Assembly (NCBI RefSeq): GCF_000189635.1
Contig: NW_002476317.1
Span: 186,001-250,000 of the forward strand
Length of the DNA stretch: 64,000 nucleotides
Direction of reading: 5' to 3'
From: Tetrahymena thermophila SB210
Lineage: Eukaryota; Ciliophora; Oligohymenophorea; Hymenostomatida; Tetrahymenidae
Part shown: positions 1 to 64,000 of the stretch, piece after piece
Layout of the letters: the number at the start of each line of letters is the position of its first letter
How positions within the stretch are numbered: the first letter of the stretch is position 1
Notes under the pieces: model-generated
What the model was told of the DNA's origin: nothing
The model's database searches: none
What the model saw: only the letters and a program-made list of their open reading frames with translations
Program-made: the position numbers and the translations under genes

Positions 1-3000
1 TCTGAGTTTTGGTAATTAAAGTTTGGTAGATTTTCTTAAACTTTATATTATTAGGATTAGTTATTTTGTTATGATTGCATAGGACTAAATTGTTAATAAT
101 TATGATTTGATTAAGCTGATTAATTTAAGAAGCTCTAAACATTAGTAACAGGAGTAAATGTAGGGGCACCATTTGTCTTGACATTAGAAACAGGAGTAAT
201 ATTTCTTGAAGCAGCGTCACTCATTGATTATTATTTTGTGTGTTATATTACTTATTTTTATTTTTTGACTTGTTCTTCAGGTTCATTCATCATTTAAGAA
301 GAAAAATTTTTTGAAATAACATATTAATTATTTTATCCATCAGAATTTCCAAGGTATTGTTGGTTTCTTTTTTGAGTTTAATCTCCATCGCTGCTTTAGC
401 TTTAATTGAAATTCGCATAAGATGTATTATTATTATTATTACTATTATTGTTATTTTTGATATCATATTTTTTAATAATGTCATCAATATTATTGTTTGC
501 TTCTAATTTTAAATAAAATTAAATATTAAAAATTTATAAATATGTTTAAAAAATTACTTGTATTTCCTTTCCCATATTGTATTGAATAATCTATATTTTA
601 TGAATAATCGTTTGTTTATTAAATTACTGTGCCATAATTTGATGTAGCATTAGAACTTATTTATCCATATTTGGATTCATATTCCATCTTGGCTTTTAAT
701 TCAGCTTCCTGAAGTTTCGATTTTAGTTCTTCAAAATTAGTAAGAAGATTTTTTCCATCGTTTGCTGATTAAGGAATTGTGAACTGTTGTGTTAGAGGGA
801 ACGATGATTAAGCAGGTTTTGATTGATTATTAATATTGCTAAATGAAGTATTATTAGATGTCAAATTAATACTCTTAGCTTAGTATTAAGGTAAATAAGA
901 TGATAAATTGTTATTATTTACTGTTGTTGGAGTAGAATTAATACCATTCAGATTATTTTTGATTATATCTTCTTTTTAATTTTTTAAATTATTTTCATAA
1001 AAGCTATTACTAAAGCTTTTATTTTGCTAGCTAACAATTTTAATATTTTATAAATCATCTAACTTTGTTTTGTTTTCTTATGGGTATTGATTTTGAGCTT
1101 TGTAGGGTGTTGTAGAAGTTATTTATTACTACAATTTAGGATTATTATTAAAGATATTAGATTACTAATTACTAATTTTAAAGTCATCAATGTTCGAATA
1201 GTTGTGAATATTTGAAATATCATTCAGGTTTTAAACATTGTGATCCTTTAAAAGCGAAGAATTAGCTTAGCTATTATTATGGAATGAATTGTTTTTTTGC
1301 ATGCTACCATTTATGTTTCCTTAGTTTTGAGATTGCATACCTCCTGCACCTGTGATATTATTGTTTGCATGTAAATTAGCACTACTACCACTTCTCATAT
1401 TACCATTTAAATTGTTATTATAATTTATATTCGAAGAATTATTATAGAAACTATTAGATCTGCTAGAAGCCTTTTGCTAAGTATTATTAAGAGCTTATTA
1501 TTAATTATATTTATTATTGTTATTGTAAGTATTATCTATATTAAATTAGCTATTTAGGTTGTTATTTTGTTGTGATTATAAGAATTGTTCTACTTCTCCT
1601 TAGCGCACAGTTCCTCTTTCTATAGCTCCAGTATTTTCATCTGGTTAGGTTTTGCAAATATAAATAGTCTTGACATTCATTAGCAATGATTATAAACTTT
1701 CAAAATCTTTACTCATAGGATGACTAGGTAAAGAAAAATTAGCATTAACAGGGGCAAGTGCTTTGGAAGATAAACTATTGTTTGTAACGGATGAAGTACT
1801 TTGTATTGAAGGAGGCAGAATATTGCTAGTTTATTTAACCGCATAGTTTGTTTTAATAGTATTATTTTAATTCAAATTGCTATTTTTAAGAGGATTACTT
1901 CCTTCTATTTTACCTGATTATGATATAGACCTTGAAGGCACAGCTGGAGTTCTAACTTCCTATTAGTGCTAAGCCAATTAATTAAATTATTGTTTTTCAG
2001 CATAATTTTTGTTGTAGTTTTGAGGATTTTATCTCTTTATTTAATCAACTGAGTCTTCTGTATCATCAACAACATTTTCATTGTCCTCGTTAACAATTTT
2101 TGGCTGTGTGCTTGGAGATTACTTCATTTTATGATTATTTTATCCAACTATTTCACCTTAATGCAAATCTTTTTATTATTCATGGATATAATGATTTTAA
2201 TATCTATTTTATAAGTCTAGCTGTGGGTTGCTTTAGTCATAATTCTATTTTTCATGTCCAACCTATTCATATAAAATAATCAATCAATTTAAAAGCTTAT
2301 TTGAATGAAATGCATTTGAACTTAATCATCAATAAAATTAAAACAATATTTAATGAACTTTTTGAATTTAAACCATAAGTGCTTAAAAATTAACTAATTA
2401 AACATAATTTAAATAAGACATTGAGCTCATTATTTACTTAAATGTTGCTTGGCTAGTGAGGATTCTTAACTTAAAATTACTACAATTAATTCCATAACTA
2501 GTTAAAATCAGGTCTTGTTTCTTCACCAAGTGATGTCATTATCCCTAAGATATTCGTTAGTTTGCTGCTGTAGTTTGATTTGAATTAATTAAATTTTTAT
2601 TTAAAAATATCTTCTTAGAAAGCTGGTTCAGGATAGTAAATATAACAAGAATCAAGATCCTCGAGTAAACCTGCACTTATGATAGTCATACCAAGACTAA
2701 AAATATCACTTTTAGATGTATCATGGTTTGGAGACCAGTTATTTTATGCCAATGCCTGAATTTATGATTAAAAATGAATAAAAATAAGTATAAATTATAT
2801 GTTTAGATATTACCTCTATCAAAGCAGGAGAAAGATATGAGTTTTTAGGTGGTTCTTTTGGGTTAGTTGCAACTAAAGAAAAAGTATTCATTTATTAAAT
2901 AACCTAAGAATCAGCAATTTTAACCATTTAATTTTAGTCAAAGAATATATTAGATGGTTTGATATTCTAATGAGTAATCCCTTTTTACTATAAGTAGCTT

Positions 3001-3584
3001 AATGCAGAAACGCTTTACATAAGAATATCCCATAGCTCACTTTCTATAAAATGCTAACCAGTTTATTAGTGAAGCTAAATATGTTATTCTAGATTATCGT
3101 TTACATACTCATAAAGAACATACAATTTATAAAATGTGCTGCATAGTTAAGACTCTTTCTTTTATGCTATGCCTATAAATATGATAAAATTGTAAGTTTA
3201 TTTTAAGTAATTTAATTTTTCATAAATCAAATGAATTATTTTATGCAATCTATCTATCTAAATTTGCCATTTTTTAAAATATAGAATAAGAAGTTTCAAT
3301 ATTTTTGTAAAGTTGCAATTATTGAAATATTTACCTAGAAGCATGACAATATTTTCATGTTTTAACTCTTATCTTTTCTTGTATTTTGAGTATGCTTTTT
3401 CAAATTCATAATCATCTGTAGAGTTATATTCTTTTAACAAACAATATGCTCCTGTAAGTTTATTTTGCATTAAAACTCCTTCTCCATACTTTTCATCCTA
3501 AATATTTTTGACAGTAATGTAATTTTCCATCAGTTACGAATGCTCATCTGCATTTGCTTTCACATCAGAATTTTAATTTCCCAT
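1..3584 (-). CDS. Pseudokinase with long Asn/Gln-rich C-terminal tail (3' end outside window)
   Basis: Starts at the ATG at 3584-3582 (MGNQNSDVKAN). The first ~230 residues form a protein-kinase fold: a Gly-loop-like YGEGVLM, a VAIK-type lysine in YCLLKEY, and a C-lobe ending in SKSDIFSLGMTI. The catalytic loop reads THQNIKPSN, so the HRD aspartate is replaced by Asn. The DFG motif reads ADSQ and the APE motif SPA. These changes make phosphotransfer unlikely, so I call it a pseudokinase; this is inferred from residues. After the kinase fold an intron (about 2435-2255) leads into roughly 700 residues rich in Asn, Gln and Ser with no recognised domain, which may act as scaffold or low-complexity material. 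Exons join in frame with introns near 3338-3173, 2812-2762 and 2435-2255, and one near 510-565. The reading frame is still open at position 1, so the protein is incomplete here. TAA and TAG codons occur throughout and read as Gln. Confidence 0.85.
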
Positions 3585-4708
3585 TTAACTCTATCCTTAA
3601 ATTTTTTTGTTAGCTACCCTAAATCAATATTTGGTTATTATACTACTTCTATATAATTAATATTGATTATTTTGAATTCTTCCTATTTAAAATTTTGATT
3701 TTATTTTTTGTTTTAAAATTAGATTGAATATTATTATCAAATATAATGAATGTATGTATGCATGTATGAATAATCAACAATTCATTTTAATTAAATATTT
3801 TGCATTTTTGATACACATTTCACTCTGTCTTAATCAACTGCTAATTTTCAAAATATAAATTACTTGTACATTGATTCTCTTTCTTAAATGTAAATCAAAA
3901 AAAAATAATATAAAAATAATTGATTTTTATGCTTCTTATAAATATTTTACTTTTATTTATATATTTATTTATAAATTTAAAAAATCTAATAATATAGATA
4001 TATATAACTACGATAAAATCAATAAAAAAAGCAAATAAATTTATGATCGATAAAAAAAAAAATTTAATTTTCAAAATTTTAATGATATTTTTTTTGGACT
4101 AAACTTATAATTTAATAACTGATGTAAAATTAAGGTATATAGATTAGATAAATCTTATTTATTGGATATACAATATTACTAAAAAAGGAGTAAATATGTT
4201 AGGTTTTATATAAATTAAGAATCAAAATTTTAATTTACGTTTTTTTAATTAGAATAAATATAAAAAAATATTCTAAAAATCAGTTATGAAATAAAAGAGT
4301 TATAATTTCAAATATTATTTATTTTTTAGTTTTTAATTAATTACTTTTATTTAAAAGCTAGACAAGTTAATAAATAAATAAATAAAATTATTTGGAGGAT
4401 TTTGGAAAAAAATTTTTCTCTATTAAATAAGAAATTATTAAACAATTTGCTATATTTTTAATAAAAATATAAGTGTATATTTAGCTATTAGAGAAAAGCG
4501 AATAAATTAAATTAAAGTAGATTATAAAAATTAAACTGAAAATATGTTGATTAAGATTTTAATTTTTATTGAAAATGTATTTTGTTTTGTGAATTTATTT
4601 ATTTATTAATTGATTAAATTATTTATTCAAATTAATTAATAGAGGAGTTTTTTGTACACTTATTGTCTAATAATCAAAAAATATTTCTTATTAGCCAAAA
4701 TTAGTAAT
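3585..4708. other. AT-rich intergenic spacer
   Basis: Lies upstream of the pseudokinase. It is made of A/T runs and short repeats such as ATGTATGTATG near 3750. No reading frame of coding character was seen. Confidence 0.6.
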
Positions 4709-4864
4709 ATGAAGAACAGGGAAGAGACTGAAAAGAAATTATTATATTTATTATTTTAAAAAAATTAAAAAGAAAGTTTTTTAGAAAAAAAGGCAGAGCT
4801 ATCTATCTCTTAAATAGTTAGGAAGAAAAACAGGAAAAACAATCAAATTAATTTAGATTTGTGA
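4709..4864 (+). CDS. Possible small charged protein (51 aa), weak
   Basis: A single-exon frame in the ciliate code runs from ATG to TGA. It is rich in Lys, Glu, Asn and Gln (starts MKNREETEKKLL), a composition more like the neighbouring proteins than like translated spacer, which tends to be Ile/Phe/Tyr/Asn. It sits alone in the divergent spacer between the pseudokinase and the PNUTS-like gene. No family is recognised. It could be chance, since TGA is rare in sequence this AT-rich. Confidence 0.25.
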
Positions 4865-5252
4865 TAAAATACAAGAATAAACAATAGCAAGACCATATAG
4901 CAAATCATCTATATTCTGTTCAACATAGAGATTTAATATATATAGCTAAATAACTTTTGATAAAAATTTTTCATTCATTTTATATTTTATAAAATAAATA
5001 TATTCATAAATAACTAATAAACCATTCTATCAGTTAATCATCATCATCATCGTCCATATCAACATTAACTGCAATAATAACATATTGATTGATTAATTAA
5101 TCACTGCAGTACTTTCAAAAAAAATCATAGATAAAAAAGATTCTTTTCATTTTAATTGCAAAATTAACTTTTTAAAAAACATTTTTTTGACTTTCAAATA
5201 AAACAAACATCAATAACAACAACAAAAAAGAAAATTTGTGTGAATTAAAAAA
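4865..5252. promoter_or_regulatory. Upstream spacer of the PNUTS-like gene
   Basis: AT-rich sequence with a short CAT trinucleotide run (about 5038-5053) and an A-rich leader just before the ATG at 5253, as at most starts in this window. No specific motif identified. Confidence 0.4.
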
Positions 5253-8200
5253 ATGGATATAGAAAAAAATAAAGATATTTAAGTAGAAAAGAGTTCTCCC
5301 GAAAGAGAGGAAGATGCTCAATAAACAGATTTCGTTCGTATCACAGGTATAAATAATCCTAAAAAATATCTATCATATCGAAGGCATTTAATGCAAATTT
5401 TTGGAATTTTTCTTATCAAGCATGGCTAAACCAAAAATTTTACTTTTTATAAGACTGATTTCAGTCCATCATTAAAAGATTTTTATATAATTAGTTTAAA
5501 AAAAACTAGTTTTAAGACATTTTTATAGTGATAGATAGATTAAATCTTATTTTTTATAGATGAAGTAATAAAATAAATTTTTTTAATAAAAAAGAAAAAT
5601 TGACTGATGTCAAGATGATTAATAGATTCAACTTCTAGCTCAGAAACTGCAAAACTAACGAAGATAAATTAAATGATCTCAAGGTTCTTTCTGAAACACC
5701 ATCTCCTATACTCAACAGGTTTTCATTTATTTTTTTTCTTTGTCTTTCTAAATATTTCTTTATTTTTTTGATTTTCCTCTTCTTCTAACCTCCTATTCCC
5801 TCCAATAATATCACATTCAAATAGGCCTTAAATAGACTCTATTAAAACTTTATAAACTAAAAACTATGTAATTAATATATTCTTTAACTAAATTAGATTT
5901 TATAGCTCTCCTGGGCTTAGGACTCTTGGTGAGTGGATTTATGAAGGAAGTGATAACATCACTTAAAATTCTGAGGTTTTAGAGAAAATTTTTGCTCTTT
6001 TAAAGGAAATTACACTAAAAAATGAACATTTTGAAAACGCTCATGTAAGTTTATTTAATTAAAATCAAAGAGTCATAATTTTATTATAAATTATTAAAAG
6101 TATCTCGGACTAGGTATAGAGAAGATGCACATAGCCTAACAAAATAGTGAATACAACGAAGCACTAAATATTTTTTATAAGTTTTATAACCTCAACAAAT
6201 AAATCATCAACGATTGGCTTGAGTCATTTAAAAAAAGAAGTCAAGACCCCAACTTTAAAAGACAGTAACTTTGGTCTGAATAGCAAAAATTAAACGTTAA
6301 GAGAAGCTTTAATGCTGCTAATAACAATAATAACATGAACAACAAATATCAATAAAAAGACTTTAACTAAAATAAATTTAACTAGGGCAACAACTTTTAA
6401 AAAGTAAATATTTAAATTTTAAATTTTTATTTTAATTTTAATATACTTATAAAAAAGGGTAATAATGGTAAATATGGAGCTAATAACTTTTAAAGAGGAG
6501 ACTCTCCTCCTAACTAAAAAAAAGTAAAATACAATAACGGAAACGCAGGTAGCACTGGTTTTAATAACAATATAAATCTTAACCAAAAGCCAGGAGCTAA
6601 ATCTGTCAGGTATAAAATGATGATAAATTATTTTAATCTGTTCTATTTAAATCTATTCAAGCTAAATTATTAGACATTTTATTAAAAATAATTGATTAGC
6701 TATTTATTTATTTATCTCCTTAGTCATATTGAGTACTAAGTACATTCATTATATTAAAATTTCTTTAAAAAGTTTATTCAAAGAATGAACTAACTATTTT
6801 TATTTTTTGAATGAAGAAATTGAATAATGAATGAAATAATAGGTTTTCATTATAAATAACCCATCTAGTACTTTCTATTGAGTTACTTTCTTACAATAAT
6901 TAAATAAATAAACAAATATACTCAATAAGACATTTTTATTTTTTTGCTGCTGGCTAGTTTGATTTTATGTTCTTCCTCAATCAATTTATGACGATTTTTT
7001 TTTAAGTATTATCTTTTGACTAATACTTCAAATAATATTGGGATTATTTTAATCATAATATGGCCAGTCTAAAAATGTGTCTAAAATATCTTAAAGTAAA
7101 GTGTAGATTGGTTAGCTAGTTGAATATGGACGAAATTTGATTAATTGTATAATTTTTTCAATAAATAGGTTTTTAAGTGTTTTTAAAGGGCAGTTTTTAG
7201 CTGAAATAAATTATAATTGCATAAATATTAATGCATAAGTTAATATATATTCATTATAATTTTATTATTTTACAAAAAGAAAGAAAGAAAAAATTAAATA
7301 ATAATTGAAATTTAACTGAAGTACAAAAAGTTGGTGTACTTTTCAGTTAGTTAGCGGTTAGTTTTGCATGTCAATATAGACTAATTGTTTATTTTTTAAA
7401 GATAATAGATTATCAAATATTATCTTTATCTATAAATGGATAATTATCACGAATTGACATGCTTTACTAAAAATTTTAAGCTTTTACATTTTAAAGTAGA
7501 TATCAAAATATTTACTTTGACTGCTCCTAAATTAGCACTAAACCCTTAAGACAATTAATTTTAAAATATTCAATAATTAGCTAAGAATCAACAAATTTAA
7601 TTATTATAAATACAACTCAGCTCTAATAATTAAAAAAAATTTTAGAATAGATTTAAATTATAATTCATTTTAAAAAATCTTTTCATTAATTTTTATAATT
7701 TTATTAAAGGTTCGCTAACACTGACTAAGTTAAGAGATTCAGAAAAGAAGATGAACCAATTATGCCTGATTTGACTGAAGAAGAAATAGAAAAATACTAA
7801 GAAGAGTGTATTTAAAAGAAATAGTCTGATAGCCATATTTTTACAAGTTAAGATATGAAGAAAAGAGAAAACAAGCTCGAAAAAGAAAGCAGAAATCAAT
7901 AAAAGGAGTCTGAAAGAAAAGAAAGATAATTGCTCGATGAAATGAAAGAAGACATTTAATGGAGAACTCCATAAAAATTAAAAGGTCTTCATTCTTAATA
8001 TTTTGAAATCCTCAGCTCAGAATCAACTGAGAAAGAGCTACATAAATAGAGAATACTCTGTAAATTACAAAGTTTATATGGAAGTGATGCTGAGATTCCT
8101 TCTTCTCCTTCTTACGAAAATGTTATTAATGATAAAATATCTGAAGAATAACCCAAATAAGTTTATTTAAATAAAATTGATGAGAATGATTTCATTTAAA

Positions 8201-10094
8201 TTATAGAAATGGCAATAAGAAGTAAATTAAATTTTAAAACAAATTTGTTTTATTAAAATTATTTTTAGGTGAAAATTAGCAACAAAAGTAGAAAGTCGAA
8301 AAGAAAATTCTTAAAAGTATTCTTAAAATTTCTAAAGAAGAAAAAGAACTACAACGTAAAAAAATGATACAAGAAAAGAAAAAGCAAGCTGAAGACGAAG
8401 AGAGACTTAAAAGTTAAATAAATCAGAATACCTTCAACTAATTGATTGACTTGATTATGCACAATAAAAACAGCAGAGATGAGCTAAGTAATTTTTTATT
8501 AAATAGCTAATTATTTTTCAAATTTTATTAACCAACTTTTATTTTAGAATAATCAGTTAAGGCCTTAGGACTCACAGAAATAGAACTTTAAAATATTTAC
8601 CAAAACATAAATGTTATAAAAAAGCTTTGGCATCAAAGATAATCTGTTTCAACTCCATCTAATGTTAGGTATGGCCCTGCTGTAGAAGAGAAAAAGGAAC
8701 AAGAAAAACCAGCAATTCCCCCTCCTTAAAATCCCCTCACATAGCAACCATTCAATAGCAACTTTATAAATAGACCAGCCAATAACAGTTTGCCAAACAG
8801 CTAAAACTAGTAGCCTGTTATTAATAATCCTTTTTCTACATCTTACAACCAATAAAATTCTTAAAACACTACCTATAACTAGTATCGTAGCTAATAAGTT
8901 AATCCTCAATAAACTTTCTCTAATAATTTCAATAATAACTTCTCAAATAATTAGCCTAAGTAGATGCAAGGAAACAATTCATTTAATGCCTAATAAAATA
9001 ATTTTGGAGCCTCCTAAAGATTCTAAAGTAATAATAATCCTTAAAACAACTAGCATATTGTGCCTCCTCCTCATTCCCATTCATAATAAGGCACTGAGTT
9101 TAATTAACAAAACCCAGAATAAAACTAATAATTCCATGGTATATAAAATTAAAATTTTTCATAGGAACATTAAAATTATTATTAGCATCCTTAAAACAAT
9201 AACAATTTTAGCTACAATCCTAATAATACTAATAACAGAGCTGGTCCTTAGGCTCATAGACCAGTTAATTAGCCTCCAATTTCTTAACAAAACAATCCAT
9301 CTAATAACTAATTCTATCCCTAATAAAATAGAAATTTCAATAACAATAACTAATAGCCATAATAACATCACATTAAATAAAATAACTATAGTATACCACC
9401 TAATTAAGCAACGGGTAACAATATTCAACATCAATAGAAGCAACCGATTGAATAGTTCTAATAAGATTAAGGATATTAAAATAACTTAGGATAACCTTCA
9501 TAAATGATTTAAAATAAAACTTTTATTCCATAAAAATAATTATAAAATCAATAAAATAAGCCTAATTTTAACTCTAATATTCCTGATTAAAACGATTAAA
9601 AATAAATTGCTACTCCTAATTCCGGTGTTGCCTAACATTAAAACGAAGAAAGTAAAAAGCACATACCTTGTAGAATGTATCATTCAGCTATGGGTTGTAG
9701 ATATAATGTTTGCAACTTCATGCATAATCCTGAATATTAAGGTAGACCAGTACCTAATATGTAAAATAAAGTTAGACCTATGTATGCACTAAGTAAAAGT
9801 GGAGAGAGAAATTTAGAAAACACGTTTGCATATAATAAAGCAAACTATGAAAAGAGAACTGGATAACTAAACACTTTACCCTTTCCATAGGCAGGTGGTA
9901 TATCTACTACTTATCCTCCTCCATTACTTAACTAATAATAAAACAATCAATTTACTAACTTACCATAAGTGTAGCAGCAAAGTGTTAGACCACAAGGTCA
10001 AATCTAGTCTTAGTAGAATAGCATGTTTATATTTTAATAAACCAATCCTCTTTTGAAGTAATAGCAAAAACCTTAGCCTCCTTAAAAGATATGA
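5253..10094 (+). CDS. PPP1R10: PNUTS/PPP1R10-like PP1 regulatory subunit
   Basis: About 1,000 residues. The order of parts matches PNUTS, the nuclear PP1-targeting subunit. (1) An N-terminal helical region (KLTDVKMINRF ... LGEWIYEG ... LNKQIINDWLESF) resembles the TFIIS N-terminal domain. (2) A KSVRF motif fits the PP1-docking RVxF consensus and is followed by VKRFRKEDEP, about where PNUTS carries further PP1 contacts. (3) A charged helical region follows, then a long Gln/Asn/Pro-rich stretch. (4) Near the C-terminus is a CCCH zinc finger, C-x8-C-x4-C-x3-H (starts CRMYHSAMGC). Exons join in frame. The acceptor for exon 2 is the AG just before AAAAATTGACT at about 5597. The RVxF codons are split by an unusually long intron (about 6610-7710). 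The stop is TGA at 10092. In animals PNUTS holds PP1 at chromatin in transcription termination; that role here is inferred from architecture. Confidence 0.7.
7028..7460 (-). CDS. Possible small gene nested inside an intron of the PNUTS-like gene
   Basis: On the strand opposite the host gene, a frame between about 7200 and 7030 has clear protein character (FRPYSTSQPIYTLLQDILDT, then FLDWPYYDQNNPNII and TGA), unlike normal translated intron sequence. It follows a good acceptor (TTATTTCAG). I propose a tiny first exon starting at the ATG at 7460 (MSI) with a GTGATA donor, in matching phase, giving about 60 residues. The first exon is the weak part. A further open stretch lies just downstream on the same strand (about 7050-6940, containing KLIEEEHKIKLASS) in another frame and could be a missed last exon. 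No family recognised. Confidence 0.45.
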
Positions 10095-10406
10095 TTTAAA
10101 TTTCAAACATTCAAAAATTTCAAAACAAAACAAATATTAATATATAAATTAAACATACCTACCTAATTTAAAACAAAAACTCTCATTAGATCACAACTTC
10201 ATTATAGAATTTCAACAAATTTAAGTTATTAAAATTATTTTTTGTATTATTTTGTACAGAATTAAATATAAGAGAATTCTTTCTTTATATTGTTATGATT
10301 TACTTCTAACTTTTTAGGTTTTCTTTTAATTTTTTATCTAGAATTAATTCTTTAAAGAATTTACTAATTATTTTGTTAAAATTAAAGTAATAAAAATCTG
10401 TTTTAA
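10095..10406. other. Intergenic spacer
   Basis: AT-rich 3' region of the PNUTS-like gene and upstream of the small coiled-coil gene. Nothing recognised. Confidence 0.5.
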
Positions 10407-10701
10407 ATGAATAGTAAAGAAGGAAAAGATACCTCAATTACAACAAATTTGTAAGAAAGAAAATTAGATGAGTAAATAGCATAAATAGAAAATGAAAATT
10501 CTCTGTTAGTTTAATTAGAAAATCAAATAAATGTGGAAAGCGAAAAGCTAAACGTAAATAATAAACCATTTTATTCTTGTAATTTCATTTCATTATTTCT
10601 AAATTTAGGTAGAAAAAAAAGCACTTCAAGAAAAGATTAAACAACTTCAAGAATAGAAGAAAGAAAGAGAATAAAAGCTTAAAAAGAATAATATGTATTG
10701 A
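10407..10701 (+). CDS. Small coiled-coil protein (79 aa)
   Basis: Two exons. The first (10407-10553, starts MNSKEGKDTSITT) ends at a GTAAAT donor, and a ~55-base intron ends ATTTAG before VEKKALQEKI. The frame closes with TGA at 10699. Most of the protein is heptad-like Leu/Ile-Glu/Lys/Gln sequence (KLDEQIAQIENENSLL; ALQEKIKQLQEQKK), predicting a single long helix. The size and composition resemble small coiled-coil subunits or assembly factors, but no family can be named. The intron, which preserves phase, argues that it is a real gene. Confidence 0.65.
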
Positions 10702-11067
10702 AAATATAATAAAATTTTAAATTTATGTAAGTAAAAATATTTGCAAACAAATAAATACCATCTTCAAACCTATTCTTTAATAAAATGATATTCTAAATTC
10801 TTTGCAGTTTTGATAAATATTTAAAGTTTTATAAAAATACAAAATAAAAAAAGGCCAATCAAATTTTATTAAAATTATTAAACAATAAACTATGCTACTT
10901 TAGCAATAATAGATATTCAACCGTTGAACTGAATAAGGTTGTTGCAATTTATTTGATTCGCATAATGTACTATTTATCATTATAATTATACTAGTGTTTA
11001 CTTTTTATGAATATAAAAATATGGTTACAAATTTTATATTGCATTTTCACTAATTATTTTTTAAGAA
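10702..11067. other. Convergent intergenic spacer
   Basis: Lies between the 3' ends of the small coiled-coil gene (+) and COX19 (-). AT-rich; nothing recognised. Confidence 0.5.
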
Positions 11068-11563
11068 TCAATTCAAACCTTCGGGCTTTGAATAATCAAC
11101 TTTTTAATCCCCCATTTATTGTTTTTCCTTCATTCTTTAATTAACATTTTATTAAGCTTTTTCCTTTATCTTTTGAATCTTATTAAACAAATATCTTTAT
11201 TCAGCTTCTTCGTTTTCCCATGAACTCTCTTCAGTAAAACCTAGCTTTTCAAACTCTTCTTTTTCCATAAGTCCAGCTTTCATTCTACAACCTAAATAAT
11301 CTATTTAATGCTATCTACATCTTTTAGGCATGAGTTAATGTTTCAAAACGCAAGAATTGTATGCTTTAGCAAATTCATCGCATTCATGGAAATGATCAAG
11401 AGGAAAACTACCTTTATCTATTTGATTATTAACAAAAAAAGATTTAGCAGTTGTATTTTGGCATATGTTTATAATGAATTAAGCCAACTTCCTAAATTCA
11501 ATATTCTATTTATTTAACACTAAATGATTGATTACCAGGAGCCTTAAAAGACTATCTTGACAT
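11068..11563 (-). CDS. COX19: COX19, cytochrome c oxidase assembly factor (twin CX9C)
   Basis: About 123 residues. COX19 is a small CHCH protein of the mitochondrial intermembrane space needed for copper delivery and redox control in cytochrome oxidase assembly. The sequence shows GSFPLDH followed by two exact CX9C motifs (CDEFAKAYNSC and CRQHQIDYLGC) and the diagnostic RMKAGLMEKEEFEKLGF tail of the COX19 branch. A charged extension (~45 residues) follows. I chose the ATG at 11563 (MSRQSFKAP) with an intron whose donor is G|GTAATC and whose acceptor is AAAG|GTAGTTTT. This rebuilds APGSFPLDH in phase, close to other COX19 N-termini. The downstream exon alone lacks a suitable in-frame ATG. A divergent spacer separates it from the phosphodiesterase gene. 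Confidence 0.9.
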
Positions 11564-12329
11564 AATATTAAAAAACTATTGCTTGTTTTCTTAATTAAAT
11601 TAATAAAATACTAAATATTTAAGATATATTATTAATTGAATACAAAATGATTAAAGAAATTAATTAAATCTTTTAACTAATATTGAATAAATTAGAAATT
11701 TCTTTATTTGATTATAAAAGTAAAATAATTCAGATTCTTTTAATATATTTTTGATATCAATACTAATTAATGAATGTATCTAGTAAAATAATCATATCGA
11801 AGTAGCATTTCTTCTTCTTTTTTTGATTGGTTTACAAATCTCTACTTATTTTATTCACTTAAATATTAAAGTTTATTTATGTTTTAGTACATTTTTAAAA
11901 TTGATTAAATTAATTTCTTTTATTCCTATTGTATAGTTTTTGCTTTACTAAATAATTACATTTTTACTGAATTTGAAAAGAAAAAACTTATTTTTAAATA
12001 TTTATAAAGATGAAGATTTTATTGAAACTAAAATAATTGGAGTTTTAATTTTGCTTTTAAAAATAAGAAATACTCCTTTCCCTTAAATGCATCTATTATC
12101 AAAGAAATGTGTAAAATAACAACAAGCTTCATTGCTGTAAAGTGAATTAAAATGTTTGTTCGTTGAAAGATGATTATTAATTAATTAGTATCTGTTAATT
12201 TAAGACAAATAATTAATTAGCATTTGACTTTTTTATTCTACCAATTCTAAGGTTACTAGTACTTTCAAAAAGAAATTTAATAATTAATAAAATAAAGTAA
12301 TAAAAAGTAGGAATAATTAATTAATATGC
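11564..12329. promoter_or_regulatory. Divergent upstream region (COX19 / VSD-phosphodiesterase)
   Basis: AT-rich spacer between two divergently transcribed genes, so it should hold both promoters. It contains several TTAATTAATTA palindromes (about 12175-12225). No known element identified. Confidence 0.4.
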
Positions 12330-15329
12330 ATGGATAGCTTTATTAACTTTGAAGAGCCACCAATTACAAAACCAAAGCTTAGAGTTAATTTAGAATAAAT
12401 TACCAACCCACCAAGAGGTGAAACTAGGACATCTTAGATTTCAATAGAATATAATTAGCCTCAAATCCTTTATGATTTTAGAACAAAGCACCAAAAAACT
12501 CAAGATGAAAAAAATATAGTAAAATAAATATTTTCAATAGTTACAAACTCCCTAAATATTAATAAATTGATATTTAGTAGCCAGTAGAGAAGAAAAAAAC
12601 AGTAATTATAAATTCTGCTAAACCTGTTTAAACCGAATCCAACTAAAATAATGCTCTCTCCTCCAGCGTTAATACTCATCCTAATAATTAAATGAATACA
12701 TAAACACACAAAACTGCAGAACAAGATAAAAATTTAGATTAAAATTAAATTGACCCTCCTCTTTCGACGACTTAACCTGCTAATGGGAATTTGAATAGTC
12801 AAGAACCAGTATTAGATGGATCCACGCACAAAGATGAAGTGAAATAATATTTTAAAATAAAGTAAGCTATAAATTTAAAAATATTTGTTATTTTTTCTTT
12901 AAAATAAGTTCAATTAACTAGCTATAATCTAACTTACTAAATAAACCAATAATTAACTATTCAAATAATTTATACAGAGAGATATCTTTAATGAGGAGAA
13001 GGCTCAAAAAATTTCTTAAAAATTCGATTGTTAGTTGGTTTTTTTACATTATAACATGGATATATTTACTGATCATGTTTGTTTCTATTTCTCTTCAGCA
13101 GTTACTAAATTCTGACGATGCTTATTTAGCCTCAGTAGTTATAAATTATATAGAATTATTTTTACTAGCATGTCTTATTTTGGAGTTCCTAATGGCAGCA
13201 TATACTTAAGGATTTTGTGTAAATTAAATAACTATTTCTTAACTAGAATAAAATAAAAATTTTTAAAAAATTAATTAGAATTATTTTAAAGTCAAATTGC
13301 AAGTACTAGATTTTATTATAATATTTCTTACACTGGCACTTGTTATCCTAGATTTATTACTCGGAAAAAGTCCTTAATTCACAAAAATAGCAGCAGTAGC
13401 TAAGGGAATGTTTAGATTCTTCAGAATTATACTTCTTTTTAGAAAGGTTAATTTAATTAAATATGTTCTTTATTTATTAAGCAAATTTATTTATAGAGCA
13501 ATTAATTCAAGAAAATAAAGGCAGCTTCTACGATAAAAACACCTGCTGAAAGAATAATTGATATTTTTACTGACTTAAAAGAGTTTTTTGATTCAAAAGA
13601 TATCATTGAAGATATTGAGTGGTCTATAAGTGTTATAGCTTTAAATAAAATTTATGAAACCAAAATTGTGATTTAAGGTGCAGAAAACAATAAAGAAGTA
13701 AATAAAATATTTTAATGTGAATTGAAAAAAGATAATTTTTTCCAAAAAGATAGTAGATTGGATTAACTATGGAGCTAGACAAAAAGAAGAGCAAGATAAA
13801 TAATTTGATTAAGATATTCTTTCGAATAAAAATATAGATACAAAGTTATAGACTTATGTGAATTAGATTCCTCAACCTATTTTAAAATATTTTAAAGATG
13901 TAAATGAATTGAGCTTTGATTGCTTTGAAGTGGAAAAAATAGCTAAAGGGTCGGAGACTTCATTTCTACTTCTTTATTTGTTTTAATCTAATAATATCTT
14001 AGCTTCTGTAGATATAGAACCTGATATTTTATTCAACTTCTTCAAACAAATTGAAAAGGGTTATAATGATAATTTATATCACAACAGACTCCATGCATTT
14101 GATGTCTTACAAACTGCAAATTTCTTTTTGAAATCATGCAATTTTATTGAAATAGCAGCTATAAATGAGTTTGATTTATGCACCATATACATTTCTGCAG
14201 CTTGCCATGATTACGATCATCCGTATTAAATCAAACATTCAAAATTCTAAAATTTCATAAATTTTGTTATCTTTGATATTTATTTTAACAAAAAAAGCAT
14301 GATTTACCATTATTTTATTTTATTTTTAAAGCTAAAAAAACTACCATAAATAAGATAAATAACAATAAATATTACTTTTAATTATTAACATAAATTCTTT
14401 TATTATAAAACTTATTATTTTAAATAGAGGAGTTAATAATGCCTTCATCATAAATACTTCTCATGAAATTGCCTTAACTTACAATGGTAAACATTTTTTT
14501 TCATACACTGTTAATTTTTAATATACTTATTTCTTTCATCAGACTAATCTGTATTAGAAAATCATCATGCTAGCAAAACATTCTAATTGTTTAATGATCA
14601 AAATTTAGACATTACTGCCAACTTTACAAAGGAATAATATAGATCATTTAGAGAAATGGTAATATCTATAATATTAAGTACAGATATGGCAAAACATTTT
14701 TCTGACATAGCCAAATTAAAAAGTAGACTAGGAACAGGTTTGTTGATTGATTTATTTATTTATTTGCATTTTTTTTTTTTTTCATTTTTGACTTTATTTT
14801 AGTTTTTAATATGAATAACAAAATATATACTTTTATTTGAATATTTATTTGTAGATGATTATGACATAAAAGGCAAAGATAAATAAATGTGTATTGACAC
14901 AATTATACATGCTTGTGATGTTTCTAACCCTGTTAAGACATGGAATGTTTATCAGCAATGGGCTCATAGAGTGTTGTCCGAATTTTGGAGCTAAGGTGAT
15001 CAAGAAAGAAGTTAAGGAATCTAAATAACTTACTTGTGTGATAGATATACTACAAATACTGCTAAAAGTTAAGTCGGATTTATAGATTTCATTGTAAAAC
15101 CTTTATATGAAGTAATATGCAATTTTTTGCCAGAATTAAAAAATTATATGCAATAAATCGATTCAAATAAACAAAAATGGAATGAGCTCGTAAGTTTTTA
15201 CGATTAAGACTTAGGTATAAATTTTCATTTAAATTTTTTTAAAAACTAATAATTTTATATATTTAAAATAAATAAATAGAAAGAATAAAGAACTAAATAT
15301 AATAATTATAATAATCAAAAATAATTTGA
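12330..15329 (+). CDS. Voltage-sensor-like domain fused to class I cyclic-nucleotide phosphodiesterase
   Basis: Roughly 730 residues in about ten exons. A ~170-residue cytosolic-type N-terminus is followed by four hydrophobic segments arranged like S1-S4 of a voltage sensor. S2 (IELFLLACLILEF) has two Glu ten residues apart, as in Kv channels. S3 (LQVLDFIIIF) has the usual Asp. S4 (MFRFFRIILLFRK) shows RxxRxxLxxR. There is no pore segment. The C-terminal half is a class I PDE: YHNRLHAFDVLQ, the metal-binding HDYDHPGVNN, ENHHAS, and the later HACDVSNP carrying the metal-ligand Asp. It should hydrolyse cAMP and/or cGMP at a membrane. Gating by voltage is inferred from the S2-S4 pattern only. 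The start is the ATG at 12330; the last exon after 15280 is less certain. Ciliates are known to fuse channels with cyclases, so a fusion on the degradation side makes sense. Confidence 0.8.
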
Positions 15330-15752
15330 AACTTAAGACTAATTAGATTTTTCAGAGTCAGCTTTTTTAAAACTTTACTTTTAATTATTAAAATCAATTT
15401 AAATCTGCTTTTGTTTCATTTAATCATTTTCCTTTTATAAAAATATAAAATATTTTAGATTGCTTATAATGCAACACTCAACTAATATTTCACAATAAAA
15501 AATGAAAATTAATTTAATGTATGAATTATCTTTTTATTTCTTTGATATTTATTAGTATTACTATCTATATAAACTTAGAATAATATAAAAAATTTATTCA
15601 ACTTATTTATTACTTATTGTATTATATTTTTTATACTAAATTAATCACCAAAGCTATTTCGATTTTGTTTTCTTTAACAAATAACTAAAGTTTCTTTATC
15701 CTTGTCTTGATAAATTAAAAAAACATCTTAGAGTTTAACAATTATTCTTAAG
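15330..15752. other. Intergenic spacer
   Basis: AT-rich, with no coding frame seen beyond the uncertain end of the phosphodiesterase. Confidence 0.5.
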
Positions 15753-17441
15753 ATGGAAAATCATTTTGTTAATCATACTTATAGATTTGATTAGCCTCCT
15801 AGACACAAAAGCGTATCGAATTTGATTAAAAACAAAACAATGCAAGATTCAAATAGCTATCTCAATCAATTTTATTACAAATAAATGGAAATTATTAAAC
15901 TTTAAAAGGCGCTTTAGGGCTATTAAGTTAGAGGAAAAATAAATCCTATTAATGCACAAAGAGCTTCCACCAGTTCATTAAATGATTCATCGTAAAAAGT
16001 TAGGCTTCCTTAAATAAATTAAGATAATTTAAGTAGAATAAAAGATGCCAAAAAAAAAGTGTTGCAACCTGTCAAAATATCAGCATAAATGTAAGTAACT
16101 TTAAATCGTTTTTTATGATAAATTAACTAAATACATGAATAAGCTTATAATATATAAACATTGAATTTTATAAATTTTTATTAAAAATATTTTATAAAAT
16201 AAAGAAAGTATAACTTGTCTAAAGAAATATAAGATTTATAGTCTAATAATTTGAATGGAAATTATTACTACTTATAAGATAAAAATCAATAATGGGAATC
16301 AAGAAAGTAATAGTGGCTCTAAGGATTAGATGGTTGTTTAAAATCAGAATTTTTAGATTATTAAGAAATGTATGAAAAATTTTTTAAAGGAAAATATGAT
16401 TAAAAAAAGAATTTGTTGAAAAGTAAAAAAAAAATAAAAAGCTTAAAATGTATAAGCTAAAACAATTAAGGCTCAAGCCAAAATCATCAAAACAAAATAG
16501 AAGAACATGCTATAGATTAAAATCAAAATTAATCGTTTTAGTAGGGTGATGAAGAAAAAGATTATTAATAAGAGAAAAGTTTTAAAAAAGATGAATCCGA
16601 AAGCCATAGAAATACATCTCATGTATAAGAATAAACTGAAGCTCAAAATAAGTAAGCATAATCATCATCTTAAAATACTAGTGCTATAGCAACAAATAGG
16701 CTAAGTAACTAAGATTAAGAGAATAATAATTTTGCAGAGCAGAACTCTGATATAATTCACAATCAAGATGTAGAATAAAACTAGTAGATAATCTTATCAG
16801 GAAGGCAGTAAGATGGATTAATTACAGAAGTAGTTTTGAATTAAGAAACTGATACCAAAAAAAATGCTTAAAAACCTTAAATAAAGCCAATTTAAATCTA
16901 GAGAGGATTGCATGAAAATAATAATTAAAAAAAAAAAGAATTATTACATTAAGAGCATCAATATAAATTATCTATCGTATCTCCTACAATGTTACAAAAT
17001 ACAAATTAATCTGATAATAAATACTTCATCAGCTCCTAATCATTAAATAGTAACAACTAAGCTCACTAAACACCTCGTGTATTTTCATAAATTAGATCTC
17101 AGTTAGATAATTAACTGTTGTATTCCCCCTTGTAATCAAATATAACTTCTAACTAAGAATTCTATCCTATCAATAACTAAATTTATGTTAATTACCCTTA
17201 TTAAATGAATATGTATCTTAATACTTTTTAAAGTTCAGAATAAAGTAGCATCTAAAACCCTCAAACCAAATTCTCTTTAGCATAGCTAAAGACTAAAAAC
17301 TTTAGTAAAGGTAACAAATTTTTTAAATTACTTTATTATTAAAATTTTTTAATTTTAAAAACAGTCTAGCAATCATCATAAAAAAGCGAAGATTTTTTTT
17401 TCAGGGTTTCACAAGTTGTAAATGTTAAAAAGATTTCATGA
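15753..17441 (+). CDS. Gln/Asn-rich protein of unknown function
   Basis: About 500 residues in three exons. Exon 1 (starts MENHFVNHTYRFDQPPRH) carries a basic Ser-rich segment. Exon 2 (about 16203-17313) is one long frame with a short folded-looking stretch (QQWLQGLDGCLKSEFLDYQE) followed by low-complexity Gln/Ser/Asn sequence. The last exon is short and ends at TGA 17439 after VSQVVNVKKIS. No domain recognised. Dense TAA/TAG codons read as Gln. Basic and acidic blocks suggest a cytosolic or nuclear protein, but no function can be assigned. Confidence 0.75.
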
Positions 17442-17841
17442 ATTAAAAAATGATTTCACTATATTTTTTTATTTGTTTGTTTATTTTTTTAACTGTTTAC
17501 TTAAATTAATAATTCAATTAAGTTTTTGAAATATTAAAATGTCGTATTAAATATACTTATTTTGATAATTAAGTTTTGCACAATTGTCTTAAGATTTCGT
17601 GCGTAATATATGATAGTGTAAAATTATTTGTTATATTATCATAATTCTTATGCTATTTTCATTTAATGTGCTGATTCTACGTTCTTTATAGAATTCAGAA
17701 ATTTTTGATAAATACTTCAATTTATTCAAGATTTGTTAAAGAAAGTATGTATCATCAATTAAATCTTAACAAAAAATATTATTATTTCTTCTAATTTTAC
17801 TAATTCAAAATTAAGCGTAAAAATAAAAATTGGATTTAGAA
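17442..17841. other. Intergenic spacer upstream of PEX11
   Basis: AT-rich. Nothing recognised. Confidence 0.5.
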
Positions 17842-19291
17842 ATGGATTATAGTAACAGTAATAACAATCCGTCACCACTTTTTTAAAGTTGTGCAAACAA
17901 AAACTTAATTGGTAAAAAAAAGGGATTATCATTTGCTGATTTGACAAAAAAAATAAACTAAAATTTAAAGGTTCCCATTTAGCAGATTAAAATTATGGCT
18001 ACAAAAGTATTTTGCATTATCAATTTAGAATAATTGAGAATTTGTTAAAATACATTTATATTAGATGTCATAAGTATCTAAAGTGATGAAGACATCTAAG
18101 GGTAGAGATAAAATATGTTAAATAATATAGTATTCCTCTGATTTAACTCATGCATGCTATTAACACAGTAATATAGAAAATATTCAAAAGCAATACTTGT
18201 AATTACTACAAAATTATATTTACAAAGCTATTTCAAATAAAATTAATAATAAACACAAAATATTTATTTAAAATTTAGTTTTTTGGTATGATATCTATTA
18301 CATTAATTAATTTATTTATTTATTTTAGAGAAGGTTTGTTAAAAGGACCAAAAGTAGCAAATAATGTTAAGCATTCCATCAAAAATGGTAGAAAAATATT
18401 TAAGCTCTTCAATTTTCTACTAGAATTCAAAAGAATATAAATGGTAATTGAAAAAAGAAAACCCATCCTCTATAAAATAGCATTGATTCTTTGCAGAATA
18501 ACTAATTTCTTTTATTATTTGTTCGATAATATTTTATGGGCAACTAAAATAGGAAAATTTAGGTATTATTTTTTGCTTATTTTTTCATAAAAACAAATGA
18601 ATTTATTCTAATTTTAAATATACTTTCTTAAAAGAAAATTATTTTTTCTCTAAGACCTGTTTGTTTTTTATATTTATAATAATTAATAAAAAACTAAATA
18701 ATAATATAGTAATTTGCTTACACATAGCCCAAAAACTATTAAATTGCTCAAAGACTTATTCTGTTTCGCTAAGATTATTATAAAAATAATTATTTCTGTT
18801 TATAAGTGTCAAAAGCGTAAATAGTAAGTTATTCTATTACTGAGTTTTAGTTATTATAATTATTAAATTACTAATAATTCTAGGAAAATTAGAACTATAC
18901 TTCAAAAGACAGCTGGAAAAAGCACTGTAATTATAGAACCAAATGAAAAATATTTTTACATGAGTAAATATCTACTCACTCAACGAATTAAGTTTAGGGA
19001 AGACAGATTTAAAATTTTAGTTAAAATTTTATAATTTTTAATGCTTTGTAAAAGACTTAGAATTTATTTGGTGTAATTTTAATCTTATTTTCAAAAATTA
19101 TAAATTTATTTCTTATTATAAAAAATAGGAGCGACCATTTTGGAGATATAGCCTATGCTTCTTTTGGACTGTTTGCAACAATTATAAATACTCTTAAAAA
19201 TATCTCAGAAAAACAAAAATTAGTAAAAATTTAGCAATCTCAAGATAACAACAACAATATTTAAAAAGTTAAAAATAAGATATTTGCTTGA
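17842..19291 (+). CDS. PEX11: PEX11 family peroxisome proliferation factor
   Basis: PEX11 proteins bend and elongate the peroxisomal membrane before division. The sequence shows the family N-terminal block KTSKGRDKICQIIQYSSDL, then NGRKIFKLFNFLLEFKRI, then the conserved CRITNFFYYLFDNILWATK block, and a C-terminal hydrophobic GDIAYASFGLFATIINTLK. These are in the expected order. The start at 17842 (MDYSNSNNNPSPLF) adds an upstream exon that joins in phase to the exon beginning MSQVSK (acceptor TATATTAG just before that ATG at 18065). If that exon is wrong, translation would start at 18065. A donor at GTTTAGGG (about 18991) is needed to join the last exon in frame and is less canonical than the others. 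The stop is TGA at 19289. Confidence 0.85.
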
Positions 19292-19953
19292 ATTCTTCAA
19301 TAAAAATATAAAATAATATAACTGTATATATTAGTGTAAAAATGTATTTTATAAAGAAAATTACAAATTATATATAAAAAAAACTACAAAAATACTTACT
19401 TCTTCTATATTTAATATATAATAAATTAATTTACTGTAAAACCTCAAAAATTAAGACTCAATAAATTTAAATTCGTTTTCTAAATTAATAAAATTAGCAT
19501 TAATCTTAGGGAAAATTATTTTAGGAGGGCCAAGTTAGAAAAAATGAGAATCTACAACATATTTAAATTTACTTTGACTTTGTAAATTTTTTAAAATAAA
19601 TAAAAAAAATCAGCTTAAAAAAATTAAAATAAATATAAACAAACAAATAATCTACAAACAAACTTACTTTTATTGTTATTTTTAATTATAAAATGCTTTC
19701 AATAAATACTACAATTATTATTTTTATTATTTATTTAATTACGTAATGAAGTTCATTTAAACGATATCTCAATTATTTCAGACAATATTTTTATAGCAGA
19801 ATACTTTTTTTATTATTAGGCAAATTCTAAAGAGCTGTAGATTTATTTAAATTATATATGATTATATATTAGATTTAAGTTTATCTATCTATACTAATCG
19901 CTTTACTCATCAATGTTATTTATATTTTAAATATAATATAATTATTAATAAGT
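19292..19953. other. Convergent intergenic spacer
   Basis: AT-rich region between the 3' end of PEX11 (+) and an unknown gene (-). Nothing recognised. Confidence 0.5.
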
Positions 19954-20867
19954 TCAATAGTTCTAAGAAAATTTTTATGCCAAACGAATATATAGTTCTG
20001 CTGATTTCTCTCCTACTTACGAATTAGAGCTACTTGAGAGTTTATATACTTCATTTGTTAATTTTTTTTATTCAATAGGAGTTAAGTTATCTAAAATTCT
20101 TTCTTATAAAGAATGATCAAATATCTCTAAGTATATTTTTTCTAAAAATTTGCTATCAAGAATCATGCACAATCGAGACATTAGTCTTTTAGAATTATTA
20201 ATATCTAAATTTTTAAGGCAGGGCCCAGTAAGCATCATTAATTTTATCAAATAAACATCGTCCTCTATTTAAAAAATTAATAAATATTTTTAATCCTGAC
20301 AAAATGCTACCTACCTTCATCTAATACTATTTGATAACAAGAGTTTAAATCATTTTTTTCATAAAAAAGAAGTATTTCATCCCAAAGTGAATTATTAAAC
20401 TATTTAATTTTTTGTTTCTGATTAGGAATTTCTTCAAATAATACTGTATTTCTCAAATCCTCGTTCATTTATTATGCTTTGTAATCAAAATCCTAAGTAT
20501 AAACAAACAATTTAAAAAAAAGTTAAAAAATGCAAACTGATTGAGAGATTTACAATAAAAATCCTACTTTGTATTGGTATTAATTTCTTGATTAATGAGC
20601 ATCAAAATCATGCAAGTCCTTAATAAGCCTAGTTTTATTCTGCTATTTAGTTATATTATCACTAAATGATACTTTTTTATTCTCATAATTTATATTTTCA
20701 TTATATTTTAGCTATTCCTAATTATTAACCCCATTTTAAATAATTTCTTTCCTTATAATATCTCTAATTGATTCTTCTGATAGAATACTTTCTGATTTAT
20801 TGAACTTATCCCTAACATGATCAAGGCTCTCTTTGTTATCTTTAAAATCTACGTATTAATTATTCAT
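19954..20867 (-). CDS. Unknown protein, about 250 aa
   Basis: Three exons on the minus strand. The start is the ATG at 20867 (MNNQYVDFKDNKESLDHVRD). Introns are near 20565-20495 and 20320-20262, both keeping frame, and TGA lies at 19956-19954. The N-terminal half is charged and Asn/Gln-rich. The C-terminal half is helical (VYLIKLMMLTGPCLKNLDI; ERILDNLTPIEQKKLTNEVYK). No family recognised. There is no signal peptide or membrane segment, so it is probably soluble. Confidence 0.7.
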
Positions 20868-21492
20868 ATTACTATTCTAAGTGAGCTGTAAATATAAATT
20901 GAAAATTTAAATAAAAAAAGATTTGTAAAATTAATAAACTAGCAAAAAATATATCAACCGTAAATTAATTAGAAAATATACTGATTTTTTAATTAAATAT
21001 AACTTAATTAATTAGTCAATTGATAGGTAGGTATCAGTAATTAAAAAAATAAAATCTAAATGTTTTTATATATTATGATTTAGAATTAAATATAATTCAT
21101 ATATTAATTTAAATATAAATTAAAATACTTTTTTGAAATAAATAAATAAATATATATATTTCCATTACATTAAGCTATTTAAAAACAATTTAAAAAATAT
21201 TTCATTTAGTTTATTTAACTTTTATGATTATTCAATGAACTAATCATTAAATATAATAAATTAAACAAAAACATTTTTAAACACAATGTTTTAAAATAGA
21301 ATCAATTTCTAACATTTTAAGACAAAAAATTTTAAAATGCTAAAATAAAAGCATAATTAAATTTATTTTAGTTTTTATTTAATTAATTTTTTCCTTAAAT
21401 AAGTGTATAATGAATCAATAGGATTTACTAATTAGTATTGATAAATATGAAAACAAACCTGTTTTAAATATATTATTTTATTTTATTTTATT
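20868..21492. other. AT-rich spacer
   Basis: Lies between two minus-strand genes. Nothing recognised. Confidence 0.5.
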
Positions 21493-22879
21493 TCATTCAG
21501 TAATTATAGAAACAGCTGCAGCATATGAAACAGATGAATCATTTTTGTCTCTTACCAAACTTGATTATGAATATCTTATAAATTTAGTATCTATCTGATT
21601 ACTTATCTTGCTCTTTGCGATTGCCTTTTATTATTAAAATTTTAATTGAAGTTTTTAGTTTTTATGCAGCAATTTATTTATTTACATTCATCAAAATAGA
21701 TATAGCATGTCTGCCACATATATTATTTTCAGTTTCACGAATATATTATTAAAAAGCACTATTTAATATAGTTTTTAATAAAAGAGTTTTAAATTTATTT
21801 TCTTGTTTTCATAAAAAATTACTCTATGTCATTCATTTCAATATGCTCCATTCCTTTTTGGTCTAATTTCTCTATCTATTCATAAATCTCACAATCTTCT
21901 TTTGTACTGTAAGTATATTTAAATCTATTATTATATTAGCAATTATATTTATTTTATTTATGTTTAAGTAGTTACTTACTTTTAACCCCAATGACAAAAA
22001 TCTGTTGATATTACGAAAAGTGTATCTTCTTAATTTATATATTTGCTGAATAACTTTCCATATTTTTCTTCTTGGGTAGAATCAATAGAACCTACCATTA
22101 CAGGTATTAATTTTATATTTTCTAAACCTAAGGTTTTAATAAGAAAACAAAGCTGCATTTCGATAGAATGTTCTTCTTCTTCAGCATCTTTATCAGATAC
22201 TTCAAAGCTTCCTTCTTTAAGCAGCTATTATATTGCTAATTTATTTGCATTTTTATATTTAATTTTTATCAAAAAAATTACTTTCTTGATCTATTTCAAT
22301 ATTTCCTAAAGGAGTTTCATATGTTTTCATTCCAGATAAAGCACAAGACCTTATAAAAATATAGTGAAAAGGCCCTAAAACAAAGACTCTTAATCTGTTA
22401 AAATAAATATTCTTAAATTTAAGTCAATAAAAGCTAAATTAACTTTTAAGTAGGAGGATTTTGTTTAAGATATCTATAAGCCCAAGCAGCAGTAGGGCCA
22501 CTGAAAGAAAACCCTGCGTGTCTTTTATTTATTAAAATGATAACGTTTTATTGTGAGTAATTTCAATTATAAATATAAGTTAGTACGGAGCTATTATAGC
22601 CTTTATAGATTTAATACTTGTAATATCACATTTAGCCATATCTAACCAAACATTTAATTAAATATTTAACTCATAGTCTTAACTTGAGTACCATAAACCT
22701 TGATATGTAGGTTCTCTAACATCTAACTTTGGACAAAAAATTTGATCATAATTTTATTCTTAAGTTGATGTTTTCTTCTATTAATTTTCTACTTAAGTTT
22801 ATTTAGATTCTTCTTTATCTGCTTAACTTTACTCTTAACTTGCCTTAGAGCTTAAAGTTTATTGAATCTGCTGAGACAT
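21493..22879 (-). CDS. MEMO1: MEMO1 family protein
   Basis: MEMO proteins share a fold with nonhaem-iron dioxygenases; animal MEMO1 acts in receptor-tyrosine-kinase signalling, cell motility and redox/iron handling. The conserved order is all present: an N-terminal REPTYQGLWYS, AIIAPHAGFSFSGPTAAWAY, FVLGPFHYIF, KTYETPLGN, EEEHSIEMQLCF, FVISTDFCHWGQ, NNICGRHAISILMN and a terminal NDSSVSYAA. The His of PHAG, the His of GPFH and the Cys of ICGR match the putative active-site residues. The N-terminus carries a ~40-residue Ser/Gln-rich extension not typical of the family. Start ATG at 22879, TGA at 21495-21493. About six introns, all reconciled in frame; one at about 21846-21785 (donor GA|GTAATT) is required to restore DIDAFQQYIRETENN. 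Confidence 0.93.
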
Positions 22880-23606
22880 TTATAAACGAAAAAAATATTT
22901 TGATTTTAGCTTAAATAAGTAGAATAAAGCAACTAATATTTATCACTATATCTTTATTTTAATAATTTATTTAAATGATCTGTGTAATAAATTACAATTC
23001 TTAAGAATTATTTTTAAATGAATTTTTGTTAGGAATTCCTAATTGATAAAAAGTATATTCAACTAAATATTTTAAAAATTAAATGTTCACATAGAATATT
23101 TAAAGAATATAATTAAATTTTATTATTAGTTAATCTTATTTTATTAGTAAAAAATAAATCGATTATCAAATAATATTATTCACTCTATTTGGTAATATCA
23201 AAATTGTGCAATCAATACTTTAAAAATTTTTTTATTGATTGATAAATTCAATTTATTTTTAGAATTAGTTAAAAATAAATATATTGAAAATCAAATATTA
23301 TCATTATATTTATTTTATTTTCACAAAATTTTGCAATATATCTTAAAAATAAATTTGATTGAATTAAAAATTAAAATGTTTTTTCAAAATAATTTTCATT
23401 TTACAATTAGATTTTTTTAGCTAAAATAGATTAAATATTTATTATAGCATTTATTTTTTAGAAATTAAAACAAAAACTTCTAGATTTTTAAAGCATTTCA
23501 AAAAACTAGCAAGTGTGAAACGCAAAAGATAAGATAGATAGATATTTTACATCTTAAAAATTGATTAACTTTATTTTTATAAGTACTATCTATATAAATT
23601 TGAAAA
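22880..23606. promoter_or_regulatory. Divergent upstream region (MEMO1 / tail-anchored protein)
   Basis: AT-rich; it should contain both promoters. Nothing specific identified. Confidence 0.4.
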
Positions 23607-24545
23607 ATGGATTAATAAAAGGATAATTTGTAATAAAAGTTAAGCTAAATCAAACAAAGGGTAGCTAAATAAAACGAAAATAATGATGCTTATTAACCTG
23701 CTTAAACAGTTAGTATGGATTTCACAACTTTTATTTTTAAATGCATTTAATAAAAGTTGGATCCTTAAGAATTTTTCAAGATTATAAGCGGTTGCTATAG
23801 TATATTAAAATGGGTATTAATAGAAAAGAAGGCAATAAGATATAAAGCAGAAATAAGTTATTATACAATAGTAGTAAATTATATAGCTTCATTAAAAATT
23901 AGAGTATCTCCTTATATGAACAGTGAAACCCAAATAATCTTTGAAGCAGATGATACTGAGTAATCTTTTAATTTTAATTTCAACTAAGCTTTTTTTATAA
24001 AATAAAGGACTGATTAAGCAGCAATCGCCAAAATCTGTTTACATCTTTTTGAATCTTATTTAGAATTTTACCTTGAGAATAAAAAAGAACTTACAAAGAT
24101 GACTTTTGATACCTTCTATTAAAAGATGGAGAAATATAAGAAAGATTAAAATGTGGTATAAGAAGCTTTGAAAAAAGAATAAAAGTAATTAACATAAGAA
24201 GATGTTGACTTGTATATGAAGAATGAAGAAATAAATGATAGCATTAGAGCAAATGTTAAATTAAGATAGCAAGCAGGTTAGGCAATAAAAAGATTTTATA
24301 TTTCTAAAATAAAAAACGAGGATTTGGATATATAAAAAATATAAAAGGTTAAAGAATAGATTCATAACGATTTGTTAGAATATCGTCAAAAGAAAAAACA
24401 ATAATTATAATAATAAGAATAGACTAAAGATAAAACAAATAATAAATCTATCTATCAAGTATTAGAGGTGGTTGCTTCAGTAATAATTTATACAATTATT
24501 CTGTATCTTATATTTGTTTATGTAATTAAACCCTTTTTTTCGTGA
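23607..24545 (+). CDS. Probable tail-anchored membrane protein (312 aa), unknown family
   Basis: A single uninterrupted exon from ATG (MDQQKDNLQQKLSQ) to TGA 24543. A globular region of ~150 residues (FIFKCIQQKLDPQEFFKIIS; YYTIVVNYIASLKIRVSPYM) is followed by ~120 residues of helical Lys/Glu/Gln sequence, probably coiled coil. At the extreme C-terminus is one hydrophobic helix (VLEVVASVIIYTIILYLIFV) with only a few residues after it. That layout is typical of a tail-anchored protein facing the cytosol. It lacks an obvious SNARE heptad layer, so I do not call it a SNARE. Intronless, unlike most neighbours. Confidence 0.75.
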
Positions 24546-24988
24546 TATCATTTAAAAAAGAAGGGCAGTTTTTAAAAAAATATGGATTGATATAATTAAA
24601 AGTTTTATTAAAAATATTTAATTACTTAATTAATTATATACTTTATTGTCTTTATCAATTAATATGACCACTGATTATTTATTGGACTTAAATATTCAAC
24701 AATTTTTTTTCACAATTATGAAGTTTGTTTGAAATATTTTGTTTCAAATTTATTTTTAAAAAATGAATATTGTTTAATTGATTAATTTTATGAAAGATAG
24801 TTGTCACAGATATAATTTACATAGATGAGACTGATAAGTTAAATTTTAAAATAAGAATTGTTAAATTATAAAGTAGTTGGTTAGAGTTTATTTCATTATA
24901 TTTATAAAGAAAGAGCAAATTTTTTAATAATTATTTTGGCTATCTATTTTATTATTATAAATATTAATTGCATTTAAAAGGAGAAATA
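24546..24988. other. Convergent intergenic spacer
   Basis: AT-rich 3' regions of the two flanking genes. The minus-strand frame stays open here by chance in one phase, but the composition is not coding. Confidence 0.5.
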
Positions 24989-26708
24989 TCAAATTAAATC
25001 TATTTCCTACTGTTATTAATTTGGGAAATTAATGAAATTATTTTATTAATTAGAAAAAAATTATATTTATTAGTTTTTATGCTAAGAGCTATCTTCTTTG
25101 TTGCTGTTATCTATTTTTAGAATATAATTTTTTAAGTTAAAAATTCATTTTTAATATATTTAATTTTACCATTTAGTTGATCATGAAAGTCAAAATCTAA
25201 TAAATCTTCATGCTTATTAGACTATGATTGTAATTGCTATTGCATTTATTAAATGGGGATTTTTTACTGTTTATTTTCAGATTAAACTAAATTATTATGT
25301 TACAATCCATTTTATTATTATTATTAGTTAATATTATTGTTATTAACGTTAGTGTTGTTAACAAATACTGGATTTATTTAATTTTTATCTTTACTTTATG
25401 ATGCTAGTTATTGCTTATTTGAATCTATATTAGTTTTACCATTAGAACGATTATTATCACTTTTTACATTTTTATCATTTTAAATAAACTATATACCATT
25501 AAACTAATTTTCTATGTTTTCCTATATTATTTGGTGATTAATTTTATTGCCATATTTTTATTTTAACAACTACATTTATTAACTGCTAAAGCTTTATATT
25601 TTGGGTTTTAGTTTATCTATAAACTTTAAATTACTTTTGTTGAGAGGATAAGACATTCTAGTTGAATCGCTTTATGAGCAAGCACTCTTTACTTTCATTT
25701 AGAAGGCAAAGGTATAAAGCTTGTTTCTAATAGCTTCCCTTTTTGATTCATGATTATTTTAGTTAAATACCGCTGTTGGTATCTCGATTTTATTGTTAAA
25801 TGACTACAAAAATTAATTGGTTTTTGTATTATTGTAGTATTTTTTGGCATATTTGTATGGAATAACTGAAATTGCATCTCTTTCTTCAAATATTTTTGAT
25901 GAAAGTGTAGAACCTATTTGCTATTATTGCATAGAACCAAACCTCGTTTTTATCACATCTTTATCGCATAACTTGTCTTCTATAGCATTCTTAATATACT
26001 AATTCTTAAAATTGATATTAAAGAGCTTGTGATCTATAAACTTTTAGTAGATGCTTTGATGTAGCATAAAGTAAACCTATTTTATTTTAATTTAAATGCT
26101 TACTTTTCAGTTTCATTGTGTTGTTTAAATTTATAATAAAACCTAATTATTTACCTCAAAAATTTTTTTTTCCATGTTTGAAGCATCTAACACTTTGCAA
26201 GCATTGAAAGCATTTACTAGCTTTTTGATTAAATCATACCCTACTGCGATATGAGCAGAGCTTATGAACAATTAGAAAATAAACTAGTTTTTCATTAAAA
26301 AATAATTATCAACATTTGAAAATTTAAGCTTTTAATTAAACTAATCTACCTAGTCTGTTATGTATATAATACCTGCTATATTATGGTCTATTATAAAATG
26401 GCGATCTACTTTGGAATTTGATTCTTTTAATTATAGAATAATTTACAACAAATTTATTACATTTATTAAAAATTTTTAAATTATTTGACATTATGATTGA
26501 TCATTCATTCATGTTGGTATGCGTATTCAATTAAAAAATACTAAAAAATGAAGCTAAAGAATATTTTACTAAATTGCAATATGACTTTATCATATACTCT
26601 ATCTGCTAAATAAAGAGCCTTATCAGTACGGAAGGCATTATTTGGGACAGCTAACATAGTTTCTCCTTTTTTATTTTGTATAACAAAAGCATATATATTA
26701 CTGCTCAT
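24989..26708 (-). CDS. Unknown protein with structured N-terminus and Gln/Asn-rich tail
   Basis: About 480 residues. Start ATG at 26708 (MSSNIYAFVIQNKKGETMLA). The first ~60 residues, with the next exon (RHFIIDHNIAGIIYITDQ), alternate beta-like strands in a way that loosely recalls longin or roadblock folds; this is a weak impression only. Then comes helical sequence (LIKKLVNAFNACKVLDASN; MLHQSIYQKFIDHKLF), and after about residue 200 a Gln/Asn-rich tail ending LLDFDFHDQLN. An intron near 25183-25110 joins to a last exon ending QQQQEIDLI and TGA at 24991-24989. Without that intron the frame would run on into spacer-like sequence. No family recognised. Confidence 0.7.
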
Positions 26709-27427
26709 GTTTATCAGTAAATTCAACTAAAGAACCTCTCTTTACTATTTTATTTATCACTCAAGTTTATACTGTCAAAGCACTGACTAATTCTAAAATA
26801 TTTAACTTTAACTTATATTATCCTAGTGCCTATAGAAAAATATTATTTCAACGAATGTAAAATATTGTTGGAGTGTATTTTTATATTTATTTAAAGAATT
26901 GATTATATAAAATAGATGATATCAAGCGTAGTTTAATATGATCAAATATTAATAGTAAATAATTAAGCTATTATCATATGAACTTAATCTTTATTGCCTA
27001 TTGATAAAATATGTTTACTGAATTATTAAAAATTAATTTAATTTTATTTACTAGAAATTTATAATGAAATAAAGAAGCTCAATTTGCTTGCTTTGTTTTT
27101 GTCTAAATACATAAAATCTATTTCAAATTAATCTACATTTTATTTTTATGATGTTGTAAATATCAAGAGTAAACTCTATTTAACAAATAATTAGAATACT
27201 TTCATTAATTTATTGATTAATTTAATATAATGAACAAATATAATATACTGTTAAGTTATTTAGTAGAATTATCAATAAATGAATTACTTATATATTTAAT
27301 AAATTAATAACTAAAAATCTAAAATAATATATTTAATGTTATAAACATACCATAATCTTATATTTCATATTTATAAAGTATTTAATTAATTTTCCTAAAA
27401 AATGTTCGTTCTTGTTTAAAATATATA
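26709..27427. other. AT-rich spacer
   Basis: Lies between two minus-strand genes. Nothing recognised. Confidence 0.5.
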
Positions 27428-27907
27428 TCATTATTTTAAATATCTTTCAAACAAAAACTCATTAGCTTTATTGTAGTCGACTAGAATTTTGTAAGCGAAA
27501 TAACTAAGAGGTATAGCATTTAGTATAGTAAAGCTACTTATTTTTGTAGCAATGCTGTGTTAACTGCTTTTAAAAACGAATTAATATACAAACCAATTTA
27601 TGCCTCCAGTGTATAGACAAACTGTTAATCCTTATTAACTTAATTTTCTTATATATTTTTCTCTATAAAGTAGTGTTTCTTTATCAAATTCATATATGTA
27701 TTTTTGATCACCCTTAAAAAAAGCTTCAAATAAACTTTTTTATTATAATTCTAAAGGCTTTAAATGAATAGGTTTTGTTTCTAACTTTGGAGTAGCTTTA
27801 TACAATTTCTAACTTTTATAGATTTCCTCAACATCAATTAGATTACTGATCATCGTGTCAGATTTTAAAGAGTTACCTGATTTGTCTTTATTTTATTCGC
27901 TACTCAT
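27428..27907 (-). CDS. Small protein with two predicted membrane segments (159 aa)
   Basis: Single exon, ATG at 27907 (MSSEQNKDKSGNSLKSD) to TGA at 27430-27428. A hydrophilic N-terminal ~95 residues (LIDVEEIYKSQKLYKATPKL) precedes two hydrophobic stretches in the C-terminal half, GLTVCLYTGGINWFVYQFVF and FTILNAIPLSYFAYKILV, separated by a short polar loop. A hairpin membrane protein is therefore likely, possibly mitochondrial or ER, but no targeting signal is evident and no family is recognised. Confidence 0.7.
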
Positions 27908-28749
27908 TTCCTTTAATTTTTTTACTTCTTTCAATTATCAAGGTAAAATTATTTGATAATAATTTATACTTGAAAGATATATTGATTATTGCAAAATAGA
28001 AATTGTAAGAAAGATCCAAATTGTTAAAATTATTGAATAATGCATAAATAAGTGCATAGATACATACATAAGGATACCAAAACTCAAGAAATAAATAACA
28101 GATAAAAATTTATGAATTTTAATATTGAATAGAGGGATAAACTTTGTTTGATAAAATTTAATCATTTCAAAGTGGTTAACTGAAATAATATGATATAAAT
28201 GTAAAATATTTTAAAAATATAACTTAAAAATATATGATACTAATATATAATTAAACAAACAATTTGTTTGTTTGTTTTTTGGCTTGCTTAACGAAAAGAA
28301 ACTAAATGTTTCTTGATAGTTTTAAATGTATTTTTTATTTATAATCATCTAATTTTATTTTAGTTAACTTATAAATTAAAAAATAAAGCTAAGTAGTATC
28401 TCCTATGTCATCCATACGGGAATTTCAAATATTTCTGGAGTTTAAGAAACACAACTTAGCTATCAAATTCTTTATTTATTTATAAATAAGCAATAAATTT
28501 ATTGTAATATTTTTATTAATTTAATTAGATTATGTTATAATATGTTAATTTTAGTATAAATGGTATTTAGTTAGTGAGTAAGAATGAGGCGTTGCGTTCA
28601 ATTAAAAAAATTAATTTGTATCTCTGCAAGATTTTTAACGATAGAGGCCTATTTACTGAGCTAAATTTTAAATGTATAAATATATAGATGAATGGATTGA
28701 TGGATGCATGGATAGAATAATAAAATTTAGCTCATTTTTTCATTTCATT
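27908..28749. other. Spacer with GC-richer patches
   Basis: Mostly AT-rich. Between about 28380 and 28680 the sequence is less biased and holds short inverted repeats (see the candidate RNA at 28388-28460). There are also ATGGATGGATG-type repeats near 28690-28710. No protein-coding frame supported. Confidence 0.5.
28388..28460. other. Candidate structured RNA or cruciform (73 nt), strand unknown
   Basis: The segment begins GCTAAGT and ends ACTTAGC, a perfect 7-base-pair closing stem. Inside are shorter complementary pairs: CTCC with GGAG, TATG with CATA, GTTT with AAAC. Its length equals that of a tRNA, but on neither strand is there a canonical T-loop or a plausible anticodon arm, so it is not an ordinary tRNA. 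Local base composition is clearly less AT-rich than the surrounding spacer. It may be a small noncoding RNA or simply chance. Confidence 0.25.
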
Positions 28750-31700
28750 TCAATTCAATATTCTATTATTTCTGCTTTATGATCCGTTGAGATTAAATTG
28801 ATTTGATTTTTTTTCAAAGAAAGTCGAAACATCTACTCCTAATGATTGTGATTGGATATTTGTTACTGAATTAGGTTTGACTTAAATGCGACTTAATAGA
28901 TTGCTATTTGACTTTAGTTATCCTTTTTATTTAGGATTGAAGCTTGAGTTTTCCTTATTTTAATTCATAAAATTTAAGAAACCTTTATTCTATGAGAAGG
29001 AGAGAGATGAAGAATTGAGAATATTTGAAACTCCTATATTTGTACTGGATTAGTTATATCTTGGTGATTTAGATTCCCTCATTATCCCTATTATTTTTTA
29101 TGCATAAAAAATATATAATTTAACTAATTTAAATAATGATAATTTTAATTTACCATCTTCTATTGAAAGTGATTTATTTAAGGTTTGATTAATTATAATT
29201 GATTTGTTTTCCTATGACTACTGTCTTTATTAAAGAGGTTTAATCATAATCTTGTCAACTAAAGCTTTTATTTCCTGTTTTAAGACTCTTTCTCTTTCTT
29301 CTTTGCTTAGTTAGAAAATACTTTTATTTAGTTATTTTGAGTATAATTCCTTCATAACTTATTAAACTAGCTATGAAAAAGACGAAGCAGATGTCAAAGA
29401 ACCTTTTTATTTTTACTAATTTATCATAATGTAGTTTTACACTTCAGTTTCTAAATTTTTCATTTTTTCCTCTAATGTCATTCTTTCTTGCATATTTTCC
29501 TGAATAGCCTTGACTAAGAAAGATTATTCTTAATTAAGGAGTGAGCTTTAGCTCATAGGGTTGCTTTTGATAAATGATTATGATCCTCCTAGCAAATTGC
29601 TTTGAGAAATAATTGATTGATTTGAATTGTAATAATTTAAGTTGCATTAAGATATGTTATTTTGAGTAGTATTAGTTATATTTGAAGATTCAATAATTGA
29701 TTTTTTTAATTCGTTTGTACTCATAGGAATATTATTGTTTGATAAACTTTGGTTTTTATTGTGCTGCAACTTCAAATGTTAATTTTATTACTATGATTCA
29801 GTCGACTTACTTGGATTTAAAGACTAATTTCTTAAATTTTGGTTATTTTATTTTTTCTGCATTTAAATTTATTGCAAAGTGAGAGCCTTATTCGTCAACT
29901 CTTAATGAATACCTTTCTAGAATTGCAGTTCGCTACTGCCATTCTTAAATTGCATTATATTTGTTAAAGAGTGGCTGTTTCCTGCTCCACTATGGTAGCT
30001 TGCTGATGTTGTAGTTGTCCTTTCTCTTTTTATTACAGTATCTTCTGTTTTTAAGTTATGAAGAGATGCTTAAGATTCTATGTTTTCTATGCTTTAGAGC
30101 TTCTTTTTAGAAGTAATTTAACCAGCTTTGCATTATCTCTTTTCAATAGAAGTATCCATTGTAATTTGTTGTTGATGATGAGAATTTTAAGATTAAGTAG
30201 ATTAATCGGTTTTTAAAAAGTTTTAAGCATTCATATCTAATACTTATATTCCACCATTTCCATTTGAATGAATAAAATCTTTTACAAGATTGCTAGAAGA
30301 TGTAGAAGCTGAGATAACTCTTTTATTTTTTACAGCACTTGGATTACCGAAAGTATCACAATTAGAAAGTTCAGAACTAGCTAATGATCCCTATCTCATA
30401 AAAGCAAATTATTAATTAGCACTGGTTTTTTATTATTCTATCCTCTAGTTTCCATTGTTATTGATATTATTAAACTAGATACTCTGAGTTAATCCGAAGC
30501 CTTATGGGATTATATTCTAATTCTAGCTTTAAACACTAGAATAATTACTCTGATAATAAGGGATTTAATTTCCCATACTTGGAGTTTAGTAGATTATATT
30601 TCCATTTCCGTTATTCATAGCACTATCTATTTGACAAACTTACAAAGTATTTTAGCTATTTTAAGCAAAGCTATTAATACTTGCGTTATTACTTAATCCA
30701 TTGTCATTTGCTAATCCATTAAATCCCAAACTATTACCAAAAATATTTAAGCTAGGCTGATTGTTATCTCTATTCATAGGAGTCATATTAGATATGATAG
30801 ATTCATTTACTATACTTCTTCTCTTTGATCTTTCTGGTTCTATGCGACTGATTTATAACTCAACATCAAAAAACTATATATATTTATTACATTTCAAATT
30901 GGATTAAAATTAAATATTTATTGATAGAATTTACGTCTTAAGATGTTAAAGGTAAATTTGCTTACAATTATGCCATTTTAGTCTTCAAATCTTCTATCTG
31001 GGATTCTTTGAGTTAGAGAGCAGCGTTAATACCGGAATTTTAATTTGAAATTTACTAAAATTTAGTAATTACGCTTTACAATTGAGAAGACAATGTACTC
31101 TTTTCTTCTTCTAGCTACTAAATTTTCTAAAGTAAAGCATTAGGTTCCTATTTATTAGCTGACAATGTTAAAGAATTTTATTCGATTTGTTTTTATTTAT
31201 TCTCCATATTTTTAATTTCATTTGAAGTCTATTAACGGATAAGTTCAATCTGTTTTAGAAATATTTTTAAGTTAATTTAAATTAATTTTTTTGATTTTCA
31301 TCAGCATAGTTGTTTGCTTGCTTGCTTGATTATTAACTTAACTATAGTATTGTTTAAATGTATCTATAATTTAGTTTTTTATTTATTGATGTATTATTAA
31401 GTAGATTTTTTTATAAATTTAAAATGACAAACTCTTTAAGATAAATTCAATTTTTTTTTATTAAAATTCAATTAAAATTTATTTTAATATTTAAATTTTA
31501 TTTTACTGCAAGCAAATACGTTTTAACATTAAAAAATTAATTAAATCCTTTAACATACTTCTAATTTGTGATTTTGAGTCATAGAATCAATAATACTATT
31601 GAGTCTGCTAATTTCATCATTATCCTGCTCTTATTCTTAATAACTTCTTCCTTATTAGTTCTTTTGTATAAAAATATTTGATTAATTAAAAAGTATATTT

Positions 31701-33279
31701 AATAAGTTTCAAATTTGATTACTTATGCAATTTGATTAAGTGCATCTTAATACTTTTTTTAAAGGCTAAGCATTTCCTTCTCATACATTTGCTTTATTTT
31801 AGCATTTTCTTTCTCTATAATTTTCTTATTTTCTTTTTCTTTTCTTTATTTAATTTTAAGGGTAAGTTTAATCAAAAAAGAGGGGAATTGAATTATTTAT
31901 TAATTAGATACTCTTATGAAAGCATTGCAAGATCTTATTGTTATCTTGACAAACTATTTTCTATAATTTTCTCATTTTCTGATAGCTTCATCCTTAAAAA
32001 CTGAATTTCTTACTCATATTATGTGATTTTCTTCTTGAGATCTTCAATCTTTTTTTATGAAAGAGTTAATTTATATTTTTGATAAGCAATCTTAAATTAT
32101 GAAAAAAAATCTAAATGATAATATTTAATAAAAAAGAGAGTGTTTGTTTATTTATTTATTTCTTATTTTCAAGTTGAATTTAATTTTTTTTAAAATGGAT
32201 ATAAGTTTATAATAATCGTTATAAAAGCAGTAATTATTTATCTAAGGATAAAAAATAATTTGTATTTAATCCTCTAACTTATTAACTTAATAACTAACTA
32301 ATTTATTGTCAATTATTAATGATATTTGATTCCTTTATTGAAAAATTTAAAAATTTAATCAAAAAGATGCATGTTATCTAAAAAATGTAATTTTTGAAAG
32401 AAAGAATCATATCAGAATTCAATTTTCAAAATATCAACAACATCTAATAAAATGGTCATCGTAGAACAAACAACAGTTAACGTTATTCCACTTCCACGCA
32501 AAAAAATTATTTTTAATCAAATCAATTGTAGTATAATTTGATAGTAAATAAATCAGTTTACCTCTTCTTACTGTTGTTTGATAGTTAATGCACTTTTTTA
32601 TAATTTAGATTCAGTATCTGGATCCATTGATATTCTGTTTTCAAATAGCTGCTATAACTCCTTAAGCATCTTATTCTTAAAAATATATTTTTTTAATACA
32701 TATTTATTGTATAGAAAAGCTATTTTGTGCTTAAAAAATGTTTTTACTGAGAAATTTTTAGGATTGGCTGTTAGATCGTTTAAGGTAGTCATAAACGCTT
32801 CATTCATTTTTTAAAGATTTTCTTATCTTATTTTACTCTCATGAATATGGCTCTCAAGTAATTCTATCTTCTAAGTAAGAATTGCGCGATCTTTATTCCA
32901 ACTTTGCTCCTTCGTCTTCATCTAATTAAAACAGTTTAAATTTTAATTTTCCTAAATGCTATCAAATAAACTTGCATATTTAAATTTTTTTTTTATTGCC
33001 CATGTTATTTAGTAATAAATACTGTAAAATCAAAAAAAAATATTTAAAGACAATCAGTATCAATAGAAAATTAAAAAATATGAAGAGAGTGTAAAATTCC
33101 TAAATTTAAAGCTATCATAAAATAATATTTTTTACCTAAAGCTTGAGAGTATTGTTTTCACTTTCGAGCTCAACAACGCGGCTTTTGTCTAATTAAAATG
33201 ATATTTATTCCTCGCTGAATGTAGCGAGATTCATTTGTTAGACCTTAGAGTCAAGATATTCGATATTACTGGTTGACAT
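28750..33279 (-). CDS. Long coiled-coil protein with Ser/Asn/Gln-rich C-terminal half
   Basis: Roughly 1,100 residues. Start ATG at 33279 (MSTSNIEYLDSKVQQMNLAT). Six or more N-terminal exons encode nearly continuous coiled coil (LDKSRVVELESENNTLKL; LTQKIELLESHIHESK; KKIEDLKKKITQYEQEIQFL; LLQKIQQLEEEKSTLSSQL). These are joined by in-frame introns, one unusually long (about 32560-32095). From about 30900 down to 28820 most of the protein is one long exon rich in Ser, Asn and Gln, with a second coiled coil near 29490-29400 (MTLEEKMKNLETEV). TGA lies at 28752-28750. Coiled coil plus low-complexity tail suggests a cytoskeletal, basal-body or scaffold protein; that is inference only. Confidence 0.75.
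32452..32541 (+). other. Short open frame in a long intron, coding doubtful
   Basis: Inside the 470-base intron of the coiled-coil gene, on the opposite strand, 29 codons starting MVIVEQTTVNVIPLPRKK run to TGA. The base composition is noticeably less AT-rich than the rest of the intron. It may be a fragment of a small gene, a noncoding RNA, or chance. Confidence 0.15.
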
Positions 33280-34279
33280 AAAGATCTTATCTTTTGTTTG
33301 TTTCTCTTCAAATTATCAATTAATTACTTTTTGATGTATTTTTAATATATTAATTATAAAAACTGAATGATTATTTCTTGTCTTTATTTTCTTAACAATT
33401 TATTTTATTTGCTTCTATATACTTGCTAGCTATTTAGTTAGTTAGTTAATTAAATTTTTTTATACAATCCTATTAATTACTACTCAATCTGTTTATTAGA
33501 ACTTCAAACACTACTTCTTTATCTTATTCAATCAATTATTTTAGGGAATTTAGATGCCTTTTTCTCAATCAAAATTTAATAGCTTATCTTTATCTTTTTA
33601 TTAAATTCAATATTTAGTTAAAATTTGAATATATTATTAATGATCTGAATACAATTTTACGTATCTTTTTTTTTTTTTGAAATTTGTTTGATTTTTATTA
33701 CTTACTTTCTTCATCCCAAACTCTCATAAAAGTATATATGAGCCAATGAAATTCATGATTATAAATTTATCATGTGATCTTAAAAGCAAATAAGTATTTA
33801 AATTCGTTATAGTTTATTAAAATTTCAACCATAAAAATCTTAATCCAAAATATTTAGTAAATATTAACTGACTAACTTAATTTACCATAAGGAGTTGAAA
33901 ATCCATCCAAAATAACAATAATTAGCATTTAAGCTATAATTTATCAAATCGCTAATATAAATAAATAAAAACTCTAAGAATTCAAATGAGAATGAAAATA
34001 ATTAAAAATAGCAATTTTTTTTGTGAAATTTAAATCAATTTTAATACTACCAAAAATTTAAATTTTTATTTTCTTTTTTGATTAATTTTAAATTTGATAA
34101 TTAAAGCAAGGTAAAATAATAACACTCCAATTTTTTTACTACTCTTGAAGAAATTTTTTTATTAGGTTTAACAATCAAAAAGCTTTATTTGAATACATAT
34201 CTAAGCAAAATATACAAATAGCGCATACAGAATAAATAATAAATTTAAATAAAATTAATAAAAATCTAAATTAATTAGC
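33280..34279. other. AT-rich spacer
   Basis: Lies between two minus-strand genes. No coding frame or structure recognised. Confidence 0.5.
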
Positions 34280-35829
34280 TCAAACAAAATTTAAAACTAT
34301 TTTTCCTATGTTTTGGTTTTTTTCCATATATTAATGAGCTTCTCTTACCTTTTTATATGTTTATTTTATCAAATTTATAATATATTTAATATTTTTAAAA
34401 TGATGTTAAATAGATAAATAAATACCTTTTCCACATCTTTATCATCATTTAGATTGACATTATAAACTTTATCAATAATTGTTTTGAAAGTGTTATTTCT
34501 AAAAAGAGGCATAGCTTAAAATTAGAAATCTCTTACAAGATCTCTTTTATAACAGTCAGTACGACTCCTAATTATATTTGAAAATTAAATTTAAAAAAAT
34601 ACTATTCAATCAATACCTTAAAGTAGAACATATGAGAGACCCTCTTTTTCCTACTAATGAAGCTAAATTAAAATTTGGAACTTTAGCTCCTCCCATCAAG
34701 CCATATAAAACCCAGCGGGCATCATAGTTAAGTACGCTTAGAGTCTTGAATTTATAAAAAGGAATTAATAAAGTGTAAGATAATCTCGTAATTAAATTAC
34801 TAAATCAACGTTAGAAGCTCCAATACAATCTAAAACTATATCAGCTCCTTTTCTTTTTGTCAACTCTAAAATTTACTCTTTCTGCTTTAAGTTATCTTTA
34901 TAAATAATACCTCCTTATGCCCCTAAGCTAATTTATACACTTTATTTATTAATCTTAAAATAAATATGCTTACTTTTTGCAAAATTAGAGCTTTTCAGGA
35001 GAGGAAACACTAACAATAGCATTTGTATTGAATAGGCTACAAAGTTAAATTGCTGCAGTTCCAACTCCACTTGCTCCTGCATAAATTAAAACATTTTCAC
35101 CAGGTTTAGAACATCCTACTTTCTTTAGCAATTAATAAGCTGTTAACCATGTTTCAGCCAATCCAGCTGCCTATTAAAGAGTGAAATTAATTATTATTTT
35201 TAGAAAAATAAAATATTATCGAGTCTAAAAAAATATTTCATTTAATTAATGTATTACATCAGAGAAACTCATCTAATCTGGAATTTCTAAAATATGATCC
35301 TTGTTAACAGCAACATATCTATTTTATTTTTAAATTTTATAAAAGAAAATATAAAAAACATCTTATTTATTTACTCTGAGTAGCCTCCACCGGACAATAA
35401 AGCAACTACCCTCTTACTAGTTTAATTTCTTAACAAAGAAATATAATAATTTTCTGATAGATAGAAATTGCATATCTAAAATACCCATTTTGATCTAATA
35501 AGTATCCTGCTGCTTCTAATCCAATAATATCAGATGCTCCAGGAGGGGGAGGATATTTTCCTTATCTCTAACAAATAGTTTTATTTAAAAAAAGCGTATA
35601 GTTTATTTATTCTTACTTATAAAGTATCTGCTCTATTTAAAGCTGTTGCCTACACTTTTATCAAGACCTCATCTTTTTTTAATGCCTAATAATAATTGTA
35701 ATTAATAAAGATGTTTAGTATTTCGCACCTCTTTAAATTATTATAACTAATTATAATTACAGGTATTGGACTTGTCTTGAAATTTAAAACATCTACTCCT
35801 CCAAATCCAGAGCAGTGGACATGCCTCAT
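34280..35829 (-). CDS. TP53I3/PIG3-type quinone oxidoreductase (zinc-free MDR)
   Basis: Medium-chain dehydrogenase/reductase of the NADPH quinone oxidoreductase branch. Start ATG at 35829 (MRHVHCSGFGGVDVLNF). The N-terminal block DEVLIKVQATALNRADTLQR plus QGKYPPPPGASDIIGLEAAG matches the PIG3 signature (ALNRADxxQRxGxYxPPPGAS). The cofactor-binding and substrate blocks lie in small exons between 35180 and 34480, and the C-terminus EAHQYMEKNQNIGKIVLNF is typical. TGA is at 34282-34280. Short introns break the gene into seven or so exons. Expected activity is NADPH-dependent one- or two-electron reduction of quinones or similar electrophiles in the cytosol. The family call is strong; orthology to TP53I3 itself is inferred from the N-terminal motif. 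Confidence 0.85.
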
Positions 35830-36827
35830 TGTGCTAAATCTTGCTAAAATTTTTCTTATCATCCCTAATATTCTTTGTTAATTTTTTTTACTTGATAAAT
35901 AGTTATTTATTTACAAAAAATAAATTAATTAATTAATTAATAAATGCAAATACTTCTAAATCTACAAAAGATTTTAGATAAAATATTCAGAATAAGATTT
36001 TTTGTTGATTAAAAAAAGGTAATTTTGGTTACTTTACAAAATAATTTATTTTTTTAAATTAACAAACATCATTACTTATTATAATTATTTTATTACATTT
36101 TTTTTGTTTTAAAGATACTAATATTTTGAGCTAAATAAATTGTTGTTGATTGATAATCAATTTATTTATTTTTGATATTTTTATTTTGTTTTAAAGTTAA
36201 ATACACAATTCTTTTAATTAACTTATAACTTATAAAATATACATGATACAACTAATTTTTATTTTTATTTAAAACTAAATACTTAATTCCTTAAATTAAT
36301 TCATAATTTAAAATTATACTAGCATCATTCTGCAATCTAAAAAAGTATTTTTGAAATATTTATTTGATTTTAAATATTAAACAACTTTTTATTTTAAATA
36401 AAAAATTTTTCAGTTAATTAATCCTTTTATTTTTTTATAAAAATGTATTATATAATTTATTGGAATTAAATTAAAATTTAGATTGACAAAACTTTAAATA
36501 AATCTATATTTTATTATTTAAAATTAATAAATTAATGATCTACTTTATAGAATTTAAATATATAAATGAATTTTATTATTTTATGGTTAACAGAAAAAAT
36601 ATTTATAAATTAATTTATCTAAAATTTATAAAATATTCAATTAATACATATTTTTAAAGCTGGTCTTTATATGATTGTTTAAATTAATAATTTTTTCATG
36701 TTTTCAAATTCTTAAAATATCAAAAATCTTAAAAATCTTGTTTTTTATAAAAATATCAAAAAAATTTATAAGAAAAAAAAAATTAAAAATACACATTTTT
36801 TATAAGATTAAAATTTAATTAAAGTAA
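35830..36827. promoter_or_regulatory. Divergent upstream region (oxidoreductase / IQ protein)
   Basis: One kilobase of nearly pure A/T sequence with TTAATTAATTAATTAA near 35925. No further element recognised. Confidence 0.4.
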
Positions 36828-38106
36828 ATGGAAATATTTAAGCTTACTGTTGAGGAATTTGATGATTTATATAAAAAATATAATAGTCAGCTCATTCAGT
36901 AAACTAAAGAATTAGCTTAATAATACAAAGATTGTGTTTCAGATGAAAAACTTACAAGCTTTGATTCATGTGTTACAAAAATATTTAGTAAATAATTGCA
37001 ATTTGATTTTTTAGAAATAAATTTATTTAAAATCAAGGCTCTAACAAAAGTTTTCTTCATGAAAGACTAAAAGTTAACTTTAGTAAGAAAGACTACTCTT
37101 ATTTGATTGATAAAGTATGGAATTTATATTTATTTAAATGAAAATATATATTGCATATCATTATATAGATTCTTCCTTTTTTGTATGTTGCAGGCTGAAG
37201 TTGAAATCAAGAAAATTAATCACGAGATCATGACAATCAGAAAGCTTTATATCAATAACAATAGTAATCTGTAGACTCAAAGTTCTCACCAAAGCATTAT
37301 ATTCTAAAATAGCTAACTAAGGAGCTAAAATACCATTAATACATTACCTAATGTAGTTTAGGATTCTATTTTAAAACTACCAACTGCTAAATTAGTCAAA
37401 CTTAATTAAAAAGAAATAGAATAAAGATTAAGAGAAACAATGAGATATAAAGTGATGAATAGTTTAGTAGTTAAAATATAGAAAGCCTTTAGGAGATACC
37501 TAAGTATTATTAAACCAAAAAGAAATTTAGCAGCTACAAAAGTATATTCTTATTTTCATCATTAATTTACATAAAATTTTGAAAAATTAGATTCAGAGAT
37601 CATACAGACACTACAAAGAGATATCTAAAATTAATTCAGAAGGTAAACTAAAAGATAATGCTGCAAAAAAAATTTAAATGTGGTATAAATATTTAAAGTA
37701 AAAAAAGACTGTGCAAAAAAATAAGTAAACTTATCAGTTTTTCTATTTTAAACCTCATTTTTATTCAAAAAAATAAAATAACAGAAAAGTGTGTTAAGGA
37801 TTAGATATATTATTAGAAGTTTTTAATTAGAATAAAGTTAAGAAATATTTTAGATAAATTCTAAAATATTCTCTTGTTAGATTAAGAATTGAAACTAGAG
37901 CATATCAAGTTTACAAGTTAGATCCTCATAGAGTTCATTTAAATAATGTAGATCATGAAGAGCTTAAAAAAATTATACCTGAAGAAGGAAAATACAAAAT
38001 GAGTTCTGTATTTTGGGATTTTATATTAAAATCTAAAGTATATTATAAATGGTTATTATTTACTGCACTAAGAAGAAAGCGCGCAGCAAAATAACCATAA
38101 AACTGA
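36828..38106 (+). CDS. IQ-motif protein, probable calmodulin binder
   Basis: About 310 residues in four exons. Start MEIFKLTVEEFDDLYKKY. The N-terminal half is helical. Then come three IQ-like helices: VKIQKAFRRYLSIIK, IQRSYRHYKEISK and AKKIQMWYKYLKQKK. IQ motifs bind calmodulin or centrin-like light chains. The first two are separated by an intron at about 37540-37589, in phase. The C-terminal exon (VKKYFRQILKYSLVRLRIET ... SSVFWDFILKSKVYYKWLLF) is basic and helical and ends at TGA 38104. Ciliate IQ proteins of this kind are often found at basal bodies or axonemes, but nothing here proves location. Confidence 0.75.
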
Positions 38107-38812
38107 TTAATTAATATTTGTACAATTCATATTTCATCAATAATATTTCTTAAATATGTTTAATCATCCCAATACTTTATTACTTTAAATTTTAATTATT
38201 TATGTGTGCATACATAAAAACATGGTTATTTTATTAATGTTTCTAAGCCATTAATAACAAACAAATCTTTTTTGAATTTCATATTAATTTTAAAATATAA
38301 ATTTAAATTATTTATATCATATAGTATTTTAATATGTTTAATAAATTATAAACTTAAATATTATATATTTACTCAAAATGGTATTTTTATATTTCGTAAA
38401 ACCTACTAAACTCAACTTTTATTGAAAATAGGTATAAATTTTTATTCCAATTAAATCTAAAATTAATATAAATATGACAATAAAAAGTTTAATAATATGT
38501 TTGATAAATTTTAAAGGTATATATTATAATGCTTTGCTTACATAATTTTTAAAATTACTCAAAATAGCTATTTTACACATAATTGATAATTGTATAATCA
38601 GAAACATGTATAAGAATAAAATGCATTTTTGTATGCAAAAAAATTAGTTTTTGATATTTTTTATGTTTTATGTAAAGTAAATTACCAAATATTTAATTAT
38701 AAATCTTACATAATTCAATTTTTTATATCCTTTTACATTCTCAAACTAATTAAAATAAAGACAATATTTGAGTAATTATTAAATATTTTTGTGTTAAAGT
38801 GAAGGAATCAAA
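38107..38812. other. AT-rich spacer
   Basis: Lies between two plus-strand genes. Nothing recognised. Confidence 0.5.
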
Positions 38813-41800
38813 ATGAAGAAAACAAAGATAAGTGAAATTAATTTTGATTTAATTGTATTATGGATTTTGTTTATTGGGAGAATTCTTCTCGAGATATGGT
38901 GTTAATTTGCTGATATACTTTATTTATATATGTAAGATTTTGCCTATATTTCTCTAAGGAGTTCGATGATATTTTTTTTATTTGCTTCTCCATTTATACA
39001 AATGTTGACGTGGATGTTTTAGCTGTCTTATCCACAAGTTTAAATAAACGAAGAAGAGAAATAAAACTAAATTAGTAATGCAAAAGGAACATTTGATTTA
39101 ATATTAGTTGAACTGAAATGGACTTTAAAATACTATTATAGGCTTTTTAAAATTGCAATTACAAAAATACCTCTTTCAATGATGATAGCACTAGCACAGT
39201 CAATAAAAATTTTTCCATTCATATTGTTTGTTTATACCTACAAAAAGTACAAAATTATTATTACTGATGACATGATGAATAGTCTAAAGTAGCAATGGAA
39301 GATGGAGAAAGAAGAAAAAAAAGATATTTAAGAACTATAAAATAATGATAAATAAGATAATGATCAAATAGATCATATAATTAGATAGTCTAATGCTGTG
39401 ATTAACAATAGGACTTCATTTCTTCCTCAGCAAGATTAACTTTATTTTAATCGTGAATCGAAAGTTCCAACTGTAATATAAAATGCAATGAATAATAGAA
39501 TTAGTGAAAGCAATACTAGCTAAGCATAAAATATAGTATCTTAGTTTGATAGAACAAGTTTAGTTCCTAAAAAATATAGTAGGCCTACAAGTGTTTAATA
39601 GAAGTAATCATATAAAATGTTTATATAAAAAGGAAAGCACAAAAAATAATAATACATTTTCAATTGATTTGATCAAAAATATTTATTTTTTTCAATACAA
39701 TTTTACACTTTGAACAAATACTTTTAATTCTAAGAATGATATTGATGAATTTTTTTATATTTTTTTCATTATTAATGTTTAAATAGATTGCTGGATCATT
39801 AGAGAGAAAATTCTTATGATAAACTAATTGATGAATAATAACTTAATGAAAATAATAGAGAATATTAAGGCAAGAAGAATGTAAATCTGTGTTTGGATTC
39901 TAACATGGAGCCAAATTTTCAAACAATTTTACTAGATTCTAATTTGTAAAAGTTTATGATTATGGCAGATGTAATAGAAGCTATGTTTAAAGCATTACCA
40001 ATGTGTGTTATCTAATTTATTAATAATGAAGAAAGGAACTCTTGGGTTCATAAATCAGATAATTCAATCAATATATTTGTTTTATCTGTATTTCTTGTTT
40101 CTGCTTTAAGTGTTGTGATACATTTAATATGGCTTTAGCGTTTACTATATGGAGATGGAGTTGAAGTCTTCTTTTAAACCATGAAATTTTTAAATGATAC
40201 AAAGTAAAAAGATAAATCAGAAAACAAATAAAAGAGTTGGAAAGGTATTGGTAACATATATCCAGTTCCAGCATAACTAAAAGTGAATGATCTTACTCGA
40301 TTAAAGAAAGTATCTATACTCAGTAAAAGTTCTGCAAAAAGAATAAAAAATATTACTATTGCAATTCCTCCAGATAGAAGAACTAGAAATACAACTTGCA
40401 GCTTAATTTTGCATTCACTGCCACTATTTGAAAAATTAGCAAGTTTATCATTAAGTTTAGAGTATTTTTTAATAAAGAATTACTCTTAATTATAACAAAT
40501 CTTTATTTTTAATAGAGGCCAAATGCTGAAAGACAATCAAATAAAGAGTATAATCAATGTGATCACTGATCAGTTAAACAATATTTAAAATATAGATCTA
40601 GTTATAGGGTATTATTTTAATAAAATGTAATACAAAACTAATTTAATTTTTTAGTAAAAATGCAATAAATGCTGAATTTTAGAATAAAATCAGATAAAAA
40701 ATGGAGAAAATAGAAAAAAGAGTTTAGACATTTAGTTTGCTTGGGTATATTAATTTTTAAATCTTTAAAAATCAAAAATGTGTTTGTTTATAAAAAATAG
40801 AGATGATTTCTTTAAGTTTATGACTAAAGATTAAAACCAAAAGATCCTTCAAATGAGAATATAGCAAATTATAAACAAGAACTATTGTTTAAACAAGATT
40901 TAAGTAAGATACTAAAAAGTAATTGCTTAAAAAACAGATTTAAAATAGATAATAAAGTTAATCCAAAACCAAATGCAAGTCCAGCACCTATAAATTAACT
41001 TGGGGTAAATTTATTAAGGTATTTCAAATTAAAACAATTTTTTAAAGGTAAATTTAAAGAAATTCAGCTCAAGAAATCAGTTTCTACATAAAAAATTTGA
41101 AATATTTATAAAAATGTCTATTTAAAGCTGGGTAATTTATTTTTTATAGTTTGAAAATCTTTGTAAAAATTATGAATTTTTAAATAGTAATATATTAGTT
41201 ATCAAAAATTCAGAAAAGTTAGTTTTAGATTAGAAATAACTAATGATATAAATGGAAAAGAGGTCTCTTTTATATGACTATGCAAGAGGAGTAATAGACC
41301 CTAACCCAGGGAATTTACCAAGGATATAGATGGCTCCAATAATGTAACAAGCTCAAATAATTGATATAAAACCAGAGCAAATAAACAATTCAGAAGTTAA
41401 CATAATTATGGAGTATTTTTTTAGATTTCATAGAAAAAAATATTACTTTATTCTTTTAAAATTAGCAACAAAAAGTTAAATGAGAAGCATTTTTAAAGTA
41501 TGATTTAAAATTTGTAAAGACTCCCTGATATGAGTATTCTCAATTTAGATTTCTCTAAAAATATGATCACACAATACGATTCTATGAACATATTTGACTC
41601 TATTTCATAATAAACATAATTGAACGTTTTAATTTTAAATTTGCAATTTAGCAAAATTTGCCTTTAAGGAGCCTTAAGTCTTTCTAATCGTATTTCTTAG
41701 CTGCAAAGATTAGTCAAACTAAAATTAAATTTAGTGTAATAAAATAATACCAAATATTTTACCTTCATATAATTTTTTTATAAATAAGAGGTAATAAGAT

Positions 41801-43852
41801 AACATCAGAAGGTTCATAAGCTATTTTCTTTTCTTTAGGAAGGATGGCTAATCTTTAGTACTTATCCTTAAATCTATCGTAAATAATAAGTTAAAATTAA
41901 AAAAAAGTTAAATTTTATAAAATTTAGGAACAATTTATTAAATGAAAATGCCTTATGTAAGCTGGGAGATTGCTTGAATGAGCAAAATAAAATAACTTAT
42001 TTAAATTTAGATTTATCTTGGAACAAGATAGAAAACGAAGGACTTATTTTTTTATTTAAAAGCCTTAAATGTATAAAGTAGTTGAAGAGTTTCAAATTAG
42101 TGATAATGTAATTTTGTCTCATATTTTTTAAATATGTATTTTTTAAATTAATGAGTATTTTATATTGTTAGAAATGTCATAAAGAAAAGAACAGAATCAA
42201 AGGTGTGGAAAGATTTTGCAGAGTTTTTGAAAATAAATTAAAATATTTCAAATTTAGACATAAATTTTGGGTAATTAATATTTATTTTGATTTAAATTTT
42301 TATAGTTAATACCAAAACTAGATTGAATTAATTAATGAATGAAGATATTATTGATTTATCAGAGGGATTGACTGGCTTAGCTAAGCTTAAATAGATCCAC
42401 TTTTCATTTTATAGAAATAAAATAAGTGATAGCGGCTTAATTATCTTTATTGAATCTTTTATTAATTTAGGTATTGTAACTCATTTTAGTCTAAATACTG
42501 AGTAAAAATTAATATATAATTATAATTAATTAACATTTTCTATATTTAATTTTTTGAATCAGAGATAATAGTATAATGGGATAATTTGTTAAGAGTCTTT
42601 CAAATCAAATTCAAAAAATGAACAATCTTGAATACTTGAACTTAAATATAAGGTATTTCATTTATTTATTTACTTCTTTAGTTATTATTTTTGAAAGATA
42701 TTAAGTTTTTTTATATTTAATTAATTAAGTCGATGCGATGTAGACTTCTCCTGCTTAACATAACTTAATAAGAGTCTAGGCTATGCTTAAAAAATTTAAT
42801 TCCTAGATCTTAATTTTTAGTAAAATATTATTTCACTAGAAAATCTTTAAAAAGTTTTAATTATCTAAATAGCTACAATAATCTATCCTTTTCTTCGATT
42901 TAAGAACTCTCAAAATCAATATAATCAATGAATGGCTTGAACATATTGAAGATCAACTTATCGTATTAATTTATTATGAATATAAAAAATATCCATATTC
43001 TATTTATTCTAAAAAGAAAAACATTGATATCATATGAAGAAGTTATACAATTATGTAATGTAATAGAAGAAAAAATAGAGTTAAAAGAATTAATATTGGG
43101 TTTATCGTAATATTATTTTTAAATATTTTGCATTATTAAGTCGATGATTATTTTTAGTAACAGGAATAGTATAAATTAAAATAGTGGAAAACATGTAGCT
43201 CAAGATAACTTAATTACTGTTGGTATTTCATAAGCCCTAAATAAATTATAGAATTTACAATATCTTGATTTGAATTTAGAGTATTATTTTTTAAATTAAC
43301 TTTTCAAACAAATAAGAATAATTATTGTTTTTAAAAGCTATTAGAGCATAAATAATGAAGGGTGTTGCTCTATTTTCGAAGGTATCATGACTCTTTCCTA
43401 ACTCTAATTTTTAAGGATCTCTCTGAAGTAAAATTAAATTTCAAATAATTTTATTTCAATACCAAGCATTAAACGTAAAGGGGAAATAATATAGGAATAA
43501 AAGGTGGTTATGGCATCAGTTAATTTATTGATAATTTAAAAAATTTGATAAGATTAGATCTGAATTTGTCACATAATTAATTAGAAAATCTTCCTTGTAT
43601 TAGATTAATTTACAAGCTTAAAAATATGGTTAAGCTTATGTAAGCTGATGTTTATCTTTCGTAATTTTATTTACTTAAAAAGCAAAATTGTAGACTTTTC
43701 ATAAATTTTATTTATTTAAAAGTGGGAATCTACTGAATTAGAATGGCATAGACGTAATTAATTCAGTCAGGAGAGAAACTCATAATATATTTTATGGTTA
43801 TCCAAATGAAGATCAGCTAAACGAAAATATTATTAAGTTCCTAGTAATGTGA
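38813..43852 (+). CDS. Multi-pass membrane protein with C-terminal leucine-rich repeats
   Basis: Roughly 1,250 residues in about 20 exons. Exon 1 (38813-39603, MKKTKISEINFDLIVLWILF) has several hydrophobic helices (SSMIFFLFASPFIQMLTWMF; IPLSMMIALAQSIKIFPFIL). After a ~180-base intron come VIEAMFKALPMCVIQFI and NIFVLSVFLVSALSVVIHLI, the former faintly like the ESLPQ..LQ segment of XK-related proteins; I do not claim that family. From about 41460 onward many short exons each encode one or two ribonuclease-inhibitor-like leucine-rich repeats (e.g. MSILNLDFSKNMITQYDS; ANLQYLSLNL; KITYLNLDLSWNKIENEG; NNLEYLNLNI). Introns of 45-60 bases repeatedly follow the LxLxL strand. TGA is at 43850. The region 40990-41200 has the least certain splicing. 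Confidence 0.7.
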
Positions 43853-44297
43853 ACAATTTCAAAAATTATTAAAGAATCAAATAATTAATTTTATAAGATT
43901 TGAATATTTATTTAATATCTAAAGCTAATTAAAGATAAAATATAAACAAATTATTTTAAAACATTTTTTTTATGCGAAAAAAATAATAATTTTTACTCAT
44001 CTATCTAGCTTTTAGCTTTGTAGTATTTTTAAATTAAATGGAGTGTATTTTTTGTGAATAATTAATTTCATTTGTATTTAAAAGTTTGATAAAATATTAG
44101 AAATTAATAACTGTGTTTTTTATTCAATTTTTTAGATTAAATCAAAGCTAGTTAAAAAATTAACAAATTTTTATTACTTTTTTGTTTTTCAGGATATATT
44201 GATAGTTAATTACATACATATATACACATATAAATATTTAATTACACATAAAAAACAATATAATTTTGTTCGTCTTGATTATACTTTATAATCTACT
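43853..44297. other. AT-rich spacer
   Basis: Lies between two plus-strand genes. Nothing recognised. Confidence 0.5.
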
Positions 44298-47200
44298 ATG
44301 AGTGACAGTAATGATCAAGATAATCTTTTCGAGTTTGAAGCATATTAGTTACAATAATTTGATTATTAAGACGATTAGAGTACCATTAATAAAAACACAA
44401 ACTACTCCAACACAAATGATGATTTGAAAGATAGAAAAGTAAAAGTAGAATTTACAGATCAAGTGATAAGATTTAATCCTAAAGAAACAGTAGCTTCATC
44501 TAATATAACAATAACAAATTAGAATAAGGCCAATGGATTAAAGATTATAAGTACTGGTAATACTGGGTCATCTTCTCTAAATAAAGAAGATAATAATGAT
44601 TTACAGTTTAAAAAAAGTCAAAAAGTAAAAAAACTACAAACTGAATATAAAGATCACATTGAAACATAGTAGGCTCTAAAAGAGTTTTAAGATAAAGAAT
44701 ACCAATTTAGATTTATTATTGATAATTTTATTTAGGTAAACAATTTTAAGCAATAGTAGTTGGAATCTTAAAAATAGCTGCTTTACAAGCTTTAAAATAG
44801 CAGGTAATATTATCAATTTTTGAACAATATTATTATCATTGTAGATTTTGGTAGGATTATCTAACTAACATACAAAATAAAGTTATAAAAGAAAATAAAA
44901 TAATTATTATAAATTGTTTATTAAACATTAATTTCACTATTATTTAATTTTTATTATATATTACCAATAGGTATACATAATTTGATAAGAGCGATCCTCT
45001 TCTGCATATTAACAACAATAACAATCTAAGAACTTTTGCAAACTAAAAAATCAATAAATATGATGAGTATTATCCAGAAGAGATTGAAGAGATTTTGTGC
45101 AAATTAAAGGATAAAATTCAGAAAATAGTTGATAAAGTGAAAGAAGAATAGTTTTATACCAAGACACTATGCCATATGGAGTAAAGGTTAATATTGCAGA
45201 AGGAAGAGGTGTAAAAACTTTAGCTTGAATACGAAGAACTTAATGAAGCTGTTGAAAAAAACATAGCCTATCTTGAAGATGATGAAAAAGAAACAAAAGC
45301 TTAAAATACTTTAAATGTTTGTAAATAACAATATGTTAAGAAAGCTATGAATCACATAGAAGAGATTCATAAAACTGTAATGTAAAAAACTAATCATCTG
45401 CAGTAAATAGCTGAAACAGATTTAAAGTTAGAAATTGACTAATACAAAGATATAAAGGAAAGCTTAGTAGAAGCAAATGAAATTTTAAAAGAAACATAAT
45501 AAGAAATAGAATATTTAGGGCATCAGCATATGCTTAAATTAAAATAGTAACAAGATTTAGATTCACTTTTGAACCATTTAGGTGATTTTGATATGTTAGC
45601 AAGAGTTTTTATTTACGATGATCCTGCTAATCACTTTAATAGTTAAATGCTGTTTGAAGTAATTTATTTTTAAATTCGATATATTTTTTTCATTTTTATT
45701 GTTTAAAGCCAAAAATAGATTTTAGTATTTTAGATGAAGAAAATGAGGTAGTTTCAAGTGAACAATAGAAAAATAACTCAACAAATAATAAGTCTGTAAC
45801 TCCTAAATCTTCAAATATTTTAAATCAATTAGAAGAAAAAAACAACTTCTTAAACTTACTAAATAGCAACAACTATGCGAATCACAATAATTAGAGCAAA
45901 TATACTTAAAAAATTTTAAAATCTAAAAATTTATTGCTACATTCTTTAAAACTTAACAAGAAACCTACTTAAATTAAGAATGATCTAGACTCTGATGAGG
46001 CAAAGGCCTAATTTATAATATTGATCTTAAATTAATTTTATGAATTCCACAACAACGATATAACTGGATTGTTTAATTAGTTACAAGATAATTATATATA
46101 TGCTTGCAAACTTGGCGATAACCTGAGTGCTAAAGTAATATAATTAGAAATGGATAAAAAAAAGTATTAAGAGGAGTTAATTTCAACAGAAAGCGAAGCA
46201 GAAAAAGTAAAAAAAAAGTTTTATTAAAAAAAGAAAAAAATAGACATAATGGAGGTAGATAAAGAGCTTGATCAATATTCATACAACTAAATTATTTCTA
46301 GCTTCTTTGTTAACGATTAATTCTTGGATAATTATTATAATTCCGAAGATGATAATCCTAACTTAGATATTTATTAACTTCTCAAACAAAATGAGATTCC
46401 TTAATAATCTTCATTCTAGTAAGAGCAAGATGAATTTAGTAAGAATTATAATACATTTCTTAGTGCGTCTCATCTGATGTTGAGTAAATTTTATTATTCT
46501 AAATCTCTCAAAACATTCTTTTTTCTTATCAAACAGAGAAGTTTTTTAGCCTGCTGAATCAAATTAGAGATAGAGGAGATGGATAAAATTAAGAGCTAAA
46601 CGATCTGGTCGACGAAAGTATTATGTTTTTAAGAGGGTGGAAAGTTGAAAGTAAAGAGCTAGACTCAACAAGTCGCTACTTGATTGTTTAAGAAATGAAA
46701 AAATTGAATATTAAGTATCTAACTAGTAATATATTAACAGAAAAGAATATCCTTGATTGCTTAACTTTAGATGTTGGCGATTAAAACTATTTGTTTGGTA
46801 TTTTAAAAATATTTGATAAATCTTTTAAAGATAGATTCACCCTTAAACAAATTTGTGAAAGAATATCAAAAAAGTTGTAATCAAAAGCATTTGATGAATA
46901 AGAAAAGCAGCTCATACAATAGAATATTGAAACTATCTACCAACAATCTAAAGATTTCAATATCAAAAGATGTAAAGATTTCTTTTTAGAGATCATTGAA
47001 AGTCATTGCTTTATATATAAGTACACCACTAAGGCTTAACTTTTGAAGCTGATTAATGACACAAAGTAGTAGTATGATTCTGATTTAGAAGAATACCTCT
47101 TAAATAATTAAGATTTTAAAGAGGGAAACTAAAAAATAAATATCGATGAAAATCATATCATACGTATTTTTTTGTAAAAGTGGGACTGGATTTTCGAAAA

Positions 47201-49463
47201 AGCTTGTAACAGAGCTAGAGAATGGATATATGACATCATGTCTCTATTTAAAAAAGTTTTAATGATAATTTTAAGGCGAAAAATGATCTTGAGCAAGCAA
47301 CTAGGTTTAATGGATTGGTATGATGAAGAAGGAGTTCTCCATCATTGGTATGATCCAGTGAACACATTTAATACTAAACAGTTTGATTAGAAACTAAACT
47401 AAATTATAAGTACAATACACAGTAATAAATCTAAATAAATTTCTATGTATCTTGGAAAGCACTTTGAGTCAACCCTAGATACTTTTTAATGCACTACCTT
47501 AGATACTCAAATTCCAATCAGGACCAATAAAAAAAATAACATTTTTAGTATAGTCAAGGAGTAAGTAGATTACATGGAATAAGGAGAAGAATTCATAAAC
47601 ATAAAAGATGATTTAATCTAATTTGAAACTGATAGAATTTAAATTAAAAAAATCGTTGATTAAGTTTATCGTCCATCTTCAGCAGGACTTCCTACTTAAG
47701 TGGACGAAGAACAGAATGAGACTTCTATAGGAGCATCTAATATAAACTCTAATGAAACAGGATCTAAGAGATAGAGGGCTTATTCAGCTAATAAAGGTGA
47801 TGAAAACTCAAGAACAAAAACTACTGACTTGAGTGTATCAGGCCAATTACAATCTATTAGTAATATGAAAAGTACTTAAAGCAAGATTATCCAGTAGAGT
47901 AATTTAAATAATTCTTAGTAGATAAAGAAGATTAAAAATGATGGGTAAAATTCAGTTTGTATGTCAGGTAAAAAAAAAAGAGGCTCGATAATCTAAAATA
48001 AGTCAAAAAAGAGAAAAGGTGGTGTTTCAAGTGCTGGAGAAGAAACTGCTGCTTCTATGAATGATTTACCAAGTGGAGAGTATCAAAAAAAGTAACCATA
48101 AAACTAGGATACTCTGAAAGCGTAATAATAACAATAGTTTTAAGGACTTCTAAATAGCTTAGGGGTTAGCCAAAGTAATACAGTAAAGAATAAAATTTTA
48201 ACAGAGTTGACTAAAGAAATTTAAAAAGTTGATAAAAACGAACTTAAAAGCCTCATACAATCTGAAAGGAATAATATAGTCCACCAATAGGAAGAATATA
48301 GAAAAGCTCGAGACTTATATATAAAAGAAAAGTAATTTGATGAATATCATGAGAAACTTTCAGCAGAAATATAAAAATAGATAGTATATCTATAGTAATA
48401 GATAAGTTAAGCAAATAATATCTCTCCTTAGACAATAAATTAATTGAATTAATAAATGCAATAATTGCAAGCATAATTTTAACGATTGCAACTGGGAGGA
48501 TTGAAGTCTGTTCCAGCTTAATTCAAAAAAAAATAATAATCAGCAATTTAAGTATTGGAATAGTAGTAAGCCCAGTTATAATAGCTATAATCGGTAGCAT
48601 ATCAAGCTCATACAAAGCGAAATTTTCTATCAGGTACTACATCTTCTAATGCTAACACCATTCAAAATCAAAATAAAGAATAAGACAATAACTCATAAGA
48701 AAATAAATAAAACAAAAAGAAGCAAGTTTTTCTTGATATACTTAAAGAAAAATGGGAAAAAAAAGAAATTTCAAAAATGTAGTCATAATAAATGAAAGGA
48801 TTTGCTTTTACCACCGAAATTTAGAAGGATAAAGAAGATTTAAATAATAGTATATTAAATTTAACGGTTAATAGTGCCTCAAGTCCATATTCTGTTTTAA
48901 GAAATAAATAAAATCCTGCTTATTAATCTTAAAATAATTTTTAATTAACAAATAAATTTGAGTAAGCCATCTAAAAAATTTTAAAAGACGATTCAAAATC
49001 CATTCGAAAAAATACAATAGACTGTTTAAGTTAGTAATAAATATAAAAGCTAAAAAGAGAGAATCTTTTTCTATAAAATCTTGAAAGGGATTCCATTCAA
49101 TAATAATTTATAAAGCTAAATAACCAACTATTAACTAAAGAAAGATTCAATAAAATCCACACTAATATTTCTTCTCCAGATGCTGTTAACAATAAAGATA
49201 AGTAACCTGAGTTATTTAAAAATTCTGTAAAAACAATAAAAATAATTAACAAATTTAAAATGCCCTCCAAAATGGATAAACAGCAAACAAAAAATTTATT
49301 ATAAAATGATAATATGTTAAATTAATTATCAAATTCTTATGGCAGGGTAAATCAAAACACTCAAAATCAAACCTAAAAAAGAGGCTTTTAAATAAGGAGC
49401 TTAAGTCCACATTAAAACTTAGAAAGAAGAACAAAAGAAATTAAAAACTTTGAATATTTATGA
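44298..49463 (+). CDS. Very large coiled-coil protein, unknown family (about 1,630 aa)
   Basis: Start MSDSNDQDNLFEFEAYQLQQ. Three introns only: about 44812-44969, 45661-45709 and 46494-46546. The last (GTAAAT donor, AAACAG acceptor) is needed to restore frame before KKFFSLLNQIRDRGD. N-terminal ~500 residues are mostly coiled coil (RLILQKEEVQKLQLEYEEL; KESLVEANEILKETQQEIEY). A central ~400-residue region looks folded and includes TSRYLIVQEMKKLNIKYLT, GWKVESKELD and the aromatic GLMDWYDEEGVLHHWYDP. The last third is basic, Gln/Ser-rich (KKKRGSIIQNKSKKRKGG) with Gln-repeat coiled coil and ends KEIKNFEYL, TGA 49461. No family recognised; the size and coiled coils suggest a structural, perhaps ciliary or cortical, protein. 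Confidence 0.8.
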
Positions 49464-50513
49464 TAGAAATTAAATAAAAAAAATTAATTATTTTAATTAA
49501 TTAAGATAATTTTTATGAAATACTTTGATTTAACCTTTAAAAAATATTTTTTTAAATTATAAAAATAAATTAAATTTAATAATTTATTTTATATAATTTG
49601 ATAATTAAAATAAGTGTTTATTATTTAAATCTTAATCTGATAAAATATGAACTTACTTACAAGCATAAAAATACTTTTAAAAAATAAATTCATAACGAAT
49701 TTTACTTTTATTATTATGAAATGAAATATATATTTTGTTGATAAAATTCAGTAATATTATTTTGTAAAATAGTTTAAATAATAATAATAAAACATCAAAT
49801 TTCTAAATTAAAAAATAATAAGTTTGTTTAAATAATTTTATTTTTAATATTATTCTTTTAAATCTCAATAATTTTAGTTCACTTATTAAATGATTTAAAT
49901 TTATTTTAAGTTAATTATATTAATGCAATAAATAAATGAAACAAATTTACTTATTCTTTATCCTTTATTAACGAACTAAAATCAAAATTAAACTTGACAT
50001 ACAACATTTTTTTAAAGTATTTTTATCTTGAAAAAATCAAAAACTAATTTGATGAAATATTTTTAAGAATGGAAATAAAATATTTATTTATTTGTAATTA
50101 ATTTATTTCTAATTTTATTAAAATTGTTTTTTTTTGTTGGTTTATTAATTATCATTTTTGTTAAAATATTTAAAAATATTTTTAAAAATCTGAAAATATA
50201 TTATTTCAACTTTTCATATTTGTAACAAATCTAATTAAAAAAAATAATTTTATCTTAAAAATGAAAAGAAAACATGTATTAATTAATCTAAAAAATTAGA
50301 TTTTATTAAATTATAATTAAGTCATCATTCAAACTTTCTTTTAATCTATTTGAATTAAATATTCTTCAAAAATATAATAGCGATTTCAGCTTTTTCGATT
50401 AGATTATTTTTATAATATTTATTGTTTTTGGAAAATCTAATAAAAAAATATTTAGAGCAATTTTGTTCATTCAAATATTTCAAAGGATTATGGATTAGTT
50501 CTAATAAAAATCG
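49464..50513. other. AT-rich spacer
   Basis: No coding frame seen; runs directly into the duplicated upstream region. Confidence 0.5.
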
Positions 50514-51358
50514 ATTACTTCATAGTTTTTATTTAAAAGATAATTTTATTATATATTAAAAAATATCAAAAATAATCTTAAAAAAAAAATAGTTCTTTTT
50601 TCTCAAATAAAAGAATTTGTAAAATTACACAAATACTATTTTATTAAAATTTTAATTATTTATCAAAGGATATATATAATTTGAAATGAATTGTTGTATT
50701 TTGGTCTCATATATTTGTGAAAGTCTATACAATATCAAATATATTCTTAAATAATAATATTTTAATTCATAATAAAAAAAACTTGAAGTTTATTGAAAGT
50801 AATCAAGATATTTATTAATTAAAAATTTAATAAACAAATAGTGATTAGAATTATAGATATCTTTAGATATTTTTAAGAGCTAATTATCATCTTTATTTAA
50901 AATGAGTAATAAAAATAAAGTATAGAACATTACTTCATAGTTTTTTATTTAAAAGATAATTTTATCATTTATTTATATAAACATCAAAAATAATCTTAAA
51001 AAAAATAGTTTCTTTTTTCTCAAATAAAAGAATTTGTAAAATTACGCAAATACTATTTTATTAAAATCTTAATTATTTATCAAAGGATATATATAATTTG
51101 AAATGGATTGTTGTATTTTGGTCTCATATTTTTGTGAAAAGATTAATTAATTAAAGTCTAGACAATATCAAGTATATTCTTAAATAATAATATTTTAATT
51201 CTTATTAAAAAAAACTTGAAGCTTATTGAAAGTAATCAAGATATATATTAATTAAAAATTTAATAAGCAAATAGTGATTAGAATAATAGATACCTATACA
51301 TATTTTTAGGAGCTAATTACCATCTTTATTTAAAATGAGTAATAAAAATAAAGTATAA
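50514..51358. repeat. Direct tandem duplication (~415-435 bp unit) covering the 5' region and start codon of the next gene
   Basis: Copy 1 runs from about 50514 to 50925 and copy 2 from about 50929 to 51358. Shared landmarks in the same order include TTACTTCATAG, TTTCTCAAATAAAAGAATTTG, GGATATATATAATTTGAAATG, TTGTTGTATTTTGGTCTCATA, AAAACTTGAAG and ATGAGTAATAAAAATAAAG. Differences are scattered substitutions and small indels (for example an extra AAGATTAATTAATTA in copy 2 near 51138). The start codon at 51335 has a counterpart at 50902, after which copy 1 lacks the rest of the gene. A local duplication of promoter, leader and first codons is the simplest reading. Confidence 0.85.
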
Positions 51359-54300
51359 GACAAATTTTGCAAATATGAAATATTGGATAATCCATTATAT
51401 ATTATACCCATTATCGCAACAGAATATTTTAAATGGAATTTACCAAACAATAGCATGGAAATATTAAAGAAAGAATTAAAATTTACATATAAGAGCAATC
51501 CTGATAGAAGTAAAATAAATGATTTTTTAGAGAAGGAACTAAAAAATTTGAAATAATTAATTTTATCATTTAAAATCTCTGAACCTGAAGAACTTGAACC
51601 TGAAGAACTTAAACCTGAAGAACTTAAACCTGAAGAACTTGAACCTGAAGAACTTGAATCTGAAGAACTGACAGAGAATATAATGGATTAGCTTATAAAT
51701 GATGATTTTATGATTGAAAAGTTTTTTAAAATTTAACATTATCCATACACCAAAAATCACTTCTTTAAGAGGATTGAAGAAGTATCTTTAGACCAAAGCA
51801 TAAAAAATAAACTCACTGATTTTCATAATCAATAAATTAATGAATTTTATGAAAAATATTCTAAAGATTATTTACCATTATTTGTATATTATAAACCTTC
51901 TTCTTCTGAGGACTAGAAGCAAAAATTTAGAGAGTTAGTGGATAGTTATTTTAATTAAAAACACTAAGAAACAATTCATTAAAAATCTACGAGTAGAAAT
52001 CAAGATTAGATTATTAGAGCACAATAAACACCTATGAATTCGTAAATAAACTAGACCATAAACTAGAGTGAAATATCTATAGAGTAGTAGAGATAATAAA
52101 ATATAAATGATTTATCAAAACTGACAGATAATTATAATAACACTGATAAGAATAAAGGATATTTGAAGGATAATAAAGACATAGTGAATAGTAATGTTTA
52201 AGATAAGACAAAAATAATATAATAAAATGAGAATAAAAATATTTAAAGCTCAAATCAATAAAATCAATTTGATGAATAGAATTAAAGTGATGATGATCCA
52301 GAAGGAGGCTAGTTGCATGAACCTGTAGTTATAAATACTTTGAAAGATAAATAAAATTCAAACAAGAATTAATAAAATGAATCAGAAAAGTAATATTTAT
52401 TATTTAATTTTTAGTATTTAAATTTAATTTTTAATATATTAGCTCATCTATTATGAAGCAACAACCAATAAATAAAAGTGAGCAATACAAAACAATCTTA
52501 TATAACAATACATCTAGGTAAATTTATTGAAAATATAAATTTATTAAAAGATATTTTTTATTATTAAAAGTGAATAAGACAACAAGAAAATTAATTTTAA
52601 TTCTAAAAAGACAGAAACTAAAGGAAAACCTTAGTCAAAAAAAAATGGATTTTAATCTGAATAAGATTGTACAAACACATCTAATGAAAATATCAAAATT
52701 AAATAATATTAAATGTAAAATCTTCCTGTTGTTGAAGAATATCCAGGGAAAATAAAATAAAAATAACAATCTTAGCATTAATAATCAAATTAAGGAAATA
52801 ATTAATTATAAAAAAATCAGTAAGATGAGAGAAATAGTCATTTAAATAATAATAAAAAATATAATTAAGAGGTTTAATATGTAAAAAAGCAAAGCAATTC
52901 ATAAAATAGCAATTTTTAAGCAAATAGTTAAAAATAAATATCAAAAAACTAAAACTTTATTTATGAGAAAAAATAAAAAAGCAACCAGAATCAAGAACAA
53001 AAGCAAGAAAATTTACACAATAGTCAAGATGTTGAAGTTGAAGATAACGATTAAAATTTAATTGATTCAAATAAATAAAATTCTTCATAAAACTCACCTT
53101 CTCAATAAAAAAATGACAAAGTTTAAGGAAAGTATAAATAATAAGAATTTAATTAGTGTTAATCAATAACTCCATAATAAAGCAATCAAACGGATATTAC
53201 TCATGAATAGGATGAAGGAAAAGAAAAAAGAAGAAAATATGTAAGAAAAAGCAATAGAACAGATGATAATTTTAATTAATAAACATAAAATATTTAATAA
53301 TAGCAATCATAAAATTTGAATAAATATAATTATAATATGCCATAAGAAGAATAAAAATACTAATAAAATCAAGTTTAAGTAAGAAAATATGATAATAAAG
53401 GGTTTAAAAGAGAAAATGATTATCAATAAATTGAATAAGAAAATAATAATATTTATGAAAATTCTTCAGATTAAAATTATTAAGAAGATAATTAGTAAAA
53501 TGTTAAAAGAAAGTATAAAAAAAGAATTGATAATGATCTATAAGAATAATCATAGCCTACTCACACAAGAGGTAATAGAATAAGAAAAGGCAATGCTTAA
53601 AATGATAACTAATTTTAAAATAAGAATAATAATTTTAATGGAAAAAACCATCATAATGATACCAATAATAAATAATATAATGGTGAATATTAACATGACA
53701 GAAGACCAGTAAATGAAAACTTTAAGTCTAGCAATTAATAGTATTAAAAACAATATGGTAGAAGAAATTATGATGGAGACAATGAATATTAAAATGATTT
53801 TTACGATTAAAAAAAAGATACAAATGAAATTTAAGAAGTTCCATAAATAAGAAATTAAAAAAATGCAGGAAGAGGAACAAGAACAAAAGGAAATGATAAT
53901 AAATACTTCTAGCAAGGAAATTAAGAATAGCCCGATGAAATTAACTAATAAGATAATATTCAATAAGAAAATTAAGGAGATAATGAGTAAGAAACTTATC
54001 AAAGAAGAGGAACGAGAACAAAAGAAAATGATAATAAATATTGCTAACAAGAAAACTAAGAATAGCCTAATCAAAGTAATTAATAGGATAAAATTCAAGA
54101 AGAAAATTAAGAGTAGCAAACTTATCAAAGAAGAATATATAAAAAGAAAAATAATGATGATTAAGCAAAAGCAGGAAGAGGAACAAGAACAAAAGAAAAT
54201 GATAATAAATATTAGTAACAAGAAAACTAAGAATGGCCCAATGAAATTAATTAATAAGATAATGTTCAAGAAGAGTAGGAAACTAATCAAAGAAGATATG

Positions 54301-57300
54301 GTAAAAATTATGATAATGACAATTAAAAAAATACAGGAAGAGGAACGAGAATAAAAGAAAATGAAAATAAATATTACTAACAAGAAAACTAAGGTTATCA
54401 TAATGAAATTAATTAATAAGATAATATTCAAGAATAAAATTAAGAGTAGGAAACTTATCAAGGAAGGTAAGGTAAAAATTATAATAATGACAATTAAAAA
54501 AATACAGGAAGAGGAACGAGAATAAAAGAAAATGATAAAAAATATTACTAACAAGAAAACCAAGATTATCCTAATGAAATTAATTAGTAAGATAATATTC
54601 AAGAAGAAAATTAGGGAGATAAAGAGTAGGAAACTAATCAAAAAAGAAAATATAAAAAGAGAAATTATGAAGATTATTAGGCATAGCCTTAGCCAAAAAA
54701 TATGAGAGGAAATAGATATTCTTAAAATGATAATTATTAAGACTAAAATAGAAAAAAACATCAGTATAATTAAGAACATTAGGATGAAAATGTAAATAAT
54801 TTCTAATACGAAAGAAATTAAACTATGAGAGGAAATAGATAAAATCCTTAAAATGATAATTATTAAGACTAAGATAGAAAAAAACAGAGATATAATTAAG
54901 AACATTAGGATGAACAAGTAAATAATTTCTAATACGAAAGAAAATAAATTTAAAATCAAGAAATTCATTTAGATTCAATAGATTTAGATAATACCTATGC
55001 AGGTTTACATCCGTAAAGGTATTAGACTATCAAATAAGATGGTAAATATACCTCAGGTATTAATAACTTTGATCCTAGTTCAAATAGAAACAATAATAGA
55101 TATAATGGCTAAATAAAAGAGTATGATAGGACTAAAAATTAAAAACCAAGAAATAATTCAATAAACAATAGAAATGAATAAAGAGATCAAAATTAAAGGT
55201 AAAATTAAGAGAGCAGATAAAATGGCTATAGCAACAATTACAACAAAACAAATGAATAAAACTAAAACTAGTATTAAAATGAGGTCTAAACTTATAAGAG
55301 AGGTAGTGGTTCAAAGAGCAATTAATATAGTTAGGATAGATAAACCGATTTAAGTTAAATGGAATTAACTATCGAATAGTTAATGTTAGTTAAAAGCTAT
55401 TATGAGGGAAAAAAGCCTTCTGAAATAAATATCTTAAGCATACAAAATTCAAATGAAAAAGAACTTATTAAAATAGAGTTCTAAGATTCAGAAAAAAATT
55501 AACTCAAAGCATTTTAATAAATCATAAGTTCATTCAATTTGTTTAAAATTCAAAGCTAATTAGAAAAGCTTGAGGAATTCCATCTTAAATGCAAAAATGT
55601 TTGTAAGTACTTAGTTAGGTAATTTTTATTTATTTTAGTTAAATAATATAGTTAATTTCTTAAACCTTTAAGATATTATCGCCTTCATTTATAATTATTT
55701 TAAAATATATAAAAGTTAAATCAAATTGAAAAATCCTAAATTTATCTCTAAGGATGACATTATAGAAAATTTAAATTATAGCTAAGATAATCTCAAAGAA
55801 AAAATTGTAAAGAATAAACTATTCTAATCACATAGCTATTTTATAGGTGTTAAAGAAAATAAGGACATCAAACAAATCGAGAATGGCATAAAGGATGATT
55901 TATAGTAGATTATTGATTTGTTTTTATTCCCATTAGAAAAGTACTATTAAGTTTTAAATGTTAATAATTATGAAGAATTATAACATTACTTAGACGATTG
56001 GAATAATAGACATGATAATTATTTTATAGGTTTTTAAGATGATAAATTAGCTAATAAGGTTATATTAAGTTTGCACACCTTTTCAAAAATTTAAGAAAGC
56101 GAAAATATAAAAAAAGAATATAAAAAATATCTAGAAAGGTATTTCAATGCATTTGGTTTTATTATCTAAAATTATTCGATGAAAGATATAGCTATTACTA
56201 TGAAAAAATAATACATTACAGGAGAAAATTCTAATATTTAAATAAGTTTGTTTGAATGTAATTTTTTTTTATTATTTATAATTAAATAAATACTCATTCT
56301 TATTTAAAAAAAGGCCTAGCTAGTAACATACCAAAAGAAGACATAAATAGTTTGAGTGATTCATAAAAATATAACTTTTACTAAAAAATTAAATAAAATA
56401 AGCTAAAAATAGATAATTAAGATACTGATGATTCATATTCATCTGATAAAAAAATTATTTTATCAATTAAATGTTGTAAGAATGAAGTTAAAGCAATAAT
56501 TAATGAAATATAAAGATTTTTCTTAGAACTCATTCCTGAGCAAATAACTATTTAACTGTTTATAGAAAGCTTAAATGGTATAAATCCTCCAAGCGATTAA
56601 AAATAGTATAGTATATATTTAAAGCATCTTTAAAAAATATATATGCAAGACTTAAAGAGATTTATACTTTACAAGAAAATGTTTACAATAGCTTTTGATG
56701 TGAAACTAGAAAGCAACAAATAAATTATTTTTAGTTTATATAGTTGTGAGAAAGAAAAATAAAAGATATTACCATAATTAATTGATGTTATTAATTAAAC
56801 ATCAAAGAGAATTAAAGTTAAAGAATGCAAATTTTCATTACAATAGCTATTGAAATTTTTGCAAGATGGTAAAAATATTTTTTAGCCAATTTAATACGAT
56901 TTCTAAAATTAATCTTAATGCTCTGATGATCTTAATATCAGCAACGGCTCTATAGGTAAGAGCAACCCAAATTTTGTAGATTTCAAAAATAAATACAATA
57001 TTGGTGTTTTTGAACAAAACCATGGTAATTGTTACATTTTAGGATTAGAAAGCGATTGCGAAGCCTCTTTCATGTTCCTAAAGACTCATTTAGATCCATG
57101 TTACTTTTACAAAAAAAGTTACACAAAGAGTTTTATAGAATAAGATCAAGTTTAAGGTAAACTTGATTTCCTAGTTGCTAAGAAACTAATTTTACCTACT
57201 TACAATAACAGTGATCTACCTGTGCAATATAGAACATATGAAATAAAAATCTTTGAAGATTAATATGCTTTTTCATATTACTCAGATCATATTTCTGAAT

Positions 57301-57572
57301 TTAAAAAAGAATTTAAAGAATTATTAAAGCTCGAATTAAGCAAAATAGAAAAATACAATTTTACATTTGAATTACAAAAGTAATCCTAATATGAAAGATT
57401 AAAATAGGAATAAGTGAGAGAATTATTTTTTGAAAGATTTGGTGCTGTTTATATTTTAGCTGAAAAATTTACATAAGAAAAGAAAAACAAGACTGTAATC
57501 TTTAAATTATTAAATAAAGATAAATTAATTAGATGTAAAAGTTACATCTCAAATCATATTAATAGTCTCTGA
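51335..57572 (+). CDS. Giant Asn/Gln-rich repeat protein with RG motifs (about 2,000 aa)
   Basis: Start ATG at 51335 (MSNKNKVQDKFCKYEILDN). Residues ~85-115 hold six EPEEL-like pentapeptides. A modest folded region follows (DSYFNQKHQETIHQ), then two small introns (about 52392-52440, 52516-52570). The exon from 52571 to about 55600 is one continuous frame of Asn/Gln/Lys/Asp sequence. Inside it, about five degenerate ~50-residue repeats start GRGTRTKENDNKY and include EINQQDNIQEENQ; two further ~41-residue repeats start MRGNR. Scattered RG/GRG motifs suggest RNA binding or condensate formation (inference). The C-terminal ~600 residues are normal in composition and look folded (SPSKDDIIENLNYS-like charged helices, YILGLESDCEASFMFLKT, FDVKLESNKQIIFSL), ending at TGA 57570. 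No domain recognised. TAA/TAG are extremely frequent as Gln codons. Confidence 0.75.
51581..51670 (+). repeat. Six copies of a 15-bp coding repeat
   Basis: The unit GAACCTGAAGAACTT is repeated six times with single-base changes (GAA/AAA and CCT/TCT), encoding EPEEL or KPEEL pentapeptides in the giant protein. The near identity at DNA level indicates recent slippage expansion. Confidence 0.9.
53866..54640 (+). repeat. About five degenerate coding repeats of roughly 140-170 bp
   Basis: Each copy starts with GGAAGAGGAAC (copies at about 53866, 54003, 54171, 54332 and 54503) and continues with a shared AATGATAATAAATA block and AACAAGAAAACTAAG block. They encode Asn/Gln-rich repeats with a GRGTR motif. 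All length differences keep the reading frame. Confidence 0.8.
54702..54950 (+). repeat. Two-copy ~123-bp coding repeat
   Basis: Copies start at 54702 and 54825 with ATGAGAGGAAATAGAT and share long near-identical stretches (for example GATAATTATTAAGACTAA and AATAATTTCTAATACGAAAG). Both encode MRGNR followed by Asn/Gln/Asp-rich sequence ending NNFQYER. Confidence 0.85.
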
Positions 57573-58078
57573 TTCTTAATTCCAAATAATAAAAATTTTC
57601 AATGAGACACAAATCTCTTTTATAATCAAATCTGTCAGTTATTTAAATTAACATTCTAAATGTTATAAATTTATGTGTATATATTAATGTTAACTACTAA
57701 AAAACGAATATTTAAAAGAACTAATTTATTATCATAAATAAAAAACAATATTTGAAATAAATAAATTTTTTCATTCAATTTATATTAAAATAATCTTTTT
57801 AAATATCTTTATTTTATTAATTTTTTAAAAAATTAAGCAGTTAATTGCTTATTCATTTTTAATTTAAGATACTAAATAAAAAATTAACTTAATTATAAAT
57901 AATTTATCAAATAAAAAATACATTTTAATAATGATAAATAATATTTCAAATAGAAAATTAAGATTATTTTACTAATTTTATGAGTAAAAAGTTTTAATTG
58001 AACATAGGTTTACTTAAAACTCAAAATATAAAAATTATTTTTGAAGAATTAAGTAAGATCTTCTTTCTGTGAATTATT
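57573..58078. other. Convergent intergenic spacer
   Basis: AT-rich region between the giant protein (+) and the PDI-like gene (-). Nothing recognised. Confidence 0.5.
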
Positions 58079-60490
58079 TCAGAGATCATACTTTTTTTAT
58101 CTCTGAAGCTCACAATCCTTTTCATCTATATCAATAGCATCCTAAAGCTTTAATAGTCCAGCTTTTTTATTTTTTTTGCTCATAAACTTTTGTGTGAATC
58201 CTAACATATTCTAGAAAACGAAGCTTTCTTCCATAATTTTATATCTAAAATATTTTAAATTAGTAAATAAATAACTTATTTATTTTATAAATTTTATCTA
58301 GATTTTTACTTCCAACTTTTAGAGTTGTAATACAAAAGATATGGCATATCTTAATCGGAAAGATTGATTCTTTTTAAAAGTTGTTTATGGCATCTACCGT
58401 CGATATACACCCAATTTACTGCCTTTTGGTTCCTAAACTTTTCTGATAAAGTTTTAAAAAGATCCAATTCTATCTTAAATTTATTTTCACGAGAGTAATC
58501 CAAGAAAGCAATAAAGCATTCTTCTCCATTTCCACAATACTTATCAAAGTTTTGTTAATTATTTGTTTCAGCAATTAAAACTGATTCTATTTTCTCCTTT
58601 TCTTTAGAGAAACACAGCTAACTTAGATAATTATGCAAAGCTCTAATTTTTTATAGGAGTAATTATTAAAAAGAAAAATTATTTGGTAGATTTTTAATTA
58701 TAAAAAAAATTTTTTATCGAATATTGAAATTTTTTATTAAATTTTTATTTTTTTTTTTAAAAAATTATTTTAAGAAAAATTACAGATAAGAAAAATCAGG
58801 TGCAGAGTCATAAACAGCTGTTTGAAGTTAATTATTATCTCCTATATTATGCAAGAAAGATACGATAAAAGGAAGATTGTCAATCTACCAATGTTTTTGA
58901 TATTCTTTGGTTATGTCTTTATAAACTCCAAAACTTGAACAGTCTCTAAATTTTTTTTAATTTGACAGATATCTAAATACAAAAAGCAATTCAGAAGATT
59001 ATTTATCCTTGGTGTCTATAAAGAGACTTGTTGCTATTCTATTGGTACTAATTGCATGCTTTATGTAATGCTATATTGCTTCTTCATCTAGTAGATCCTC
59101 TTTATTTTCCATCAGAGAAAATATCTCAGATATCATTTATTTTTTAGAAAGTTTAGCTCTCACTTTAAAGAAAGAATTTAAATTCTTAATTCCAGTAGGA
59201 TAGAATAAAAGATGGTCTTCTTAAAGATTTAGTTTATTTAAATTAAAGAATTCTTCTTATTCAACTTCCAATTGATTTTGATAGTACTTGTAAATTAAGA
59301 TAGAATCAACATAAGTTCTTTTTGTAAAAAAATAATAATGTTTTAAATTAGAAAGAATATTTTCCAATAATAAATTTCCAAAAAAAAAATAAATTATAAA
59401 GATTTAATTGGAATTTACTTAAAATATTCTATAAATGATGAATATTTATGAATCTATTATAGAGTTTCAAAGGATATATCATCTGTAGATGTTTAGTCAG
59501 TAATTAAATAAAGTAAAACTCCCTAATCGCTATTAAAATATTAAGGAATATCTTTGAATTGGTGTATCATAGTTATGTTATACTTTCTACTTTCTGTTTT
59601 AGGCTTATAAGTTAAATTAATATCTTTTTTTTCAACACCAGAAGAGTATTTTTTAAAAAAGGTTATTGCAGACTAAATTCTTTTAGGACCCACATATATT
59701 TCTTGCTTATAGCTTTGCTTCTGTCTAATAAATCTAAAAGCTAAGATTGTTGGTGTATCCTCTATTTTGTACTGGTCAAGCAATTCTTGGTCAGCTTTCA
59801 CAACACAAAACTTTATAAATAAGAAAATAATTTTAGGATAGATATGATTTTTTATTTATTGTTTACATGAATTTTATATCTAAAGTGAGAAGTTAAAGCC
59901 TTAAAGTAATAAGGAATTTCTTCATTTTCCTTTATAAAGAGCATTATTTTATTTTGTAAAGTTTTATTTTCCAATTACTTTTAAATATCTTGTTCAGTTC
60001 TCACTTCATAAGCAAATAAAGGCATGATTGCTTTAGAATAGTCAATTAATCTGTTTTCTTAAAAAACATCTTTGTATTGAATTACTTCTGGCTAACGTTT
60101 GCTTGAAGTATCATCACCACTTGGATCATAATCTTCAGCTGGAGGCTTAAAAAACTAAACTATTGGCCAAATATTAGAATTTTTAGGATCACAAGCTGCA
60201 AAATGCTCTCTTTCAAATACTTAATCCCACATCTAATCACAATCCATAAAGTAGCTATTTACATAACCTTCCATGTTCATTTTATATTATTAAAATATGA
60301 AAAGGGCTTTTTCACAATTTTCGCATGACTTTCCTGCGATCACTACAAAAGCTAAAAATTTAGATGACTATGATAGCTTTTCTTTAAGCTGCAAAAATGA
60401 AGTTAGAATCCCATTATCTTTCTTTTGCTAATCTTATGGAAAAACAAGACCTAAAATCAAAAATGCTAAAACCACAATTTTTATTCCCAT
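58079..60490 (-). CDS. Secreted/ER PDI-like protein with divergent thioredoxin domains
   Basis: About 690 residues. Start ATG at 60490; MGIKIVVLAFLILGLVFPQD is a clear signal peptide. A thioredoxin-like domain follows, with CENC in place of the usual CGHC (preceded by FVVIAGKS) and a later NSNIWPIVQFFKP with the cis-Pro-like turn. A second region (VVKADQELLDQYKIEDTPTI) also resembles a thioredoxin strand-turn with the TPT cis-proline. Near the C-terminus CGNGEECFIAFLDYS begins a third, with CGNGEEC spacing C-x5-C, and a matching DMPYLLYYN. It ends LQRQKKYDL with no KDEL-type retrieval signal; TGA at 58081-58079. Overall it fits a multi-domain PDI relative in the secretory pathway. Whether it is an active oxidoreductase is uncertain because two of the three cysteine sites are atypical or absent. 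Confidence 0.75.
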
Positions 60491-61490
60491 TTTATCTTAT
60501 TAGAATTATTTGTAAAAAATATCAAATCTTTTGTTTTTAATATTTTTTATTAAAGATAATAGCTGCACAATAAGATTTAAAGGAATTTAATTATTAGAAT
60601 CTAACCAACTATTATTTCTTTATAAGATATATCTGATTTCAATAAAAATTGGTGAAGATAAATATACTTAAACAATCTCTTTATGAGTACCAAAAGAATA
60701 TCTCTCTTGAATATTATTTTAAATTATTAATTAAAATATAATAGGCTTTATTAAAATATGTTTTAATATAAAAAATACTCAAAAGAAATACATTAAAACA
60801 TGTCAAACTTAGTACTTTTAAAAATGGATAAAAGTTTTTATACTAAATACATTTTTTATTAGAAAATTCATTTATAAATCAGGCAACTGTATAATTTGGG
60901 CAAAGTTTTTGGTCCCGTAGGTAGGTGTGTTTAAACAGGTTTCACTAAAAAATATTTGTTAATTTTATGCTAGATTTATTTTATTGAGTCATATTCATTT
61001 TAATTTAAAAAAGTCTCTTAAATGCAAAATTTTGATTTCTATAATTAGCTAATAATTGAAAGTTATTTTAATTTAATTTAGAGTGTTAACTCATTCAGTT
61101 TAAAAACAAACTCTCTTTGAAAGCTTTGAACTGAAATTCTTTATTAAGTAAATCATTTAATTGGCTTTTTTGTATTTTGCTTTATTAAATATAAGTTAAT
61201 CAGATATATCCAAAAGCTAGATAAAAACATTTTTCTCAATAAAACATTAAAAGCTAAAAGTAATAGGCAAAAATGAAGACCAGCGAACATTTTTTTTAAG
61301 ACTAATAGCTATTCTCTCCAATTTTAAGAAAAAGTACTTACTAATAATTGTCAAAAATAACATTTTTCAATTTTTTTTTTTTTTTGCAGAAAGTTAAAAA
61401 GAGTTGATGTGTTAAAACGATGCTATTCCAAACAATGTGAAGAATGATTAAAAAAATTAAAAAGCCTTATTTTTATTAAGTAATTTTACT
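60491..61490. promoter_or_regulatory. Divergent upstream region (PDI-like / kinase) with a GC-richer patch
   Basis: Mostly AT-rich. A patch at about 60878-60948 (containing GGTCCCGTAGGTAGGTGTG and a GTTTAAAC palindrome) is much less AT-rich than its surroundings. A 16-base T run lies near 61370-61386. No coding frame supported. Confidence 0.4.
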
Positions 61491-63923
61491 ATGTTAAAGA
61501 ACAAATCAAAATACTTGAACAGTTCGTTTTTTGAGGATTAGCTAAGTAAAACAAGCTAACCTCTTCTAATGGAAAAAAAAATATCTATTTCTTAACACAA
61601 CAAAGTACCACCTAACTTTTCACTCCTAAGGTAAATAATGCAGCCTTAAAAGTAACAATATGAAGATAAATCTTAATAAAGAATATCTGCGGTTTAAGAT
61701 TAATATTTTCAAAATAAACCTAATTTACAACTTAAACAAATATCTAACTGTAGCCTAAATAATATTGAAAAGTAATTTTTGTCAATTAAAACTAAAATAA
61801 ATAACACTTTAACATATTTAAAAGCTCTCCACTGCTATAATATAGTAAAGGCTCTTCTAAAAATATTGAAATTTTAAAAAAATGTGAAACAGAGAGATAT
61901 TAGTCTTTAAGATAAAGGGAATTTACTAGATATTAAGAAAAATCAGATTCGTCTATGAGGTTAGAACCAAATGAATTATCTAAATAGTAGAACTTTACCT
62001 AAGTATTAGACTAATCATTCAATACAAACTGTGAAATTATAAGAAAAGGATAACCTATTAAATAACTATTTCAACTAGATTAATTTTAAGCCTAATATAA
62101 AAAAACTTAATAGCCTTTTTTCAAATTTTAAGATATTAATCTGAATGAGTTATAAAACAACAATTTCATTAGTAATTCAAAGTATTTTGCCAAAGAAACA
62201 ACATAATTCTCACAATAAGATTTAGATATTAAGATGAATAAACTTTTATAAAGTGAAGGTTCTTTATTAGATCAAGAAAATTTTAGTAGCACCAAATATA
62301 TCACTAAATAAAATTAAAATAAAAAATTAACAGAAACAAGTATTTTGATTAAATAAAGAAGTCTTACTAAATAAGAATACGGTTGCAATAGTAAAATTAT
62401 TTGGATAGAATTTATTATCTAATTATTTATTTAAAAAGCATTGAAACATAATATAGATTAAAGCTTCAACAATCAGAAGGAGTAAAATGCATTGATAAGC
62501 AATAGAGCGAAATTATTAAATCTATAGAAATTGGAGAAACATAATTTGTTTTATTAAATATTTTAAAATAATTTAAAAAAATAAACTAATTCTCCAAATA
62601 ATAAAACAACTCTTAAAATTAGTAATAATACAAGTGGTATAGCTGCTACATAGATTGAAGAGCTAAACTAGTCATCAGTTGCTCAAATAAACTAATAATT
62701 AAGAGGCACAAATAGTTTAAATCGAATCAGTAAAGCTGATTTGATTAATTAATAAGCATAGAGTGAATAATTGAAAATAAATAATGATGAATAAAAATTT
62801 AAAATTTAAATTTCTATATTCCCAGTTGATTTAAATGATTTTAAATTTTTAAAAGAGCTAGGTAAATATATATAATTTTTATTCTGACTATTTATAAAAT
62901 CTACTTAATACATTTTGATTGCACAAATAATATACTAATATATATTGAATTTTTCGAAACAGTAAAAGAATATTTTATTCTACTTATTTTTTATTGAGTA
63001 GGTTATTACTGAATGAAAATAAATTAATTACTTATTATTTATTTAAATAGATTTTGTTAAAAAGAAAATTATTTTATAACTTTTATTCTTATTAAAAAAT
63101 TTAGGACATGGGTCATATGCTACTGTTCGCTCAGCTCTGCACAAGAAAACAAATTTTGTTGTAGCAGTTAAAAGCTATAATAAAAGTAAATTGTTGGATC
63201 CTCAAAAAAAATAAAATTTAGATAGAGAAATAAAGATTTTGTAAAATTTAAACCATAAATACATAATAAAATTGTATAAAGTGATTGAAAATTCATAAAG
63301 CATTAATCTTGTGATGGAATATTCGTCGTCTATTCCATTAAGTGTGTATTTAAAATAAAAATCAGGTAAAAGATTACATGAATTAGAAGCAAAGGTGATT
63401 TTTAGATAAATTTTAGAAGCAGTTTTGTATTTACATAAAAAAAGAGTAATTCATAGAGATATAAAACTCGAAAATATACTAATAAATTCAAATAGAAAAA
63501 TCAAGCTTATTGATTTTGGTTTTTCAATATAAGTGTAACCCTCATGTAAACTCACGATGTTTTGTGGAACTCCAAATTACATGGCACCAGAAATTATAAA
63601 TAAAAAGGGTTATTCTTTTGAGGTAGATATTTGGGCTCTTGGAATTCTTTTATACAAACTTCTTACGGGCTATTATCCATTCGCAGGTATTATTTATTAT
63701 TTCTCATTTTTAAAAAAATATTTATTGACCTTTTTGTTAAATAAATTTGTATCTCATAGGCAAAGAAAATAAGTAGCTCTATAAAAATATTTTAAAATGC
63801 CAACCCGACTATCCAATGTTTATTTCACCTTCAGCATAAAATCTATTGTAATCAATTTTAAAAGAAGACCCTGAATAAAGAAAGTAGTTAGAAGATGTAA
63901 TAAATTAAATTTATCAAATTTGA
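61491..63923 (+). CDS. Ser/Thr protein kinase with long Asn/Gln-rich N-terminus
   Basis: About 670 residues. Start [20 protein letters not shown]. An intron at about 61770-61823 (donor AA|GTAATT, acceptor AAAAG) is needed to restore the frame before SPLLQYSKGSS; a further frame-neutral intron is possible at about 62390-62437. About 400 residues of Gln/Asn/Ser-rich sequence precede the kinase domain, which starts at the end of that exon and continues from 63105. All catalytic motifs are present: [60 protein letters not shown]. The GTPNYMAPE and WALG pattern is most like the CAMK/AMPK group. An intron (about 63688-63760) splits the domain after YPFAG. TGA at 63921 follows closely after the domain, so there is no C-terminal extension. 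Confidence 0.9.
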
Positions 63924-64000
63924 TTTTAAATTTTTACATTAAATAAATTACACTACTTTTTTTATATCTTAATTAATTATTTAATTAATCTATAGATCCT
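63924..64000. other. 3' flank of the kinase gene
   Basis: AT-rich sequence to the end of the window. Confidence 0.5.

Follow-up and report, generated by a model that had tools for sequence, protein, structure and literature searches.

The window is the 64-kb stretch of Tetrahymena thermophila DNA analysed here (C214:186001-250000, within a searched genome of 101 Mb in 445 contigs). Its DNA is of ciliate type, with ~22% GC and long frames once TAA and TAG are translated as Gln. A gene joining a voltage-sensor domain (VSD) to a cyclic-nucleotide phosphodiesterase (PDE) occupies positions 12330..15329 of the plus strand, from an ATG at 12330 to a TGA ending at 15329, exactly as originally predicted. 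The reading is open under table 6 (ciliate code 6) but not under table 11, and the spliced table 6 product, from 10 exons and 9 introns, has 762 residues. Introns are 47-205 bases long (n=9), with a GC content of 0.129 against 0.272 in exons (from base 12970 onward). The protein consists, in order, of a polar N-terminus, four membrane helices (S1-S4), a linker and a complete PDEase_I domain, and the four hydrophobic segments described earlier before a complete class I PDE domain are thus borne out in the spliced reading. By eye, the intron 2 acceptor, before S1, has two workable choices, neither of which affects S1-S4. No notable DNA repeats were found within the gene. The features are listed below; residue numbers here and throughout count along a 574-residue piece starting at base 12970, and helix limits were set by eye.

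12330-12518, 12578-12861, 12909-13218, 13279-13446, 13497-13697, plus strand: exons 1-5, from the spliced reading and conserved intron positions
13750-14222, 14428-14486, 14543-14737, 14855-15214, 15280-15329, plus strand: exons 6-10, from the same evidence
12330..13026, plus strand: N-terminal polar, low-complexity region with a basic stretch directly before S1; introns 1 and 2 lie inside
13027..13095, plus strand: S1 helix
13129..13203, plus strand: S2 helix, with E62 (13153-13155), L69 (13174-13176) and E72 (13183-13185)
13219..13278, plus strand: intron 3, in the S2-S3 loop, 60 bases, phase 0, no in-frame stop; position common to all four paralogues
13294..13356, plus strand: S3 helix, with D94 (13309-13311) and D108
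13381..13446, plus strand: S4 helix, with K125, R129 (13414-13416), R132 (13423-13425), R138 (13441-13443) and K139
13447..13496, plus strand: intron 4, immediately after S4, phase 0; position common to all four paralogues
13497..13697, plus strand: linker exon, with a basic stretch, then KTPxE(K/R) and later NK(I/L)YE; motifs present in all four paralogues
14077..15159, plus strand, introns counted in: PDEase_I catalytic domain, with metal-ligand, catalytic and glutamine residues kept

Since intron 3 comprises 60 bases without an in-frame TGA, retaining it would merely lengthen the S2-S3 loop by 20 residues, which could yield an isoform.

The charged residues of the membrane segments follow the pattern of a voltage sensor. 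S2 contains E62-x9-E72, S3 contains D94 and also D108, and S4 reads R129-xx-R132-xx-L135-xx-R138 (RFFRIILLFR), with K125 before it and K139 after it. The original prediction had drawn on these same features, a pair of S2 Glu residues ten apart, an S3 Asp and an RxxRxxLxxR pattern in S4, and all are located here. It had also noted a Leu at the site usually held by the charge-transfer Phe of S2, which is L69. An aromatic residue at the charge-transfer centre is common among VSDs, not defining. No S5-pore-S6 unit follows S4, and a polar linker leads into the PDE instead. A hydropathy scan of the gene-finder model, which rated S4 itself below threshold, detected no extra membrane helix between VSD and PDE, which argues against a pore and agrees with the missing pore helix of the prediction.

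The PDE half matches PDEase_I (PF00233) over its full profile (1-238 of 238, E 3.1e-87). Within the best 60 of 151 PDB rows, the catalytic domain is nearest PDE4D (1.3e-68), other PDE4 enzymes and PDE1B, with PDE9 and PDE7 more distant. At 15 of 18 active-site positions the residue of PDE4D is found in all four paralogues described below, including the equivalents of the catalytic His, the metal ligands, Asn321, Gln369 and Phe372, in what we take to be PDE4D2 numbering. The exceptions are Y329 (C in two paralogues), T333 (A in the window copy) and I336 (V in all). The invariant Gln, the Phe of the clamp, the metal ligands and the catalytic His are therefore kept in 4/4. As judged from these alignments the active site is intact and the enzyme PDE4-like, which supports the predicted role in cAMP or cGMP breakdown. 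Asn at 321 favors cAMP or dual specificity, although it is not proof of either. Pfam at E up to 1 returned PDEase_I alone, and neither UCR1/UCR2 nor a PTEN-like phosphatase domain was found.

The fusion is present in at least four of the 11 PDE loci of the genome, a number that is itself a lower bound. Two further copies, on C114 and C179, were found with the window protein as query, and one, on C184, by reading upstream of its PDE. A six-frame scan of the ten other PDE loci with the VSD profile found the domain at three (L032, L033 and L035); the next-best matches had E values of 0.012, inside L035 itself, and 0.02 or worse. No VSD was detected around the remaining seven loci within the ~4-5 kb scanned upstream of each PDE. 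The four fusion loci lie on four contigs, and in all of them the introns that interrupt the S2-S3 loop and directly follow S4 have the same position and phase. An intron in the linker is common to three paralogues, and two introns in the PDE are common to the window copy and C114; in this comparison paralogue exon joins were chosen using anchors, and the C184 model stops inside the PDE. Identity among the four is 25-39% in the VSD and 44-51% in the PDE. Because shared introns extend across VSD, linker and PDE, these sequences most likely formed one gene before the four copies split.

In a tree of nine rows (the four VSD-PDEs, human PDE4D and four of the seven loci without a VSD), the VSD-PDEs and PDE4D were separated from the other PDEs of the genome with support of 100/100. 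The four VSD-PDEs formed one group at 89/97, below the mark for firm support. Loci on C13, C134 and C173 were left out owing to poor gene models, and the rows without a VSD were gene-finder models. Another PDE group without a VSD (L034, L036, L037 and L039, on C278, C157, C97 and C306, respectively) has N-terminal parts that look regulatory and, by eye, GAF-like. No relatives were found in prokaryotic and viral contigs, which says little, as those sets hold prokaryotes and viruses.

Conservation among the paralogues is concentrated on the charges of the membrane segments. Charged positions of the window protein were invariant in 7 of 11 cases and uncharged positions in 9 of 80 (Fisher p 3e-4, only a guide, as the segments were set by eye and the four sequences are related to one another). 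The residues invariant in 4/4 are E62, E72, D94, D108, R129, R132 and R138, and every copy has K or R at positions 125 and 139. The charge-transfer position is L in the window copy, F in C114 and C179 and I in C184, so that the E-x6-F-x2-E center is complete in two paralogues.

Homology searches identified the same domain type. Against PDB, the helices of the window protein alone gave four weak matches (E up to 10), all to voltage-sensor proteins: TPTE2 (0.0048), 3wkv (0.43) and two voltage-sensor phosphatase entries (0.51 and 1). Entry 3wkv is labelled "Ion channel" in PDB, and we take it to be an Hv1 chimera. Against Pfam, the same helices alone matched no family. Three of the four members match Ion_trans in Pfam (best 2.9e-17), the exception being the window copy, which has diverged furthest in its VSD. 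At E up to 1, a profile built from the window protein and its three paralogues matched 93 sequences in PDB, and the best 60 of them were Cav, Nav, T-type, two-pore, bacterial "ion transport protein", CatSper2, Hv1, 3wkv and TPTE2 chains. The reversed, newly aligned profile matched none, a control that rules out chance hydrophobicity. Among the matches listed, single-domain scores were highest for 3wkv (55 bits), TPTE2 (49) and Hv1 (45), and single Cav repeats scored lower (no more than 38 bits in any of the four Cav alignments listed). Structure models of the VSD were of low confidence, with Ci-VSP among the top rows for model 2.

Profile comparison of the membrane domain with voltage-sensor families, proposed along with the original prediction, came out in its favor. 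The profile search with its reversed control, the paralogues and the invariant charges together give strong support to a VSD-type domain without a pore joined to a catalytically complete class I PDE. From sequence, it is near certain that the helices of the window protein are a VSD by descent and that this VSD is fused to the PDE.

Other matches to the VSD profile in the genome were examined for the three nearest and one further among those listed. L044 and L045 are near-full Ion_trans domains in Pfam, and two more resemble channel VSDs by eye. L045 (C214:269500-277500; Ion_trans 1.1e-40) is a cation-channel gene ~70 kb beyond the VSD-PDE gene on the same contig. Six weak VSD matches (E 7.5e-4 to 0.12) are spread across ~43 kb at C244:23172-66521, perhaps a cluster of channel genes.

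We favor, with a probability of roughly 0.55, the view that the protein is a voltage-sensing phosphodiesterase, in which a pore-less S1-S4, a KTP linker and a cytosolic PDE4-like enzyme allow membrane potential to control catalysis. Judging by the basic stretches that precede S1, lie in the S2-S3 loop and follow S4, these sides would be inside, and the PDE would therefore be cytosolic. As in voltage-sensing phosphatases, S4 would move in the membrane field and pull on the KTP linker, making the PDE more or less exposed or active. This step is proposed by analogy with Ci-VSP, in which the linker between sensor and enzyme is required for coupling according to the available text (PMC6298786). The most likely direction would be increased cAMP breakdown upon depolarisation. 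In Paramecium, a rapid rise of cAMP is described as accompanying hyperpolarisation, and adenylyl cyclases carry fused K+ channel domains (PMC4588038, available text); depolarisation-activated breakdown would be the natural partner of such synthesis. Cyclase and VSD-PDE could then form a push-pull cAMP switch at the plasma or ciliary membrane. Control of the enzyme by potential, and a relevance to ciliary beating, are what we infer from this architecture. Radial spoke 3 of Tetrahymena has been associated with a PDE, whose kind is not stated in the available text of that source (PMC12399478). The doubt that the original prediction raised about gating, given a Leu in place of the charge-transfer Phe, is fair for the window copy, in which gating would be shifted, but two paralogues keep Phe. 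If potential does control the enzyme, the differing charge-transfer residues of the paralogues would cover different voltage ranges.

It is conceivable, although we consider it rather doubtful, that the VSD-derived helices have become a membrane anchor or a targeting module, placing the PDE beside cyclases in the plasma or ciliary membrane, with voltage having no effect. Such a role would fit the Leu or Ile in place of the charge-transfer Phe in two of four members, the divergence of the window VSD and the multi-TM PDEs known from Plasmodium, described as membrane-associated in the available text (PMC5746546). However, an anchor needs no intramembrane charges, yet the acidic residues of S2 and S3 and the basic residues of S4 are invariant at 25-39% identity, the full charge-transfer center persists in two members and the linker is conserved.

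A VSD that senses voltage or another cue with opposite sign, such that hyperpolarisation activates breakdown, or that works by dimerising or via a partner protein instead of directly through the linker, appears unlikely. The polarity of VSD proteins depends on coupling, and sequence fixes no sign. An opposite sign would nevertheless work against the hyperpolarisation-linked rise of cAMP described for Paramecium (PMC4588038, available text), unless it provided feedback. Highly improbable is a VSD that acts as a proton or cation pathway like Hv1, modulated by the PDE, even though the best single-domain PDB match among those listed is 3wkv. The S1 Asp site in the 3wkv alignment, presumably D112 of human Hv1, the selectivity Asp, aligns with Tyr32, which is invariant in 4/4, and the S4 signature of Hv1, RxWRxxRxxN, is absent. 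Although isolated VSDs can conduct, as noted in the available text of a review (PMC10651576), the Tyr at the S1 Asp position makes an Hv1-like proton channel unlikely. Finally, a separate VSD gene beside a PDE gene, joined by a faulty gene model, could be suspected because the splice joins were read from DNA alone, with those of paralogues chosen using anchors, and can be misjudged in short, AT-rich introns, but this is rejected on the strength of four loci on four contigs that agree in domain order, linker motif and shared introns and by a spliced reading free of stops between the halves.

Like Ci-VSP and TPTE2, the latter the best PDB match of the window VSD alone, VSD-PDE has a pore-less S1-S4 followed by a short linker and a cytosolic enzyme. 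Voltage-sensing phosphatases, however, carry a PTEN-like lipid phosphatase, whereas VSD-PDE carries a class I cyclic-nucleotide PDE and the KTP linker motif. PDE4 provides the nearest solved catalytic domain among the PDB rows listed, but has UCR where VSD-PDE has its membrane domain. In the rhodopsin-phosphodiesterase of choanoflagellates, a sensory membrane domain is likewise fused directly to a PDE; it senses light, whereas the sensor domain of VSD-PDE is of voltage type. Plasmodium PDE alpha-delta also combine a multi-TM region with a PDE domain; up to six TM helices are described in these proteins, compared to four in VSD-PDE, and one splice form of PDE alpha has four predicted TM helices (PMC5746546, available text). 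Channel-adenylyl cyclase fusions of Paramecium, Tetrahymena and Plasmodium (Weber 2004, as cited in the available text of PMC4588038, PMC12223298 and PMC10651576) similarly join a channel-type VSD to a cAMP enzyme in ciliates, but contain a K+ channel pore and make cAMP, whereas VSD-PDE lacks a pore and degrades cyclic nucleotides. The VSD-nucleotide cyclases of Phytophthora and other flagellates share a pore-less VSD and a cyclic-nucleotide enzyme, which in their case is a cyclase of putative function rather than a PDE; in the available text they are reported as restricted to stramenopiles and alveolates (PMC12223298).

Literature searches found no paper on a VSD-phosphodiesterase; most subscription papers and all annotation databases lay outside their scope, so such a database may already contain the pair. 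Since Euplotes chromosomes mostly carry a single gene, a PDEase_I/Ion_trans pair in this genus is perhaps the same fusion, which would then be ancient in ciliates. In the available text, PDEase_I and Ion_trans were "always adjacent" in four Euplotes subgroups and were read as functionally associated genes (PMC8670190). A 2023 review of all reported VSD proteins names, in its available text, voltage-gated channels, the sperm Na+/H+ exchanger, protozoan adenylyl cyclase, voltage-sensing phosphatase and Hv1, with no phosphodiesterase among them (PMC10651576). The word "phosphodiesterase" is absent from this text, and likewise from the available text of a review of voltage sensors from 2024 (PMC13095418).

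We see about an even chance that VSD-PDE represents a new class of voltage-controlled enzymes, in which potential governs, directly and with no flow of ions, how fast cyclic nucleotides are broken down, and that ciliates hold both voltage-linked cyclases and voltage-linked PDEs. Through a VSD on a breakdown enzyme, the membrane potential of ciliates would be able to lower cAMP or cGMP directly. VSD-PDE could also be a ready tool, a genetically encoded enzyme letting voltage control a cyclic nucleotide.

Two other frames in the window lie upstream of the VSD-PDE gene. A Gln/Asn-rich frame of 634 residues (8190-10094, plus strand), with no Pfam match at E up to 0.01, contains a CCCH-like motif by eye. 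Nearer the gene, a minus-strand frame at ~11068-11430, of which a 120-residue piece matched no Pfam family, shows by eye a twin CX9C pattern (C-x9-C twice) like that of small mitochondrial assembly proteins.
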